This document shows, piece by piece, positions 1 to 64,000 of a DNA stretch of 64,000 bases. Below the pieces are notes generated by a model, which was not told the origin of the DNA, did no database searches, and saw only the letters and a program-made list of their open reading frames with translations. Source of the DNA: Seonamhaeicola aphaedonensis (GTDB taxonomy: Bacteria > Bacteroidota > Bacteroidia > Flavobacteriales > Flavobacteriaceae); contig NZ_QRDX01000002.1 in NCBI RefSeq assembly GCF_003386195.1, forward strand, positions 341,675 to 405,674, given 5' to 3'. How positions within the stretch are numbered: position 1 is the first letter of the stretch; each line of letters begins with the position of its first letter. Made by a program: the position numbers and the translations under genes.

Positions 1-88
1 CACTAGAAAGCAAAGGATTTTGAGTGCTTTGTCCTTGTAGGTTATAGAAAACAAAAAATAAAACTATTATGGTTAAGAGTTGACGCAT
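1..88 (-). CDS. N-terminus of an exported protein, cut by the window edge (possibly an M3 metallopeptidase)
   Basis: Reading the minus strand from an ATG at 88 gives 29 codons without a stop up to the window edge. The peptide starts M-R-Q-L-L, has a hydrophobic stretch of about 12 residues, and ends the leader with L-Q-G-Q, a typical Bacteroidota signal peptide. The residues after it (S-T-Q-N-P-L-L) resemble the start of mature Dcp-type M3 peptidases, which often begin with N-P-(L/F)-(L/F). That identification is a weak inference from a few residues. The gene lies 122 bases downstream of serB on the same strand. Confidence 0.5.
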   Translation of the reverse strand, partial: MRQLLTIIVLFFVFYNLQGQSTQNPLLSS

Positions 89-210
89 GAGTAAAACTAT
101 TGTGACTATTAGCAAAAACAGTTATTAACACTAATAATCATGCCAAAATACTACTTTTAACAAGAAGATAAAAAGACTTTAAGATAGAATTATAAAGAAG
201 AAATGAACTA

Positions 211-1434
211 CTATTCTAACAAATCAATATGTCTATCGTGATATCCTAAAAGATATAAAACACCATCAAGACCAATACTCGAAATAGAGCTTTGGGCATT
301 ATCTTTTACTGTTGGTTTTGCATGAAAAGCAATGCCTAAACCTGCAAGATTTAGCATTGGCAAATCATTAGCACCATCACCAACAGCAATAGTTTGATTG
401 ATATGTATGCCTTCCTTTTGGGCGATTTCCATGAGGTATTCAGCTTTTTTCTCCCCATTGACTATCTCTCCAATGTAATTGCCTGTTAGCGCACCGTTCT
501 TGATTTCTAATTGGTTGGCATATACATAATCTATACCTAATTCTTTTTGCAAATAATGGCCAAAGTAGGTAAACCCACCCGATAAAATAGCTGTTTTAAA
601 GCCATAACTTTTCAAGGTATCAATAAGCCTTCTAGCTCCTTTGGTTATTGGTAAATTAACAGCCACATTATGCAATACATCTTCACTGAGTCCTTTTAAA
701 AGCTTCATACGCTTTTCAAAACTTTCATTAAAGTCTATTTCCCCTTGCATTGCAGATTCAGTGATAGCTTTTACCTGCTTACCAACCCCAGCTAATTCTG
801 CTAATTCATCAATGACTTCAGTTTGAATTAAGGTAGAATCCATATCAAAACAAACCAAACGTCTGTTTCGACGATAAATATTATCTTCTTGGAAAGCAAT
901 GTCTACATCTAAGTCATGAGAAATCTGCATGAATTTTTCTGTAAATTCAGCTTTGTTATCAATTTTTCCTCTTATGGACAACTGTATAGAAGCCCTAGGA
1001 TATTCTTCAGACTTAATTAAAGATAAACGCCCAGTGAGACGTTTAATAGAATCAATGTTTAAGTTTTTATCAGAGATAACTTTTGTTACTTCAGATATTT
1101 GTTTTGCTGCCAATTTCTCACCAAGAATGGTTATAATATATCTATCCTTTCCTTGAAGATTAACCCAATCTTCATAATCTGGCAGTGAAATTGGCGTAAA
1201 CTTAGCGGTAATACCTAACTCATAGGCCTTGAACAATAAATCCTTTAAAACTGCTGCCGACTTTTTCCCTGATTGAATTTCGAACATCATCCCTAGTGAC
1301 AAGGTATCATGAATATTGGCTTGACCAATATCTAACACTTTGGCTCCATATTCGGCTAATACCGATGTTAGCCCCGATGTTAACCCAGGTTTATCTTGCC
1401 CTGAAATGTTTAATAAGAAAATTTCTTTAGCCAT
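211..1434 (-). CDS. serB: Phosphoserine phosphatase with N-terminal ACT domains
   Basis: Hydrolyses O-phosphoserine to serine, the last step of serine synthesis, in the cytosol. The first 180 residues or so look like two ACT-type regulatory domains (the first begins with an ISGQDKPG turn). The HAD phosphatase core follows: the nucleophile motif DMDST with D197 and D199, the LSGGF motif near 285, and the metal-binding VGDGANDLP motif near 351-359. At 407 residues it matches the long ACT-containing SerB class rather than the short one of about 220 residues. The ACT domains suggest control by serine or another amino acid, which is known for the family but not shown here. It is transcribed alone, with 76 bases to the next upstream gene. 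Confidence 0.93.
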   Translation of the reverse strand: MAKEIFLLNISGQDKPGLTSGLTSVLAEYGAKVLDIGQANIHDTLSLGMMFEIQSGKKSAAVLKDLLFKAYELGITAKFTPISLPDYEDWVNLQGKDRYIITILGEKLAAKQISEVTKVISDKNLNIDSIKRLTGRLSLIKSEEYPRASIQLSIRGKIDNKAEFTEKFMQISHDLDVDIAFQEDNIYRRNRRLVCFDMDSTLIQTEVIDELAELAGVGKQVKAITESAMQGEIDFNESFEKRMKLLKGLSEDVLHNVAVNLPITKGARRLIDTLKSYGFKTAILSGGFTYFGHYLQKELGIDYVYANQLEIKNGALTGNYIGEIVNGEKKAEYLMEIAQKEGIHINQTIAVGDGANDLPMLNLAGLGIAFHAKPTVKDNAQSSISSIGLDGVLYLLGYHDRHIDLLE

Positions 1435-1510
1435 AAGTTTCCTGTTTTCACTTTTAAAGCTGTAAAAATCACTATTCTGTTTGAAATATGAAAGTTAATA
1501 CTGTGAATTG

Positions 1511-1996
1511 TTAATTAAGAAATCTATTGTGCCAACTTTCGCTTGCAGGAACTTCCCAGTTTTCATTGAACTCGGCAATATTAGTAACTAAATTATTAAA
1601 GACAATGGTGTTTTTAGAAACTGATCTGTCTTTAGCCATTTTTTTAAAATCTGTTAATGACTTATAAGCAATAAAGTCTCCTTGTTTGTAAGACACATTC
1701 ATTTTATCCATCAAATCAACATGATACTCTTTTTCTAACTGTTGTATAAAATGGACTGAGGCATCTATTGAACAACCTGTAGCGTTATTTAAGTTTTGAT
1801 TCAATCCAATAACAATAAATCGCTTATATTTAACTAGATATCCAGAATGCAAGTCACTGCCATGGGCAGTCCAATTTTCTATAAAAGTTTCCAGTTTTGA
1901 ACTAATTTCAGCTATTTCGTCTTCTGTAAAAGAGCGGTTGGCTTGGTAAATCCAAACTCTTGATTCTTCAGGCAATGTATTGAAATCTACTAACAT
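1511..1996 (-). CDS. Conserved Bacteroidota protein (often labelled ABC transporter ATPase)
   Basis: A 161-residue soluble protein with no signal peptide or membrane segment. I recognise it as a Bacteroidota-restricted family that databases often label 'ABC transporter ATPase'. No Walker A, Walker B or ABC signature is visible, so that label is not supported. The sequence is rich in aromatic residues (VWIYQANR near the start, a W-H-N-R-F-L-N end). Its start codon overlaps the stop codon of the upstream gene by one base (TAATG), so the two are translationally coupled at the end of the Fe-S/MlaD gene run. Function unknown. Confidence 0.75.
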   Translation of the reverse strand: MLVDFNTLPEESRVWIYQANRSFTEDEIAEISSKLETFIENWTAHGSDLHSGYLVKYKRFIVIGLNQNLNNATGCSIDASVHFIQQLEKEYHVDLMDKMNVSYKQGDFIAYKSLTDFKKMAKDRSVSKNTIVFNNLVTNIAEFNENWEVPASESWHNRFLN

Positions 1997-2652
1997 TATT
2001 CTTTAAGTTCAATATATTTAAGCACTTTTTTCTTTGTATAGGTTTGTTCACTCAAATCGTAAAAATTACGTTTTTCGTAATAAACTTCAAAAGTCTTTCC
2101 AACATTACGTTTTTTTAATAATTCCTTTCCTGTAAACTGATCGACTATCAAAAAAGTTTGTTCTTTATCAAAATCATCTTTAAATTTAATATACGAGATT
2201 ACATCGTTATGAATAGTTTCAAGAGAAACTGTCATTGACAAACTTAAAACATCTTTTTCTGCTGGTGGTGGTGGCGTTTGGTCATTCAAACCTTCATCTA
2301 TAATTTCATCTAATTGGTCATCTGAAAAAATGGCCATAAAATCAGCCCCACAGGTAGTCACCATTTTTATTCCTACTTCTTCTCCCAAAGCCTCAAAATC
2401 TAATCCAACTCCCAAATTCTTAGTTTCTTCAGATTCTGATTTTCTTTTATTAAAACTTTTTAATAAACATATGCCTAAGGCTACCTCTTTTTGCTGCATC
2501 GATTTAGCTTGAGTAAAAGCTTCTGGATCATTCTTTATACACTCGCAAGTATCTTCTGCGATTAACTGCAAAACTTCATCTCTGGTTTTGCCTTGAGCCG
2601 AAATACTTATTGTTAATAAAATGCAAGCAATAGTTGTTAGGTTTTTTAACAT
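1996..2652 (-). CDS. Exported protein of unknown function
   Basis: I place the start at 2652 (M-L-K-N-L), because it gives a clean signal peptide (LTTIACILLTISISAQG) and leaves 16 bases after the preceding stop. A longer reading from 2691 would overlap the upstream gene and bury the signal. The mature protein, about 200 residues, has a C-E-C-I motif near its start, a further pair of cysteines, an acidic proline-rich patch (QTPPPPAEKD) in the middle, and a lysine-rich C-terminal part with a probable beta-sheet pattern. It is probably periplasmic. It sits between the Fe-S protein gene and the 161-residue protein gene in one tight operon. Function not recognised. Confidence 0.72.
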   Translation of the reverse strand: MLKNLTTIACILLTISISAQGKTRDEVLQLIAEDTCECIKNDPEAFTQAKSMQQKEVALGICLLKSFNKRKSESEETKNLGVGLDFEALGEEVGIKMVTTCGADFMAIFSDDQLDEIIDEGLNDQTPPPPAEKDVLSLSMTVSLETIHNDVISYIKFKDDFDKEQTFLIVDQFTGKELLKKRNVGKTFEVYYEKRNFYDLSEQTYTKKKVLKYIELKE

Positions 2653-2668
2653 GTGATAGGGTTTATTA

Positions 2669-3460
2669 TCATAATTCTTCTGAATTAGCAATTAATTCAG
2701 CAATATCTAAAACAGAAATTTCTAATTCTTTTTCTTTTGCTTTTACACCATCAGTCATCATAGTATTGCAATAGGGACAAGCTGTGGCGATAATATTGGG
2801 GCTAGTTTCAAGGGCACCTTCCGTTCTTAGAACATTAATGTCTTTGTCTCCTTTTTCAGGCTCCTTAAACATTTGTGCTCCACCAGCGCCACAACACAAA
2901 GCATTGTGTTTATGCAGTTTCATTTCAACAATAGTTGCTTTGGTGTTATTTAGAACTTCTCTTGGTGCATTATATTCGTTATTAGCTCTTCCTAAATAGC
3001 AAGGGTCATGAAAAGTTATGCGCTTTCCTTTGTATAGGCTACCTTTAACTTTTAATCTTCCAGATGTTATTAATTCTTGAATGAACTGTGTGTGATGAAT
3101 GACTTCATAATTACCTCCCAAACCAGGGTATTCGTTTTTTAAACAGTTATAGGAATGAGGGTCACAAGTTACTATCTTTTTTATTTCATAAGCATTTAAA
3201 ACTTCAATATTCATTAACGCCTGCATTTGGAATAAGAACTCATTACCTGCACGTTTGGCAACATCACCTGTACAGCTTTCTTCAGTTCCTAAAACTGCAA
3301 AATCAACATTGGCTTTGTTTAATATTTTAACAAAGGCCTTTGTTATTTTTTTTGCTCTATCATCAAAACTTCCGGCAGACCCAACCCAAAATAAAACCTC
3401 AGGCTGTTTGCCTTCTGAGATAAAATCTGCCATAGTTGGCACTTTTAATTCATTACTCAT
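2669..3460 (-). CDS. Cysteine-rich (CCG) domain Fe-S oxidoreductase subunit
   Basis: A soluble 263-residue protein of the HdrB/LutA/GlpC cysteine-rich family. Two CCG-type modules are visible. The first is divergent, with cysteines at 63, 99 and 106. The second is classical: H-D-P-C at 154, L-C-C-G-A-G-G at 189-190, and C-P-Y-C at 228-231. Such modules bind an Fe-S cluster and pass electrons, or handle disulfides or quinones, in heterodisulfide reductase and lactate-oxidation complexes. The next gene upstream encodes a membrane protein with two 4Fe-4S sites, its obvious partner. Neither a lactate dehydrogenase nor a flavin subunit is encoded nearby, so the donor and acceptor are unknown. Confidence 0.85.
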   Translation of the reverse strand: MSNELKVPTMADFISEGKQPEVLFWVGSAGSFDDRAKKITKAFVKILNKANVDFAVLGTEESCTGDVAKRAGNEFLFQMQALMNIEVLNAYEIKKIVTCDPHSYNCLKNEYPGLGGNYEVIHHTQFIQELITSGRLKVKGSLYKGKRITFHDPCYLGRANNEYNAPREVLNNTKATIVEMKLHKHNALCCGAGGAQMFKEPEKGDKDINVLRTEGALETSPNIIATACPYCNTMMTDGVKAKEKELEISVLDIAELIANSEEL

Positions 3461-3479
3461 GTAATTAGGTTATTTTGAA

Positions 3480-4817
3480 TTATTCATTTTTCCAATTTAA
3501 ACGATCCATTTGGTTGTATGGCCAAGGTGCACCATTATTTTCAATATTAGTCATCATATTGTTGAGCTCTGCTGGTGCTGCACTTTGCTCCATGACTAAA
3601 TAACGACGCATTTCTAATATTATGGATAACGGATCTATACTTACTGGACACTCTTCAACACAAGCATTACAGGTCGTACACGCCCAGAGTTCTTCATGTT
3701 TTATATAATCGCCAAGGAGTTGCTTTCCGTCGTCTTTGAATTCCCCTTTATTAGCGTCTATATTCTTACCTACTTCTTCCAAGCGGTCTCGGGTGTCCAT
3801 CATAATCTTACGCGGTGAAAGCTTTTTTCCTGTGAGGTTTGCTGGACAAGAAGAGGTACATCTTCCGCATTCTGTACATGTATAAGCGCCTAGTAATTGT
3901 ACCCAACTTAAATCTTGCACATCACTAGCACCAAATTTTGAAGGCATTTCTCCATCTGCTCCTTCGGGTGGTGCCGCAAACGGATCTACATTTGGATCCA
4001 TCATTAACCTCACTTCCTTTGTAACTGACTCTAAATTATTAAATTGTCCTTTAGGCTTTAAACTACCATAATAGGTATTAGGAAATGCCAAGAGGATATG
4101 CAAATGCTTTGAGAAATATAGATAATTTAAAAAAGTTAAAATACCCAAGATATGTAACCACCATGCTGCACGCTCTACAATAACAGCACTACTATAATTA
4201 AAACTATCAAAAAGTGGTGTTAAAAATTGACTAACAGGATAACAACCTGCATTAGCATAATCATTATCTGGTGCTCCAGGCATCATTTGAATGGTTAAAT
4301 CTGCTGCATTCATTATTAAAAATAAACACATTAAAACCACTTCAAAATATAATATGTAGTTAGCATCATTTTTAGGCCAACTGGTCATTTCTTTATTCCA
4401 AAAACGATTGATTTTAATAACGTTTCTGCGAATCCAGAAAACAACTACAGATACTATTACCAGTAACGCTAAAATTTCAAATGATCCAATTAGAAAATCA
4501 TAAAAACCACCCATAAAGGCAAAAACTCGGTGCGTACCAAGCAATCCATCTATTATGATTTCTAAAACTTCTATGTTGATAATAATAAAACCAACATACA
4601 CTATAACGTGTAAAATACCTGCAATGGGACGCCGCACCATTTTACTTTGCCCAAAGGCAATGCGCATCATATTTTTAAAACGTTCTGGCTTATTATCGCT
4701 TACATCAATATCTTTACCAAGTTTTATATTTCTTATGAGTTTTTTTACATTTTTAGTAAAATAACCAATGCCTAACACTAAGGTGATTGCAAACAAAATA
4801 TTTGGCAAATACTGCAT
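3480..4817 (-). CDS. Membrane-bound protein with two 4Fe-4S clusters
   Basis: The N-terminal 250 residues contain about five to six hydrophobic helices, some with histidines suited to haem b, as in NarI or HdrE-like subunits. The C-terminal part holds two ferredoxin-type motifs: C314-x2-C317-x2-C320-x3-C324-P and C380-x2-C383-x2-C386-x3-C390-P. It is a quinone-linked electron-transfer subunit by family, and pairs with the cysteine-rich Fe-S protein 19 bases downstream. Only one base separates it from the upstream mlaD-like gene, so all are co-transcribed. The physiological substrate is not evident. Confidence 0.85.
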   Translation of the reverse strand: MQYLPNILFAITLVLGIGYFTKNVKKLIRNIKLGKDIDVSDNKPERFKNMMRIAFGQSKMVRRPIAGILHVIVYVGFIIINIEVLEIIIDGLLGTHRVFAFMGGFYDFLIGSFEILALLVIVSVVVFWIRRNVIKINRFWNKEMTSWPKNDANYILYFEVVLMCLFLIMNAADLTIQMMPGAPDNDYANAGCYPVSQFLTPLFDSFNYSSAVIVERAAWWLHILGILTFLNYLYFSKHLHILLAFPNTYYGSLKPKGQFNNLESVTKEVRLMMDPNVDPFAAPPEGADGEMPSKFGASDVQDLSWVQLLGAYTCTECGRCTSSCPANLTGKKLSPRKIMMDTRDRLEEVGKNIDANKGEFKDDGKQLLGDYIKHEELWACTTCNACVEECPVSIDPLSIILEMRRYLVMEQSAAPAELNNMMTNIENNGAPWPYNQMDRLNWKNE

Positions 4818-4818
4818 A

Positions 4819-5760
4819 CTAATTATTTTCTTCTTCTGAGTAGGGTATTTCCTTTTTAGATAGTATTCTAAAGTAACGTTTTGGATGCAGTTTTATATCT
4901 CTTAAAAGCTCTTCTAGTTCTCCGGTAGCACCTTCTAAATTATTGTATAACGCATCGTCTTTTAAAAGTTTACCCATAGAGCCTTTACCACTTTCCATGT
5001 TGGCCAAAATAGTATTGAAATTGTTTAGTGTAGACTCTAAATTTCTAATAGTTTGCCCAATATTAGTATTAACTAGTGAATCTGATACTTTTGAAAAGTT
5101 TAGAGAAATATTATCAACATTTTCTAAGGTACTATTTAGCTTGTCTTTATTAGTTATAACCAAGGCATCAATAGATTTTGATGTATCTTTGAAATTGCTA
5201 ATTATTACACTCAAATCTGCAATACTATTTCGCAAATTAACTTTCGTTTTATCATCAAAAACTTCGTTAATATTTGTTAGTGATTGTTCAGTATTACCTA
5301 ATACCGCTTCAATTTTCTCCTGAAGTGGTGTTAATTTTTGATTCACTAACTCGCTTAAACCAGCTTGCACACTCCCCGCTAAGGTATCACCAGATTCTGC
5401 ATTTGCAGCATTATCGAAAGCAGGTACAATAGCAACCGCTTTGCCACCAATTAATCCAGTTTCGTATAACTCTGCTTTACTATTTTTAGAGAATTGAAAA
5501 TCACTATCAACTAATAATTCTACAATTAAATTTGCAGAACCGTCATCTTTAAAAGTGATTTTCGACACTTTGCCAACAACTTTACCACTGATGGTAACAG
5601 GCATTGAAGGCGTTAAACCCTCAACATTAGCATATTCTGTGTAAAAAATTCTAGAAGAGTCTAGTAGATTTTGACCCTTTAAGTAATTATAACCAAAAAT
5701 CAGCAGTACAATTCCTGACAATACTAATACGGCTGTTTTAACTTCTTTGGATATTTTCAA
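4819..5760 (-). CDS. MCE/MlaD family lipid-transfer protein
   Basis: Begins with one N-terminal membrane anchor (residues 8-25), then an MCE domain at about 38-115 with the typical VxGLxxxxPVxxxGxxVGxV pattern (VEGLTPSMPV then GKVVGKV). The remaining 180 residues are helical and coiled-coil-like. The family binds phospholipids in the periplasm as the substrate-binding part of a lipid ABC transporter. No permease or ATPase (MlaE, MlaF) is next to it, so it must work with a transporter encoded elsewhere. It lies between the amidase gene and the Fe-S genes. Confidence 0.88.
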   Translation of the reverse strand: MKISKEVKTAVLVLSGIVLLIFGYNYLKGQNLLDSSRIFYTEYANVEGLTPSMPVTISGKVVGKVSKITFKDDGSANLIVELLVDSDFQFSKNSKAELYETGLIGGKAVAIVPAFDNAANAESGDTLAGSVQAGLSELVNQKLTPLQEKIEAVLGNTEQSLTNINEVFDDKTKVNLRNSIADLSVIISNFKDTSKSIDALVITNKDKLNSTLENVDNISLNFSKVSDSLVNTNIGQTIRNLESTLNNFNTILANMESGKGSMGKLLKDDALYNNLEGATGELEELLRDIKLHPKRYFRILSKKEIPYSEEENN

Positions 5761-5811
5761 AATAAATTCGTTTATAGAACAAATTTAAAATAAATTTAAT
5801 TTAGAACAGAG

Positions 5812-6924
5812 CTAATTAGAAATTGTTTTTAAAGCATCTATCAGAGGGATTTTTTTTCCATCCTTAAAAGCTACTACAAAGCAAGATTTATAGCCTTTTT
5901 TTTTGGCTTCTTCTTCTAATTGTTTTGTGGCTTCGTAATTTGAGGTATTACCATAGAAGTATTTAAACAAACTTCCTTCTCTAATTGATGAAATATTATT
6001 TAAACCTTTAAAGTTATAGGGTTTCGTTTCTAATTCTTTAGAACTAGCCGCTATTTGAACCTTAAATTCAATACTCTTTGAAGGTGGTTCCGTAGTGGTA
6101 TCTTCAACAAAAACAACATCATTGGTGTTCACATTTAAATACTGAAGATACTTTTCAATAGCGTTAAACAAGGATTTAGTCATTAATTCTTTACCTCGTT
6201 TTGAGTTTAAGAAATCTTCTTCCTTTTTATGCGTTAAAAATCCAAGTTCTACTAGTACACTGGGCATATATGTGTAAGCTAGTACATAAAAAATATTCTG
6301 TTTAACCCCTCTACTTTTCCGCTTTGCAGTAACCTGAAATTCATCTTCAATATATCTTGCAAGTTTAATACTGTGATCTAAATATGCCTCTTGTGCAATC
6401 ATAAGCCCAAGAACAGATTCTGGAGAGTCCGGATTAAAATCTTTATAAACTTCGGTATCGTCTTCTAAAGCAATTACACTATTCTCTCTTTTTGCTACTT
6501 CCAAATTTTGTTTGTTCTTTGTAGTACCCAAAACATATGTTTCAGAACCATAGGCAGTACCTGTTTTTCCAGGTTGGGCATTACAGTGAATGGAGATAAA
6601 TAAATCGACATCTTTTTTATTTGCTAAAACGGTTCTACCATTTAAAGTAGGGTAAATATCATTACTCCTTGTGTAAACCACATTAACCGCTGGTATTTTT
6701 TGTTGAATCATTTTTCCTAAGGCCAATGAAACATCAAGTGCAATGTCTTTCTCTGTAGTTTTATATCTTCCAGTACCCGGAGTTCCTGAATCTTTTCCCC
6801 CATGACCTGGATCAATCATGATAACAAAATTATTTGATACTTGAGCATTAGCAGTTGTGTTATAGGAGAGTGTTAATACTATTATAATAGATACGAAAAG
6901 TGATAATCTGTACGTTTGCATCAT
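5812..6924 (-). CDS. N-acetylmuramoyl-L-alanine amidase with C-terminal SPOR-like region
   Basis: Cleaves the amide bond between muramic acid and the stem peptide of peptidoglycan, so it acts in the periplasm in cell separation. A signal peptide covers about the first 28 residues. The Amidase_3 domain follows: zinc ligand in IDPGHGGKD, glutamate in TTEKDIALD, histidine in ISIHCNA, and the catalytic glutamate in VLVELGFLTH. The last 80 residues begin F-K-V-Q-I-A-A and resemble a SPOR domain, which binds denuded glycan at the septum. The gene is divergent from lptD and heads the MlaD/Fe-S run, with 51 bases to the next gene. Confidence 0.9.
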   Translation of the reverse strand: MMQTYRLSLFVSIIIVLTLSYNTTANAQVSNNFVIMIDPGHGGKDSGTPGTGRYKTTEKDIALDVSLALGKMIQQKIPAVNVVYTRSNDIYPTLNGRTVLANKKDVDLFISIHCNAQPGKTGTAYGSETYVLGTTKNKQNLEVAKRENSVIALEDDTEVYKDFNPDSPESVLGLMIAQEAYLDHSIKLARYIEDEFQVTAKRKSRGVKQNIFYVLAYTYMPSVLVELGFLTHKKEEDFLNSKRGKELMTKSLFNAIEKYLQYLNVNTNDVVFVEDTTTEPPSKSIEFKVQIAASSKELETKPYNFKGLNNISSIREGSLFKYFYGNTSNYEATKQLEEEAKKKGYKSCFVVAFKDGKKIPLIDALKTISN

Positions 6925-7015
6925 TGTTATTAACGTCTAAAAAATGGGGTTATTACTTAGCATTTTTGATGTTTATTTTATTTTAAAATTTAAACCAAAC
7001 ACCGAAAAATATATG

Positions 7016-7023
7016 TAATTTTG
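7016..7023 (+). promoter_or_regulatory. -7 promoter element of lptD
   Basis: TAATTTTG matches the Bacteroidota -7 consensus TAnnTTTG, and lies 48 bases before the lptD start. No clear TTTG -33 element is visible 19-20 bases upstream. Confidence 0.45.
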
Positions 7024-7070
7024 GCTTTTCAAAAATCGAGCCATACTTTTACAAAAATACATTAAAAGCG

Positions 7071-9797
7071 TTGCACAGAAACAACTTTAAAATACTTTTT
7101 GCTCTAAGTTTTACAGTGTTTATTAACACGTTTGGCTTTAGCCAAGACATCCCAAAAAAAGGAAAACCTATAAAGGCTGTTGAAGATGACAGCTTAGTTG
7201 TTGATATTGCCGTTCCTAATATTGAAGTACCCGTATTGTCTGAGAAAAGTCAGGACTCCACCTTTACAGATTCTATTAAACCAAAAGAATTATTAGAATA
7301 CACTGTTAAATATTCTGCCACAGATTACACAAAATTTAATCATAAAAATCAAAAGTTATATCTCTATAACAATGCTAGAATAGATTATGGAGATATGAAT
7401 ATAACTGCTGGAAGCATTACCATTGATTACAACACCAATATGGTTTATGCAAAAGGGATTACAGATACTGTTTCAGGATATACACAAAAACCAGTATTTA
7501 CTCAAGGCACTAATGTTGTAGAACCAGACTCCATTATCTTTAATACAGACTCAAAAAAAGCACTCATATACAATTCTGTAACTGAACAGGGTGAGGGGAC
7601 CGTTATAGCTAGCCTAACCAAAAAAGAAAACGACTCCGTATACTTTATAAAAAATGCAAAATATACTACCGCTACAGATCTTGATGATCCTGATTATTAC
7701 ATAAGACTTTTAAAAGCTAAAATTGTTCCTGGAAAAAAAATTGTAACTGGAGCTGCAGGAATGTATATTTATGATGTTCCTACCCCTATTTGGTTACCAT
7801 TTAGCTTTTTTCCTCAAAGTGAAAAACACACTTCTGGTGTTTTAATACCCACCTTTGGCGAACAAAACGACCGGGGTTACTTTTTACAAAATGGTGGCTA
7901 TTATTTTGCAATCAATGACTATGTTGATTTGGCTGTTCTTGGTGATTATTATACAAATGGCAGCTATGGTTTGAGGTTAGAAAGTACTTATGCCAAAAGA
8001 TATAGATTTAGGGGCAATTTAGCATTTAGATTTGAAAACTTAATCTCTAGTGAACGGGGTTTCCCAGATTATTCAAAAAGTACTATTTACAACCTACGGT
8101 GGTCTCACAGTCAAGATTCTAAGGCAAATCCTAATTCAAGGTTTTCTGCCTCTGTTAACTTAGGTAGTAGTACGTATTACAGAAACTCGCTTAATCAGAT
8201 TAACGCGGGTAGTAACTTTTTAACCAATACTTTAAATTCATCGGTTTCATATTCTAAGACCTTCCAGGGAGAGCCTCAGGTAAATTATAGTGTAACTGCT
8301 ACACATACACAAAATACACAATCACAATCTGTTAGTATGACACTTCCAACATTTCAAGGAAGCATCGGTAGAATGTATCCGTTTGCATCAAAAACAGGTA
8401 CAAAAAAGGGAATTATTAAAAATGTGAATTTACAATACAATTTAAGAGGGGAAAATAGAATTCAAACAACAGATTCTCTCTTCTTTAAAAAAGAAATGTT
8501 TGATGATGCTAGAGCTGGGTTTCAACATACTATACCACTAACCACAAACTTTAAAGTATTTAAACATTTTAGTGTTAGTGCAGGTACAAATTATAATGAA
8601 GTCTGGTCATTTAATACTATTAAAAAGACATATGATTATTCTACTAGAGAAACTATTACCGAAGATATTAACGGATTTGATTCTTTTAGAACTTACAACT
8701 TTAGCACTAGTATAGGTACAACAGTTTACGGCATGTTTAATTTTGAAAAAGAAGGAAAAGATCCTAAATTAATGGCCATTAGGCATGTCATGAGACCTTC
8801 TGTAAGCTATAATATAAACCCAGCCTTTGATAAATACTATGAAAGCGCCGAAGTTATTAATGCAGACGGATTAACGCAAGGTGAACTAGATGCTATACAA
8901 AGTTCTAATAATTTGGAGTATTCTAGATTTGAAGGCTCTATTTTTGGGTCGCCTGGTAGGGACTTTTCAAGTTCTATGGGTATTTCTATTGCTAATAATC
9001 TAGAGGCTAAAATAAAAGATAAAGACACAACCAAAACAGAACCAAAAAAGATTAAACTTTTAAACTCTTTAAACTTTTCTAGTTCCTATAATTTTGCTGC
9101 AGATTCATTGAAATGGAGTCCTGTTAGAGTTAATGGAAGCACCCAGCTTTTTAATAACCAAATGAGTATTAACTTTGGCGCCACTTTAGATCCTTATGCC
9201 CTAGACAATAACAATGCTAGAATTAATAAATTTAACATAGATAATGGCGGTAGCCTATTTAGGCTAACCACTGCTAATCTTACTGCTAGTTGGTCTTTGT
9301 CTAATAAAGATAAAGGTAAAAAGAAAGACACCGATAATGTGGCTAGTGATAATCCTGAAGATGTCCTACCAAAAAATATAGATTATGCTAATCAGCAAAT
9401 AGGTAGAGATGAAGATGAAAATGGGGATAATGAAAATGAAGAAGGTGTAAATTTTTACAATCATAAAATTCCATGGAATTTACGTTTAGCATATGCTATT
9501 AACTACTCTAATAGTAGAAGACAAAACGAAATATCATCCCATTCCCTAATGTTTTCTGGTGATATTGATTTAACCACTAAATGGAGTGTTGGAGCCTCAT
9601 CTGGTTACGACATAAAAAATCAAGGTTTTACTTATACACAACTGCGATTTTCACGAGATTTATTAAGTTGGAAAATGGATTTTAGTTGGATACCATTTAG
9701 TGAAAGAACTTCATGGAATTTCTTTATTGGTATTAAATCAAGTATTTTGCAAGACTTGAAGTACGAAAAACGTAGACAACCCGATCAAAGGTTGTAA
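7071..9797 (+). CDS. lptD: LPS-assembly protein LptD
   Basis: Outer-membrane barrel that inserts lipopolysaccharide into the outer leaflet. The start is a TTG: no in-frame ATG lies between the promoter element and here, and the reading from TTG gives a good signal peptide (FALSFTVFINTFGFSQ). Residues 85-250 form the LptA/OstA-like periplasmic jellyroll (YLYNNARIDYGDMNI and repeats). The remaining 650 residues show the alternating aromatic pattern of a large beta barrel, ending near the C-terminus with FNFFIGIKSS-type strands. At 908 residues it is normal for Bacteroidota LptD. An acidic, asparagine-rich low-complexity loop lies at about 780-790. ridA follows after 17 bases. Confidence 0.9.
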   Translation: MHRNNFKILFALSFTVFINTFGFSQDIPKKGKPIKAVEDDSLVVDIAVPNIEVPVLSEKSQDSTFTDSIKPKELLEYTVKYSATDYTKFNHKNQKLYLYNNARIDYGDMNITAGSITIDYNTNMVYAKGITDTVSGYTQKPVFTQGTNVVEPDSIIFNTDSKKALIYNSVTEQGEGTVIASLTKKENDSVYFIKNAKYTTATDLDDPDYYIRLLKAKIVPGKKIVTGAAGMYIYDVPTPIWLPFSFFPQSEKHTSGVLIPTFGEQNDRGYFLQNGGYYFAINDYVDLAVLGDYYTNGSYGLRLESTYAKRYRFRGNLAFRFENLISSERGFPDYSKSTIYNLRWSHSQDSKANPNSRFSASVNLGSSTYYRNSLNQINAGSNFLTNTLNSSVSYSKTFQGEPQVNYSVTATHTQNTQSQSVSMTLPTFQGSIGRMYPFASKTGTKKGIIKNVNLQYNLRGENRIQTTDSLFFKKEMFDDARAGFQHTIPLTTNFKVFKHFSVSAGTNYNEVWSFNTIKKTYDYSTRETITEDINGFDSFRTYNFSTSIGTTVYGMFNFEKEGKDPKLMAIRHVMRPSVSYNINPAFDKYYESAEVINADGLTQGELDAIQSSNNLEYSRFEGSIFGSPGRDFSSSMGISIANNLEAKIKDKDTTKTEPKKIKLLNSLNFSSSYNFAADSLKWSPVRVNGSTQLFNNQMSINFGATLDPYALDNNNARINKFNIDNGGSLFRLTTANLTASWSLSNKDKGKKKDTDNVASDNPEDVLPKNIDYANQQIGRDEDENGDNENEEGVNFYNHKIPWNLRLAYAINYSNSRRQNEISSHSLMFSGDIDLTTKWSVGASSGYDIKNQGFTYTQLRFSRDLLSWKMDFSWIPFSERTSWNFFIGIKSSILQDLKYEKRRQPDQRL

Positions 9798-9814
9798 ATA
9801 GAAATATCAATCAT

Positions 9815-10195
9815 ATGAAAAAGATTATTACTACAGACAAGGCTCCTGCTCCATTAGGTCCCTATAACCAAGCAATTCTTAGTGGTAACACCCTATATAT
9901 TTCGGGGCAAATAGCCATAAATACAGAGACTGGGAAACTTATTTTAGACACCATTACATCTGAAACACACCAAGTAATGAAAAATCTTAAAGTTGTTTTA
10001 GAAGCAGCAGGTATGACTTTTGAAAATGTGGTTAAATCTTCAATTTTCATAAGTAATATGGATAATTTTATCACTATCAACGAAGTCTATGGCAGTTATT
10101 TTAATGAAGCCACGGCCCCAGCTAGAGAAACGGTTCAGGTAGCTAGATTACCTAAAGATGTTAATGTTGAAATTAGTATGATTGCCATAAAATAA
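9815..10195 (+). CDS. ridA: RidA family enamine/imine deaminase
   Basis: A 126-residue RidA (YjgF/YER057c/UK114) protein. It hydrolyses reactive 2-aminoacrylate-type enamines released by PLP enzymes and so protects metabolism. Hallmarks are APAPLGPYNQA near the N-terminus, the ISGQIA segment, the central QVMKNLKVVLEAAG helix, and the C-terminal APARETVQVARLPKD with the substrate-binding arginine, followed by VEISMIAIK. It is cytosolic. It starts 17 bases after lptD and is probably cotranscribed with it, an arrangement that looks historical rather than functional. Confidence 0.95.
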   Translation: MKKIITTDKAPAPLGPYNQAILSGNTLYISGQIAINTETGKLILDTITSETHQVMKNLKVVLEAAGMTFENVVKSSIFISNMDNFITINEVYGSYFNEATAPARETVQVARLPKDVNVEISMIAIK

Positions 10196-10219
10196 TTTCC
10201 TTTTCATAATAAAAAAAAT

Positions 10220-10227
10220 TAATTTTG
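10220..10227 (+). promoter_or_regulatory. -7 promoter element of guaC
   Basis: TAATTTTG fits TAnnTTTG and lies 25 bases before the guaC ATG, so guaC probably has its own start of transcription as well as read-through from lptD-ridA. Confidence 0.45.
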
Positions 10228-10252
10228 AGTAAAGCCCATCACTCAGAATAGC

Positions 10253-11293
10253 ATGCGAATAGAATACGATATAAAATTAGGTTTTAAAGACGTCATGATA
10301 CGCCCCAAGCGTTCTACTTTAAAAAGCAGATCAGAAGTCACATTAGATAGAGAATTTAAATTTTTACATAGCCCAATAACATGGTCTGGAATTCCAATAA
10401 TGGCTGCTAATATGGACACCGTTGGTACTTTTGACATGGCTAAAGCTTTATCCAGCAAAAAGCTTTTTACTGCTATACATAAACATTATTCCTTAGCAGA
10501 TTGGAATGTATTTGCATCAAATTTATCTGAAGATGAATCAAAATACATAGCCGTAAGTACCGGTATAAGTAAACAAGACTTTGAAAAATTAAACGACATT
10601 TTAAAGTTCAATACTAATTTAAAATTTATTTGTATTGATGTAGCCAACGGATATTCTGAACATTTTACAGATTTTGTGAGACAAACAAGAAAACTATATC
10701 CAAGTAAAGTTATTATAGCTGGTAATGTTGTTACTGGTGAAATGGTTGAAGAGTTATTACTTTCTGGAGCCGATATTGTAAAAGTTGGTATTGGCCCTGG
10801 ATCTGTATGTACAACGCGTATTAAAACAGGGGTTGGATACCCACAACTATCTGCTATAATAGAATGCGCAGATGCTGCTCATGGTCTGGGAGGTCAAATT
10901 ATTAGTGATGGCGGATGCTCTATTCCTGGTGATATAGCCAAGGCTTTTGGAGCTGGAGCCGATTTTGTGATGCTTGGTGGTATGTTAGCTGGCCACGATG
11001 AAAGTGGTGGTAAAAAAATTGAGAAAAACGGAAAGACTTATAAACAATTTTATGGTATGAGCTCTTCTACCGCAATGGAAAAACATATAGGAGGTGTTGC
11101 CGATTACAGAGCTAGCGAAGGAAAAACTGTTGAAGTACCTTACCGAGGCGAAGTAGAATCTACAGTGCAAGATATTTTGGGTGGTCTTAGAAGTACCTGC
11201 ACCTATGTTGGAGCAAAACGTTTAAAAGAACTTACCAAGAGAACTACTTTTATTAGAGTTGCAGAACAGGAAAACCAAACATACTCCGAATAA
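10253..11293 (+). CDS. guaC: GMP reductase
   Basis: Converts GMP to IMP with NADPH and release of ammonia, for purine interconversion. The 346-residue length equals that of the E. coli type. The catalytic cysteine is C186 in the GPGSVCTTR loop, and [26 protein letters not shown] forms the phosphate-binding region (only part of it is quoted by motif: SDGG and GAGADF). The mobile flap follows near [12 protein letters not shown]. The absence of a CBS pair separates it from IMP dehydrogenase. A hairpin terminator follows. A broken fragment of a second guaC lies at 52503-52571. Confidence 0.95.
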
Positions 11294-11329
11294 AAAAGGG
11301 CATTACTTTAAATCATAATACCCTTTTTT
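11292..11329. terminator. Bidirectional terminator between guaC and the fasciclin gene
   Basis: Stem AAAAAAGGG / CCCTTTTTT with an inner ATTA/TAAT extension after one mismatch. It sits 1 base after guaC and 36 bases beyond the end of the convergent fasciclin gene, so it can serve both. Confidence 0.75.
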
Positions 11330-11364
11330 CTAACAAACCAAACTATATATTTACAAAATAGAAT

Positions 11365-12783
11365 TTACGGTACCAGAACAGCGTCTATAACGTGAATAAC
11401 TCCATTTGTTGCTTGTACATTTAATAAACTGGGGTCTAACATAGCGTTACCATCTAATGTTAGGTTATCTAAATCAAGATTGAATGCGCCATTTAAAGTA
11501 GTTACAGGGCCACTAGTTAAGTCGCTTGAATAAACACGGCCTTCAACTACATGATAAAGAAGTATACTTGTAAGCAGAGCTATGTCTTCTTCTGTATCAA
11601 AATCATCCAAGGAATCATAATCAGGCAAGTTATTTAATAAATCCATAAATGCTTGATTTGTAGGCGCAAAAACTGTTAATTGCTCGTAAGGACCTTCACC
11701 CATTAGCACTCCTGCTAAACCAGCTTTTGTGGCTGCTGCTAGTAGAATGGAAAACTCTGGAGCAAAGCTTGCCGCTTTTTCTACTAAATTCATGGTTGGC
11801 GGGGACAATACTTTATCTATTACATGAATAACCCCATTTGTAGACTGAACGTTAGGCATAACAACATTAGCGTCATTAATCATAACCCCCATACTTAAAT
11901 CAACTTCAACAGCTGCACCATTCGCTGTTGGTACAAACCCGTTGCTTAATTGATTACTAAAAACATAACCACCAACAATATGATATTTTAAAATACTAGC
12001 TACTAGCATTGGGTCAAGACTCTCTATCGTAGTTATTGCAGCGTCAGAATCTGCTACACCTAGGAAATCTACAAATGCTTGATTCGTAGGGGCAAAAACA
12101 GTTTCAGGCATTGAATCACCCAAAGCGCTAGCTAAATTAGCATGAACAGCAGCCGCCAGTAAAACTGAAAAATCAGGGTTGGATGACGCTATTTCAGCTG
12201 TGGTCATTGAAGGAGGAAATAATACGCTATCTATTACATGAATAACTCCATTTCTAGCTTTTATATCTGCCATGGTTACCCTAGCATTATTTACAAGCAC
12301 ACCATTATCTATGTTAATGATGACTTCTGCACCATTTGCTGTTGGAACTGAACCATTTTCTAATTGGTTACTATAAACTGTTGCCCAAACCACGTGATAC
12401 AACAGAATGTCAGCTAAATTATCAACTTCAGTAACGTTTTTGGTTGTAATCCCTAATGCTGCAAAAGCGTCATCGGTGGGAGCAAAAACCGTTAGCCTGT
12501 TTCTAGATACAGTACTTGCTAACTTGGTTCTTGCAAGGGCCTTACTGAGTACATCAAAAGTGGGTTCGTAGTCACCATCCTTACTTTCAGTAGCTTTGGC
12601 TGTAATATCTTGACCACTACCATAGCTTTCAAGTACTTCAACTAGATCAGGTAAACCCGAATTTAAATCAATAGTATCTACTTCTTCATTACTACATGAA
12701 AAAATCGTAAAGAGAAATAGTAGAATAGGGAGAAAAAATAGGTAGATTTTGGGGAGTCTGTTTACTGTTAATGCTGTCTTCAT
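11365..12783 (-). CDS. Lipoprotein with three fasciclin (FAS1) domains
   Basis: A secreted, lipid-anchored protein with a lipobox ending at C30 (FTIFSC). It carries three FAS1 repeats, roughly 50-185, 190-330 and 335-472. Each has the H1 motif (TVFAPTDDAF, TVFAPTNQAF and a similar form) and ends with an H2-like NGVIHVID motif. FAS1 domains mediate cell-cell or cell-matrix adhesion; in Bacteroidota they are common surface proteins of unknown ligand. The gene stands alone, convergent with guaC. Whether it faces outward cannot be told from sequence; no LES-type acidic export motif is obvious beyond S-N-E-E after the cysteine. Confidence 0.9.
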   Translation of the reverse strand: MKTALTVNRLPKIYLFFLPILLFLFTIFSCSNEEVDTIDLNSGLPDLVEVLESYGSGQDITAKATESKDGDYEPTFDVLSKALARTKLASTVSRNRLTVFAPTDDAFAALGITTKNVTEVDNLADILLYHVVWATVYSNQLENGSVPTANGAEVIINIDNGVLVNNARVTMADIKARNGVIHVIDSVLFPPSMTTAEIASSNPDFSVLLAAAVHANLASALGDSMPETVFAPTNQAFVDFLGVADSDAAITTIESLDPMLVASILKYHIVGGYVFSNQLSNGFVPTANGAAVEVDLSMGVMINDANVVMPNVQSTNGVIHVIDKVLSPPTMNLVEKAASFAPEFSILLAAATKAGLAGVLMGEGPYEQLTVFAPTNQAFMDLLNNLPDYDSLDDFDTEEDIALLTSILLYHVVEGRVYSSDLTSGPVTTLNGAFNLDLDNLTLDGNAMLDPSLLNVQATNGVIHVIDAVLVP

Positions 12784-12919
12784 TTTGTTTAATATTTTTT
12801 AATTTTAGTTAAACATAATAATTTTGTTTAACTTTTTATTATTTATATTAAACATTTTAGATTAAATAACATAAAAATACGCCGAAACGCATTTTTTGAA
12901 AACAAATTTTGTAATTTAT

Positions 12920-13867
12920 TTATTCCGTTAATCTCTTAACAATAGATCTTGTAGGTAAAATTTTGCTAGTATGTTCAATACTTGGTCCAGCCACCCAAAC
13001 AGTCTTATAAGTGGCTTTAGTTGCTGCATTTTTAGTGGCGTTCATACCAATAGAAAAGCGAATCATCTTCACCCATTTTTTCAATTTTCTATTTTTGTTA
13101 AGCAAATTTTCAATCCATGTAGCTTTGGTTCCTATTTTTTTAACATAAGGCGTATTGATGACCGTACAAGGCGTTCCAGAAATACGCTCGGTCATAACAA
13201 TATCTTCAGCTCCATAGTCAACACAGGCTTGTTTATATTCATCGGTTACTTGAGCTTCATTTGACGCTATAAACGGACTCCCTACTGAAACTCCTGCAGC
13301 TCCATAACTAATCATTTTTTCAACATCGGCCTTACAACCTACACCACCAGCAGAAATTATGGGAATATTACAATGCTCAACCAATTCAGTAATTAAATCT
13401 TTTGGAGATATATTTCCTCTATGCCCACCTGCCTGATTATTAACAGCAATAATAGCATCTGCTCCTAAGTTTTCAACTTTTTTTGCAAACTTTAAATCTA
13501 CCACATCACAGAACACTTTTATTCCGACTTTGTGTGCTTTCCTAATTGTTTCTTCTGGGCTTCCTAAAGATGTTATAATAAAATCGCAACCCTCTTCACA
13601 AATAACTTCTAACTGACTTTTACACTTGACATTAGATTTGTTAACGATTAAATTAAATCCAAACGCACCTCCTTTAACCTTAGCTTTTTTTAGAGCTTTT
13701 GCTGCTAATCGTAATTCATCAAGAGTTCTAAAATTGAGGGCAGGAATGCAGCCTGCAATACCACTTTTCATAGCTTCTGTAACCATATCTACATTAGATA
13801 CCAAAAACATAGGCGCCTGAATAATAGGATGTTTAATTTCTAGCAAATCGGTTAGATTATTTGACAT
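12920..13867 (-). CDS. Nitronate monooxygenase (2-nitropropane dioxygenase family)
   Basis: An FMN enzyme of the NMO family, 315 residues. The N-terminal HPIIQAPMF, the NNQAGGHRG stretch with the catalytic-histidine region, and the PIISAGGVG and GAAGVSVGSPF phosphate-binding segments are all visible and form a TIM barrel. Members oxidise alkyl nitronates such as propionate-3-nitronate, but many homologues have other or unknown roles, so the substrate is not certain. It is transcribed alone, divergent from a small exported protein. Its start lies directly behind a TATATTTG promoter element and a TATGCATGCATA palindrome, suggesting repression or induction by a dedicated regulator. Confidence 0.85.
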   Translation of the reverse strand: MSNNLTDLLEIKHPIIQAPMFLVSNVDMVTEAMKSGIAGCIPALNFRTLDELRLAAKALKKAKVKGGAFGFNLIVNKSNVKCKSQLEVICEEGCDFIITSLGSPEETIRKAHKVGIKVFCDVVDLKFAKKVENLGADAIIAVNNQAGGHRGNISPKDLITELVEHCNIPIISAGGVGCKADVEKMISYGAAGVSVGSPFIASNEAQVTDEYKQACVDYGAEDIVMTERISGTPCTVINTPYVKKIGTKATWIENLLNKNRKLKKWVKMIRFSIGMNATKNAATKATYKTVWVAGPSIEHTSKILPTRSIVKRLTE

Positions 13868-13885
13868 TTAAAATTAATATTTCAA

Positions 13886-13912
13886 CAAATATAAAAATAT
13901 TATGCATGCATA
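13886..13912 (-). promoter_or_regulatory. Promoter plus palindromic operator of the nitronate monooxygenase gene
   Basis: On the minus strand a TATATTTG -7 element (13893-13886) is preceded by the perfect palindrome TATGCATGCATA (13901-13912) seven bases upstream. The same palindrome recurs at the divergent promoter. Position in the -7/-33 spacer suits a repressor site. Confidence 0.55.
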
Positions 13913-13994
13913 ACAACTTAAAATCAGATAGTTACAATTATCAATGATTAAAAAAAGGCTAACCATTTGGTTTAATGATATTTATCATATTTTT

Positions 13995-14018
13995 ACTATG
14001 CATGCATAGTTATTTTTG
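13995..14018 (+). promoter_or_regulatory. Promoter plus palindromic operator of the small exported protein gene
   Basis: The perfect 16-base palindrome ACTATGCATGCATAGT (13995-14010) directly abuts the -7 element TATTTTTG (14011-14018). The core equals the site at 13901-13912, 96 bases away centre to centre. Confidence 0.55.
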
Positions 14019-14046
14019 ATGCATTTAATTACAAAACCATTACATC

Positions 14047-14547
14047 ATGAAAAGAATACTTTTAGCGTCTTTTTTAATAATACTTTCGCTACAATTAAAC
14101 GCACAAATTATTGAATTACCTGATGCAGTAATTTATTTGAACTCGGACTATTTGAATGCTATCGATATTGAAAATGCTCCAGAACGTGTCAAAAAACTAG
14201 AAGAAGCCGTTTTAAATTATAATAATACAGCTATATCTGATCTTTATGATGATAAAAAAGACATATATCTCGTGTCTTTTAATATACCAGAAGGCAAAAT
14301 TATAGCGTCTATTAACAAAAAGGGAGAAATTATTAGAACTTTAGAAAAATATAATAATGTTAGACTACCATTAGAAGTTATGCAAGCTATATCAAATCGC
14401 TTTCCTAATTGGGGGATTGTTGAAGATATTTATCATATAAAATACCACTGTGAAAGCGATAGCTTAAAAAAGGAATACAAAGTTAAGATTAAAAACGAAG
14501 ACCAAATACTAACGATTAAAACTAACGAAAAGGGTGATTTTATTTAA
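14047..14547 (+). CDS. Small exported protein, PepSY-like
   Basis: 166 residues with a clear signal peptide (LLASFLIILSLQLNAQ). The mature part has two repeats reminiscent of PepSY/BLIP-like folds: an alpha helix followed by strands, with VMQAISNRFPNWGIVEDIYHI as the usual 'helix, aromatic, strand' unit (key residues F-P-N-W). It is probably periplasmic. Homologues in flavobacteria are sometimes mislabelled nicotinate-nucleotide adenylyltransferase; no such motif is present. Its promoter shares a palindrome with the divergent nitronate monooxygenase gene. Its stop overlaps that of the convergent methyltransferase gene by 4 bases. Confidence 0.75.
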   Translation: MKRILLASFLIILSLQLNAQIIELPDAVIYLNSDYLNAIDIENAPERVKKLEEAVLNYNNTAISDLYDDKKDIYLVSFNIPEGKIIASINKKGEIIRTLEKYNNVRLPLEVMQAISNRFPNWGIVEDIYHIKYHCESDSLKKEYKVKIKNEDQILTIKTNEKGDFI

Positions 14548-15767
14548 TTTGTAAAACGATAATACCCACATTTTAAATAAGCTCCCTCTGGGAATGTAAC
14601 TGGATGATCTAAATCATGTTGAGTATTCATTATATTTTTGAACACCCTTTTTTGCTTCTTAAGAGTCTGGGTATTAATATCAAAAAAGGATTGTGCCAAT
14701 ACTCTCGAAGAGCAGGATGCCAATACTAAAAGTCCATTTTTAGCTGTTAGCTTCTCTCCTAGTTCTGCTAATTGTGCATATTTCTTTTTAGCTAACTCTA
14801 TTTCAGATTGTTGTTTAGCAAAACTAGGTGGGTCTATAACTACAACATCAAAAGTTTCTCCTTTTATTATTAGTCTTTTTAATTCTTCAAACGCATCTCC
14901 TAAAATAGTTACATGTTTTCCTGAATAATTATTCCGCTTTCCGTTTTCAATTGCAATTTCAAGTGCTTGTTTGCTAATATCTAAACTGGTTACTTCGGTT
15001 GCTCCATTGTATAGGGCATGTACCGAAAACCCTCCAGCATAAGAGAAGACATCTAATACGGTTTTACTTTTACTAAATTCACCTACCTGTTTTCTGTTAG
15101 CACGATGGTCTAAAAAATAACCTGTTTTATGTCCTTTAATAACATTGGCCGAAAACTTAACATTGTGCTCAACAAACTCAATAATTTCATTTTCTAATTC
15201 ACCATAAACAACTTCACCATCCTTCAATTGATGATTTTTTGATTTTTGAAGACTTCTACTTAACCTAATTACTATAGTTTCAGCTTTAGAAATTTTTTGT
15301 AAGCTTTCTAAAATGCTTTCTAGATAAGGTAACCAAATTTCAGAATATAACTTTACCACTAAAACTGTGTTGTAAACATCGGCTATAAGTCCAGGAAATC
15401 CATCATTTTCACCAAAAATCAATCGATAACTATTAGTGTTTGTTTTTAGTAATTCTTTACGCTTTACAAAAGCCTTTTCAATGTTTTTTAAAAAAAACGA
15501 CGCATTAACTTCGGAAGAACCTAACAGAATCATTTTGATGCTAATAGGTGAATTGGCATCATAGAGTCCCAATCCTATGACTTTATTTTTATGCTTTCCA
15601 AAAATAATAGCTAAGTCACCTGTCTTGGCACCACTACTTATTTTAGTTATACTATTTGAAAATACCCATGGATGCCCTTTTAAAACAGAATGTTCGCCTT
15701 TAGCGCTTAATTTAACAGCTAAGTTTTTTGGAGTAAACTTTGATTTAACTTTTGATGAAAACGACAT
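14544..15767 (-). CDS. Class I rRNA large-subunit methyltransferase (RlmI type)
   Basis: SAM-dependent cytosine-C5 methyltransferase family of 23S rRNA (RlmI/YccW), 407 residues. An N-terminal PUA domain (about 15-90, with LKGHPWVFSNS) is followed by a THUMP-less central part and the Rossmann methyltransferase (VLDVFSYAGGFSVHAL near residue 225, and VVIDPPSFAKQ near 310). In the E. coli enzyme the product is m5C1962; that specificity is inferred from family. Cytosolic. It lies downstream of dnaK behind a strong terminator, so it should have its own promoter. Confidence 0.88.
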   Translation of the reverse strand: MSFSSKVKSKFTPKNLAVKLSAKGEHSVLKGHPWVFSNSITKISSGAKTGDLAIIFGKHKNKVIGLGLYDANSPISIKMILLGSSEVNASFFLKNIEKAFVKRKELLKTNTNSYRLIFGENDGFPGLIADVYNTVLVVKLYSEIWLPYLESILESLQKISKAETIVIRLSRSLQKSKNHQLKDGEVVYGELENEIIEFVEHNVKFSANVIKGHKTGYFLDHRANRKQVGEFSKSKTVLDVFSYAGGFSVHALYNGATEVTSLDISKQALEIAIENGKRNNYSGKHVTILGDAFEELKRLIIKGETFDVVVIDPPSFAKQQSEIELAKKKYAQLAELGEKLTAKNGLLVLASCSSRVLAQSFFDINTQTLKKQKRVFKNIMNTQHDLDHPVTFPEGAYLKCGYYRFTN

Positions 15768-15810
15768 GTACTTTTAATATCTATCCAAAAGTATTGGTTT
15801 TGTAAGTTAT

Positions 15811-15843
15811 AAAAAAACGCAACTCAATGAGTTGCGTTTTTTT
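15811..15843 (-). terminator. Terminator downstream of dnaK
   Basis: Perfect 15-base arms (A-run, ACGCAACTC / GAGTTGCGT, T-run) around a 3-base loop, 47 bases past the dnaK stop. The structure is symmetric, but no plus-strand gene ends here. Confidence 0.9.
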
Positions 15844-15889
15844 TCTTATGCTAATGAGGATGCTAAAACAAGTTTAGCATAACAACAAA

Positions 15890-17800
15890 TTATTTTACCT
15901 CTTCAAAGTCAACGTCTTCAACGTCACTACTTTCTCCTGCATCTGAACTAGCTCCAGCATCAGGTCCTGATTGTGCACCTCCTGCTTGTTGAGCTTCAGC
16001 TTGTGCTTTATACATTTCTTCGCTTGCTACTTTCCAAGCTTCGTTCATTTTTTCTAAAGCAGGGTCAATGATAGCGATATCCTTTGTTTCATAAGCTTTT
16101 TTCAATTCCTCTAAGGCTTCTTGGATTGGTTGTTTTTTATCTTCTGATAATTTATCACCAAATTCCTCTAATTGCTTCTCTGTTTGGAAAATCATTGAAT
16201 CTGCCTCATTTAATTTTTTGGCAGTTTCAGCAGCTTTAGCATCAGCTTCTGCATTTGCTTCGGCATCAGCTTTCATTTTTTGGATTTCTTCTTCAGTTAA
16301 TCCAGAAGAGGCTTCTATTCTAATGTCTTGTTTCTTACCAGTAGCCTTATCTTCAGCAGATACTTTAATAATACCGTTGGCATCAATATCAAACGTCACT
16401 TCAATTTGAGGGGTACCACGTCTTGCTGGTGGAATACCATCTAGGTGGAAACGCCCAATAGTTTTGTTATCTGCAGCCATTGGTCTTTCACCTTGTAACA
16501 CGTGAATTTCTACTGAAGGCTGATTATCGGCAGCTGTAGAGAATACTTGCGATTTCTTAGTAGGAATGGTAGTATTCGCCTCAATCAATTTGGTAAACAC
16601 GTTACCCATAGTCTCGATACCTAAAGATAATGGCGTTACGTCAAGAAGTAAAACGTCTTTAACGTCTCCAGTTAATACACCACCTTGGATACCAGCTCCT
16701 AAAGAAACAACTTCATCTGGGTTTACACCTTTACTTGGCGCTTTTCCAAAGAATTTCTCAACAGCTTCTTGTACTGCAGGAATACGTGTAGAACCACCTA
16801 CTAAAATGATTTCATCAATATCACTTTTACTTAATCCAGCTGCTTTTAAAGCAGATGCACATGGCTCAATGGTACGCTTTACTAAGTCGTCTATTAACTG
16901 TTCAAATTTAGAGCGGGTTAATGTACGCACTAAGTGTTTTGGTCCACTAGCTGTAGCAGTAATGTACGGTAAATTAATCTCGGTTTGAGAAGACGATGAT
17001 AACTCAATCTTAGCTTTTTCAGCAGCTTCTTTTAGACGTTGTAATGACATTGGGTCTTGTCTAAGATCCATAGATTCCTCTGCCTTAAATTCATCTGCTA
17101 ACCAGTTAATGATTTTCTCATCTACATCATCACCACCTAAATGTGTATCACCATCAGTAGAAAGTACTTCAAATACCCCATCACCTAATTCAAGGATAGA
17201 TACATCATGTGTTCCACCACCAAAATCAAATACCACTATTTTTTGGTCTTGTCCTTTTTTATCTAAACCGTAGGCTAAAGCAGCTGCCGTAGGCTCATTA
17301 ATAATACGCTCTACCTTCAAACCAGCAATCTCACCAGCTTCTTTGGTAGCTTGTCTTTGAGAATCATTAAAGTAAGCTGGTACTGTAATCACAGCTCTGC
17401 TTACATCTTGTCCTAAGTAATCTTCGGCAGTTTTCTTCATTTTTTGAAGAATCATGGCAGATAATTCTTGTGGTGTATATAATCTACCGTCAATATCAAC
17501 TCTAGGAGTATCATTGTCACCTTTAACTACTTTATACGGTACACGTTCTGCTTCACTTTTAGATTCAGAATATTTATTCCCCATAAAACGTTTAATAGAA
17601 TAAACTGTCTTTGTAGGGTTTGTTACCGCTTGTCTTTTAGCAGGATCACCAACTTTAATCTCTCCACCCTCAACAAATGCAATGACTGATGGTGTAGTAC
17701 GCTTACCTTCTGCGTTTGGAATTACAACGGGATCATTACCCTCCATTACCGAAACACAAGAGTTGGTTGTTCCTAAATCTATTCCAATAATCTTACTCAT
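15890..17800 (-). CDS. dnaK: Chaperone protein DnaK (Hsp70)
   Basis: ATP-dependent folding chaperone working with DnaJ and GrpE. The N-terminal ATPase has [11 protein letters not shown] at the start, a [12 protein letters not shown] phosphate-2 motif (H in place of the commoner F), and the [10 protein letters not shown] adenosine motif. The linker [16 protein letters not shown] and the substrate domain follow. The C-terminal tail is Q/A/G-rich and ends in the EEVK motif related to the E-E-V-D/E-V-K tails of Hsp70s. The length of 636 is standard. Neither dnaJ nor grpE is adjacent, usual for Bacteroidota. A palindrome lies at the promoter. Confidence 0.98.
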
Positions 17801-17872
17801 AATATATTTTACTTTATTGTGTTGAATATTCTTTTTAAACTCGTTTTGTAAATGTCAATCATTATGCCAATG

Positions 17873-17895
17873 CAATAATACTGACACAGTGTCAG
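17873..17895 (-). promoter_or_regulatory. Palindrome and -7 element upstream of dnaK
   Basis: The interrupted palindrome CTGACAC-A-GTGTCAG (17881-17895) is followed immediately, reading the minus strand, by TATTATTG (17880-17873), one base off TAnnTTTG. It is not a CIRCE element. Its place at the promoter suggests an operator for heat or envelope stress control. Confidence 0.5.
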
Positions 17896-18002
17896 CTATC
17901 AGTCTCGATTGTTGATTTGGTTTATTAATTTTACTTTATTCCCGAACTCATTAAGGAACCGTTTAATTTATTACTTTTACATGCTATTTAAACAAATAAG
18001 AT

Positions 18003-18821
18003 ATGTCCAAAGCTAAAAAAGAATATAAACGCGTTACGGTCAAATCATTGGTGGATATGAAGACTTCTGGTGAGAAAATTTCCATGCTTACAGCCTATGA
18101 CTACACCATGGCAAAAATTGTTGACGGTGCTGGCGTAGATGTTATTTTGGTTGGAGATTCTGCCAGCAACGTTATGGCAGGTCATGAAACAACGTTACCC
18201 ATTACTTTAGATCAAATGATTTATCACGCATCGTCTGTGATTAGGGCTATTGACAGAGCTTTGGTAGTAGTTGATTTACCTTTTGGAAGCTATCAGAGCG
18301 ACCCCAAGGAAGCGCTTCGATCTGCTATTAGAATTATGAAAGAAAGTGGCGCACATTCTGTTAAACTTGAAGGCGGAAAAGAGATTAAAGAATCTATTAA
18401 ACGAATTTTAAATGCCGGAATTCCCGTCATGGGACACCTTGGATTAACACCCCAATCTATTTACAAATTTGGTACTTACACCGTTAGAGCTAAAGAAGAA
18501 GAAGAGGCTGAGCAACTTATTAAAGATGCCAAAATGTTAGAACGAACTGGTTGTTTTGCCATTGTACTTGAAAAAATACCTGCATCCCTGGCTAAACAGG
18601 TTGCGGACAGTGTAAGTATCCCTATTATTGGTATTGGAGCAGGTCCTTATGTTGATGGTCAGGTTTTAGTGCTACATGATATGTTGGGAATGACTCATGA
18701 GTTTAATCCACGTTTTTTACGTCGATATTTAAATTTGTATGAAGATATGACCAACGCCATGAAGCAATATGTGTCTGATGTGAAAAGCTTAGATTTTCCT
18801 AATGAATCTGAACAATATTAA
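18003..18821 (+). CDS. panB: 3-methyl-2-oxobutanoate hydroxymethyltransferase
   Basis: First committed step of pantothenate synthesis: transfers a hydroxymethyl group from methylene-tetrahydrofolate to 2-oxoisovalerate, giving ketopantoate. A 272-residue TIM barrel with the metal-binding [13 protein letters not shown] segment near 47-60, the ketoacid-binding [10 protein letters not shown] at the start, the EGG motif, and the [15 protein letters not shown] signature near 215-230. Cytosolic, usually decameric. It starts 202 bases from the divergent dnaK. No other pan gene is in the window. Confidence 0.97.
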
Positions 18822-18826
18822 CCTCT

Positions 18827-18887
18827 GTTAGCTATTAGCTATTAGCGAAATTAAAACTTTGCGTCATGGCGCGTTTTCGAGAAAAAT
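18827..18887 (+). repeat. Spacer made of small repeat-like pieces between panB and the pseudouridine synthase gene
   Basis: The stretch holds tandem TTAGCTA units (TTAGCTATTAGCTATTAGC, 18830-18848) followed by a CTTTGCGTC...GCG...CGAGAAA segment (18857-18884). Both resemble short sequences dispersed between genes in Bacteroidota genomes, which I recall but cannot check. An upstream TTG start at 18859 falls inside it and is therefore rejected. Confidence 0.4.
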
Positions 18888-18888
18888 A

Positions 18889-19590
18889 ATGGCATTGAAG
18901 ACTATTTCGAATAATAACAACCTTAACATTCTTTATGAGGACAATCATATCATAATCGTTAACAAACGTGCTGGCGATATTGTTCAAGGCGACAAAACTG
19001 GAGATAAGCCCCTTAGTGATGTTGTTAAGGAATATCTGAAAGCGAAATACAATAAACCTGGTAACGTATTTTTAGGCACAGTTCATAGGTTAGATAGACC
19101 TACTACAGGTATTATTGTTTTTGCACGCACCAGTAAAGCGCTACCTAGACTTAACAAGCTCTTTTCAGAAAAGAAAGCGCAAAAAACCTATTGGGCCTTA
19201 GTAAACAATAAACCTCCTAAAAAAGAAGACACCTTGATACATTGGCTTAAGAAAAACCCCAGGAACAATAAGTCCTACGCACATATAAAAGAAGTTAGCG
19301 ATAGTAAAAAAGCCGTTCTGCATTATAAAGTCCTTAAAGAACTAGACAATTATCTACTATTGGAAATAAATTTGGAAACCGGGAGACATCATCAAATCCG
19401 CTCACAACTTTCTAGCATAGGCTGCATTATTAAAGGTGATTTAAAATACGGCGCTAACCGAAGTAATAAAGATGCTAGCATTCACCTTCATGCAAGACAG
19501 ATTCAATTTACACATCCTGTGTCTAAAGAAGATATAAATATCATGGCACCTTTACCTAACGATCCCATATGGAATGCTTGTTTGGAGTAA
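18889..19590 (+). CDS. RluA family pseudouridine synthase (short form)
   Basis: Isomerises uridine to pseudouridine in rRNA or tRNA. From the ATG at 18889 the protein has 233 residues and begins M-A-L-K-T. I prefer this over the upstream TTG at 18859, which lies in repeat-like spacer. The catalytic motif is VHRLDRPTTG, with the aspartate nucleophile near residue 62. The RXXQIR-type motif (GRHHQIRSQLSSIG) and HARQIQFTHP follow. There is no S4 RNA-binding domain. The target site is not predictable from sequence. It is probably co-transcribed with the aldehyde dehydrogenase 26 bases downstream. Confidence 0.9.
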   Translation: MALKTISNNNNLNILYEDNHIIIVNKRAGDIVQGDKTGDKPLSDVVKEYLKAKYNKPGNVFLGTVHRLDRPTTGIIVFARTSKALPRLNKLFSEKKAQKTYWALVNNKPPKKEDTLIHWLKKNPRNNKSYAHIKEVSDSKKAVLHYKVLKELDNYLLLEINLETGRHHQIRSQLSSIGCIIKGDLKYGANRSNKDASIHLHARQIQFTHPVSKEDINIMAPLPNDPIWNACLE

Positions 19591-19616
19591 ATTAGATATA
19601 TTTAAAAAAACTTTAT

Positions 19617-20999
19617 TTGAAGAGCATTCCCAACATACTTTCGACACAAAAAAACTTTTTCAAAACTCAGAAAACAAAAGATGTTTCTTACAGGTTGATA
19701 CTATTAAAAGCCTTGAGACTTGAAATTATTTCTAATGAACAGGCTATTTACGAGGCACTGAAGAAAGATTTTAACAAGTCGGAATTCGAGAGTTTTTTAA
19801 GTGAATACGGATTGGTGATTTCAGAACTGAATTTAGTTATTAAAAATCTGAAGAAATGGGCTAAACCTAAACGTGTCACAGCTTCTTTGCTCACGTTTCC
19901 TTCCAGAGACTATATTTACAAATCACCTTACGGCAATGTTTTGATTATTGGTCCTTGGAATTATCCATTTCTGTTAACTATGGAGCCTTTAATCATGGCC
20001 ATAGCTGCAGGTAATACAGTTGTTTTAAAACCCAGTGAATTGACTACAAACACCTCTCAGTTAATTTCAGAAATTATTTCGAATGTATTTCCCAAACAGG
20101 TGGTTATTTCGGTTCAAGGTGGTGTACCTGTAGCTACAGAATTACTGACTCAAAAATGGGATTATATATTCTTTACAGGAAGTGTAGCTGTTGGGAAAAT
20201 TGTTGCAAAAGCAGCAGCTAAACATTTAACCCCTGTAACATTAGAGCTTGGAGGAAAATCACCTTGTATTGTTGATGATACGGTTGATTTAAAACTAACT
20301 GCTAGACGAGTAATCTGGGGTAAATTTTTAAATGGTGGACAAACCTGCATAGCTGCGGATTACCTAATAGTTAATGACAACATCAAGGAAGTTTTTATAG
20401 AAATACTGAAAAAGGAAATTATTAGGGCCTATGGCCAAAACCCTAAAAAATCTAAAGACTTTCCAAGGATTATAAATAAGCAGCATACCAAAAGACTTGC
20501 AAAAGCACTTGATAATACTCATATTATTTTTGGAGGTGAAGTAGATATTGAAAACAGATACATTTCTCCTACACTAGTGGATTTAACAAATTTGGATTGT
20601 GAATTGATGAATAATGAAATATTTGGTCCCATACTTCCTATACTTGCCTATAAGACAGACATAGACATAGAAAACATTATTAGAACTTTTGAAAAACCTT
20701 TGGCCTTTTATGTGTTTTCGAACAATAAGTCATTTATTGATAGTACAATAAATAAATTTGAATTTGGTGGTGGTGTAGTGAATGATTTATTAATTCATTT
20801 TGGTAATCCCAAACTACCTTTTGGCGGTGTTGGTTCTAGTGGTATGGGAGCTTATCATGGTAAGCATGGTTTCGATACGTTTTCTCATGAGAAATCTATT
20901 GTAAAACGAGGTACTTGGATAGACCCACCAACACGTTACGCGCCTTATGACAATAAAAAAATGACTATCATAAGAAAAATGTTTAAGTGGTTTGGGTAA
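19617..20999 (+). CDS. Class 3-type aldehyde dehydrogenase
   Basis: An NAD(P)-dependent aldehyde dehydrogenase of 460 residues, the short class 3/fatty-aldehyde type. Visible are GPWNYPF (substrate/cofactor wall), the VLKPSE motif, FTGSVAVGK (cofactor site), the general base glutamate in LELGGKSP, and the catalytic cysteine in NGGQTCIAADY. The start is TTG at 19617; no in-frame ATG is close. Substrates of this class are medium or long aliphatic and aromatic aldehydes. The C-terminus lacks a clear membrane anchor, so it is probably cytosolic. It follows the pseudouridine synthase gene closely. Confidence 0.92.
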   Translation: MKSIPNILSTQKNFFKTQKTKDVSYRLILLKALRLEIISNEQAIYEALKKDFNKSEFESFLSEYGLVISELNLVIKNLKKWAKPKRVTASLLTFPSRDYIYKSPYGNVLIIGPWNYPFLLTMEPLIMAIAAGNTVVLKPSELTTNTSQLISEIISNVFPKQVVISVQGGVPVATELLTQKWDYIFFTGSVAVGKIVAKAAAKHLTPVTLELGGKSPCIVDDTVDLKLTARRVIWGKFLNGGQTCIAADYLIVNDNIKEVFIEILKKEIIRAYGQNPKKSKDFPRIINKQHTKRLAKALDNTHIIFGGEVDIENRYISPTLVDLTNLDCELMNNEIFGPILPILAYKTDIDIENIIRTFEKPLAFYVFSNNKSFIDSTINKFEFGGGVVNDLLIHFGNPKLPFGGVGSSGMGAYHGKHGFDTFSHEKSIVKRGTWIDPPTRYAPYDNKKMTIIRKMFKWFG

Positions 21000-21011
21000 T
21001 TAAAATATAAT

Positions 21012-21641
21012 TTAACTTGGAAACCCTAACATATTACCCATACCAACAGTAAAAAGCCAACAGCCATAAATAGCATGTTCGATAGAAACCAATAAAGTAG
21101 AATTGGTTCTATAGAATGTTGAAGCAAACAATACCCCTCCTAGAAACGTAAGTACAATTACTAAGGTGTTTTTAAAGAATAAATGACCAAGGGAAAACAT
21201 AATAGCATTTAAAAACAAAAAAAACTTATCATTTTTAATCAGGCATTGATAGCGCTGAAAAAAGAAGGTACGGTATACAAGTTCTTGAGGGTAAACAGAC
21301 AATAAACTATAGATGAATACAATACCCACCCACATTTTGGGTTTATTCACAAGTACATTAAAAAGCAATTCCTTATTTGTAATCCAAACAAATACAGTAG
21401 TAACACCTACAATAACAACAAATTTTATAAGAGTCGTTTTCCAAAAGCGTTTCCACCTCAAATTAGAGAATATTTGAAACTTAAGTTTTTCAACTTTTAT
21501 AAGTATAAATACCACATAAAAAAATCCCAGAAGCCCAATAATCATCTTAATCATAATTGGTAAATAAGAAATGGTAAAGCTTACAGGTGCTAACACAAAT
21601 ACTAAGAAAAACTCAATGCCTTTATAAACGATTGTTTTCAT
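21012..21641 (-). CDS. CPBP family intramembrane protease-like protein
   Basis: About 210 residues and six to seven hydrophobic helices. I start it at 21641 (M-K-T-I-V), one base beyond the stop of the Lrp gene, rather than 21677, which would overlap. The family motif 1 (E-E-x3-R) appears as Q-E-L-V-Y-R, motif 2 (F-x3-H) as FSLGHLFF, and motif 3 as SIEHAIYG. CPBP proteins are Abi/Rce1-like glutamic endopeptidases. The first glutamate of motif 1 is replaced by glutamine, so activity is uncertain. It sits downstream of an Lrp-type regulator gene in an apparent two-gene operon. Confidence 0.82.
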   Translation of the reverse strand: MKTIVYKGIEFFLVFVLAPVSFTISYLPIMIKMIIGLLGFFYVVFILIKVEKLKFQIFSNLRWKRFWKTTLIKFVVIVGVTTVFVWITNKELLFNVLVNKPKMWVGIVFIYSLLSVYPQELVYRTFFFQRYQCLIKNDKFFLFLNAIMFSLGHLFFKNTLVIVLTFLGGVLFASTFYRTNSTLLVSIEHAIYGCWLFTVGMGNMLGFPS

Positions 21642-21642
21642 A

Positions 21643-22101
21643 TTAGAAGTTAATGACAGTGGTATGTTTAACTTCATTTATAACAAACATACTATGAGTA
21701 CTTCCTATATGCTTCAATGTTGTGAGCTTTTTAACCATAAACTCTCTAAATGCAGACATATCTGAAACTAAAACTTTTAACAGGTAGTCATAATCACCGC
21801 TTAAATGGTAGCATTCTAACACTTCGTTTAATTTGGCTACTTCTCTTTCAAAGCTCACTACATATTCTTGTATGTGTTGAACCAATTTAATATGACAAAA
21901 CACAATGAAATTCTTTTCTACTTTTTGTTTATCAACTAAAGCTACATACCCTTGAATAAAACCAGCTTTTTCAAGTTTTTTTATGCGTTCATAAACAGCA
22001 GTTACAGAAAGGTTTAGCTTATTAGACAATTCTTTGTTAGTTTGTTTACTGTCTTTTTGTAAAAACTCAAGTAACTTCTTATCTGTAGCATCAAAAACCA
22101 T
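21643..22101 (-). CDS. Lrp/AsnC family transcriptional regulator
   Basis: A 152-residue regulator. The N-terminal winged helix-turn-helix (about 5-60; KQTNKELSNKLNLSVTAVYER) binds DNA. The C-terminal RAM domain (about 70-145, with CYHLSGDYDYLLKVLV) binds amino acids and mediates octamer formation. It is divergent from a trans-sulfuration enzyme gene with a 155-base shared upstream region carrying evenly spaced repeats, so that gene is its likely target, as is its own operon with the CPBP protein gene. The effector is probably a sulfur or branched amino acid, by inference. Confidence 0.93.
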   Translation of the reverse strand: MVFDATDKKLLEFLQKDSKQTNKELSNKLNLSVTAVYERIKKLEKAGFIQGYVALVDKQKVEKNFIVFCHIKLVQHIQEYVVSFEREVAKLNEVLECYHLSGDYDYLLKVLVSDMSAFREFMVKKLTTLKHIGSTHSMFVINEVKHTTVINF

Positions 22102-22153
22102 ATTCGAAATTTTTTCTAAATATACAGTTAATTCATCATATAAATGATTTTAA

Positions 22154-22222
22154 TTCTATATTTTATATATATAATAGTTTTGTATTCTATAATTATAAAT
22201 AATCATTGACTATAAGTCTATA
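22154..22222 (+). promoter_or_regulatory. Three TTCTATA-type repeats at 31-base spacing, with a -7 promoter element
   Basis: TTCTATA occurs at 22154 and 22185, and GTCTATA at 22216, each exactly 31 bases apart (about three helical turns). A TAGTTTTG -7 element at 22175-22182 lies between the first two. Lrp-type octamers commonly bind such phased sites; the assignment is inferred. Confidence 0.4.
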
Positions 22223-22256
22223 TTTCACGAAATTAGAAGTAATTAAACCATACATT

Positions 22257-23483
22257 ATGTCTTTTAAGCCCGCAAACCATATTCAGGATTTACAGTACTT
22301 TGGAGAATTTGGAGGCGTTAATCCTTCTATTTCTGATTCTTCAACATACACATTTCTATCGGCAAAAACCATGTTCGATACTTTTGAAGGTAATGCAGAT
22401 GGTTGTTATTTATATTCACGCCACTCTTCGCCTTCCAATTTATATTTAGGTGAAGCGTTGGCTGCCATGGAAGGCACAGAAACCGCCATTGTAACATCAT
22501 CAGGTATGGGAGCCATTACCTCGGTTTTATTACAGTTGTGTAATGTAGGAGATCATATTATTTCAAGTAGGACCATCTATGGTGGCACCTATGCTTTTCT
22601 GAAAAATTTTACACCTAAATTCAATATAAAAACGTCTTTTGTAGATATCACCAAATTAGAATCTATTGAAAAGGCTATAGATAAAAACACAAAAATTATT
22701 TATTGTGAAGTTGTAAGTAATCCACTCCTAGAAATAGCAAATATTAAAGAAATTGCCAAAATTGCAAATAAACATCAGTTAACACTGGTTGTAGACAATA
22801 CGTTTTCACCACTTTCAATTTCTCCCGCTAAACTAGGAGCTCACGTGATAATTCATAGCTTAACTAAATTTATAAATGGCTCCAGTGATACGGTTGGTGG
22901 GGCCGTCTGTGGAACTCATGAGTTGATAAACCTATTACGAAATGTTAATGATGGTGCTGCTATGTTACTAGGTGTCACTATGGATAGTCTTAGGGCAGCT
23001 TCTATTTTAAAAAATTTAAGAACCCTTCATATAAGAATGCAGCAACACAGTAAAAACGGATTATACCTTGCTCGTAAATTTGAGGCAGACGGACTTAAAA
23101 CTGTTTATCCAGGATTAGAATCGCATCCATCACATAAATTATTCACCAATCAAATGAATAAGGAATATGGTTATGGAGGTATGCTAACCATTGATGTTGG
23201 GGCTTTAGATAAAGCTAATAAGCTTATGGAAATGATGCAAGAAAAAAACCTGGGGTATTTAGCAGTGAGCTTAGGTTTTTATAAAACATTATTTAGTGCT
23301 CCAGGAACATCGACGTCTTCAGAAATTCCTGCAAATGAACAAAAAGCTATGGGATTAACCGATGGATTAATCAGGTTTTCTATAGGGCTAGATGCTGATA
23401 TTGAACGTACCTATAAAATGATGCGACAATGTATGGAGGCATTAGGGATTTTAAAATTTAAAAAATTAGGTAAAATAACATAA
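22257..23483 (+). CDS. Trans-sulfuration PLP enzyme (methionine gamma-lyase / cystathionine gamma-synthase-like)
   Basis: A cystathionine gamma-synthase-family PLP enzyme. I choose ATG 22257 (M-S-F-K-P-A-N-H, 408 residues) over the longer reading from 22206, which runs through the promoter region. Visible are YSRHSSPSN and the TSSGMGAI phosphate cradle, the DNTFSPLSISP aspartate that contacts PLP, and HSLTKFINGSSD with the Schiff-base lysine. Members split methionine or cystathionine, or join O-acyl homoserine with thiols. Sequence alone does not decide among them; methionine gamma-lyase is favoured by divergence from an Lrp-type regulator. Its stop abuts the stop of the convergent hydrolase gene. 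Confidence 0.88.
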   Translation: MSFKPANHIQDLQYFGEFGGVNPSISDSSTYTFLSAKTMFDTFEGNADGCYLYSRHSSPSNLYLGEALAAMEGTETAIVTSSGMGAITSVLLQLCNVGDHIISSRTIYGGTYAFLKNFTPKFNIKTSFVDITKLESIEKAIDKNTKIIYCEVVSNPLLEIANIKEIAKIANKHQLTLVVDNTFSPLSISPAKLGAHVIIHSLTKFINGSSDTVGGAVCGTHELINLLRNVNDGAAMLLGVTMDSLRAASILKNLRTLHIRMQQHSKNGLYLARKFEADGLKTVYPGLESHPSHKLFTNQMNKEYGYGGMLTIDVGALDKANKLMEMMQEKNLGYLAVSLGFYKTLFSAPGTSTSSEIPANEQKAMGLTDGLIRFSIGLDADIERTYKMMRQCMEALGILKFKKLGKIT

Positions 23484-24506
23484 TTACTTTCCTTTCATTC
23501 TTATCCAAAGTGCATTTAAGGCCTCAGATATGTTATCTTCATTTCTCTCAAAAGGTTTCATATTGAGTGCTCCATCATCGTCATGTAATAAAAAACTAAA
23601 AACAGAAGATGTTGAGTTTTCTTCTTGAGTAACCGGATAACGTAAATCATTGTATTGGTATTCATTTTCGGCCACTTTATAAATACTATAATACTGATTA
23701 CTAAACCACGCCAAATCCTTAACACGTTTATACTTTTCAGTAGATAGGGCTCGTTCTTTTTTTAGTTCTCTAAAATCTGAAAAGAGATTATCTTTATCTA
23801 ACAAAGAATAATAACCTACCCAATACGTAGAATCTGTTTCTGCAACACCATACCATAAAATATTATTAAAAATTGTTGGTTGGGTATACCCTCTTTTAAA
23901 ATTTATTTTATTGGATTCTAATGATTTTTTAAAAACGGTATCCATATATAATTTATTCCCAAAAGTAAATAGCAAGTAGGCAGAACTAATACCAATTCCT
24001 AGTTTTAAAATAAAACGTCTTTTATTTGAAGTCCTTCTAAAAAACATCAGAACGATGAGACATAAAAGAAATGGCAAAGTGTAAATGGGGTCAACAACAG
24101 CAATATTATTTAAAGCCACTCTGTAATTGGTAAAAGGCGCAAATAATTGGGTGCCATAGGGCGTAAAACAGTCTAAAATGGGATGCGTAAATAAGGCCCA
24201 AAAGAACAGGTTTTTCCAATCTTTTAAATCGGTTGTTCCTTGTCTTTTACCAATATTGTAAAATTTAAAAGTAAGCCAACCCAAAATAATGGCAGCAAAA
24301 ACAGAAAACAAAATAGAATGCATAAACCCACGGTGAAACAACATGGCGTCAATTTCGTTTCCATAAAGCCAACGGCCTACAAAAACATCTAAATCGGGAA
24401 TAGTGCCTCCAATAGCTCCAAAGAGTAATGCTTTATTACCTATTTTTTTACCTAAGACCGCCTCACCACAGGCAGCACCTAAAACAATTTGAGTTAAAGA
24501 ATCCAT
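23484..24506 (-). CDS. Membrane-bound metal-dependent hydrolase, YdjM family
   Basis: From the ATG at 24506 the protein has 340 residues and begins M-D-S-L-T-Q, as most relatives do. The longer reading from 24641 adds non-conserved sequence and overlaps the divergent antiporter gene. Motifs: G-A-A-C-G-E near the N-terminus, IPDLDVF, HRGFMHS and THPILDCFTPYGTQL, which together supply histidines and aspartates for metal binding. Four to five membrane helices cover the first 200 residues, and the C-terminal part is soluble. Family members are predicted inner-membrane hydrolases of unknown substrate. Confidence 0.85.
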   Translation of the reverse strand: MDSLTQIVLGAACGEAVLGKKIGNKALLFGAIGGTIPDLDVFVGRWLYGNEIDAMLFHRGFMHSILFSVFAAIILGWLTFKFYNIGKRQGTTDLKDWKNLFFWALFTHPILDCFTPYGTQLFAPFTNYRVALNNIAVVDPIYTLPFLLCLIVLMFFRRTSNKRRFILKLGIGISSAYLLFTFGNKLYMDTVFKKSLESNKINFKRGYTQPTIFNNILWYGVAETDSTYWVGYYSLLDKDNLFSDFRELKKERALSTEKYKRVKDLAWFSNQYYSIYKVAENEYQYNDLRYPVTQEENSTSSVFSFLLHDDDGALNMKPFERNEDNISEALNALWIRMKGK

Positions 24507-24605
24507 AAATGCATAATACGAATGTAAATTTACGTAAGTATTTCTATTTGCAAACATGAAGCTAAAGTTGTAACATTGAACTGCATTAAAATTTCTTATC
24601 ACTTC

Positions 24606-26090
24606 ATGGAGAGCCAAAATATAAAACCCAGAGAACCTCAAGACGAAAACATCATAGAAAACAGAGAACTTAATATTTGGGAGGCGCTTATTCCGGTTTT
24701 TGCCCTATTGGGTATGCTTTTTTACAATGTGTTTTTTGTTTATGGTGATGATGCCTTAAGTGGTAGTAATCAATTCATTCTTTTATTAGGTGCCGCAGTA
24801 GCTGCTATTGTTGGATGTTTTAATAAAGTATCTTATAAACAAATGCTTGATGAAGTTGCAGAAAATATTAAATCTACTGCTGGGGCTATTTTAATATTAT
24901 TGATGGTAGGTGCTTTAGCTGGAACATGGCTTATAAGCGGTATTATCCCATCCATGATTTACTACGGATTGCAAATACTAAATCCTACTATATTCCTAGG
25001 AGCTTGCGTAATCATTTGTGCCATTATTTCCATTGCCACAGGTAGCTCATGGACCACATCAGCAACTGTTGGTATTGCCCTTATTGGTATTGCAAAAACT
25101 TTAGACGTCTCTGTGGGTATGACCGCCGGAGCCGTTTTATCTGGAGCTTATTTTGGAGATAAAATGTCTCCTTTAAGTGATACTACTAATCTAGCTCCTG
25201 CTATGGCTGGTGGTGAATTATTTTCGCATATTAGATATATGGCCTTAACAACAACACCTACAATAATCATTACTTTAATTGCCTTTGTGATAATAGGCTT
25301 GAACATTGACACTACCGGAAGTCCTGATATATCGGATAAACTTACTGCTATTAGTCAAGCTTTTCACATTTCGCCTTGGCTATTTTTAGTTCCGGTGGTT
25401 GTAATTTTTATGATAATTAAAAAAACGCCACCCTTGGTAGCGCTTTTAGTAGGTACACTTCTTGGCGGTATGGCAGCTATAATTGCCCAACCTCATATTG
25501 TGTTGGCGGTAGCTGAATCTGACTCATTAACCTTTAACGCTGCTTATAAAGGTGTTATGAATGCCATTACGGTTGATACTTCGGTAGCAACCTCGAGTAC
25601 AGAATTAAATGATTTATTTTCATCTGGAGGTATGAGCGGTATGTTGGGAACTATTTGGCTCATTATTTGTGCCATGGTTTTTGGAGGGGTTATGGATGCT
25701 ATAGGAGCTCTTTCAAGAATCAGTAAGTCGGTTTTAAACTTATTCGATTCCGTATTCGGATTATTCGCCAGTACGGTTATTAGCTGTTTGGGTTTAAACG
25801 CCTTAGCATCAGACCAATATTTAGCTATTGTAGTTCCGGGTAAAATGTACCAAAAAGCTTATAAAGAAAAAGGGCTTGCTCCAGAAAATTTAAGTAGAAC
25901 TTTAGAAGATTCTGGAACTGTCACCTCGGTATTAATCCCTTGGAATACGTGTGGTGCTTATCAATCGGGCGTATTAGGCGTTCCGGTTATAGATTATTTA
26001 GCCTTTGCCATTTTCAATTGGTTGAGTCCGTTCATGACCTTATTATTTGCAGCATTCCGTATAAAAATTAAGCAAATTAACACAAAATAA
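24606..26090 (+). CDS. NhaC family Na+/H+ antiporter
   Basis: About 494 residues from ATG 24606 with some eleven to twelve membrane helices. The earlier start at 24576 is less likely, because it begins within the divergent gene's upstream region. Family features include the GSSWTTSATVGIA segment, the conserved GAYFGDKMSPLSDTTNLAPA motif near 190-210 and the late DSGTVTSVLIPWNTCGA motif near 430-445. It exchanges sodium (or related cations, perhaps with malate/lactate as in the wider family) for protons at the inner membrane. That fits a marine host with sodium bioenergetics. Confidence 0.93.
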   Translation: MESQNIKPREPQDENIIENRELNIWEALIPVFALLGMLFYNVFFVYGDDALSGSNQFILLLGAAVAAIVGCFNKVSYKQMLDEVAENIKSTAGAILILLMVGALAGTWLISGIIPSMIYYGLQILNPTIFLGACVIICAIISIATGSSWTTSATVGIALIGIAKTLDVSVGMTAGAVLSGAYFGDKMSPLSDTTNLAPAMAGGELFSHIRYMALTTTPTIIITLIAFVIIGLNIDTTGSPDISDKLTAISQAFHISPWLFLVPVVVIFMIIKKTPPLVALLVGTLLGGMAAIIAQPHIVLAVAESDSLTFNAAYKGVMNAITVDTSVATSSTELNDLFSSGGMSGMLGTIWLIICAMVFGGVMDAIGALSRISKSVLNLFDSVFGLFASTVISCLGLNALASDQYLAIVVPGKMYQKAYKEKGLAPENLSRTLEDSGTVTSVLIPWNTCGAYQSGVLGVPVIDYLAFAIFNWLSPFMTLLFAAFRIKIKQINTK

Positions 26091-26252
26091 AAAGACCAGC
26101 TAAATCCTTTTTCCATTAAGAATAAAGTAATTTATCACCTTATTTTTTTACAAATTAACAAAATACAAGGGCCTTTTTTTTATCCATATGCTATTACTAT
26201 TTAATTATAAGATTTTATAATTGAATAAAATTTTTAAACATACCTAATGGAT

Positions 26253-26260
26253 TAATTTTG
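26253..26260 (+). promoter_or_regulatory. -7 promoter element of the peroxiredoxin gene
   Basis: TAATTTTG fits TAnnTTTG, 45 bases before the ATG. No convincing -33 element or OxyR-type site is visible in the 214-base gap upstream. Confidence 0.45.
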
Positions 26261-26304
26261 CCATTGAATTTAACTGAATCATTAAAATTTAAAATCAAAT
26301 TAAT

Positions 26305-26949
26305 ATGGCATTTGTAGGGAAAAAATTTCCAAATTTAAACGTAGACGCAATGAATGACATGGGCGACACTTTTAAATTAAACGTATTAGAAGAAGCAGTA
26401 AACAACAAGAAAAAAGTGGTATTGTTTTGGTACCCCAAAGACTTCACTTTTGTATGCCCAACAGAATTACATGCTTTTCAAGCAGCTTTAAGTGAATTTG
26501 AAAAAAGAAATACCATTGTTATTGGAGCCTCATGTGATACTCCCGAAGTTCACTTTGCTTGGTTAAATACCGAAAAAGATAATGGCGGTATAGAAGGGGT
26601 TACCTATCCACTATTAGCAGATTCTAACAGAAACTTAGCCTCTACCTTAGGTATTCTAGATATCACAAACGAAACCTATAATGAAGAGACTGGAGCTGTT
26701 TTGGTTGAGGGTGATAACGTAACTTACAGAGCAACGTACATTATTGATGAAGATGGTATTGTACAACACGAAAGCATTAATAATATGCCTTTAGGTAGAA
26801 ACGTACAAGAGTACTTAAGATTAGTAGATGCCTTAACCCACGTTCAAGAAAAAGGTGAGGTTTGTCCAGCAAACTGGGAAGAAGGAAAAGAAGCTATGAA
26901 CGCCAATAGAACTGGTGTTGCAGAGTATTTAGCAGCTCACGTTAATTAA
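26305..26949 (+). CDS. Typical 2-Cys peroxiredoxin (AhpC/Prx1 type)
   Basis: Reduces hydrogen peroxide and organic peroxides. 214 residues, peroxidatic C51 in DFTFVCPTE and resolving C187 in GEVCPANW, the arrangement of the AhpC/Prx1 group. The arginine of the active site is in the YRATYIIDEDG segment. The thioredoxin-like gene 87 bases downstream probably supplies electrons. It heads a peroxide-defence cluster with katG and tpx. Cytosolic. Confidence 0.96.
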   Translation: MAFVGKKFPNLNVDAMNDMGDTFKLNVLEEAVNNKKKVVLFWYPKDFTFVCPTELHAFQAALSEFEKRNTIVIGASCDTPEVHFAWLNTEKDNGGIEGVTYPLLADSNRNLASTLGILDITNETYNEETGAVLVEGDNVTYRATYIIDEDGIVQHESINNMPLGRNVQEYLRLVDALTHVQEKGEVCPANWEEGKEAMNANRTGVAEYLAAHVN

Positions 26950-26955
26950 AATAAT

Positions 26956-27022
26956 GTCATTGCAAACAAATTGAAGCAATCTATTTGATTGGATTAGATG
27001 GCTTCGTTTTACATGCAACGAC
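26956..27022. repeat. Degenerate inverted repeat (REP-like) between the peroxiredoxin and thioredoxin genes
   Basis: Two 28-base arms (26956-26983, beginning GTCATTGC, and 26995-27022, ending GCAACGAC) are reverse complements at 21 of 28 positions around an 11-base centre. GTCATTGC...GAAGCAATCT is the pattern of a dispersed Bacteroidota intergenic palindrome, as I recall it; copy number here is unknown. The ATG at 26998 lies inside it. Confidence 0.6.
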
Positions 27023-27036
27023 GACAAAATATAATT

Positions 27037-27351
27037 ATGGTACAAGAATTAAATCAAGATAATCTGCAAAGTTTAGTTTCAGAAAACAAAACCGTAGTGG
27101 TGCAATATTCGGCAACATGGTGTGGTAATTGCCGCATTATGAAACCAAAAGTAAAGAAGTTAGCTTCAGAATTAGAAGATGTCACCTTTATTATTGCTGA
27201 TGCTGAAAAGTTTCCAGAATCTAGAAAGTTAGCGACTGTTGACAATTTACCAACCTTCGCAACCTTTAAAAATGGCGCTTTTGTAAACCAAGTACAAACC
27301 AACAAGTTTGATGTTTTAAAAGACTTAGTAAATGAAATTACCAGTAATTAA
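27037..27351 (+). CDS. Thioredoxin-like protein with CGNC active site
   Basis: 104 residues from ATG 27037 (M-V-Q-E-L). The earlier ATG at 26998 would lie in the inverted repeat and is rejected. The active site is W28-C29-G-N-C32-R, so G-N replaces the G-P of classical thioredoxin; the cis-proline is in NLPTF. It probably reduces the peroxiredoxin encoded upstream. Its last 20 bases overlap the next gene, indicating translational coupling. Confidence 0.92.
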   Translation: MVQELNQDNLQSLVSENKTVVVQYSATWCGNCRIMKPKVKKLASELEDVTFIIADAEKFPESRKLATVDNLPTFATFKNGAFVNQVQTNKFDVLKDLVNEITSN

Positions 27352-27589
27352 ACACTTAACGCAATTTATTGAGGACAACGACGAAGACTTTGTTGTTGAA
27401 ACTATTGAAACTTTAGAAGCTTTAACCGAAGTGCCTTCTCTAAAAGACGAAGAATTAGATGTTATAGGAGAGTTAATCTCTAACATGTATGGCGCTATAG
27501 AGGTAAATAAAATGGTACAAGATGGTACACCTAAAAAAGAAGCCTTAAATAGTTTTATGCAACGGGTTCTTGGTTCGATAGATCACTAA
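27332..27589 (+). CDS. Small conserved acidic protein (DUF6952-like)
   Basis: An 85-residue acidic helical protein (M-K-L-P-V-I-K-H-L then E/D-rich helices). I recognise it as the small Bacteroidota family that accompanies AhpC-thioredoxin genes, catalogued as DUF6952. No cysteines are present, so it is not a redox carrier itself. It overlaps the thioredoxin gene by 20 bases in another frame, and a strong terminator follows. Its role may be to assist the peroxiredoxin/thioredoxin pair, which is inference from context only. Confidence 0.8.
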   Translation: MKLPVIKHLTQFIEDNDEDFVVETIETLEALTEVPSLKDEELDVIGELISNMYGAIEVNKMVQDGTPKKEALNSFMQRVLGSIDH

Positions 27590-27615
27590 TTGAAAAAGAA
27601 AAATGGGATTTAAAG

Positions 27616-27642
27616 ACCACTTCAAATTGAAGTGGTTTTTTT
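27616..27642 (+). terminator. Terminator of the peroxiredoxin-thioredoxin operon
   Basis: Stem ACCACTTCAA/TTGAAGTGGT with a single-base centre (loop AAA in practice) followed by seven T. It lies 26 bases after the last stop. Confidence 0.9.
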
Positions 27643-27767
27643 ATGGTTGAACATTGATTTTATAAAAATTTTCAGCAACTTTAGTTTAACATCTGGATAT
27701 AAGAGAATGAAACATTGCATGTCCTTAAGTTAAACAAAAAAATCATAAAATTGATATTGAAAAAAAC

Positions 27768-28238
27768 TTATTGCAATACCCCTACCATATCCTTAAACCC
27801 TTTTTCTTTGGCATAATCTAAAGCCGTTTTACCTTGACTATCCTTAATAGTTTTATCTGCTTTATACTTTAATAAAAAGGTTACCATATCTACTTTATTA
27901 TACATAGTGGCAAAAATAAGCGGTGTAACACCTTGGCTATTTTGCGCATTAACATGGGCTCCATTTTTAATAAGCAAATTTGCAATTTCTTTGTTGCCCT
28001 TAAAGGCTACACCTATAAGTGCAGTGTTACCAGAAGCATCGGTAGCATCTACTTCTGCCTTATGCTTTAGCAAGACTTCAACAATGCCTTTTTTATCAAA
28101 ATAAGTAGCAAAAATTAAAGGAGTAAACCCTCTTTGGTCTTTTGCAAAAACCAGATTTGGATTCGAATTTATGAGGGTTTCTATACGGCTTATATCTCCA
28201 GATTGAATAGCTTCAATAAGTATACTAATATCATTCAT
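27768..28238 (-). CDS. Ankyrin-repeat protein linked to katG
   Basis: 156 residues made of about four to five ankyrin repeats (RGFTPLIFATYFDKKG, SGNTALIGVAFKGNKE, QGVTPLIFATMYNKVD, QGKTALDYAKEKGFKD), no signal peptide. It lies 116 bases downstream of katG on the same strand. Ankyrin proteins beside catalase genes are known to support catalase activity in Pseudomonas aeruginosa (AnkB with KatB) and in Campylobacter (a haem-trafficking ankyrin protein with KatA). A helper role for KatG is therefore a reasonable inference. The AnkB of Pseudomonas is exported, this one is not. Confidence 0.88.
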   Translation of the reverse strand: MNDISILIEAIQSGDISRIETLINSNPNLVFAKDQRGFTPLIFATYFDKKGIVEVLLKHKAEVDATDASGNTALIGVAFKGNKEIANLLIKNGAHVNAQNSQGVTPLIFATMYNKVDMVTFLLKYKADKTIKDSQGKTALDYAKEKGFKDMVGVLQ

Positions 28239-28292
28239 AGCTTTTGTTTCTATAGTTTTTTTATTATTAGTAAGTGTTTAGTTAAAATAAAT

Positions 28293-28323
28293 TGGGATAA
28301 ACACAAGGACTATGTTTACCCCA
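28293..28323 (-). other. Imperfect hairpin in the katG to ankyrin gap
   Basis: TGGGATAAAC (28293-28302) and GTTTACCCCA (28314-28323) pair at nine of ten positions around an 11-base loop. Downstream on the minus strand the sequence is T-rich but not a clean U-tract, so it may act as a weak terminator or attenuator that lowers ankyrin gene expression relative to katG. Confidence 0.4.
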
Positions 28324-28354
28324 ACCTCTACTAAAACTAACAAAAAACTAAACT

Positions 28355-30553
<2,199 letters not shown>

Positions 30554-30617
30554 TTATTTTAGAATTATATGTTTTGTGAATACCATAAAGTTACTAAATG
30601 TTAGCATAAAAAGTCGT

Positions 30618-30625
30618 CAAAAATA
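30618..30625 (-). promoter_or_regulatory. -7 promoter element of katG
   Basis: On the minus strand TATTTTTG fits TAnnTTTG, 70 bases before the katG start. No -33 TTTG at the expected distance. Confidence 0.35.
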
Positions 30626-30785
30626 TTTTAATAAGTTATATTAGGATTGATAAAACTTATAGCCGATTAAAAAACAATAGTTTTATAGTATAGTTTCAAA
30701 ATTGTACTTAAAAAGAAATGTAAATATTGAAACTAACGAAGTAATTATTGTTATTTTAGTTGATTAAAAATTAAAATATAAAAAA

Positions 30786-31286
30786 ATGGCAACAGTAAGC
30801 TTAAAAGGAAACGCAATCAATACAAAAGGTGAATTACCGTCAGTTGGCACTCATGCTCCTGATTTTGAATTAGCAGCGTCAGATTTATCAAATAAAACAC
30901 TAAGCGACTATAAGGGATCCAGAGTAATTATGAATATTTTTCATAGTATTGATACAGGAACTTGCGCAGCGTCCGTTAGACAATTTAACCAAGAAGCTAG
31001 TGAATTAGAAAACACTAAAATTTTATGTATTTCAAAGGATTTACCTTTTGCTATGTCCAGATTTTGCGGTGCTGAAGGAATTGATAATGTGGAAACTTTA
31101 TCTGATTTTAGAGATGGTAATTTTGGTGAAGCCTACAACCTTACATATGTTGATGGTCCCATTAGAGGTCTTCTAGCTCGAGCCATTGTAGTACTTGATG
31201 AAAATGGTAAAATTCTTCATACAGAGCAAGTACAAGAAGTTGTTGAAGAACCAAACTATCAAGCTGCCTTAGAGGTTTTAAGCTAA
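30786..31286 (+). CDS. tpx: Thiol peroxidase
   Basis: An atypical 2-Cys peroxiredoxin, 166 residues, that reduces lipid and alkyl hydroperoxides with thioredoxin. Peroxidatic C60 in IDTGTCAASVRQFN and resolving C94 in SRFCGAEG sit as in E. coli Tpx (61 and 95). The YVDGPIRGLLARAIVVLDENGKI segment contains the conserved arginine. It is the first gene of a tight run with dgkA (two bases apart) and ftsK, lolA and others, so expression may be tied to envelope genes. Confidence 0.97.
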   Translation: MATVSLKGNAINTKGELPSVGTHAPDFELAASDLSNKTLSDYKGSRVIMNIFHSIDTGTCAASVRQFNQEASELENTKILCISKDLPFAMSRFCGAEGIDNVETLSDFRDGNFGEAYNLTYVDGPIRGLLARAIVVLDENGKILHTEQVQEVVEEPNYQAALEVLS

Positions 31287-31288
31287 GA

Positions 31289-31660
31289 ATGAGCAAAAAA
31301 AAAGAATCCTTCTTGGTAAACCGTTTAAAAAGTATTAGATATGCTTTTAAAGGTGCTATGTATCTCATTAAAACAGAGGCCAGTATTAAAATTCAGTTAT
31401 GTATAGCTGTTTTGGTTACCATAGCAGGATTCTTTTTCAAAATATCTGCTACCGAATGGGTTTTACAATGTTTAGCAATTGCTATGGTAATATCTGTAGA
31501 AGGTATTAACACGGCTATTGAAGATGTGGCCGATTTTATCCACCCAGAGCATCACAAAAAAATTGGAATTATAAAAGATATTGCAGCAGGAGCCGTTTTT
31601 ATATCTGCTTTTTTTGCTGCCCTTATTGGTCTCATTATATACTTACCAAAGATTTTTTAA
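31289..31660 (+). CDS. Diacylglycerol/undecaprenol kinase family protein
   Basis: A 123-residue small membrane kinase with three hydrophobic helices. The family signature E-G-I-N-T-A-I-E-D-V-A-D lies near residue 70. The Gram-negative DgkA phosphorylates diacylglycerol from MDO synthesis; the Gram-positive form phosphorylates undecaprenol. Sequence does not decide which lipid is used here. It follows tpx after two bases. Confidence 0.9.
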   Translation: MSKKKESFLVNRLKSIRYAFKGAMYLIKTEASIKIQLCIAVLVTIAGFFFKISATEWVLQCLAIAMVISVEGINTAIEDVADFIHPEHHKKIGIIKDIAAGAVFISAFFAALIGLIIYLPKIF

Positions 31661-31764
31661 TAATAATATTCTAACTAGGATAAACGTTAGTAATTTGTAT
31701 TTTTGTGGCACTGTTATCCAATTCAAAATTAAACTTGATTTGGAACCTCAATTTAAAATCTTTG

Positions 31765-34143
31765 ATGGCGAAGAAAAAAACCAACACTAAAAAAACTCCA
31801 AAGAAAAAACTAAAACTTCCAAGTTTTAATCTATCTAGCCAGCAAAAGCTTGTGTTTGGTAGTTTTCTAATTATTTTTGGTGTGGTGCTTTGTATTGCCT
31901 TTGTTTCTTTCTTTTTTACAGGAGAAATAGACCAAAGTACACTATCAAATTTTTCGTCTAGAGAGGTTAAAACCCAAAATTGGTTACGTAAATCTGGGGC
32001 TTGGTTAAGTGACTTTTTTATTCAAAGAGGATTTGGAGTAGCGTCTTTTATTTTTGCTGGTCTTGTATTTTTATCCGGGATTTATGTTTTAATGAATCTT
32101 CCAAAATCCAGGTTGCGCAAGCATTGGTTTTGGGGTACTTTAATAGTTATTTGGCTCTCTGTTTTTTTTGGTTTTTTTTCACAGACTAATGACATCCTTG
32201 GAGGTACTGTTGGGTTTGAAATTAATAGCCTTCTTCAAGATTATTTAGGTAAAGTAGGTACTTCACTCCTATTGCTTTTTGGATTAATTACCTATTTGGC
32301 TATTCGCTTTGGTGTGACTTTCGAAAGCATTTCCAAACTCTTTAAGTCTGCTAAAAAAGATATAAAACATGAACTATCAGATTTAAAAGAAGACACATAT
32401 GTTGCAGTAGACAACGCATTATCAGATGAAGCAGAAGCTATCAAAACTGCTTTTGAAATTCAGTTGGAGGAAAACAAAAAAAAGCAGTCAAATCCTGCTA
32501 AAGAAAATATATCAATAGAGGTAGATACCCCATCGGAAGAAAATAATGATGAAGAATCTGGTATTGAAATAAAAGTTGAACAAATTGCCGAAGAACTTTC
32601 TGAAACCGATAATCTAGCTAACAAATTGGTTGAAGATTTTGGACAGTTTGATCCTACTTTAGAATTAGGCAAATATCAATTTCCGCCTCTAGAACTTCTA
32701 AAAAAGTATGACACAGAGAGTATCACTATCAATCAAGAAGAACTAGAGGAAAACAAAAACCGAATTGTTGAAACCCTTAGCAACTATAAAATTGGTATTG
32801 CCAGTATTAAAGCAACTATTGGCCCTACGGTAACACTCTATGAAATTGTCCCAGATGCTGGTATTCGTATATCAAAAATAAAAAACTTAGAAGATGATAT
32901 TGCTCTGTCATTATCTGCTTTAGGGATTAGAATTATTGCACCTATTCCGGGTAAAGGAACCATTGGTATTGAGGTACCTAATAAAAATGCCACCATAGTA
33001 TCTATGCATTCTGCCATTTCATCAAAAAAGTTTCAAGGCTCTAAAATGCAGCTACCTATTGCTTTAGGTAAAACCATCAGTAATGAAACTTTTGTTGTTG
33101 ATTTAGCAAAAATGCCTCACCTTTTAATGGCTGGGGCTACAGGTCAAGGTAAGTCGGTGGGTTTAAATGCTGTTTTAACCTCACTACTCTACAAAAAGCA
33201 CCCTGCTGAAGTAAAGTTTATTTTGGTTGACCCGAAAAAAGTAGAACTTACACTATATAACAAAATTGAACGCCATTATTTAGCAAAATTACCTGATAGC
33301 GAAGAAGCTATTATTACAGACAACACCAAGGTTATCAATACCTTAAACTCGCTTTGTATTGAAATGGACAACCGCTATGAGTTGTTAAAAAATGCCATGT
33401 GTAGAAACATTTCAGAGTACAATGCTAAGTTTAAAGCTAGAAAATTAAACCCTAATGAAGGCCACCAATTTCTGCCCTACATTGTTTTAGTAGTTGATGA
33501 ATTTGCAGATTTAATCATGACTGCTGGTAAAGAGGTAGAAACTCCTATAGCACGATTAGCTCAATTAGCGCGTGCCATTGGTATTCATTTAATTATTGCA
33601 ACCCAGCGGCCATCAGTTAATGTTATTACTGGTATTATTAAGGCTAATTTCCCAGCTAGAATTGCGTTTAGAGTGACTTCAAAAATTGATTCTAGAACTA
33701 TTTTAGATGGTTCGGGAGCAGACCAATTAATTGGTCGTGGTGATATGTTATTCACTCAAGGAAATGATATGATACGTATTCAGTGTGCCTTTGTTGACAC
33801 ACCAGAAGTGGAGAAAATAACGGATTATATTGGAGCACAAAAAGCATACCCAGATGCCTATTTATTACCTGAGTATGTTGGCGAAGAAAGTGGCACAAGT
33901 CTTGATATAGACATAGAAGACAGAGATAGTCTATTTAAAGAAGCTGCCATTGTTATTGTTACAGCACAACAAGGGTCTGCCTCTTTACTACAAAGAAAAT
34001 TGAAATTAGGATATAACAGAGCCGGCAGACTCATAGACCAATTAGAGGCGGCTGGCATTGTGGGACCATTTGAGGGCAGTAAAGCCAGACAGGTTCTAAT
34101 CCCTGATTTAACAGCTTTGGATGCTCATTTAGAAAATGAATAA
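31765..34143 (+). CDS. ftsK: DNA translocase FtsK
   Basis: Septal DNA pump that coordinates chromosome segregation and division. I start it at ATG 31765 (M-A-K-K-K, 792 residues); the GTG at 31705 would add a non-basic leader. Four membrane helices lie in the first 190 residues, then an acidic linker, and the RecA-like motor with Walker A GATGQGKS near residue 457 and Walker B LVVDEFADL. The C-terminal gamma winged helix (YNRAGRLIDQLEAAGIVGP, key residues R-A-G-R-L) reads polar sequence signals. The next gene, lolA, starts 19 bases on. Confidence 0.97.
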   Translation: MAKKKTNTKKTPKKKLKLPSFNLSSQQKLVFGSFLIIFGVVLCIAFVSFFFTGEIDQSTLSNFSSREVKTQNWLRKSGAWLSDFFIQRGFGVASFIFAGLVFLSGIYVLMNLPKSRLRKHWFWGTLIVIWLSVFFGFFSQTNDILGGTVGFEINSLLQDYLGKVGTSLLLLFGLITYLAIRFGVTFESISKLFKSAKKDIKHELSDLKEDTYVAVDNALSDEAEAIKTAFEIQLEENKKKQSNPAKENISIEVDTPSEENNDEESGIEIKVEQIAEELSETDNLANKLVEDFGQFDPTLELGKYQFPPLELLKKYDTESITINQEELEENKNRIVETLSNYKIGIASIKATIGPTVTLYEIVPDAGIRISKIKNLEDDIALSLSALGIRIIAPIPGKGTIGIEVPNKNATIVSMHSAISSKKFQGSKMQLPIALGKTISNETFVVDLAKMPHLLMAGATGQGKSVGLNAVLTSLLYKKHPAEVKFILVDPKKVELTLYNKIERHYLAKLPDSEEAIITDNTKVINTLNSLCIEMDNRYELLKNAMCRNISEYNAKFKARKLNPNEGHQFLPYIVLVVDEFADLIMTAGKEVETPIARLAQLARAIGIHLIIATQRPSVNVITGIIKANFPARIAFRVTSKIDSRTILDGSGADQLIGRGDMLFTQGNDMIRIQCAFVDTPEVEKITDYIGAQKAYPDAYLLPEYVGEESGTSLDIDIEDRDSLFKEAAIVIVTAQQGSASLLQRKLKLGYNRAGRLIDQLEAAGIVGPFEGSKARQVLIPDLTALDAHLENE

Positions 34144-34162
34144 TTTTACACCCAAAAGAAAA

Positions 34163-34801
34163 ATGAAAAACATATTTGCTAGTATAGTATTGACTGTAAC
34201 AACCTGCTTAGGTTTTGCTCAAAACAAAGGAAAAGCATTATTAGATGAAGTTTCAGAGAAAGTAAAGACTTATGAAAATATTTCAATAGATTTCAAGTAT
34301 ACCCTTGAAAACCTTTCGGAAAACATCAAACAAGAAACTCGTGGTGATGTGGTGATGCAAGGCGAAAAATATAAACTAAATATTTTAGGTGTTACGCAAC
34401 TTTTTGATGGAAATAAACTGTATTTAATTAGTTCTGAAGACGAAGAGGTTACCATTACATCTCAAAATGAAGACGAGGAAGACGCTATAACGCCCAGTAA
34501 AATGCTTTCGTTTTATGAGGAAGGTTACACGTATCAATTAGATATTCAGCAAAATATACAAGGACGTAAAATTCAATATGTAAAACTAATACCTATCGAT
34601 TCTAATTCTGAGTTAAAAAGCATTCTTCTTGGTATTGATTCACAAACCAAGCACATATACAATCTTATTCAAATTGGTAAAAATGGTTCTAAAACAACAT
34701 TAACCGTTAATTCCTTTAAAACAAATCAACCCATATCAAAAACCTTATTTACCTTTGACGCTAAAAAATATCAAGATTATTACATCAATAATTTAGATTA
34801 G
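34163..34801 (+). CDS. lolA: Outer-membrane lipoprotein carrier LolA-like protein
   Basis: Periplasmic chaperone that carries lipoproteins from the inner to the outer membrane. From ATG 34163 the protein has 212 residues with a signal peptide (FASIVLTVTTCLGFAQ). The mature part follows the LolA/LolB half-barrel pattern: YENISIDFKYTL strand, RGDVVMQGEKYKLNI, and LFDGNKLYLI. The upstream ATG at 34136 overlaps ftsK and gives no signal peptide. It lies between ftsK and the LptF/G permease gene, so this operon joins division and envelope export. Confidence 0.88.
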   Translation: MKNIFASIVLTVTTCLGFAQNKGKALLDEVSEKVKTYENISIDFKYTLENLSENIKQETRGDVVMQGEKYKLNILGVTQLFDGNKLYLISSEDEEVTITSQNEDEEDAITPSKMLSFYEEGYTYQLDIQQNIQGRKIQYVKLIPIDSNSELKSILLGIDSQTKHIYNLIQIGKNGSKTTLTVNSFKTNQPISKTLFTFDAKKYQDYYINNLD

Positions 34802-34811
34802 GTTTTTTCCA

Positions 34812-37208
34812 TTGAAAATTTTAGACAGATACATACTAACAACCTATCTTAAAACTTTTATCAGTGTGTTTGTAATACTCATACTGATATTTATTTTACA
34901 GACCCTTTGGTTGTATATTAAAGAGTTAGCTGGTAAAGATCTTGATCTTGCTGTAATAGCTAAGTTCTTAATGTATTTTTTACCTAAGCTCATACCACTC
35001 ATATTGCCGCTCACTATATTACTATCTTCAATTATGGTGTTTGGTAGTTTTGCAGAAAACTATGAGTTTGCGGCTATGAAATCTACTGGTATTTCTTTAC
35101 AGCGAGCCATGTCTGGCTTAAGCATATTTATTGTTGGACTTGCCATAACTACTTTTTTCTTTTCTAATAATGTTATTCCTTGGGCAGAGCTTAATTCTTA
35201 TAATTTAAGACGCAACATTGCTAAACTAAAACCTGCTATGGCCATTGTAGAAGGTCAGTTTAACGAAATAAACAATTACAATATTAAAGTTGAAAAGAAA
35301 AGCGGAGATAAAGGCCAGTTTTTAGAAAACGTCACTATTCACATAAAGGGTTCTGATAGAGGAAAAAATACTACCACTATAAAATCTAAAACTGGTGAAC
35401 TAACCAGTAGAAAAGATTCTAATGTTTTGAAACTAATTCTTTATGACGGAAATTATTATAGCGATGTAAATCCTTCAAAACCTGAGGAAAGAAAAAAAAT
35501 CCCCTTTGCTAAAAGTACGTTTGAGAAGTACATTATGAATATTGATCTGTCTGAAATGGATAATGTAGATTTAGATGATAAGTCATACACAGACAAATAC
35601 AATATGCTTAACATAAACGGGTTAAATAAAGCTATAGATTCCATAGAAAAAAGAAAAGCAGATAATTACGATAACCTGTCTGAAATTCTGATGCAGCGAT
35701 CCTCTGTTGCTGTAAAAATTGTAGCTTTAAATAAAAAAGAAAATACTAACAAAGTAGAAAAACCTGTGGACTCTCTTTTCTATACTGGTAACATTTTGGA
35801 CCTATTCAATACCCGAAAAAAATTAGAGCTTATTGAGTCTGCCTCTAGAGGTATTACAAGTGCCAAACAAATTATATCCTCAAAAGAAGACTCTTTTAAA
35901 AGAGAAAAAACAGAGCTAAATAAACACTACATTTCATTACATGAAAAATTTGCTTTAGGCTTTGCTTGTATCATTTTATTTTTTGTTGGTGCACCACTTG
36001 GTGCCTTAATAAGAAAAGGTGGTATTGGTTTGCCCATGGTAATAGCCATTCTATTATTTTTAACTTATCATTTCATAGGTATATTTGCTACTAATAGTGC
36101 TAAAAATGGTAGTTTTAACCCTATTTTGGCAACTTGGTTTTCTACTTTAATACTACTTCCGTTAAGTATATTTCTAACTAAAAGAGCTACCGCCGATAGA
36201 AAGATTTTTGAAGGCGATGGTTTATTTGAATTCCTAAAGAAATTATTCAGAATTAAAAAGAAGGAGACTATTCAAGATACTTCAACTTTTGATATTTCTG
36301 ATGCAGACTATGATGTTTTAAATAGCTATGATAACAATAAGCTCATAAATATTGCAAAAAATCATAAAGAATTTGGTTATAAGACCATTTACAGAAATAC
36401 AGCCTTAGCTATTTTAAATAAGCGCGGGATTACCAATGAACAATTAAAATTCTCTGGTAATTTTAACAACAGAGAATATGAACAAACTATTAACCTTAGA
36501 AATAGATTTGAAGAAGATGCTAAACTTACCTTCGTTCTATACGTTATAGCCTATCCTATTGGCATTATAGGGGCCATTTTTAAGAATAACTGGTATCCTT
36601 CTTTAGGACTTTCGTTATTGATTATTGGTATCATATTTTGGGCGCTTTTTATAGCCTCATTTATAAAAACCATCATTAGTGAAAGTAATTACAGGAAACA
36701 TGTTGGAAAAGGTTTAAATGTTAATTATGTACTCCTTCATGTTTTAGGAATACCATTGTATTTTATAGTTTACTTTTTACAAAAAGAAGTACTTAAAAAA
36801 GATTTAAACTTAGGCATTACGGATAGTAACTATCAAACCAAAAAGAAAATTGAACTAGACAAAAAATCAAAAGCAATTTTAAAGAATTATAATGATCACT
36901 CTAAATTCACCATCATTCTCTATAGTATTGGTGTCATTTTGTTAGTACTCTATTTTGTGTTTAAAAACAACAAACTACCCTATTTAGAATCGGCATCCAT
37001 TCAATTAAGTATGGTTTCATTGATACTATTTCTGTTGTATTACATCAAATCGATTATCAACATCAAACAACTGTATAATCATATAAAAAATGGAAAAAAA
37101 CCTCCTTTTATACTTTTAATACTCGGAATTCTATTTTACATGATTGCCTACCCACTTTTGAGAAAAAGGATTAAAGAAGACTTAATCGTTAATAGTTTAG
37201 ATTCTTAA
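34812..37208 (+). CDS. LptF/LptG family LPS-export permease with a long C-terminal membrane extension
   Basis: The start is TTG at 34812 (M-K-I-L-D-R-Y-I), as in relatives. The first ~470 residues are a YjgP/YjgQ permease: six membrane helices (three at each end) with a periplasmic jellyroll-like domain between (about 145-330) and a coiled stretch. LptF/G with LptB extracts lipopolysaccharide from the inner membrane. The protein continues for another ~310 residues with about six further hydrophobic helices and basic loops, an extension absent from the ~360-residue proteobacterial proteins. LptD is encoded at 7071 in this window. Confidence 0.88.
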   Translation: MKILDRYILTTYLKTFISVFVILILIFILQTLWLYIKELAGKDLDLAVIAKFLMYFLPKLIPLILPLTILLSSIMVFGSFAENYEFAAMKSTGISLQRAMSGLSIFIVGLAITTFFFSNNVIPWAELNSYNLRRNIAKLKPAMAIVEGQFNEINNYNIKVEKKSGDKGQFLENVTIHIKGSDRGKNTTTIKSKTGELTSRKDSNVLKLILYDGNYYSDVNPSKPEERKKIPFAKSTFEKYIMNIDLSEMDNVDLDDKSYTDKYNMLNINGLNKAIDSIEKRKADNYDNLSEILMQRSSVAVKIVALNKKENTNKVEKPVDSLFYTGNILDLFNTRKKLELIESASRGITSAKQIISSKEDSFKREKTELNKHYISLHEKFALGFACIILFFVGAPLGALIRKGGIGLPMVIAILLFLTYHFIGIFATNSAKNGSFNPILATWFSTLILLPLSIFLTKRATADRKIFEGDGLFEFLKKLFRIKKKETIQDTSTFDISDADYDVLNSYDNNKLINIAKNHKEFGYKTIYRNTALAILNKRGITNEQLKFSGNFNNREYEQTINLRNRFEEDAKLTFVLYVIAYPIGIIGAIFKNNWYPSLGLSLLIIGIIFWALFIASFIKTIISESNYRKHVGKGLNVNYVLLHVLGIPLYFIVYFLQKEVLKKDLNLGITDSNYQTKKKIELDKKSKAILKNYNDHSKFTIILYSIGVILLVLYFVFKNNKLPYLESASIQLSMVSLILFLLYYIKSIINIKQLYNHIKNGKKPPFILLILGILFYMIAYPLLRKRIKEDLIVNSLDS

Positions 37209-37229
37209 AATAAGCAATATCTTTGCCAC

Positions 37230-38390
37230 ATGACTGTTAAGACTATGACAAAAGAAGCAACCCAACAATATAAATTAAATACCATTCATGAGGCCATTGA
37301 CGACATTAGAAATGGTAAGGTAATCATTGTGGTTGATGATGAAAATAGAGAAAATGAAGGTGATTTTGTTGCTGCTGCCGATAAAGTAACACCTCAAATG
37401 ATAAACTTTATGGCGACTCATGGTAAAGGACTAATTTGTGCCCCTTTAACAGAGAGCCGTTGTAAAGAATTAGAGCTCAATATGATGGTGAGAAACAACA
37501 CCGACCCCATGGAGACTGCTTTTACTGTTTCGGTAGATTTAAGAGGTGGAGGTGTTACTACAGGTATATCGGCTAAAGACCGAGCTACCACCATCAAGGC
37601 ATTAATAGACCCAAGTACTAAGCCATTTGAATTGGCCAGACCTGGACATATATTTCCTTTAATTGCAAAAGATGGCGGTGTTTTAAGACGAACCGGACAT
37701 ACCGAAGCTGCTATTGATTTTGCAAGATTAGCTGGTTTAAATCCTGCAGGCGTGATTGTAGAAATTATGAACGAAGATGGTAGCATGGCTCGATTACCAG
37801 AACTCTTTGAGGTTGCCAAAAAACTTGATTTAAAAATAGTATCCATTGAAGATTTGGTAGCATACCGCATGCAACACGACTCTTTAATTGAGAAAAAAGA
37901 AGATTTTCAAATTGAAACACGCTTTGGAAGTTTTAGATTAAGAGCCTATAAACAAACCACTAATAATCAAGTGCATATAGCCTTAACAAAAGGCCAGTGG
38001 AAAGATAATGAAGAGGTGGCTACCAGAATAAATTCTACCTTAATAAATAACGATATTTTAGGTACGTTAACAAACAACGTTGATAAGCAACTTGATGACA
38101 TGTTCAATGTTATAAATAAGAAAGGTAAAGGTGCAATCATCTTTATAAATCAAGAATCTCAGTCAATGAATATTTTAAAACGCTTGTCTTTTTTAAAAGA
38201 GCATCAAGAACAAGGTACTGTAGCTAAAGCACCAAGAATTAATATGGATTCTAGAGACTTTGGTATAGGTGCTCAAATTCTTCACGACCTAAACATCCAT
38301 AAATTAAAACTTATAACCAATTCCGCTCAAACCAAACGTGTTGGGTTGATAGGATATGGGTTAGAAATTGTTGATTATATTGGCTATTAA
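37230..38390 (+). CDS. ribB: RibBA-like: DHBP synthase with a degenerate GTP cyclohydrolase II domain
   Basis: Makes 3,4-dihydroxy-2-butanone 4-phosphate from ribulose 5-phosphate for riboflavin. The N-terminal 210 residues hold the whole RibB active site: DDENRENEGDFV and RRTGHTEAAIDFARLAG. The C-terminal 170 residues align with GTP cyclohydrolase II, beginning TRFGSFRLRAY and ending with RVGLIGYGLEIVDY, but the three zinc cysteines and most catalytic residues are missing. The gene is the last of the ftsK operon (21 bases after the permease gene). Its stop overlaps that of the convergent aminotransferase gene by four bases. Confidence 0.92.
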   Translation: MTVKTMTKEATQQYKLNTIHEAIDDIRNGKVIIVVDDENRENEGDFVAAADKVTPQMINFMATHGKGLICAPLTESRCKELELNMMVRNNTDPMETAFTVSVDLRGGGVTTGISAKDRATTIKALIDPSTKPFELARPGHIFPLIAKDGGVLRRTGHTEAAIDFARLAGLNPAGVIVEIMNEDGSMARLPELFEVAKKLDLKIVSIEDLVAYRMQHDSLIEKKEDFQIETRFGSFRLRAYKQTTNNQVHIALTKGQWKDNEEVATRINSTLINNDILGTLTNNVDKQLDDMFNVINKKGKGAIIFINQESQSMNILKRLSFLKEHQEQGTVAKAPRINMDSRDFGIGAQILHDLNIHKLKLITNSAQTKRVGLIGYGLEIVDYIGY

Positions 38391-39586
38391 GATATTAAAA
38401 CACCCTTAATAATGTCTGCCATTTTATTGGCGCGTTCTATAACCTCATCTTCAGTCCAAGAAAGTTTTATTAAACAAGAAATATTTCTGCCTATATAGTG
38501 GTCTGATTGCTTAAAAGACTTTGTTTTTAGGTATTTTAAGCCATCTATGACTTCTTTGGAAATTGGGAAAAGCGATTTCAATTCTTTAAAATGTTCCCAT
38601 TTACGTATGTAATGCCAGTTATTATCATAATAATTCCAACAGGCATCTATACCTCCATGCTTAAAACCTTCAATTACTTTTCTTGAGGTTTCTAAATCTG
38701 GCAAAAAGAAATTGAAAAATGAACCACTTTCTTCACCACTTTCAGGAACTGTTCGTAATGTTACACCATCAACTTTACCAACGATATCTTGAAATAATTT
38801 TAAATACTTGCGCTGTATTTTTAAAAACTCAGGCAAACGCTTTACTTGAGCTAACCCTACCGCTGCGTGTAATTCTGATATTCTAAAATTATAACCTAAA
38901 AATGGGTGGGTCTCTGCACCTCTATCGTTACCGACATGATCGTGTCCGTGATCGCTATAATGATCGGCATTTTTATAATATGTGTTATTGTTTGTTATAA
39001 CGGCTCCTCCTTCACCACAGGTAATGGTTTTTACAAAATCGAAAGAAAAACACCCTAAATCACCAATACTTCCTAATGATTTTCCTTTATAAGTCCCACC
39101 AATAGCTTGACACGCATCTTCTACTAATAACAATCTATGTTTATTGCATATATCCTGTAGCGCACTCATTTCACCCATACTACCACACATTTGCACGACC
39201 ATAATGGCTTTGGTTTTTGGGGTAATAGCAGCCTCAACAGCTTTAGGATCAAGTACCAACGTATCATCAATATCAACCAATACAGGAATGGCACCCAACA
39301 TCATAATAGCTTCAAAACTTGCAACAAAAGTAAAGGTTGGCATAATAACCTCGTCGCCTGCACCTACTCCAGCAGCTGCCAAAGCCACTGTAACAGCAGC
39401 AGTTCCACTAGAAACCAGTTGTACATGCTTGGTTTTAAATGTGTCTTCTAATGCAGCTTCCAGTTCTTTGGCTTTCCAATGACCATTGCGCATGCCATCA
39501 AAACCGTAACGCATTAACACACCACTCTCTAAAACATCATTTACTTGTTGTCTCTCTATATCTCCAAATAGTTCAAATCCTGGCAT
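38387..39586 (-). CDS. DegT/DnrJ/EryC1/StrS family sugar aminotransferase
   Basis: A 399-residue PLP aminotransferase of the sugar-nucleotide type. The PLP lysine is K186 in SFDFVKTITCGEGGAV. LVEDACQAIG carries the aspartate that contacts the ring nitrogen, and the GTAAVTVAL loop binds phosphate. Usual products are amino-deoxy sugars of O-antigen, capsule or antibiotics. No sugar-nucleotide dehydratase, epimerase or glycosyltransferase lies nearby, so the product is unknown. A nitroreductase gene lies 2 bases upstream on the same strand. Confidence 0.9.
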   Translation of the reverse strand: MPGFELFGDIERQQVNDVLESGVLMRYGFDGMRNGHWKAKELEAALEDTFKTKHVQLVSSGTAAVTVALAAAGVGAGDEVIMPTFTFVASFEAIMMLGAIPVLVDIDDTLVLDPKAVEAAITPKTKAIMVVQMCGSMGEMSALQDICNKHRLLLVEDACQAIGGTYKGKSLGSIGDLGCFSFDFVKTITCGEGGAVITNNNTYYKNADHYSDHGHDHVGNDRGAETHPFLGYNFRISELHAAVGLAQVKRLPEFLKIQRKYLKLFQDIVGKVDGVTLRTVPESGEESGSFFNFFLPDLETSRKVIEGFKHGGIDACWNYYDNNWHYIRKWEHFKELKSLFPISKEVIDGLKYLKTKSFKQSDHYIGRNISCLIKLSWTEDEVIERANKMADIIKGVLIS

Positions 39587-39588
39587 AA

Positions 39589-40218
39589 TTATATTTCTAG
39601 TACACTTTCTTCTATGTTCATTCTTACTTTTTTAAAGCTAGAAAACATATCGTCTTCAGCTCTATAACCTACAGGTAAAAGCAACACAGATTTAAGTTCT
39701 TTTTCTTTTAAATTAAGTTTTTCATCAAAATTTTGAGGTTTGAAACCTTCCATGGGGCAAGAATCAATTCCTTCAATAGCGCAAACCGTCATAAGATTGC
39801 CCAAGGCAATGTAAGCTTGATTTTTAGACCATTGTTGCTGTTCTTCTTTAGACATACCTGCTAACATTTTTATGAGATTTAACCTGTAAGGGTCTAAAAT
39901 ATCATCAGAAGTACTGCGAATATCTTTTATGTTCTTGAAAAACTTATTGATATCGTTGTCTACTATTTTTTCTTGAATACAAATTACCAATAAATGTGAA
40001 GCATCTGATACTTGTTTTTGATTGTAAGCGTCTACAACCAAAGAGGCTCTTAAATCTTTATCTTTAATAACCAACATTTTTATGGTTTGCAAACCATAGG
40101 ATGTTGCTGTTAGATTAAAAGCTTCCTTTAGAATATTAAGTTTTTGTGCTGATAACTTTTTGGTTGTATTAAACTTTTTAGTGGCATAACGCCACTTGAG
40201 TCTATTAATTACGTCCAT
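39589..40218 (-). CDS. NAD(P)H-dependent nitroreductase family oxidoreductase
   Basis: A 209-residue FMN flavoenzyme of the NfsB/nitroreductase fold. It begins with the R-Y-A-T-K-K-F motif that binds FMN phosphate. The I-D-S-C-P-M-E-G-F segment and the C-terminal LLPVGYRAEDD are typical. Members reduce quinones, nitroaromatics or enones, with the real substrate rarely known. The gene is two bases upstream of the aminotransferase gene, so the pair is co-transcribed. Confidence 0.9.
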   Translation of the reverse strand: MDVINRLKWRYATKKFNTTKKLSAQKLNILKEAFNLTATSYGLQTIKMLVIKDKDLRASLVVDAYNQKQVSDASHLLVICIQEKIVDNDINKFFKNIKDIRSTSDDILDPYRLNLIKMLAGMSKEEQQQWSKNQAYIALGNLMTVCAIEGIDSCPMEGFKPQNFDEKLNLKEKELKSVLLLPVGYRAEDDMFSSFKKVRMNIEESVLEI

Positions 40219-40333
40219 TTTTTGCTTTTATAAGTGCAAAAATAACATTTGAAAATCATTATAGCACCATAGATAAATAAATTGCTTGTATATAAACATA
40301 GAGCAAAATTATTTTTAAAAAAAAAGCGTTTTA

Positions 40334-40365
40334 TTTGAAAGAAAAGAAAAAGGATTTTATATTTG
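40334..40365 (+). promoter_or_regulatory. Promoter of the tRNA-Ser gene
   Basis: TTTG (40334-40337), a 20-base spacer, and TATATTTG (40358-40365) match the Bacteroidota -33/-7 consensus TTTG-N19/20-TAnnTTTG exactly. It is the best consensus promoter in the window. Confidence 0.8.
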
Positions 40366-40397
40366 CACCCGCCTACTAGATACTATATCTCTCTTCG

Positions 40398-40411
40398 GCG
40401 GGCTAGCCCGC
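40398..40411. repeat. GC-rich palindrome in the tRNA-Ser leader
   Basis: GCGGGCTAGCCCGC is a perfect 14-base palindrome between the promoter and the tRNA, about 30 bases after the -7 element. Its GC content stands out in this AT-rich gap. It may fold in the pre-tRNA leader. Confidence 0.4.
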
Positions 40412-40435
40412 TAAAAGGTAAAAGCATAAGACACT

Positions 40436-40520
40436 GGAGAAATGGCAGAGTGGTCGAATGCGGCAGTCTTGAAAACTGTTGAGGGTCACACCTCCGGGGG
40501 TTCGAATCCCTCTTTCTCCG
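40436..40520 (+). tRNA. tRNA-Ser (UGA anticodon)
   Basis: 85 bases. The acceptor stem GGAGAAA/TTTCTCC closes it, with discriminator G at 40520. The anticodon loop C-T-TGA-A-A reads UCA and other UCN serine codons. A long variable arm (GAGGGTCACACCTC) marks a class II tRNA, and the T arm is GAGGGATTCGAA-type in reverse (GGGTTCGAATCCC). No CCA is encoded. Confidence 0.97.
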
Positions 40521-40522
40521 CA

Positions 40523-40552
40523 AAAAACCCGCAATTTTCATTGCGGGTTTTT
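40523..40552 (+). terminator. Terminator downstream of tRNA-Ser
   Basis: Stem AAAAACCCGCAA / TTGCGGGTTTTT with loop TTTTCA, three bases after the tRNA. The T-run supports termination on the plus strand; the A-run could also stop the convergent GH20 transcript. Confidence 0.9.
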
Positions 40553-40576
40553 GTTTATAAATTAGCGACAAATCAT

Positions 40577-42268
40577 TTAATCCTTACTTATGAAAGTATG
40601 CTTAGCATAATTTAACCCTAAAGCATCAAGTTTTTTTCTAAAGGTCAATAATCTATTACTAAAATCATCCCAATTTCTATCTTCTTCTATAGACCAGACC
40701 ACTTCAGATAATGCTGTCATTCTTGGCAAAACCATATATTCTACATAGTCAATAGTACTAATATATTCTGTCCAAAGATTGGCTTGAGCTCCTAAGATAT
40801 ATTTTTGTTCTTCCTTAGATAATTCTACAGGGGTAGGGTTATAAAAATAGACATCTTTAACAGTAGTCAACCCTCCTATAGCTAGAGGCTCATTATCTTT
40901 ATCTACATGTTGATAGTAATCAAAATAAACTGACTGGTACGGTGTCATAATAACATCATGGCCTTGTCTAGCTGCTTCAATACCTCCTTTAGTTCCTCTC
41001 CAGGACATTATAGTTGCATTAGGAGCTAAACCTCCTTCTAAAATTTCATCCCAGCCAATGATTTGTTTTCCTTTTGAATTTAAATACTTTTCTATTCTTT
41101 GTATAAAATAGCTTTGTAATTGGTGCTCATCTTGCAAGTTTTCTGATTTCATTCTAGACTGGCAATCAGTACACCTTTCCCAATTATCCTTTGGACATTC
41201 ATCTCCTCCTATATGAATGTATTGAGAAGGAAATAATAGGATGACTTCATCAAGCACATTCTTTAAGAAAACAAATGTATCGTCTTTTCCTGCACAATAA
41301 ACATCAGGAAAAACACCCCAAGTTTCTTGAACAATTTTTACAGTTTCTTTAGCCTGAGCCTCTTTACTTGCTTTTGACATCATATTATTTGCAACAACTG
41401 TAGGTTCATCTGGGAAACAACTTAAACTTGGATAAGCTGCAATAGCTGCGCTAGAATGGCCAGGTAATTCTATTTCTGGGATTATTGTTACATGTCTTTT
41501 CGTTGCATAATCAACAATTTCTAATACTTCTTCCTGAGTGTAAAACCCTCCATATTTTTTATCATCACTTGCTGTTCCTGGAAAATGTCCAATTATAGTT
41601 CCATTTCTCCAAGCCCCTACCTGAGTCAACTTAGGATATTTTTTAATTTCTATTCTCCATCCTTGATCATCTGTTAAATGCCAATGAAATGTATTCATTT
41701 TATGCAATGCAATTAAATCAATATATTTTTTAATATAACTAACAGGAAACATATGTCTAGCTACATCTAAGTGCATCCCTCTATATATATATCTTGGGCT
41801 ATCCCTTATCTCTACTGCAGGAATGGTAATTTCATTTTGCTTGGATTTGTCTGACTCTTTTGAAAAAGGTAATAGCTGAAATAAGGACTGAATACCATAA
41901 AAAATCCCTTTAGAAGATTTTCCAGAAACAAGAATTTTATTGTAGTTTACTAAAAGGTTATATCCCTCTTCATTTTCAATAGAATCATCTATTCTAAGTT
42001 CAATATTTCCAGAGCCTTGTGTATTAAAATCAATACTATAATTAGTTAAACTATTAAGTATTTCAGCAAGAAACATACCTTCATTCTTGAGTTGATAATC
42101 TCCAACAATTTTAGTTTTCGAACTAACCAAAAACTTTCCATCCATAAATTGTAGACTCAAAGGTTTTGGTATGATATGATAATCTTTTGTTGAGTTTTTG
42201 GTATACTTGTATTCATTAGCACAAGAAAGATTAAAAAGGAATAACAATACTAAAATTAAATGCTTCAT
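40577..42268 (-). CDS. Beta-N-acetylhexosaminidase (GH20) lipoprotein
   Basis: Removes terminal GlcNAc/GalNAc from chitin-type or glycan chains. 563 residues with a lipobox ending at C16 (FLFNLSC), so it is membrane-anchored. The N-terminal GH20b domain covers about 30-150. The catalytic barrel starts at YRGMHLDVARH, and the catalytic pair is D356-E357 in HIGGDECPKDNWE. A stretch of some 20 extra residues (about 292-312) lies between the LPGHSSAA motif and the active-site acid pair. A GlcNAc kinase lies at 63 kb, consistent with amino-sugar use. Confidence 0.93.
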   Translation of the reverse strand: MKHLILVLLFLFNLSCANEYKYTKNSTKDYHIIPKPLSLQFMDGKFLVSSKTKIVGDYQLKNEGMFLAEILNSLTNYSIDFNTQGSGNIELRIDDSIENEEGYNLLVNYNKILVSGKSSKGIFYGIQSLFQLLPFSKESDKSKQNEITIPAVEIRDSPRYIYRGMHLDVARHMFPVSYIKKYIDLIALHKMNTFHWHLTDDQGWRIEIKKYPKLTQVGAWRNGTIIGHFPGTASDDKKYGGFYTQEEVLEIVDYATKRHVTIIPEIELPGHSSAAIAAYPSLSCFPDEPTVVANNMMSKASKEAQAKETVKIVQETWGVFPDVYCAGKDDTFVFLKNVLDEVILLFPSQYIHIGGDECPKDNWERCTDCQSRMKSENLQDEHQLQSYFIQRIEKYLNSKGKQIIGWDEILEGGLAPNATIMSWRGTKGGIEAARQGHDVIMTPYQSVYFDYYQHVDKDNEPLAIGGLTTVKDVYFYNPTPVELSKEEQKYILGAQANLWTEYISTIDYVEYMVLPRMTALSEVVWSIEEDRNWDDFSNRLLTFRKKLDALGLNYAKHTFISKD

Positions 42269-42564
42269 CTCGGTCTATTTAAGTTAAAAATTAGAGGGCT
42301 ATTATAATATCTATTGTTTATAATTAGTAAGTAAGTGATTTTTTTTATAAAAAACTAATCTTTATTAAAATGTAAAAGTTATTTAATGCTCCTAATTACC
42401 TAGTATTTATCTGTTCTTATATTATACCAAATAATTTTAATCATACCTTACTCAAACTTGTAACAAATTAGATTGTTAAATGTTTATAAAGGCGCTGTTA
42501 AATACTCTTAATTGTGCCGTTTGAAATTATGTATAGTCTATATTGCTGAAGCTAATCAATCAAC
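42269..42564. other. Non-coding gap with no recognised feature
   Basis: 296 very AT-rich bases between the divergent GH20 gene and the next exported-protein gene. I see no hairpin, repeat or consensus promoter in it beyond AT-rich sequence; both promoters must lie here. Confidence 0.6.
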
Positions 42565-43323
42565 ATGAAACATCTACTCATCGTTTTATTTTTCATTCCA
42601 ATAGTAGCATTGTCTCAAAATATTAACGGAAAAATATATGATGAAGATTCTACGGTAAAAGGTGCCTTAATTATTAATTTAACTCAAAACGACACGACAT
42701 ACTCAGATATTAAAGGAAACTTCAAAATAAAAGCAATTGTCAATGATTCAATAATGTTTAAATCATTATTCCATCATGATAAAAAAGTAAAAGTTAATAC
42801 TTCATTTTTCAAAGAAATAATTGTTTTCGAATTGAATAAAAGTATAAATGAATTGAATGAAGTTTTACTATATGATAAAAAAGATAAACCTTTTGAGGTT
42901 GTTGAATATAGCAATAATTTAGGATTTGCTATTGCTGAAGATATTAAAAGAAATCCGCATTTGTATATGCCTAAAACATCTTATTCTGGAGGTGTAAATT
43001 TTATAGAATTAGCTAAACTTATTGGTATTAATAAACTCTTTAAAAAGAAGAAATCTACCATAAATAACATAGAATATCATCAACTAGATTCACTGTTTTA
43101 TAATAGTGAAATATTTACAGACTCCTTATTATATAAAGACCTTAAAATACCCAAAAACAACAAATACTTATTCTTTGAATATTGCGAGGAACGGGGCATA
43201 AACTGTGAACTACTAGCAGTTAAAGAAAATTTAGTACTTCTTGATTCCTTTTATAAGTTAAGTAAGGATTTCTTATTATTCATTAAAGAGAAAGATACTT
43301 TTACTACTCCTGGCAATAAATAG
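42565..43323 (+). CDS. Exported protein with carboxypeptidase-like regulatory domain
   Basis: 252 residues with a signal peptide (LLIVLFFIPIVALSQ). The mature N-terminus (about 20-95) has the CarbopepD_reg-2 pattern of Bacteroidota surface proteins: INGKIYDEDSTVKGALI followed by a TxSDIKGNFKI-like repeat. The rest is basic and helical, without a TonB plug or barrel. Such modules are usually found at the start of SusC-like receptors; here the barrel is absent. Role unknown, probably periplasmic. It is followed by a lipoprotein gene after 62 bases. Confidence 0.75.
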   Translation: MKHLLIVLFFIPIVALSQNINGKIYDEDSTVKGALIINLTQNDTTYSDIKGNFKIKAIVNDSIMFKSLFHHDKKVKVNTSFFKEIIVFELNKSINELNEVLLYDKKDKPFEVVEYSNNLGFAIAEDIKRNPHLYMPKTSYSGGVNFIELAKLIGINKLFKKKKSTINNIEYHQLDSLFYNSEIFTDSLLYKDLKIPKNNKYLFFEYCEERGINCELLAVKENLVLLDSFYKLSKDFLLFIKEKDTFTTPGNK

Positions 43324-43385
43324 TAGTACTGTGATAATAATTCATTATTTCAAAAGTTATATTTTAGCATAAATTATTTTTATTA

Positions 43386-44951
43386 ATGAACCGCTACCTA
43401 TATTTTGTCTTAACCCTTCTGTTTTTAACTATTTGGAGCTCTTGTCGTAAAGATTTTGAATTTTCACCAAGTAAAGGCAATCTTGGATTCTCTAGGGATA
43501 CTGTTTACCTAGACACGGTCTTTACAAATATTGGATCAAGCACTTACAATTTGAAGGTTTATAACAGAAGTGATGATGATATATTTATTCCTTCTGTTAA
43601 ATTGGCTCTGGGTGAATCTTCTAACTATAGGTTAAGTATTGATGGTATGGCAGGTAAAGTATTTGAAAATGTAGAGCTATTGGCAAAAGACAGTCTTTTT
43701 ATTTTTGTTGAAACAACCATAGATATTAATAATTTACCAAATAATAATGGAGAATACTTGTATATAGACCAAATAGAATTTGATGCAGGTTCTAATCTTC
43801 AAAAAGTAGAATTGGTCACACTTGTAAAAGATGCTGTTTTTATTTACCCCAACAGAAATGGAGCTACAAAGGTTATCGAAACACTTACTATAGATATCGA
43901 CGGCGAACAAATTGAAACCGATTTACAAGGTAGGGAGTTGTTACCTAATGAATTAACAATGACTAATGAAAAACCCTATGTCATATATGGATTTGCCTCA
44001 GTTCCTAACGGAGAAACATTAACCATAGAAGCTGGTGCCCGTTTACACTTTCATGAAAATTCTGGTATCATTGTAAATAATGGGGCGTCTTTACACATAA
44101 ATGGTGGATTAAGCAGTAATTCAGAATCTTTGGAAAACGAAGTCATTCTTGAAGCTGACCGATTGGAGCCTAATTTTTCCGAAAGACCCGGACAATGGGG
44201 AACCATTTGGTTTTTAGATGGGAGTTTAAATAATATTATTAACCACGCAACTATCAAAAATGCTTTAGTGGGCATTTTATGTGATGGTAACGCCAACGAA
44301 CCAGCAGATAAACTTACCATTACCAACTCTCAAATCTATAACTGTAGCAACTTTGGTATTTTAGGCAGAAATTCCTCTATTAAAGCTGAAAATACAGTAA
44401 TAAACAATTCAGGTTTATCATCTTTTGCGGGTACTTTTGGCGGTAAATATAATTTAACCCATTGTACTATTGCTAATTATTGGAACAACGGTTTTAGACA
44501 GTTTCCATCCGTTTTATTAAATAATTTCATTTTAGATGACGATAATAATGCTATTGTAACTGATTTAATTGAAGCTAATTTTAATAACTGTATCATTTAC
44601 GGTAATGACAACCCTGAAATCCTGCTCGAAGAAGTTGAAGATGCTGCCCTAGATTTTAATTTTAAATTTACCAATTGCTTAATTCGTTTTGACGATAATA
44701 ACAATAATTTCACTGGTGCCAATTATGATTTTAACGATATAAGTCACTACGAAGGCATTATTTTTAATCAAGATCCCAATTTTAAAGATCCAGATTTGAA
44801 TATGCTCATCATTGGAGAAGAATCAGCGGCCATTGATAAAGGACAATCAAACTTCGCAACTCAAGTACCTAATGATATTTTAGGTGTTAATAGAACAAAC
44901 TCTCCAGATATAGGCGCCTATCAGCATATTATATTTCCGGAAGAAGATTAA
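43386..44951 (+). CDS. Lipoprotein with right-handed beta-helix (choice-of-anchor-Q-like)
   Basis: 521 residues with lipobox ending at C20 (TIWSSC). The N-terminal ~150 residues look like an Ig-like domain (DTVYLDTVFTNIGSS, LKVYNRSDDDI). From about 210 to 480 there are short N-rich strands typical of a parallel beta-helix (NNGASLHINGG, INHATIKNALVG, NSQIYNCSNFGILGR, KAENTVINNSG). The end carries AIDKGQ...DILGVNRTNSPDIGAYQH, the hallmark of choice-of-anchor Q proteins. It is surface or periplasmic; the fold suggests carbohydrate binding, but no catalytic residues are evident. Confidence 0.78.
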   Translation: MNRYLYFVLTLLFLTIWSSCRKDFEFSPSKGNLGFSRDTVYLDTVFTNIGSSTYNLKVYNRSDDDIFIPSVKLALGESSNYRLSIDGMAGKVFENVELLAKDSLFIFVETTIDINNLPNNNGEYLYIDQIEFDAGSNLQKVELVTLVKDAVFIYPNRNGATKVIETLTIDIDGEQIETDLQGRELLPNELTMTNEKPYVIYGFASVPNGETLTIEAGARLHFHENSGIIVNNGASLHINGGLSSNSESLENEVILEADRLEPNFSERPGQWGTIWFLDGSLNNIINHATIKNALVGILCDGNANEPADKLTITNSQIYNCSNFGILGRNSSIKAENTVINNSGLSSFAGTFGGKYNLTHCTIANYWNNGFRQFPSVLLNNFILDDDNNAIVTDLIEANFNNCIIYGNDNPEILLEEVEDAALDFNFKFTNCLIRFDDNNNNFTGANYDFNDISHYEGIIFNQDPNFKDPDLNMLIIGEESAAIDKGQSNFATQVPNDILGVNRTNSPDIGAYQHIIFPEED

Positions 44952-45097
44952 AAAATTCCTTTTTTTCATTGATAACTTAAACTTTTATTCTATAATACTA
45001 AGGTTATTTAAAAGTCTTTACTTGTCGTAAAAATGTCGTGTGAAAACCGCCAAATGTTTTCCAATAATTAAATACTTTTATATGCAAATAATCAAGC

Positions 45098-45721
45098 ATG
45101 GGAAATATCGGGAACTTAATTAAAGAAACAAGAAATAAAAAAGCACTATCACAAGAAGAATTGGCCGAATTGGCCAATGTAAACCTTAGAACGATACAGC
45201 GTATCGAGAACAACGAAAGTAATCCACGAAATAAAACTATTAGCTTGATTTTTGATGCTCTAGAATTAAACTGGACAGACATTGAAACCACCAAAGAACA
45301 ACCCAACAAAAACTATTTAATTCTTGCTACAATACTTTGCGTTATTATAATAATTAGTTCGTTTTCTGGTTGGTTTTCATTTGTAGCAACTAATGGATCA
45401 ACAGCTTTAAGAGGTCAAACTTTAACCACTACTGGTTGGGAAGGCAGTCTTAGTATAGGTTTTTTTAAACTTTACAATTGGTTGATTAGTCTTTGCGGTT
45501 TATCAATTGGTACACTGGTACTATTAATGCTTCTAGATATTGTAAAAACACGATTCGCTTTTTTAGTAGGTCAAATTATAATTATTACACTGTACCTAAT
45601 ATTTTATATTTTTCTTAGTTTAGATATCGAAAGTTTAAGTTTAAAACATGGTTTGTTTCTTATGATAGCTTCAACCATAGGATTAATTCTTTTATTACGT
45701 AGAATTAAAAAAACTACCTAG
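45098..45721 (+). CDS. XRE-type transcriptional regulator with membrane helices
   Basis: 207 residues. An HTH_3 domain occupies about 8-60 (LIKETRNKKALSQEELAELANVNLRTIQRIEN). After residue 73 there are four hydrophobic helices up to the C-terminus, separated by short loops. The family is common in Flavobacteriaceae, without a known signal. Such a regulator could sense membrane state or sequester itself at the membrane. It stands alone, with a terminator shared with glyA after it. Confidence 0.85.
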   Translation: MGNIGNLIKETRNKKALSQEELAELANVNLRTIQRIENNESNPRNKTISLIFDALELNWTDIETTKEQPNKNYLILATILCVIIIISSFSGWFSFVATNGSTALRGQTLTTTGWEGSLSIGFFKLYNWLISLCGLSIGTLVLLMLLDIVKTRFAFLVGQIIIITLYLIFYIFLSLDIESLSLKHGLFLMIASTIGLILLLRRIKKTT

Positions 45722-45746
45722 AGAGCATACCACATATCACATCATA

Positions 45747-45780
45747 AAAAATCCTGAAAAAATTAATTTTCAGGATTTTT
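45747..45780. terminator. Bidirectional terminator between the XRE gene and glyA
   Basis: Stem AAAAATCCTGAAAA / TTTTCAGGATTTTT with loop AATTAA, 25 bases after the XRE gene and 48 bases beyond the end of glyA. Confidence 0.85.
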
Positions 45781-45828
45781 ATTAATCTGAGATATTTCAG
45801 ATTTTAATGTCGAATAATATATTTACAC

Positions 45829-47103
45829 TTAGGCTACAAACAAAGGCCTGTCTGCCATCATAACGTTTACTTTTTCTTTAGTTGCTTCTAATAAGGCTTC
45901 ATCTTCATGATTAGTTACAACTTCATCAATCAAATTGGCAATGACTGACATATCATCTTCTTTTAATCCACGAGTTGTAACTGCAGCAACTCCTAGTCGA
46001 ATACCAGAGGTAACAAATGGTGACTTATCATCAAAAGGCACCATATTCTTGTTAACTGTAATATCAGCTTTTACCAAGGCTTCTTCAGCCTCTTTACCTG
46101 ATACGTTCTTGTTACGCAAATCTATTAACATGCAATGGTTATCTGTACCACCTGAAATAATCTTATAATCCTTATCTACTAATGCTTGTGCTAACGCTGC
46201 TGCATTCTTTTTAACCTGTAATTGGTAATGTAAAAACCCATCTGTAAGTGCTTCACCAAAAGCAATAGCCTTGGCTGCAATAATATGTTCTAAAGGACCA
46301 CCTTGATTTCCTGGAAACACAGCAGAGTCTAGTAACGATGACATTTTACGCAACTTCCCACTTTTTAAAGTAATCCCAAAAGGATTCTCAAAATCTTTAC
46401 CCATCATTATCAAACCACCTCTAGGGCCTCTCAAGGTCTTGTGAGTAGTAGTCGTAACAATGTGACAATGAGGTAATGGATCATTCAATATACCTTTCGC
46501 AATCAATCCTGCAGGATGTGAGATGTCTGCTAATAAAATGGCACCAACACTATCTGCTATTTCTCTGAATCGTTTAAAATCAATATCACGAGAATACGCA
46601 GAAGCCCCTGCAATAATCAACTTTGGTTGTTCTGCAGTAGCAATCTCTTGAATTTTATCATAATTTAATACTCCAGTCTCTTCTTCTACACCGTAAAACA
46701 CAGGATTGTATAATTTACCAGAAAAATTTACAGGAGAACCATGTGTTAAATGACCACCATGAGACAAATCAAATCCTAAAATCTTATCACCTGGTTTTAA
46801 GCATGCTGCAAAAACAGCTGTATTAGCTTGACTTCCCGAATGTGGTTGCACGTTTACATATTCTGCTCCAAATAGTGCCTTAGCTCTATCTATAGCCAAC
46901 TGCTCAATTTCATCAACCACTTCGCAACCGCCGTAATAACGCTTACCAGGGTATCCTTCTGCATATTTATTGGTTAATACAGAACCTGCAGCTTCCATTA
47001 CTTGTTCGCTTACAAAATTCTCTGATGCTATAAGCTCTATACCGTGTAATTGTCGCTCTTTTTCAGCTTCAATTAATTCAAAAATTTGTTCGTCGCGTTG
47101 CAT
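45829..47103 (-). CDS. glyA: Serine hydroxymethyltransferase
   Basis: PLP enzyme that interconverts serine and glycine, loading one-carbon units on tetrahydrofolate. I start it at 47103 (M-Q-R-D-E-Q, 424 residues), which matches relatives; M-N-F in front (47112) is equally open. Signatures: SENFVS near 30, [13 protein letters not shown] with PLP/folate contacts, [11 protein letters not shown], and the Schiff-base lysine in [15 protein letters not shown]. Cytosolic. It links to serB through serine, but the two genes are far apart. Confidence 0.98.
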
Positions 47104-47272
47104 AAAATTCAAATATGATTAATTATCCGGCAAAAATAGGAAATTGAATAGTTTTAAACACCAAAAAATATAGAATTACACATAAGTTTTAAACGGTTTT
47201 ATTAACTACTTCACAATTTTTAAATTTTATCGGATTTAGAGTATTTTTTATATGAAACTAAAAAAAAATGTG

Positions 47273-47280
47273 TAGGTTTG
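47273..47280 (+). promoter_or_regulatory. -7 promoter element of fahA
   Basis: TAGGTTTG fits TAnnTTTG and lies 36 bases before the fahA ATG. The -33 region is T-rich (GTATTTTTT) without a clear TTTG. Confidence 0.45.
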
Positions 47281-47316
47281 AATTGAATTCAATAATCTTT
47301 AATCCATAAAACAGGT

Positions 47317-48600
47317 ATGCCATTATCAGCTAACAACCCAGATAGAAAGTCGTGGTTACACGTAGATAAAAATTCAGATTTCCCAATCCAAAACATTCCT
47401 TTTGGAGTATTCTTAACTCGTGATGATATTATCACTATTGGTACACGTATTGGAGATACTGCCATTGATTTAGGAGCATTACACCAACTAGGGTATTTTG
47501 ATGGTATAGCGTTAACAGAAGATATTTTTCTACAAGATACTTTAAACGATTTTATTGCCGATGGAAGAAAGACATGGCGTGCTGTGAGGAATAGAATAGC
47601 TCATATTTTTGATGCTGAAAATAATACGTTGAAAAATAATGTAAAGCATAAAGAAATAGTCCTATTCCGTTTGGATGAAATCGAAATGCAATTACCTGTA
47701 GAGATTGGAGATTATACTGATTTTTATTCAAGTTTAGAGCATGCTACTAATGTTGGAAGTATGTTTAGAGACCCAGATAATGCCCTGTTACCAAATTGGT
47801 TACACATACCAGTTGGATATCATGGTAGAAGTTCATCAATCATTCCATCAGGTATACCAGTTCATAGACCCCAAGGACAAACACTTCCTAACGGAGCAAC
47901 AGAGCCTATTTTTGGACCGAGTAAATTGGTTGATTTTGAATTAGAAATGGCTTTCATTACAACAGACGCTAATGATTTAGGAGAACCTATTCCTATTGAA
48001 GAAGCCGAGGAATATATTTTTGGCTTAGTACTTCTAAATGATTGGAGCGCAAGAGACATTCAAAAGTGGGAATACCAACCCTTAGGGCCTTTTTTAGCTA
48101 AGAATTTTGCCTCTTCCATTTCACCATGGATTGTGACTTTAGATGCCCTAGAACCTTACCGTGTACAAGGACCTAAACCACTCAAACCACAACTAGAGTA
48201 TTTGCAATACAAAGGCAAAAAAAGCTTCGATATCAATTTAGAAGTATCCATTCAACCAAAAGGTGCCAAGGAAACTGTGGTGTCGCAGTCTAATTTCAAA
48301 TACATGTATTGGAATATAGCACAACAGCTAGCACATCATACGATTAATGGCTGTCCGGTAAATTCTGGAGATATGATGGGTAGTGGAACCATTTCTGGAC
48401 CAAATGAGAACAGCTATGGATCTATGCTAGAGTTGACTTGGAAAGGTGAGAAACCAATAAAAATGAAAGACGGTACAGAACGTAAGTTCATTAATGATTA
48501 CGATACGGTTATTATGAGAGGTCACTGTGAAAACGATGGTACGCGTATTGGTTTTGGAGAAGTTAAAACACAATTACTCCCTATATTTGTAAAAAAGTAG
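47317..48600 (+). CDS. fahA: Fumarylacetoacetase
   Basis: Last enzyme of tyrosine/homogentisate breakdown: splits fumarylacetoacetate to fumarate and acetoacetate. 427 residues. The N-terminal FAA domain (about 15-115) precedes the FAH catalytic barrel, with HATNVGSMFRDPDN, YHGRSSSIIPSG, FELEMAF (metal-binding E), and VLLNDWSARDIQKWEYQPLGPFLAKNF. It stands alone; homogentisate dioxygenase and the other pathway enzymes are not in the window. Homologues in flavobacteria are often scattered. Confidence 0.95.
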   Translation: MPLSANNPDRKSWLHVDKNSDFPIQNIPFGVFLTRDDIITIGTRIGDTAIDLGALHQLGYFDGIALTEDIFLQDTLNDFIADGRKTWRAVRNRIAHIFDAENNTLKNNVKHKEIVLFRLDEIEMQLPVEIGDYTDFYSSLEHATNVGSMFRDPDNALLPNWLHIPVGYHGRSSSIIPSGIPVHRPQGQTLPNGATEPIFGPSKLVDFELEMAFITTDANDLGEPIPIEEAEEYIFGLVLLNDWSARDIQKWEYQPLGPFLAKNFASSISPWIVTLDALEPYRVQGPKPLKPQLEYLQYKGKKSFDINLEVSIQPKGAKETVVSQSNFKYMYWNIAQQLAHHTINGCPVNSGDMMGSGTISGPNENSYGSMLELTWKGEKPIKMKDGTERKFINDYDTVIMRGHCENDGTRIGFGEVKTQLLPIFVKK

Positions 48601-48723
48601 TCTAAAACTCTCGTATATACACTTATTTATACATTTTAACTGATTTATTCGTATTTCATGGATTAATTTAGTATTTTGGCACCACAATTGAATAGGTGAC
48701 TAAAACCTTTAAATTTTTACCCC

Positions 48724-49911
48724 ATGAAAAAAATACTACTTATCGTTTTTGTAATGACTCTTATTTTGTCTTGTAGCACCCGAAGACAAATGGAAAAAAC
48801 CATTAGTTACGGTAATTATGACCGCGCCATTAATGATGCTATTGGCAAACTAAAAATCAATAAAGACCGAAGAGGAAAAGCAGATATCATTGAACTTTTG
48901 GAGGATGCTTTTTACAAAGCGGTTTCTAGAGATTTAGAAAATATTAGCTTTCTAAAAAAAGATAATAATCCAGAAAACTACTTACGCATTTTTGATGCCT
49001 ATATTAGTTTAGATAATCGCCAAGAAGCCATCAAACCACTACTTCCCCTTTATATTAAAGGAAAAGAGGTTAATTTTAATTTCAATGATTACAGCGACGA
49101 GCTAATTACTTATAAAAATAGTGCCTCATTACAACTTTATAACAACGCCATAGTGTTGTTAAACTCTAGCAATAAATTTGATATTAGGGCTGCCTATAAT
49201 CAGTTAAGAGACATTGAAAGTATAAACCCTAACTATAAAGACATTAGAACTTTAATGGATGTTGCTCATCAAAGAGGTACTGATTTTGTATTGGTTGATA
49301 TGATTAACGATTCTGGTATGATAATACCAGCTCGCTTAGAAAACGACCTGCTCAATTTCAGTAGTTATGGTATCAATAGTTTTTGGTTACAATTTCACAG
49401 TAGTCCTGTTGAAAATTTGAATTATGATTTTAACATGAAAGTAAACTTCAGAGGCATTAACATCTCTCCAGAACAAATCAAAGAGCGTCAAATCATTAAA
49501 GAAAGACAAATTGCTGATGGTAAAGAAAACTTAGTGGAGAACGGAAAAGTAGTTAAAGACAGTTTAGGTAATGCCATTCAAGTTGATAAGATGAAAACGG
49601 TACGTTGCGAGTACTATGAATTTACTCAATTTAAAGCTTCACAAATCACCGGAAATGTGGAGTATATAGATATGAGAAACAATCAATTAATTGATACTTT
49701 TCCTCTAAATAGTGAATTTATTTTTGAACATATTTACGCCACCTCTAGAGGTGATAGAAGAGCTCTTGAAACTAATTTAATTCCATTTTTAGAACGTCGT
49801 GCAGTACCGTTCCCCACTGCTGAACAAATGATATTCGATACAGGTGAGGATTTAAAAATACAGTTAAAGCAAATTATTAATTCATATTCTGCTACCATAG
49901 CAGGAATCTAA
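48724..49911 (+). CDS. Lipoprotein of unknown function
   Basis: 395 residues with a lipobox ending at C17 (LILSCST). After the anchor the sequence is helical and TPR-like at about 25-190 (NYDRAINDAIGKLK, AAYNQLRDIESINPNYKDIRTL), then a strand-rich C-terminal part (about 215-380) with KVNFRGINISPEQIKERQ and ITGNVEYIDM. I recognise it as a Bacteroidota-wide unnamed lipoprotein. It is not next to obvious partners. It may act in the periplasm or outer membrane; function not known. Confidence 0.75.
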   Translation: MKKILLIVFVMTLILSCSTRRQMEKTISYGNYDRAINDAIGKLKINKDRRGKADIIELLEDAFYKAVSRDLENISFLKKDNNPENYLRIFDAYISLDNRQEAIKPLLPLYIKGKEVNFNFNDYSDELITYKNSASLQLYNNAIVLLNSSNKFDIRAAYNQLRDIESINPNYKDIRTLMDVAHQRGTDFVLVDMINDSGMIIPARLENDLLNFSSYGINSFWLQFHSSPVENLNYDFNMKVNFRGINISPEQIKERQIIKERQIADGKENLVENGKVVKDSLGNAIQVDKMKTVRCEYYEFTQFKASQITGNVEYIDMRNNQLIDTFPLNSEFIFEHIYATSRGDRRALETNLIPFLERRAVPFPTAEQMIFDTGEDLKIQLKQIINSYSATIAGI

Positions 49912-49915
49912 AACA

Positions 49916-49947
49916 AAAAACTCCCAAATCATTTTGGAGTTTTTTTA
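49916..49947 (+). terminator. Terminator of the lipoprotein gene
   Basis: Stem AAAACTCC / GGAGTTTT, with an inner AAA/TTT after one mismatch and a T-run, 4 bases after the stop. Confidence 0.85.
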
Positions 49948-50035
49948 TGTATTTAGAAATAATAAAACTAAAAATTTGTCAACGTCTCCTTATGGAACTC
50001 TATCTGCTTTAAGTCTATTGAATTATAAATACAAA

Positions 50036-51721
50036 CTAAAAAGGAGCCTTATTAATCAACTCCAAAACCTTTTGAGTTACAGGGTGCTCAAACTTGATAT
50101 ATTCTGCATGTAAGTATAAACGTTCCCCTTTTGTTCCGTATATATCATCTCCAATAATAGGTGTGTTCAACCCTTCTTGATGGGATGCATGAACACGTAA
50201 TTGATGCGTTCTACCTGTAATTGGATAAAACTGAATTCTAGTTTTTCCATTTTCAAAGCCAACAACCGTATACTTTGTTAGAGCAGGCTTGCCATGTTTA
50301 TAACAAACTAATTGCTGGGGTCTGTTATCTAAATCAACCCTTAGAGGTAAGTTAATAACACCTTGTTTTTGTTCAACTTCACCATCTAAAAGTGCTACAT
50401 AACGTTTCTCCACGTTACGCTTTATAAATTGCTTTTGAAGATTTTTATGTGTCTTTTCATTTTTAGCCACCAGCAATAAGCCAGAAGTTGACATATCCAG
50501 TCTATGTACCAATAAAGGTCCTGAACTTTCAGGCAAGTACTCCTTCATTTTGGTAAATACAGAATCTACAATGGTTTTTCCAGGAACGGACAAAAACTCA
50601 GGTGGTTTATTTACTAAAAGCAGATAATCGTCTTCATAGACAATTTCCAAGGGTTCACTATAGCTATTAGCCTTAAGGATAGGATTGTCTTCAACATTCA
50701 ATCCAGTCATCATATGCCCCAAAATGGGCTCGCATTTGCTTCGACAAGATGGATAAAACTGCTTATGTTTGCGTACTTCAGATTTTGGTGAAGCACCCCA
50801 CCAAAATTCAGCAATGGCAATAGGCTTTAACTTATTTTCATAAGCATATTGGAACAACTTAGGCGCAGCACATTCGCCAGCACCTGCTGGAGGAATTCGT
50901 ATTGTTGTTTGTTTAAAAATCTCCAATAAGTCTTTTGTCTCTCCTAATGCATTTAAAAAGGCATACTGCGCATGCAAACGCTTTTGCAATGAAGCAGACT
51001 GCAAACGACGCTTTTCTTTAAGCGTATCAATTGAATTTTGAATTTTTTTAAAGTTAGATTCTGCAATGGCTATTCGCTTGCTCCATGATGCTTTCAAATC
51101 TTTTAATCTAAAATGATAATGAATACTTTGGTTTTTTAAATCCTCTAGAAAATTCTCATAATCCACTTCAGATAATTTGGTCTGCTCGGATTCCCTTAAG
51201 TTTTTACGCTCCTTTTTCTTTGCCTTTATAGTGGTTTTCAAAGACTTCAATTCTGTTTGATATACTTCCAAATGAGATTGTAAAGTCTTTTTAGCATACT
51301 GGTAATCTTCAGATGATTCTAGGGCTTCAATCTTTCGGTTAAGTTCATTTAACTCTTGTTCTCCAATTTTATAAAACCCATCGGGGTTCAAAGTATCATA
51401 CACCGTTGGCACAAAACCTTTTATATTATTGCGCTCTGCTAACTTCCCCGAAAAAGCCGCTAAATAACCAATGGTCCCATTAGTTTTTTTAACCACCATA
51501 ACACCAAACATTTTTCCTATTACCAATCCTTCAGCAACTGGGTTTAATCCAAAATTATGATTAAAATTAGCCTGGTTTTCAAGGTAGTTTTGTAAGTCCT
51601 TTGTTGCTAAAACACTCAACTCATGGGGCTCGTAGTAAAAAGGAAATGTGAATTGCTTTGGCAAAGACACCCCTTTAGAATGCTCTAATGGATGAAATAA
51701 AACGTTTTCAAAATTGCTCAT
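50036..51721 (-). CDS. RluA family pseudouridine synthase with long N-terminal coiled coil
   Basis: From ATG 51721 the protein has 561 residues and begins M-S-N-F-E-N. The last ~210 residues are an RluA-type catalytic domain, with the nucleophile aspartate D409 in VHRLDMSTSG, and PITGRTHQLRVHA. The N-terminal 340 residues are unlike common RluA proteins. A globular part (1-120) is followed by a lysine/glutamate coiled coil (about 120-255) and a conserved block with AGAGECAAPKLFQYA and FYPSCRSKCEPILGHM, including three cysteines. The order suggests an RNA-binding add-on. RNA target unknown. Confidence 0.88.
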   Translation of the reverse strand: MSNFENVLFHPLEHSKGVSLPKQFTFPFYYEPHELSVLATKDLQNYLENQANFNHNFGLNPVAEGLVIGKMFGVMVVKKTNGTIGYLAAFSGKLAERNNIKGFVPTVYDTLNPDGFYKIGEQELNELNRKIEALESSEDYQYAKKTLQSHLEVYQTELKSLKTTIKAKKKERKNLRESEQTKLSEVDYENFLEDLKNQSIHYHFRLKDLKASWSKRIAIAESNFKKIQNSIDTLKEKRRLQSASLQKRLHAQYAFLNALGETKDLLEIFKQTTIRIPPAGAGECAAPKLFQYAYENKLKPIAIAEFWWGASPKSEVRKHKQFYPSCRSKCEPILGHMMTGLNVEDNPILKANSYSEPLEIVYEDDYLLLVNKPPEFLSVPGKTIVDSVFTKMKEYLPESSGPLLVHRLDMSTSGLLLVAKNEKTHKNLQKQFIKRNVEKRYVALLDGEVEQKQGVINLPLRVDLDNRPQQLVCYKHGKPALTKYTVVGFENGKTRIQFYPITGRTHQLRVHASHQEGLNTPIIGDDIYGTKGERLYLHAEYIKFEHPVTQKVLELINKAPF

Positions 51722-51983
51722 ATAAAAAAAAGAGTGGCAAAGAAACAAAATTACACATATTAAAATGAAGTTTAACTATTGGAGATCTCATACGCCAAAA
51801 AGTTGTTGATATATAGATTATCAATAATAAATTAATTGATTTGAAGCATTAATTTAAATTCTTAATTTAAACTTTAAATAAATATAAATAACCACAAATA
51901 ATTCATAATCTGTATTTTAAAAATAAAATAATTACTTACGGGTTTTTTTATTATTTTCGAAATCCGATTTATTTATAATCCCT

Positions 51984-52478
51984 ATGAAACAACTAATAAT
52001 AGTATTATTTTGTCTAGGCTTCTATTCCCCTTATTCTAGCCAGGCTCAAAATGAAGATTTTACAATTACTGTATTGAAATCTAACGTAAAAGAAAAAACT
52101 TATATTTTTGGTGAATGGAACCCTAGTGGTTATGAATCAGAGACCCATTTAAAATATTTAGGAGAAATTAAAACTAGTGATACCACTACATATAAGATAA
52201 TGACTTCTAGTCGGTATTGGGGACCAACCAAAAAAGTCACAAATAAAATTTTAGTCTTTGATAGAAACAACAATCTTCATGGAAATTATTATTTAAACAC
52301 CAAGTGTGAATTACCCTCTCAAATACAAGATAATCAACTTATTTTTAAACCAGTAGAATGTACTAACTGTAGTTATGCTATTACCAAAGTAGATTTTTAT
52401 AATGGTATTCCTGAAAATTTTTATTTAGGATGTAAACCGGGACTCGGTAGTCTTTACTCCTTTTATTTGAGTATTTAG
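51984..52478 (+). CDS. Exported protein of unknown function
   Basis: 164 residues with a signal peptide (LIIVLFCLGFYSPYSSQAQ). The mature part has no membrane segment. It contains C-T-N-C near the C-terminus and an L-Y-S-F-Y-L-S-I end, with beta-strand alternation throughout. I do not recognise a family. It stands alone, between the RluA gene and the remnant of guaC, in a part of the window with long gaps; it may belong to the accessory block that includes the amidoligase operon. Confidence 0.6.
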   Translation: MKQLIIVLFCLGFYSPYSSQAQNEDFTITVLKSNVKEKTYIFGEWNPSGYESETHLKYLGEIKTSDTTTYKIMTSSRYWGPTKKVTNKILVFDRNNNLHGNYYLNTKCELPSQIQDNQLIFKPVECTNCSYAITKVDFYNGIPENFYLGCKPGLGSLYSFYLSI

Positions 52479-52502
52479 TTTAAAAAGAAATTATTCAAAA
52501 CT

Positions 52503-52571
52503 AAACCCTTATACGAACTTACCAAACGCACAACTTTTATTAGGGTTGCAGAACAAGAAAATCAGGTTTAA
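52503..52571 (+). pseudogene. 3' remnant of a second GMP reductase gene
   Basis: The 23 codons ending with TAA at 52571 read [20 protein letters not shown] (then Q-V). Seventeen consecutive residues (E-L-T-K ... E-N-Q) equal the C-terminus of the guaC product at 10253-11293. Seven of those 17 codons differ from guaC, all by synonymous changes. No upstream part of guaC is present, and there is no start codon. It is a decayed, diverged paralogue, not a fresh duplicate. The rest of the 305-base gap (52479-52783) shows only a palindrome AACAATATTGTT at 52701-52712. Confidence 0.85.
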
Positions 52572-52783
52572 AACCAATAGAGTGCATTCATGTTTTCTAT
52601 TGAAAATGTTGGTAAGTTTTAAATATTAAATCCAATATTTAATAATTTCATATTCAAGGTTTCTGTTTCTTTGCAAAATCATAATTATTAAAATTTTGAC
52701 AACAATATTGTTATTCAATTTAGTCTTAACAGTTTATTATTATTATTTTTCAAGTTAAAAGAGCTTAAAAGACAACCCGTTAT

Positions 52784-55700
52784 ATGGCATTAAAAATTGT
52801 TATTTCGCATAAAACAAAATACAAATACGATAGACTTGTTTCTCTATCTCCTCATATATTTAGATTAAGACCTGCACCCCATAGCAGAACCCCTATTGAA
52901 GCGTACTCAATAAAAATAAAGCCAGAAAATCATTTTTTTAATTGGCAACAAGACCCTTTTGGTAATTATTTAGCACGATTAACATTTCCTGAAAAAACCA
53001 AAGAGCTTAGTATTGATGTTGAAATTATAGCTGATTTAAAAACCATAAATCCGTTTGATTTTTTTGTTGAAAAGTATGCAGAAGATTATCCGTTTCAGTA
53101 CGTAGATACTGTAAAGAAAGAACTACTGCCTTATTTAGAAATAACAGATAATGGTCCGTTGCTAAATGAGTTTCTAAAAACTATTGATCTTTCTCCAAGA
53201 AAGACAATTTTTTTCCTGATTGACATTAATCGAAAAATAAACGAATTCTTAAATTATAGTATTCGTTTAGATCCAGGCGTTCAAACCTGTGAAGAAACAC
53301 TACATTCTAAAGTTGGTTCTTGTAGGGATTATGCTTGGTTGTTTGTTCAGGTTATGAGGCATTTAGGTTTTGGAGCAAGATTCGTTTCTGGGTATTTGGT
53401 GCAATTAAAATCTGATGAAAAATCATTAGATGGTCCGTCCGGTCCTGAAGAAGATTTTACCGATTTACATGCTTGGGCAGAAGTTTACGTTCCTGGAGCT
53501 GGTTGGATAGGTTTCGATGCTACCTCTGGGCTTTTGGCTGGTGAAGGTCATATTCCTTTGGCCTGCACACCATCTTTTGAGAGTGCTGCTCCTGTTAAGG
53601 GAATGACTGATATTTGCGAAACAGAATTCTTCTATGAAAATACGGTAAAACGCATTTTTGAATCTCCCAGAGTTACAAAACCTTATACCGAAGAACAGTG
53701 GAACGCCATTTATAATCTCGGGTTTAAAGTTGATGAAGAATTAGAAAAAGGTGATGTTAGATTAACCATGGGAGGTGAACCCACGTTTGTTTCTATTGAT
53801 GATATGGAATCTGCTCAATGGAATACAGATGCCGATGGCCCCCACAAACGAGAGTTAGCAAAAAACCTTTCAGCCCGATTATATGATGAATTTGGAAAAG
53901 GTGGGGTTTTACATCAAGCACAAGGCAAATGGTACCCCGGTGAACCGCTACCCCGTTGGTCTATTGAGATTTGTTGGCGAAAAGACGGTAAACCTATATG
54001 GCAAAACAAAAAACTACTATCCCTTTTTTCAGAATCCAAAAAATTACCAAAAGATGCCGATAAAAAATTTCTTAAAACATTAACCAAATATTTAGGTGTT
54101 TCAGAAAAGTATATAAAACCCACCTACGAAGATAGTTTTTACTTTTTGTGGCAAGAAGGTCAAATGCCAATTGATATTGACCCCACAAAAGAAGATGGTA
54201 ACCTATTGGTAAAAGAAAAACTTCAAAATATTTTAAAAGAAGGAACTACAAAACCTGTAGGGTACGTTTTACCACTCAACAATTCTAAAGGCACATGGTA
54301 TAGTTGTGATTGGACATTTAGAAGGAAACATTTGTTTCTATTACCTGGTAACTCACCTGTTGGTTTACGGTTACCATTAAATTCATTAATTCAAAAGCCG
54401 AAACAGAAAGAATTTCCCATTTATCAACCAGACCAATTTTCTAAACAAGACGAATTACCAACCTATTTTGAAACAGTAGCAAAACGTTATACAAAACAAA
54501 ATAAATCTTCAAAAATTGAGTATTTTATTCGTACGGCCTTGTGTATTGAAATTAGGGACGAAAAACTATACATCTTTTTGCCTCCTTTAGATGCTATTGA
54601 ATATTATTTAGACTTAGTAACCGCTATTGAAGCTACTTCAAAAGTCTTGGATATTCCAGTTGTTTTTGAAGGCTATAACCCACCATTTGATAACCGCTTG
54701 GAATCACTAAAAATAACACCAGATCCCGGTGTTATTGAAGTTAACGTTCAACCATCGAAAAACTGGAGTGAATTAACATATAATACGCTCACACTCTATA
54801 AACACGCAAAGTTATCGCGCTTGGGCACCGAAAAATTTATGATAGATGGGAAGCATACTGGGACGGGTGGTGGAAATCATGTAACCTTGGGCGGTATAAC
54901 TCCTGCAGATAGTCCGCTACTTAGAAAACCAAGTTTGTTAAGAAGTTTATTAACCTTTTGGCAACATCACCCAGGATTATCATACTTATTTTCGGGAGCA
55001 TTTATTGGAGCCACAAGTCAGGCACCACGTATCGATGAGGCACGTATGGAAAACCTTTACGAACTAGAAATTGCCTTTAGTAAAATTCCTAAAAATGGCG
55101 AAGTCCCTTTTTGGTTAACAGATAGATTATTTAGACACCTTTTAACCGACTTAACAGGTAACACACATCGTGCAGAATTCTGTATAGACAAATTATATTC
55201 ACCAGACACAGCCTCAGGGCGTTTAGGTATTTTAGAATTAAGAGCTTTTGACATGCCTCCCCATGCTCAAATGAGTTTAATGCAAAATCTATTAGTACGC
55301 ACGCTTGTTGCTTGGTTTTGGAAAAAACCTTATGAACACGATTTAGTTCGTTGGGGTACAGAATTACATGATAAGTTTCTAATTGAACACTTTGTTAGAA
55401 AAGATATAAATGATGTTGTGAAAAAACTTAACAAAGCTGGATACGCTTTTAAAGAAGATTGGTTTAATCCATTTTTTGAATTTAGATTTCCCCTGCATGG
55501 TATGGTTACTATAAACGATATTCATATTGAATTGCGGGCTGCTATAGAACCTTGGAATGTTTTAGGCGAAGAAATGAGTGGTGGTGGTACCGCTAGATAT
55601 GTAGATTCGTCTTTGGAACGAATTCAAATTAAAGTTACTAATTTTACCAATGAAAGATATGTTATTACTTGTAACGGTGTAAGAGTACCTTTAAAACCAA

Positions 55701-56101
55701 CCGATGTCAAAGGTGAATTTGTTGCTGGTATTCGTTATAAAGCTTGGAACCCTTATTCTGCTTTGCACCCTACTATAGGTGTAGACGCACCTTTAGTTTT
55801 TGATGTTGTAGACACTTGGAATAAGCGCTCTATTGGCGGGTGTACTTACTTTGTAGCACATCCGGGAGGACGTTCATATGAGTCCTTTCCTATTAATAGT
55901 TTAGAGGCCGAATCTAGAAGAATAAATCGTTTTTGGAATTTTAACCATACTCAAGGCGATATTGTTGATGATAAAAAAGATATAATAAGTAGAGAGGAAT
56001 TTAAAAAGATTAAAAAACAAATTAATCCTAAACAGTTTAAATACAAAGAATTGAAGATTAATAACGAATTTCCTGTTACTTTAGATTTAAGAAAGAAGTA
56101 A
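52784..56101 (+). CDS. Transglutaminase-like protease fused to a DUF2126 amidoligase domain
   Basis: 1105 residues in two parts. Residues 1-290 are a bacterial transglutaminase-like unit: an N-terminal beta domain, then the papain-like core with catalytic C180 (VGSCRDYAWLF), H229 (DLHAWAEV) and D245 (GFDATSG). Residues from about 322 on are DUF2126, starting DVRLTMGGEPTFVS, with the GTGGGNHVTLGG motif near 690 and LGILELRAFDMPP near 818. DUF2126 has been predicted (Iyer and Aravind) to be a glutamine-synthetase-like COOH-NH2 ligase. First gene of a three-gene operon; the next starts 9 bases on. No signal peptide, so cytosolic. Confidence 0.88.
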   Translation: MALKIVISHKTKYKYDRLVSLSPHIFRLRPAPHSRTPIEAYSIKIKPENHFFNWQQDPFGNYLARLTFPEKTKELSIDVEIIADLKTINPFDFFVEKYAEDYPFQYVDTVKKELLPYLEITDNGPLLNEFLKTIDLSPRKTIFFLIDINRKINEFLNYSIRLDPGVQTCEETLHSKVGSCRDYAWLFVQVMRHLGFGARFVSGYLVQLKSDEKSLDGPSGPEEDFTDLHAWAEVYVPGAGWIGFDATSGLLAGEGHIPLACTPSFESAAPVKGMTDICETEFFYENTVKRIFESPRVTKPYTEEQWNAIYNLGFKVDEELEKGDVRLTMGGEPTFVSIDDMESAQWNTDADGPHKRELAKNLSARLYDEFGKGGVLHQAQGKWYPGEPLPRWSIEICWRKDGKPIWQNKKLLSLFSESKKLPKDADKKFLKTLTKYLGVSEKYIKPTYEDSFYFLWQEGQMPIDIDPTKEDGNLLVKEKLQNILKEGTTKPVGYVLPLNNSKGTWYSCDWTFRRKHLFLLPGNSPVGLRLPLNSLIQKPKQKEFPIYQPDQFSKQDELPTYFETVAKRYTKQNKSSKIEYFIRTALCIEIRDEKLYIFLPPLDAIEYYLDLVTAIEATSKVLDIPVVFEGYNPPFDNRLESLKITPDPGVIEVNVQPSKNWSELTYNTLTLYKHAKLSRLGTEKFMIDGKHTGTGGGNHVTLGGITPADSPLLRKPSLLRSLLTFWQHHPGLSYLFSGAFIGATSQAPRIDEARMENLYELEIAFSKIPKNGEVPFWLTDRLFRHLLTDLTGNTHRAEFCIDKLYSPDTASGRLGILELRAFDMPPHAQMSLMQNLLVRTLVAWFWKKPYEHDLVRWGTELHDKFLIEHFVRKDINDVVKKLNKAGYAFKEDWFNPFFEFRFPLHGMVTINDIHIELRAAIEPWNVLGEEMSGGGTARYVDSSLERIQIKVTNFTNERYVITCNGVRVPLKPTDVKGEFVAGIRYKAWNPYSALHPTIGVDAPLVFDVVDTWNKRSIGGCTYFVAHPGGRSYESFPINSLEAESRRINRFWNFNHTQGDIVDDKKDIISREEFKKIKKQINPKQFKYKELKINNEFPVTLDLRKK

Positions 56102-56110
56102 ACAATACCC

Positions 56111-58660
56111 ATGCATTCCAACATACTATTTCAAAACTATTTCTCCGATTTCAAAGACTACGATGAAGTTTTGAAATCTGATTTATCTATTAATCCTAAT
56201 TGGGAAACATTACTTAATAATCTAACTCAATACGGAAACGAGGGATTAACTGATAAACAAAACGAAATTAATTGGCTTTTAGAAGAAAATGGAGTTACAT
56301 ACAATGTATATAACGACCCGAAAGGAATGCAACGCTCATGGCGATTAAACATTGTGCCCTTTTTAATTCATCAAAATGAATGGGTAACCATTGAACGTGG
56401 TATCACCCAAAGAGCTGAATTATTAAACCTTATTTTAAAAGATATTTACGGTAAGCGTGAGCTTATTAATAATGGCATTGTTCCTCCAGAAGTTATTTAT
56501 GGCCATAGAGGATTTTTAAGACAGTGTGACCAAATTCACTACAAAACTGCAAAACAATTAATAATATATGCTGCTGATTTAGCACGTGGACCCGACGGAC
56601 GCATGTGGGTTGTTAACGACAGAACACAGGCTCCTTCTGGCATGGGATATGCCTTAGAAAACAGATACTCTTTGAGTAGAATGATGCCCAATCTGTTTAA
56701 GGATATCAATGTTAAACAACCAACCCAATTCTTTTCTGAGTTTAATCAGATGTTAATTGATGCGGCGCCAAATAATATTACAAACCCTAACATAGTTATT
56801 TTAACACCGGGCCCTTTAAACGAAACTTATTTTGACCACGCCTATATGGCATCTTTCTTGGGATATCCGTTAGTTACAGGCAATGACCTTGTGGTTAGAA
56901 ACGGAAAAGTATGGATGAAAACCCTGAAAGCTCTTAAACAAGTTGATGTTATTCTAAAACGTGTTGATGATGCCTTTATGGATCCCCTAGAGTTAAGAGA
57001 AGATTCATATTTAGGAGTTGCAGGTTTACTAGAAGTAGTAAGAAACAATCAAGTTACCATTGTTAATCCTATTGGTGCTGGCGTTCTTGAAAACTCTGGC
57101 TTAATACCTTTTATGAATGGTATTTGCAATTATTTCTTCAACGAAGACTTAATATTACCACAAATTGCTTCGTGGTGGTGCGGACAAGAAAGAGAACGCA
57201 GCTATGTTCTCAATAATATGCGAGAATTTGTAATTAAAAATATTGACCGTTCAAACAGAGAATACCTTCATTTTTGTGAATTTTTAGATGATGCATCTCT
57301 GAATCTATTAAAAGATGAAATACTGCTAAATCCATATAAGTTTGTGGCACAAGAAAAAATTTCGTTTTCAACAGCACCGGATTTTTTCAATGGTACTTTA
57401 GAGCCTAGAAAAGTTATGTGTAGAACATTTGCTATTGCAAATAACAATAATTACACTGTAATGCCAGGTGGTTTGGTGAGAGTAGCCGCAGAAAGGGAAA
57501 ACCTGTTTGTATCCAACCAACGGGGTGGTATAAGTAAAGATTTTTGGATTATCTCAGATGAGTTTCAATACAATATTCAGAGCTATTCTTGGAATGATAA
57601 CAGTAGAATATCGGTCTTAGACGTTAATGATTTACCAAGTAATACAGCCGAAAACCTGTATTGGTCTGGAAGGTATTTAGGTAGAGCTCTCACAACTGCT
57701 CGTTATTTGCGTATGGTTTTAAACCGAATGAATAACGAACAATATAACAACCAAAATGCAGAATCTAGAAGTTTAGTTTATCTATATAAATCTGTAACTA
57801 ATATTACCTCGACATTTCCTGGATTTGTGGGTAAAAATTCGGAAAAAAAGTTACAAGAACCCATAGAGGAGATTTTGTCTTTGCTGTTAGATGAAAACCG
57901 AATTGGTAGTTTTGCCCAGACTCTTTCTAGTTTTAATCATGCCTACTATTCTCTACGTAACTTATGGTCTAGAGATATGTGGCGTGTATTTGATAGTATC
58001 AAAAAATTATGGAATAAATTTAAAGAGAACGAAACTCGTTCTATCCCAGATCTCACAAAATTATTAGATCGTGTTATAACTAGACTCATAGCGTTTATGG
58101 GGCTTATTGAAGAAAGTATACTAGTAAGTCAAGGGCTTTTACTGTATTTTATTGGTTTACAAACCGAACAAGCTATGATGCATATTGCTAAATTAAGAGC
58201 GCTACTAGTTTTTAATTACTCTGAACAATTGCAGTATGAAATTCTAGAATCATTTTTAACAAGTCATGAAAGTCTAAATATTTACAGGTATAGTTATCGC
58301 TCTTATTTAAGTGTTGAAAACGTCATTAGGTTAGTTATGCTTGATGCAGAATATGCTAAATCGCTCACGTATCAATTTAAACGTATTCAAAAGGATATAC
58401 AAAAGCTTCCTCACTCTGAAAATTCAGTAAATAACTTCTATAGTTTATATATTTCTGAGGCTATAAAAATTATAGAAAACCTAGATATTACTAATTTACT
58501 CGAGTTAAATGAAACAAAAACTTTACGTCAAAATCTTGACGAGGTTTTATCTGAACTTAGCAATTTATTACACAAAAGTAGTATTTCGCTTTCTGATACT
58601 TATTTTAATCATGCTTACCAACAAAAACAATTGGTTAATCAAAACTTTCCATTGCTTTAA
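56111..58660 (+). CDS. Circularly permuted ATP-grasp fused to an alpha-E domain
   Basis: 849 residues in two parts, each usually seen as a separate protein. Residues ~70-490 are a circularly permuted ATP-grasp type 2 (DUF404/DUF407), with KDIYGKRELI, the GHRGFLRQC loop, VNDRTQAPSGMGYALENR and the NPIGAGVLENSGLIPFMN signature. Residues ~505-849 are an alpha-E domain (DUF403), starting LPSNTAENLYWSGRYLGRA. ATP-grasp enzymes of this type are predicted to form peptide or amide bonds by an acyl-phosphate. It is directly joined to the next gene (TAA then ATG), so co-translation is likely. Fusion order matches mycobacterial Rv2567-like proteins. Confidence 0.88.
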   Translation: MHSNILFQNYFSDFKDYDEVLKSDLSINPNWETLLNNLTQYGNEGLTDKQNEINWLLEENGVTYNVYNDPKGMQRSWRLNIVPFLIHQNEWVTIERGITQRAELLNLILKDIYGKRELINNGIVPPEVIYGHRGFLRQCDQIHYKTAKQLIIYAADLARGPDGRMWVVNDRTQAPSGMGYALENRYSLSRMMPNLFKDINVKQPTQFFSEFNQMLIDAAPNNITNPNIVILTPGPLNETYFDHAYMASFLGYPLVTGNDLVVRNGKVWMKTLKALKQVDVILKRVDDAFMDPLELREDSYLGVAGLLEVVRNNQVTIVNPIGAGVLENSGLIPFMNGICNYFFNEDLILPQIASWWCGQERERSYVLNNMREFVIKNIDRSNREYLHFCEFLDDASLNLLKDEILLNPYKFVAQEKISFSTAPDFFNGTLEPRKVMCRTFAIANNNNYTVMPGGLVRVAAERENLFVSNQRGGISKDFWIISDEFQYNIQSYSWNDNSRISVLDVNDLPSNTAENLYWSGRYLGRALTTARYLRMVLNRMNNEQYNNQNAESRSLVYLYKSVTNITSTFPGFVGKNSEKKLQEPIEEILSLLLDENRIGSFAQTLSSFNHAYYSLRNLWSRDMWRVFDSIKKLWNKFKENETRSIPDLTKLLDRVITRLIAFMGLIEESILVSQGLLLYFIGLQTEQAMMHIAKLRALLVFNYSEQLQYEILESFLTSHESLNIYRYSYRSYLSVENVIRLVMLDAEYAKSLTYQFKRIQKDIQKLPHSENSVNNFYSLYISEAIKIIENLDITNLLELNETKTLRQNLDEVLSELSNLLHKSSISLSDTYFNHAYQQKQLVNQNFPLL

Positions 58661-59551
58661 ATGATTTATCAAGTTTTACATACTACTACCTACAACTACG
58701 AGCATGGTGTATCATTTTGTCATAACATAGCTACTCTTAAACCTAAAGAAGTTGCGGGACAAACGTTATTAGATTATCATTTAGATATTACGCCCATTCC
58801 AGAAGAAATTTCTGAGAAGATTGATTTTTTTGGAAATACTGTCACAAGATTTTCTATTCAAAAACAACATTCGAAATTAAAGGTAACTGCCAGTAGTAAA
58901 ATTTTAAAAGAAGTTCATAATATTCCAAGTATTCACAACAATACTGATGCCCAAAAAATTACGTTACAACAAGCTTTGTTGGAATTAAAAAACAATTCTC
59001 CTGAAATACGTTATGTAAAACAATTTTGTTTAGAATCTGTTTTAGTGGCTAATATTACATCGAATATTAAAGCTTATGCTGAAGTTTCATTTCAATCAAA
59101 TAGATCAATTTTTGAAGCGGCGTTTGAGTTAATGCAGCGTATTTATACCGATTTTGAATTTAATGCGGAGGTTACAAATGTAGCCACACCTATTCATGAA
59201 GTCATGAATCTAAAAAAGGGGGTCTGTCAAGATTTTGCCCAAATAGCTATTGCCTGTGTGCGTTCTGTTGGTTTACCTGCTCGCTATGTTAGTGGTTATA
59301 TAGAAACCATACCACCTCCTGGTAAAGAAAAACTTATTGGAACAGATGCTTCTCATGCTTGGTTTTCAATATTCATCCCTTATTTTGGATGGGTAGATTT
59401 TGACCCCACAAATAACCAAATACCTTCAAATCAACACATAATAGTATCTCACGGAAGAGATTATTACGATGTTCCTCCACTAAAAGGTGTTATTTACAGC
59501 ACGGGAAAAAATAAAATGAAAGTATCCGTAGATATTAGACCCATAGAATAA
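58661..59551 (+). CDS. Transglutaminase-like cysteine protease
   Basis: 296 residues with no signal peptide. A bacterial transglutaminase N-terminal beta domain (about 1-80) precedes a papain-like core with the triad C189 (KKGVCQDFAQI), H232 (SHAWFSIF) and D248 (WVDFDPTNN). It starts immediately after the stop of the ATP-grasp gene. Proteins of this sort cleave, rather than cross-link, peptides in most bacteria; here it could release, hydrolyse or transfer the product of the two ligases. It is the second transglutaminase-like unit of the operon, with the same fold but low similarity to the first. Confidence 0.9.
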   Translation: MIYQVLHTTTYNYEHGVSFCHNIATLKPKEVAGQTLLDYHLDITPIPEEISEKIDFFGNTVTRFSIQKQHSKLKVTASSKILKEVHNIPSIHNNTDAQKITLQQALLELKNNSPEIRYVKQFCLESVLVANITSNIKAYAEVSFQSNRSIFEAAFELMQRIYTDFEFNAEVTNVATPIHEVMNLKKGVCQDFAQIAIACVRSVGLPARYVSGYIETIPPPGKEKLIGTDASHAWFSIFIPYFGWVDFDPTNNQIPSNQHIIVSHGRDYYDVPPLKGVIYSTGKNKMKVSVDIRPIE

Positions 59552-59597
59552 TATTTATGGTTTATTTAAAAATTCTTTCCGTTTTTATGTTAGCTCA

Positions 59598-61706
59598 CTA
59601 ATTTAAAGAGAATGCCACAATCTTATTTCCAATAGGAGTTCCAAGTTTTTCTCCACCGCAGGCTATAGCTATGTATTGCTTTCCATTAACCTGATACATA
59701 GCCGGGGTGGCAAAAGCAGGAGCAGGTAATTGGTACTCCCATAGTAAGGCTCCCGTAAACTTGTTAAACGCCCTGAAATAACCATCTTTTGTTGCGCCAA
59801 TAAACAGTAAACCGTTTTCTGTGACTATAGGGCCACCATAATTCTCGCATCCTGTTTGTGGGTATCCTTGTTCTTTTAATTCTGGTGTATCCCCTAAAAT
59901 AATTGACCATTTAAAATCACCCGTATTTAAGTCTATAGCGTGCATAGTCCCCCAAGGTGGTGAAATAGCAGGCCTTCCCTTGCTATCTAAAAAGCGTTTG
60001 TAACCCATATATTTATAAGCTAAAGGATACGTAATTTTTGGATTCTTGGGCAAAATGGTATCTGGTTCATCAAACAAAAAATGCATTAAAGCTTCCTTTT
60101 CTTTAGGTGGGATTTGAGGAAAACCGGTCATCATACCCTTTCCTAATTTTATTAATTGAGCTACCTCATTTTTAGATTTTTTACTTTTTAAGTCTATTAA
60201 AGAAGGAAAACCGCTTTGAACCACACCACTTCTATCTTTTTGATGACAGGTCACACAATACTGCATATAGGTTTGCTTACCTAAAGGGTAGTTTTTTACC
60301 CTGGTATCATTCTTTTCCATTTGAATAACCCAAGGTGCTTCTTGAGAGTTTATATAAACAATCCCCTCTTCGGGGTCTGCAGCAGTTCCACCCCACTCTG
60401 CAGCACCATCCAACCCAGGAAACAAAATCATGGGATCTAAACTTGGTGGTGCATACAGTCTTTTGTCAGAGTGCTTTAAAAGCTCTAAAAAGGCTTCTCT
60501 ATTTTCGGCATACGGACTTATATCATCATCGTTTAGTTCCGTTGATTGTCTTGCAAATGGTTTTGGCTTTACCGGAATGGGTTGTGTTTTTGAGGCTTCC
60601 TCTCCAACCAAAGTTGAAATTGGTACGGGCACCTCGTTAATATCAAATAAAGGCTCTCCAGTAATGCGATTAAACACATAAACATAACCTTGCTTTGTAG
60701 ACTGAGAAACCGCAGGTATTTTTTTACCATTTCTTGTAATGGTAATTAAATTTGGTGGTGTTGGTGGGTCTCTGTCCCATAAGTCATGGTACACCATTTG
60801 AAAATGCCAAAGCCGCTTCCCTGTATTAACATCAAGAGCCAAAAGGCAATCAGTATATAAATTATCTCCTTTACGAATACCGCCATAGAAATCTGGAGCA
60901 GCGGAACCAGTTGGGATGTAAATGATACCACGTTCTTCATCTAAAGCCATTCCACTCCAATTATTACCTGCTCCAATTAATGGATTTGTATGAGAATTTC
61001 GGTCTTCCCAAGTTTCAATACCTTCTTCTTCTGACAATGGAATCGTATTGAAAGTCCATTCTAAATCACCTGTGATAACATTAAACGCCATAATATTTCC
61101 AGGAAGTGCTCCAATGTCTTCAGGAACTCGAATAGGCATGACAATAATATCTTTGTAAACGGTACCCGGCGTATTGGATACTAGAAAACTTCCCATAGCA
61201 ATTTCACCTAAACCACTACTTAAGTTTACTTTTCCCTTATCTCCAAAGCTCTTGATAGACTCTCCTGTTAATGCATTAAGAGCGTATAAATACGGCCCTG
61301 AAGTATATAATATGCGTTTGTCATTGCCTTTCTCCCAATAGGCAACCCCTCTACTGGTTGAAGCCCTTAATTTTAATGAGTCTCCAAATCTCCAAATTTC
61401 CTTTCCTGTTGATGCATGAATAGCTATGGCTCTGAGTCTAGAAGTAACCCCGTACAAAATAGTATCAATGATAATGGGGTTCATTTGCATTTGCCCAAAA
61501 TCTGGCGACTCATAGATCCAAGCTACCTTCAATTCGGTAACATTATCTAATGTGATTTCTGATAAAGTAGAATACTGATTTCTATCTGGTCCACCTTGAT
61601 AAGATCTCCAAGTGGAATAATCTCTAGGTTTAAAACTAGAATTTTGTTGACAGTTAAAAACAAGAAGGAAAGCTAAAAAGTTAACCAGATAAAGAGCGCT
61701 ACGCAT
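59598..61706 (-). CDS. PQQ-binding-like quinoprotein dehydrogenase with cytochrome c motif, lipoprotein
   Basis: From ATG 61706 the protein has 702 residues, with a lipobox ending at C19 (LLVFNC). The 61751 start would put non-signal sequence in front. The repeated W-motifs of an eight-bladed beta-propeller (DLEWTFNT, GKRLWHFQMVYHDLWDRD, GALLWEYQLPAPA) match PQQ-dependent glucose/alcohol dehydrogenases. A CVTCH haem c site starts at C484 inside a cytochrome c-like insertion (about 470-555). The DLWD-D-P-P segment is typical of glucose dehydrogenase-type active sites. It is periplasmic and probably feeds electrons to the respiratory chain; the substrate is not clear. Confidence 0.87.
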   Translation of the reverse strand: MRSALYLVNFLAFLLVFNCQQNSSFKPRDYSTWRSYQGGPDRNQYSTLSEITLDNVTELKVAWIYESPDFGQMQMNPIIIDTILYGVTSRLRAIAIHASTGKEIWRFGDSLKLRASTSRGVAYWEKGNDKRILYTSGPYLYALNALTGESIKSFGDKGKVNLSSGLGEIAMGSFLVSNTPGTVYKDIIVMPIRVPEDIGALPGNIMAFNVITGDLEWTFNTIPLSEEEGIETWEDRNSHTNPLIGAGNNWSGMALDEERGIIYIPTGSAAPDFYGGIRKGDNLYTDCLLALDVNTGKRLWHFQMVYHDLWDRDPPTPPNLITITRNGKKIPAVSQSTKQGYVYVFNRITGEPLFDINEVPVPISTLVGEEASKTQPIPVKPKPFARQSTELNDDDISPYAENREAFLELLKHSDKRLYAPPSLDPMILFPGLDGAAEWGGTAADPEEGIVYINSQEAPWVIQMEKNDTRVKNYPLGKQTYMQYCVTCHQKDRSGVVQSGFPSLIDLKSKKSKNEVAQLIKLGKGMMTGFPQIPPKEKEALMHFLFDEPDTILPKNPKITYPLAYKYMGYKRFLDSKGRPAISPPWGTMHAIDLNTGDFKWSIILGDTPELKEQGYPQTGCENYGGPIVTENGLLFIGATKDGYFRAFNKFTGALLWEYQLPAPAFATPAMYQVNGKQYIAIACGGEKLGTPIGNKIVAFSLN

Positions 61707-61756
61707 AAGTTGGTTTTCAAGTATTTTATGTTCTAAATATAATGAATCCAAAACTT

Positions 61757-62980
61757 TTATTTCACAACCCTTCCTGAGGAACCTTTTTCATTTGGAATAA
61801 GCTCATAAATATTATCTGGTGACAGCCCAACCTCATGACGATGGGAGACAAACAAAATAGCTGTACTACTCTCTTTAGCAATTTTATTTACCAACTCTGA
61901 AAATATGATGGTGTCTGAATCATCCAATCCGTTGGTAGGTTCATCTAAAATAAGTAATGGCGGATGTTTTACCATAGCTCGCGCAATTAATACTAATCGT
62001 TTATGTCCACTTGAAAGGGTTTGGAAATTTCGATTTTTAATATCGAACATATTCAATAATTTCAACCATTCGTGCGCCTTTGAAATTTGGTTTTCATTAG
62101 GATATTTGTACAGTCCGATAGAATCATAAAATCCTGAAATAATCATTCTTTCAATAGTATCTGAACGCCTAAAACCTTGTAACATTTCTGAAGTGAAATA
62201 CCCGATTTTTTTCTTAATATCCCAAACACTTTCACCGCTACCCTTCTTAACTCCGAAAAGATAAATATCTTGATTAAAGGCTTTAGGGTTATCTCCAGAA
62301 ATAAGTGATAGAATGGTACTTTTACCTGAACCATTTGGCCCCATTAAATGCCAAAATTCCCCTGTTTTAATTTCCCAACAGATATCTTTTATGATTGGTT
62401 TATTTAAATAGGAAACCGATACGTTTTGGAACTTTACTAAATAATAACTTTCAACTAAAATTTGTTCAAGAGGTTGTGGCAAATCTTGAATGAAATATTG
62501 TTTTGATTTTGGAGAAAGACTATCAAAATCTTCAAATGGGACAATCTGTTTACCTTCGGGCTTATAAATAACATTAATAAAAGGAAGCAAATCCTTCTTT
62601 CTATTGGAAATTTGAATAATGGGAATTGATTTACTCAACTCTTCCAGAGTAAGCACTATTTCTTCTTGAGATTTAATATCTAAATTTCCAAATATATTGT
62701 CGGCTATTAAATATTCAGGATTTTCAGCTATTAAATACTTAATCAATGCTTTCTTTCGTTCGCCTTCTGAAGATTTCATCAGGCTATGACCATTCTTTGT
62801 AGGAATATTAAAACGTCCATGTCGCTTTTCTTCTTCTATAAACTTGTTAATTGTTATTTCAGAAAAAAGTGCCCCTTTTAAACCATTTATACTTTCAATC
62901 AGATTTCCTGATAAAATATTTTTGATTAATGACTTTTTATCGTCTTTATTAGAAATATAAATGGCAATGTGCGTATTCAA
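61757..62980 (-). CDS. Tandem ABC ATPase with a degenerate first domain (ModF-like)
   Basis: 407 residues with no membrane segment. The second half (about 180-407) is a complete ABC domain: Walker A GPNGSGKST at 214-222, the signature LSSGHKR near 322-328, Walker B LLILDEPTNGLD near 342-353, and a switch histidine in FVSHRHE. The first half keeps a signature-like SSEGERKK near 70 and a Walker-B-like YLIADNIFGNLD near 90-101 but has no Walker A, so it probably binds no ATP. The layout resembles ModF/PhrA of molybdenum systems, but no permease or molybdate gene is near. Function unknown. Confidence 0.85.
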   Translation of the reverse strand: MNTHIAIYISNKDDKKSLIKNILSGNLIESINGLKGALFSEITINKFIEEEKRHGRFNIPTKNGHSLMKSSEGERKKALIKYLIAENPEYLIADNIFGNLDIKSQEEIVLTLEELSKSIPIIQISNRKKDLLPFINVIYKPEGKQIVPFEDFDSLSPKSKQYFIQDLPQPLEQILVESYYLVKFQNVSVSYLNKPIIKDICWEIKTGEFWHLMGPNGSGKSTILSLISGDNPKAFNQDIYLFGVKKGSGESVWDIKKKIGYFTSEMLQGFRRSDTIERMIISGFYDSIGLYKYPNENQISKAHEWLKLLNMFDIKNRNFQTLSSGHKRLVLIARAMVKHPPLLILDEPTNGLDDSDTIIFSELVNKIAKESSTAILFVSHRHEVGLSPDNIYELIPNEKGSSGRVVK

Positions 62981-63009
62981 ATTATTGTAGATTTTATCTA
63001 AATATAAAA

Positions 63010-63034
63010 AAAGAGGGCTATAAACCCTCTTTTA
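63010..63034 (-). terminator. Terminator of the N-acetylglucosamine kinase gene
   Basis: Stem AAAAGAGGG / CCCTCTTTT around a 7-base loop, starting 24 bases after the gene and lying before the ABC ATPase gene; an A-run in the plus strand gives the U-tract. Confidence 0.85.
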
Positions 63035-63057
63035 AACTATATGAAATCAATGTGTTT

Positions 63058-63918
63058 TTACAAGTTATTTATGTGAAAAGGCACCAATCCGTCTATTGGC
63101 CTTCTTACAAAGTTACCCACTTTAAAACCCATTTCTTCTGCAACTTCCCTAATTTCATTTTGAGAAAAGAAGGCAATAGAACCAGCAAAATGAACAGGAA
63201 CAGTTTTTAATTCTTCCTTAAACTGCATGATCATATTCTTAGCAAATAATCTAATACCATTTTTTATAAGATTGATTGTGTATTCAGAATCTTTATGTAA
63301 AAACATAAACTCTGCAAAACTTGCTAAATAGGCATTGGGGTTGGGTTGCTTATACAAATTATACTTTATAAAATCTGATTCTAAATTATATTTAGCTCCA
63401 AATGCCACTTTTACATTTTCGGGCATGTGATTAAAATAATAATCTCTAATTAATTGTTTTCCGTAGTAATTACCCGAAGCATCATCCATTAACGTATATC
63501 CTAGAGATAGTACACGCTGATGAAGTTTTTCTCCATCATAATAACTACAGTTAGAACCTGTTCCCATAATGCAAACCACGGCAGCTTCTTTAGGTTGATT
63601 AATTGTTGAATATACTGCCGCCAAAGTATCTTCGTTAACGGAAATTTTTGCATTAGAAAAAATATCCTCTAATACACCCTTTAACATTTTTCTAGGGTTC
63701 TCTGTACCACAACCCGCACCATAAAAGAACAGATGTGAGACATCATCTTTGTTATCAATTAAAATATCGCTTTCTTTGATGGTTTTAAAAAGCTTCTTTT
63801 CACTTAAAATGGCAGGATTAAGACCTTTGGTTCTAATCTTTTCCATTAGCTTGTTACCCTCTTTATCTACGGCTAACCAATCTGATTTGGTTGAACCACT
63901 ATCTACAATTAAAATCAT
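63058..63918 (-). CDS. N-acetylglucosamine kinase (BadF/BadG-type ATPase family)
   Basis: 286 residues from ATG 63918 (M-I-L-I-V-D-S-G-S-T-K-S-D-W), an ASKHA-fold phosphate-1 loop. The upstream start at 63963 would add residues not seen in relatives. Further marks are the GAGCG and GTGSNCSYYDG motifs (phosphate-2 and sugar binding) and a late HFAGSIAFF adenosine segment. It phosphorylates GlcNAc to GlcNAc-6-P, for cell-wall or chitin amino sugar use. The GH20 at 40.6 kb could supply its substrate. A hairpin directly precedes the gene. Confidence 0.88.
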   Translation of the reverse strand: MILIVDSGSTKSDWLAVDKEGNKLMEKIRTKGLNPAILSEKKLFKTIKESDILIDNKDDVSHLFFYGAGCGTENPRKMLKGVLEDIFSNAKISVNEDTLAAVYSTINQPKEAAVVCIMGTGSNCSYYDGEKLHQRVLSLGYTLMDDASGNYYGKQLIRDYYFNHMPENVKVAFGAKYNLESDFIKYNLYKQPNPNAYLASFAEFMFLHKDSEYTINLIKNGIRLFAKNMIMQFKEELKTVPVHFAGSIAFFSQNEIREVAEEMGFKVGNFVRRPIDGLVPFHINNL

Positions 63919-63923
63919 AAGTT

Positions 63924-63981
63924 CAAATATAAAAAACTCCACAGTAGTTAAATGCATATACACTTAATACACTGTGGAGTT
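63924..63981 (-). terminator. Hairpin and promoter-like element ahead of the N-acetylglucosamine kinase gene
   Basis: AACTCCACAGT (63935-63945) and ACTGTGGAGTT (63971-63981) are perfect 11-base arms, followed on the minus strand by T6, so it resembles a terminator for a gene beyond the window edge. A TATATTTG -7-like element (63931-63924) overlaps the T-run, only 5 bases before the kinase ATG. Confidence 0.55.
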
Positions 63982-64000
63982 GTAGTAAATTAGATTCCCA

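Follow-up and report, generated by a model that had tools for sequence, protein, structure and literature searches.

Three genes follow one another closely on the forward strand of the window (the whole stretch of 64,000 nucleotides that was analysed), at positions 52784–56101, 56111–58660 and 58661–59551, and by their ORF coordinates they are separated by gaps of 9 and 0 bases. The first encodes a protein of 1105 aa in which a transglutaminase-like (TGase) domain is fused to DUF2126 (Bact_transglu_N, Transglut_core and DUF2126; Pfam PF08379, PF01841, PF09899), the second a fusion of 849 aa between a circularly permuted ATP-grasp and an Alpha-E domain (PF14403, PF04168), predicted to be a pseudo-ligase, and the third a stand-alone TGase-like protein of 296 aa (Bact_transglu_N and Transglut_core; PF08379, PF01841). 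This operon had been proposed in an earlier note with the same families and domain borders, which the Pfam profile searches bear out, and with the same tight spacing, which the ORF coordinates bear out. Among the Flavobacteriaceae loci measured, the gene order on a single strand is the same in 18 of 19, and in 15 of 19 the first two genes are 6 to 20 bases apart. Most of the residue, gene-order and neighbour counts given below are counts over called ORFs; the simple longest-frame rule by which these were called missed genes in some loci (L165, L202, L207, L210, L215).

For 11 window genes within 10 kb of the operon, counterparts were looked for at as many as 100 loci. An ABC ATPase recurred at 10 of these, a weakly BadF-like protein and a serine hydroxymethyltransferase at 4 each, and the remaining 8 were found in the window only. 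On this basis, a tie to an unrelated neighbouring pathway was rejected. The recurring neighbours that could be identified are Anbu, a histidine kinase, a metallopeptidase, citrate synthase and an aldehyde dehydrogenase (approximately 8 kb away, in six loci). No Flavobacterium-type promoter was recognised upstream of gene 1: the pattern has 5 matches in the window against 5.28 expected, and the sole match near the operon is on the other strand.

The catalytic residues of the TGase domains and of DUF2126

The DUF2126 match in gene 1, the only one in the window genome, is full length (profile positions 1–826 of 826; 1283.9 bits against a cut-off of 27). The TGase triad of this protein, C180 (53321–53323), H229 (53468–53470) and D245 (53516–53518), is invariant in 98/98 other DUF2126 proteins, ORFs of 1000 aa or less having been dropped, and the same is true of G693, G695–697, N698 and H699 in the GTGGGNHVT motif of DUF2126 (residues 693–701; 54860–54886). 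In an alignment of 11 rows T694 is nearly invariant and T701 invariant; V700 varies. In gene 3, the triad consists of C189 (59225–59227), H232 (59354–59356) and D248 (59402–59404); C189 and H232 are each kept in 83 and D248 in all 84 of the other small TGases (proteins outside 250–350 aa dropped). The earlier note had listed these residues as intact in both genes, and so they are.

DUF2126 is presumably circularly permuted relative to glutamine synthetase (GS). In a Foldseek search with the structural model of gene 1 (pLDDT 73.8), glutamine synthetases were matched weakly, at E 2.7e-3 (probability 1.00) for the strongest, and the best matches span about 270 to 290 columns; this fold likeness weakly suggests that DUF2126, a putative amidoligase that differs from glutamine synthetase in being fused to a TGase domain, is GS-like. 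Literature on RloABC and vesicles was set aside, since it concerns a membrane-bound inactive TGase.

The fused ATP-grasp/Alpha-E protein and its unfused relatives

The ATP-grasp part of gene 2 matches CP_ATPgrasp_2 (PF14403) over residues 83–459 with 483.9 bits, and PF04174 with 335.4 bits, and the Alpha-E part matches PF04168 over residues 508–832 with 170.6 bits. The top PDB match of its model (pLDDT 83.3) is 3n6x, a putative glutathionylspermidine synthase of Methylobacillus flagellatus, aligned over residues 15–483 of gene 2 (E 2.3e-31, TM 0.85 by target), followed by glutathione synthetases; Foldseek matches within the glutathione synthetase/glutathionylspermidine synthetase superfamily have E values of 3.9e-10 to 3.5e-4. 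As modelled, gene 2 keeps the ATP-grasp fold. It differs from that superfamily, however, in its low identity (approximately 9 to 13%) and in lacking conserved positions of its own family. In 3n6x, the sole match of a profile of intact ATP-grasps among PDB sequences, E-D-N and SGGYG are present, as in an intact ATP-grasp encoded elsewhere in the window genome (operon B, described below), whereas gene 2 has neither and carries the additional Alpha-E domain. The position of E-D-N, which by analogy with glutathionylspermidine synthetase we take to be a metal site (E-x-N), a point for which a literature search gave no citable source, is occupied by N169-D170-R171 in the motif N169-D170-R171-T-Q-A-P-S-G177 (56615–56641; intact relatives, E-D-N-x-R-x-P-S-G), and in the glycine loop (residues 376–386, 57236–57268; intact relatives, K-x-x-x-x-[SA]-G-G-Y-G) K376 is kept and Gly-Gly is lost. 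The earlier statement that all visible catalytic residues are present, which named none in the ATP-grasp part, is not borne out for this domain.

The Alpha-E half is altered as well, in spite of its profile match: in the window protein GR stands in place of the first ER motif and EQ in place of the second. Among 17 fused proteins, E87 and N88 are lost in all, R164 is lost in 12, and 11 no longer have the E of the first ER motif.

The same division runs through all the ATP-grasps that were read, since the set of E-x-N and Gly-Gly is complete in 72/72 unfused and in 0/72 fused proteins. In the main alignment (ORFs of 440 aa or less dropped), E215 and N217 (numbering of the operon-B ATP-grasp) together with Gly-Gly are complete in 66/66 unfused and 0/66 fused sequences; taken singly, E and N are found in 66/66 unfused proteins, and in the fused ones E is kept in 1/66 and N in 0/66. 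The fused protein L159 keeps E and has H in place of N. The remaining 6 unfused and 6 fused proteins, from plasmid stretches and from loci missed by the ORF caller and recovered by tblastn, all follow this pattern. The lysine ahead of the loop (57/65), an Asp (56/65) and an Arg (64/65) are mostly kept in the fused proteins, so that some nucleotide binding may be retained. The unfused proteins have 90 nearly invariant columns (≥98%); at 35 of these ≥90% of the fused proteins agree, and at 26 no more than 20% do. In a tree of 66 fused and 66 unfused sequences, built by a quick method, rooted at its midpoint and flagged for long branches and uneven letter make-up among the fused rows, the two kinds are divided by a single split with a support of 100 (1 change, against 44.6 in shuffles); for the tree and the column counts, one row of 586 aa at a contig end, first counted as unfused, was reassigned to the fused proteins.

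Judged by its residues, the fused protein is very probably without the canonical ligase activity of an ATP-grasp. Every copy read lacks the conserved residues of the ATP and metal sites, and its role is therefore more likely that of a helper than of a catalyst. The proposal that two amide-bond-forming enzymes are encoded in the operon is not supported, given the loss of catalytic residues in the window copy and in the other 71 fused copies, an outcome that the earlier note had named as a refutation.

A second operon, Anbu and the response to nitrogen

The window genome contains, on another contig (G000 contig C1) and thus outside the window, a second operon (operon B) of intact ATP-grasp, Alpha-E and TGase genes, and the ATP-grasp encoded there has both E-x-N and the Gly-Gly loop. 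Among 120 genomes of the family, all 9 with DUF2126 also encode an unfused ATP-grasp, as do all 12 with DUF2126 among 296 genomes of the phylum. Over 20 distinct DUF2126 genomes, the unfused protein occurs in 20 and the fused one in 17, the three without it belonging to one family. A further 23 genomes were picked for having no unfused gene at the locus, and clear open frames of both kinds were found in 21 of them; in G413 there is a fused protein and no unfused one was found, and G431 is ambiguous. Plasmid stretches of Tsukamurella and Sinorhizobium (two) carry the fused protein and a TGase, with no DUF2126 within 9 kb. In several phyla, all five parts (intact ATP-grasp, Alpha-E, TG-DUF2126, fused protein and TGase) lie in one operon, and it is very likely that they constitute a single module. 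The uniformity of the pseudo-ligase and this nested co-occurrence are probably new.

A predicted system of ATP-grasp, Alpha-E, TGase, Anbu and a GS-like ligase was reportedly described by Iyer et al. in 2009 (as cited in PMC6376114, PMC5666114 and PMC3597751). The present genes share its families and operon style, and operon B resembles the Anbu operon without Anbu; the differences are that no Anbu is detected in the window genome, that the parts are spread over two operons and that the fused ATP-grasp is predicted to be inactive. A genome-wide search gave no match to PF00227 or to an Anbu profile, which extends to the whole genome the absence from the window reported earlier. The profile has matches in 2/120 family genomes, the window genome not among them, and Anbu is missing from the 16 Flavobacteriaceae operon-A loci compared. 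In the wide set, it lies close to DUF2126 in 12 of 56 well-flanked loci, a set in which nearer kin are over-represented because it comprises the best 80 of at least 592 confirmed relatives. In genome G103, it is part of an ATP-grasp operon, with the Alpha-E gene on one side and the TGase gene on the other. Phosphate release from ATP has been measured for an ATP-grasp of a Yersinia Anbu operon, and neither peptidase activity nor a specific complex of Anbu was detected in vitro (PMC6376114).

Related genes respond to nitrogen in Proteobacteria. In an ntrC mutant of Burkholderia cenocepacia, the values listed for four genes in a row are −6.0 to −9.4 (PMC5491218), and in another strain of this species the order is ATP-grasp, Alpha-E, TGase, TG-DUF2126. 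In P. putida, PP_2686–2688 are up on nitrogen limitation (PMC7801951), and PP_2685 and PP_2688 are up on nitrate versus ammonium (PMC8050072). For PP_2685, which is the Anbu gene, the listed values are just 1.12, 4.81 and 1.45. The third column, taken to be the rpoN mutant, has high values for the other three genes as well (PMC7801951); control by sigma-54 is for this reason not plain in this species. In metagenomes, ATP-grasp, Alpha-E and TGase domains correlate with urea metabolism (PMC3597751). The literature searched, on DUF2126, DUF403/404/407 and COG names, Rv2566-2569c and inactive ATP-grasp, yielded neither a substrate or product of the system, as the earlier note had said, nor any biochemistry of DUF2126 or the fused protein.

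Proposed roles of the five parts

The explanation that we favour, and consider probable, is that a conserved bacterial amidoligase/peptidase system has five parts, three of them in the window, and is of the kind reportedly predicted by Iyer and Aravind, with the fused protein as a dead paralogue and subunit. The intact ATP-grasp of the separate operon and the GS-like DUF2126 domain would each use ATP to activate a carboxylate and join it in an amide bond, by which an amino acid or short peptide would be built or attached; the papain-like TGase domain of gene 1 and the separate TGase would trim, transfer or recycle the product. The fused protein, a presumed inactive paralogue of the intact ATP-grasp and Alpha-E pair, may be a subunit with a docking or regulatory role. 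The system probably operates under nitrogen limitation, the condition that induces relatives in Proteobacteria. That the amide product serves the nitrogen economy is a tentative proposal; a peptide tag or a non-ribosomal peptide is possible, although no tag or conjugate was seen, and a protein tag rather unlikely.

The earlier model, in which the operon encodes two active ligases and its three genes suffice for the making of a small peptide or tag, agrees with the conserved order and spacing (18/19 and 15/19 Flavobacteriaceae loci) and with DUF2126 and TGase sites that are invariant or nearly so. It is nevertheless very improbable, given that the E, N and Gly-Gly set is missing in 72/72 fused ATP-grasps and that an unfused one accompanies DUF2126 in 20/20 sampled genomes. 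Because of this intact companion, the window genes do not look self-contained, and a self-contained three-gene pathway was rejected, its fused ligase having no site and the intact partner being elsewhere in the genome. It has also to be considered that the fused protein is divergent yet active, binding ATP or another activated substrate through other residues such as D170-R171-T-Q-A-P-S-G177. Its retention across many phyla and its own strongly conserved signature (R171 60/66, G179 66/66, E327 64/66, W356 65/66) favour this, but an Arg replaces a presumed metal ligand, there is no Gly-Gly loop, and at larger distances the fused proteins are less conserved than the unfused ones (594/637 and 175/213 pairs), although not at shorter distances (30/63 and 14/33). 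This reading we regard as improbable.

Hypotheses of protein tagging and removal have been put forward for Anbu (cited in PMC6376114 and PMC5666114), with the TGases and Anbu as deconjugating peptidases. Anbu near DUF2126 in 12/56 loci and within the G103 operon speaks for such a role, which is unlikely here in view of the 2/120 family genomes, the 0/16 operon-A loci and the negative results in vitro (PMC6376114). Another way of looking at the system is as nitrogen scavenging without a tag, in which the GS-like domain would join amines to glutamate or some other amino acid, and the amide would then be cleaved or passed on by the TGases. The proteobacterial responses (PMC5491218, PMC7801951, PMC8050072), the correlation with urea metabolism (PMC3597751) and the weak GS fold matches of gene 1 are in its favour; the evidence of nitrogen control, however, comes from Proteobacteria and the host is one of the Bacteroidota, and among the recurring neighbours identified, which do not suggest amine use, only the aldehyde dehydrogenase could. 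We consider it doubtful.

Returning to the five-part system, a broader version is about evenly balanced: the system would form amides and respond to nitrogen at least in Proteobacteria, Anbu would be optional, and the fused pseudo-ATP-grasp/pseudo-Alpha-E would have arisen once, from the active pair, and been kept as a non-catalytic subunit in approximately ten phyla (by record titles). If the fused protein is indeed a standard part, the DUF2126 enzyme would work with one active and one dead ATP-grasp paralogue, and its retention over so many phyla would make a good case of dead paralogues turned into lasting subunits. The families are present in many bacterial phyla with no product found in the literature searched, and knowing the five parts, and which of them are likely ligases and which is the probable dead one, points to the proteins to be mixed in vitro and the deletion strains to be compared. 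The fused protein might, for instance, hold the substrate or form a pair with the intact enzyme. When the window genome is compared with G049, identity is 81% for the fused proteins and 51% for the unfused ones; the unfused partner thus appears exchangeable, which argues against tight pairing.

The operon and its transglutaminase-bearing proteins

The open reading frames bear out the tight, same-strand three-gene operon of the earlier note: gene 1 (52784-56101), gene 2 (56111-58660) and gene 3 (58661-59551), all on the forward strand, are separated by gaps of 9 and 0 bases. The Pfam searches matched every family named there, with a transglutaminase (TGase) N-terminal region, a TGase core and full-length DUF2126 in gene 1, a circularly permuted ATP-grasp and an Alpha-E domain in gene 2 and a TGase in gene 3; both putative ligases are indeed fused to partners (TGase with DUF2126, ATP-grasp with Alpha-E). 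No NCBIfam model matched the three proteins. DUF2126 is matched nowhere in the genome (3.5 Mb, 41 contigs; recorded as 99.99% complete) except in gene 1. The operon is an ordinary representative of a system that is known but unsolved. A 164-aa open frame without a Pfam or NCBIfam match (51984-52478) lies immediately upstream, and a PQQ-type dehydrogenase with a cytochrome c domain (59598-61751) is convergent to the operon; relatives of neither were found near DUF2126 in the compared loci.

The claim that all catalytic residues are present holds for the TGase triads and the DUF2126 motif and fails for the ATP-grasp site of gene 2. In gene 1 numbering, C180, H229, D245, E332, T334, E652, N654, G693, G695-697, N698, H699, E818 and R820 are invariant in all 98 other DUF2126 proteins compared, each longer than 1000 aa; E332, H699 and E818-x-R820 may be glutamine-synthetase-type residues. 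In a fold search, the structure model of gene 1 (pLDDT 73.8, 29 sequences) retrieved the TGase-like protease 3isr (E 2.2e-11); glutamine synthetases were weak matches (best E 2.7e-3, probability 1.00). Among the 84 small TGases besides gene 3, the triad Asp is kept in 84 and the Cys and His in 83, the sole protein without the latter two belonging to the second operon of another genome (G014; L117 7182-8036). More small TGases, of about 280 aa, adjoin these genes in four loci (L106 6756-7598, L109 15025-15867, L127 2544-3389, L132 3531-4373) and bear only a distant likeness to gene 3; the one in L127 is beside Anbu, the proteasome-like peptidase.

The ATP-grasp site of the fused protein

At the positions of LEDNLRTPSG in 3n6x, a relative of known structure, gene 2 reads VNDRTQAPSG, and it has no Gly-Gly at the place of GSGGYG; these E-D-N and Gly-Gly motifs are features of 3n6x that gene 2 lacks, and both are retained by the ATP-grasp paralogue in the same genome. 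The E and N of E-x-N are presumably metal ligands, as in glutathionylspermidine synthetase; no literature text backing this role was found.

Aligned together, 65 long and 67 short proteins make up 66 fused and 66 unfused (stand-alone) ATP-grasps, since the only short row without the motifs (L145) is a fused protein truncated at a contig end. E, N and Gly-Gly are all present in 66/66 unfused proteins; in the fused ones N and Gly-Gly occur in 0/66 and E in a single protein (L159 5463-8036), where H replaces N. Extra stretches outside the alignment, among them plasmid proteins whose records are titled Actinomycetota, Acidobacteriota, Alphaproteobacteria, Burkholderia and an Enterobacter plasmid, have the full set in 6/6 unfused and 0/6 fused proteins, the other 25, mostly Alpha-E halves, not spanning the E-x-N site. 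Over everything read, the full set is found in 72/72 unfused proteins. The earlier note had proposed two amide-bond-forming enzymes in the operon and had named the loss of catalytic residues in an alignment as evidence against its reading; such a loss (E, N, Gly-Gly) is what the fused ATP-grasp exhibits, and with the site set in 0/72 fused copies the proposal is not borne out for this enzyme. Going by these residues, every copy read of one of the two putative ligases looks dead. No published statement that the fused ATP-grasp is inactive was found, and Iyer et al. (2009) may contain one.

A tree of the ATP-grasp part separates fused from unfused proteins by one branch with support 100. Residue loss in the fused proteins is, on this alignment, selective: of the 90 positions that unfused proteins conserve to 98% or more, the fused ones conserve 35 to 90% or more and 26 to 20% or less. 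The ATP-grasp half of the fused proteins also has a conserved signature of its own (e.g., R171, G179, E327, W356), which suggests that selection acts on these proteins. The gene 2 model (pLDDT 83.3, 27 sequences) retains the ATP-grasp fold; its fold search lists 9cjn ('Ligase Cp1B', released in 2025) at rank 21. In the Alpha-E half, compared between 17 fused and 23 separate proteins, the fused ones have lost E87 and N88 in 17/17, E17 in 11/17 and R164 in 12/17.

An intact ATP-grasp encoded elsewhere

The most useful result is the combination of this dead-looking ligase with a live-looking one encoded away from the operon in the same genome. On another contig, downstream of an S-adenosylmethionine synthetase gene, a second operon (L007 7971-11458) encodes an unfused ATP-grasp, an Alpha-E protein and a TGase, and is similar to the Anbu operon, minus Anbu. 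In a sample of 120 genomes of the family, DUF2126 occurs in 9 and any ATP-grasp in 23, and 9/9 DUF2126 genomes carry both fused and unfused forms (hypergeometric 8e-8 for DUF2126 with ATP-grasp against the 23/120 background, kinship ignored). In 296 genomes of the phylum, 12 have DUF2126, with the unfused form in 12/12 and the fused in 9/12 (2e-5, with 121/296 having an over-cut-off match of either kind, kinship ignored), and the matches listed for genomes without DUF2126 include no fused-length open frame. Both samples contain the window's genome, which leaves 20 distinct DUF2126 genomes.

Among the DUF2126 loci of the best 80 of at least 592 confirmed relatives, where nearer kin are over-represented, 23 of those whose unfused gene is absent on the locus, not all such loci, were followed genome-wide; clear open frames of both forms were found in 21/23, one genome being ambiguous (G431; 983 and 865 aa) and one having the fused form only (G413). 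The 56 of these 80 loci whose DUF2126 is flanked on each side by 7 kb or more hold the fused gene in 39, the unfused in 32, TGase in 40, Anbu in 12 and neither ATP-grasp in 6. The full order ATP-grasp, Alpha-E, TGase-DUF2126, fused protein, TGase is seen, for example, in Marinomonas (L177), Desulforhopalus (L185), Planctomycetaceae (L206) and an Enterobacter plasmid. The Enterobacter plasmid is that of an Enterobacter roggenkampii blood isolate (L216 3153-12344); downstream of its complete five-gene set, at about 5 kb, lies an IS26-family transposase, and arsC lies upstream. A contig titled Helicobacter pylori PMSS1 (L141) is a metagenome bin; the DUF2126 it encodes shares 63% identity with that of the window, so the name looks unreliable.

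Several observations argue against a fixed pairing. The unfused partner can be exchanged, since the window's genome and G049 share 81% identity in the fused protein and 51% in the unfused one, and unfused Flavobacteriaceae ATP-grasps are scattered over separate parts of the tree. In three genomes of one family (f5), TGase-DUF2126 adjoins an intact ATP-grasp/Alpha-E pair and the fused gene is absent, and two plasmid stretches carry the fused gene and TGase with DUF2126 absent nearby.

Anbu, noted earlier as absent from the window, was likewise not found in the genome: neither PF00227 nor the Anbu profile built in this analysis gave a match. It occurs in 2/120 family genomes, both among the 23 with ATP-grasp, within the ATP-grasp operon (G103) or adjoining a TGase on another contig (G110). 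Anbu is near DUF2126 in 14 loci, none of them from Flavobacteriaceae.

Published expression and recurring neighbours

For an ntrC mutant of Burkholderia cenocepacia H111, one study lists four adjacent genes: ATP-grasp (-8.2), Alpha-E (-9.4), TGase (-9.4) and a 'large protein containing transglutaminase-like domain' (-6.0; PMC5491218). Another B. cenocepacia strain has the order ATP-grasp, Alpha-E, partial TGase match, TGase-DUF2126, fused protein, TGase, so the H111 large protein is probably TGase-DUF2126. Two Pseudomonas putida studies give PP_2686-2688 as raised under nitrogen limitation in all strains studied, with PP_2685 listed at only 1.12, 4.81 and 1.45 (PMC7801951), and PP_2685 (proteasome beta subunit; log2 4.44) and PP_2688 (circularly permuted ATP-grasp; log2 3.99) as up on nitrate versus ammonium (PMC8050072). 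Two further papers state that in marine metagenomes the domains TGase, DUF403, DUF404 and DUF407 group with urea metabolism (PMC3597751), and that the ATP-grasp of the Yersinia Anbu operon releases phosphate from ATP, peptidase activity of Anbu and a specific complex not being detected there (PMC6376114).

The comparison of neighbours over many loci, as the earlier note had suggested, yielded no other widely recurring cluster around DUF2126 in the compared loci. Among the smaller clusters, identified with Pfam on few representatives only, are a histidine kinase (6 loci), an aldehyde dehydrogenase (6 loci, about 8 kb away), an IMP dehydrogenase family (4 loci) and citrate synthase (4 loci). A Peptidase_Mx zinc metallopeptidase is found in five loci (L109, L144, L183, L189 6474-7529, L191) at a median of 2.5 kb and may be a further peptidase of the system. 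A 417-aa protein without a Pfam family (L169 6656-7909, with relatives in L145, L146, L165 and L168) lies close to DUF2126 in its five loci (median distance about 100 bases).
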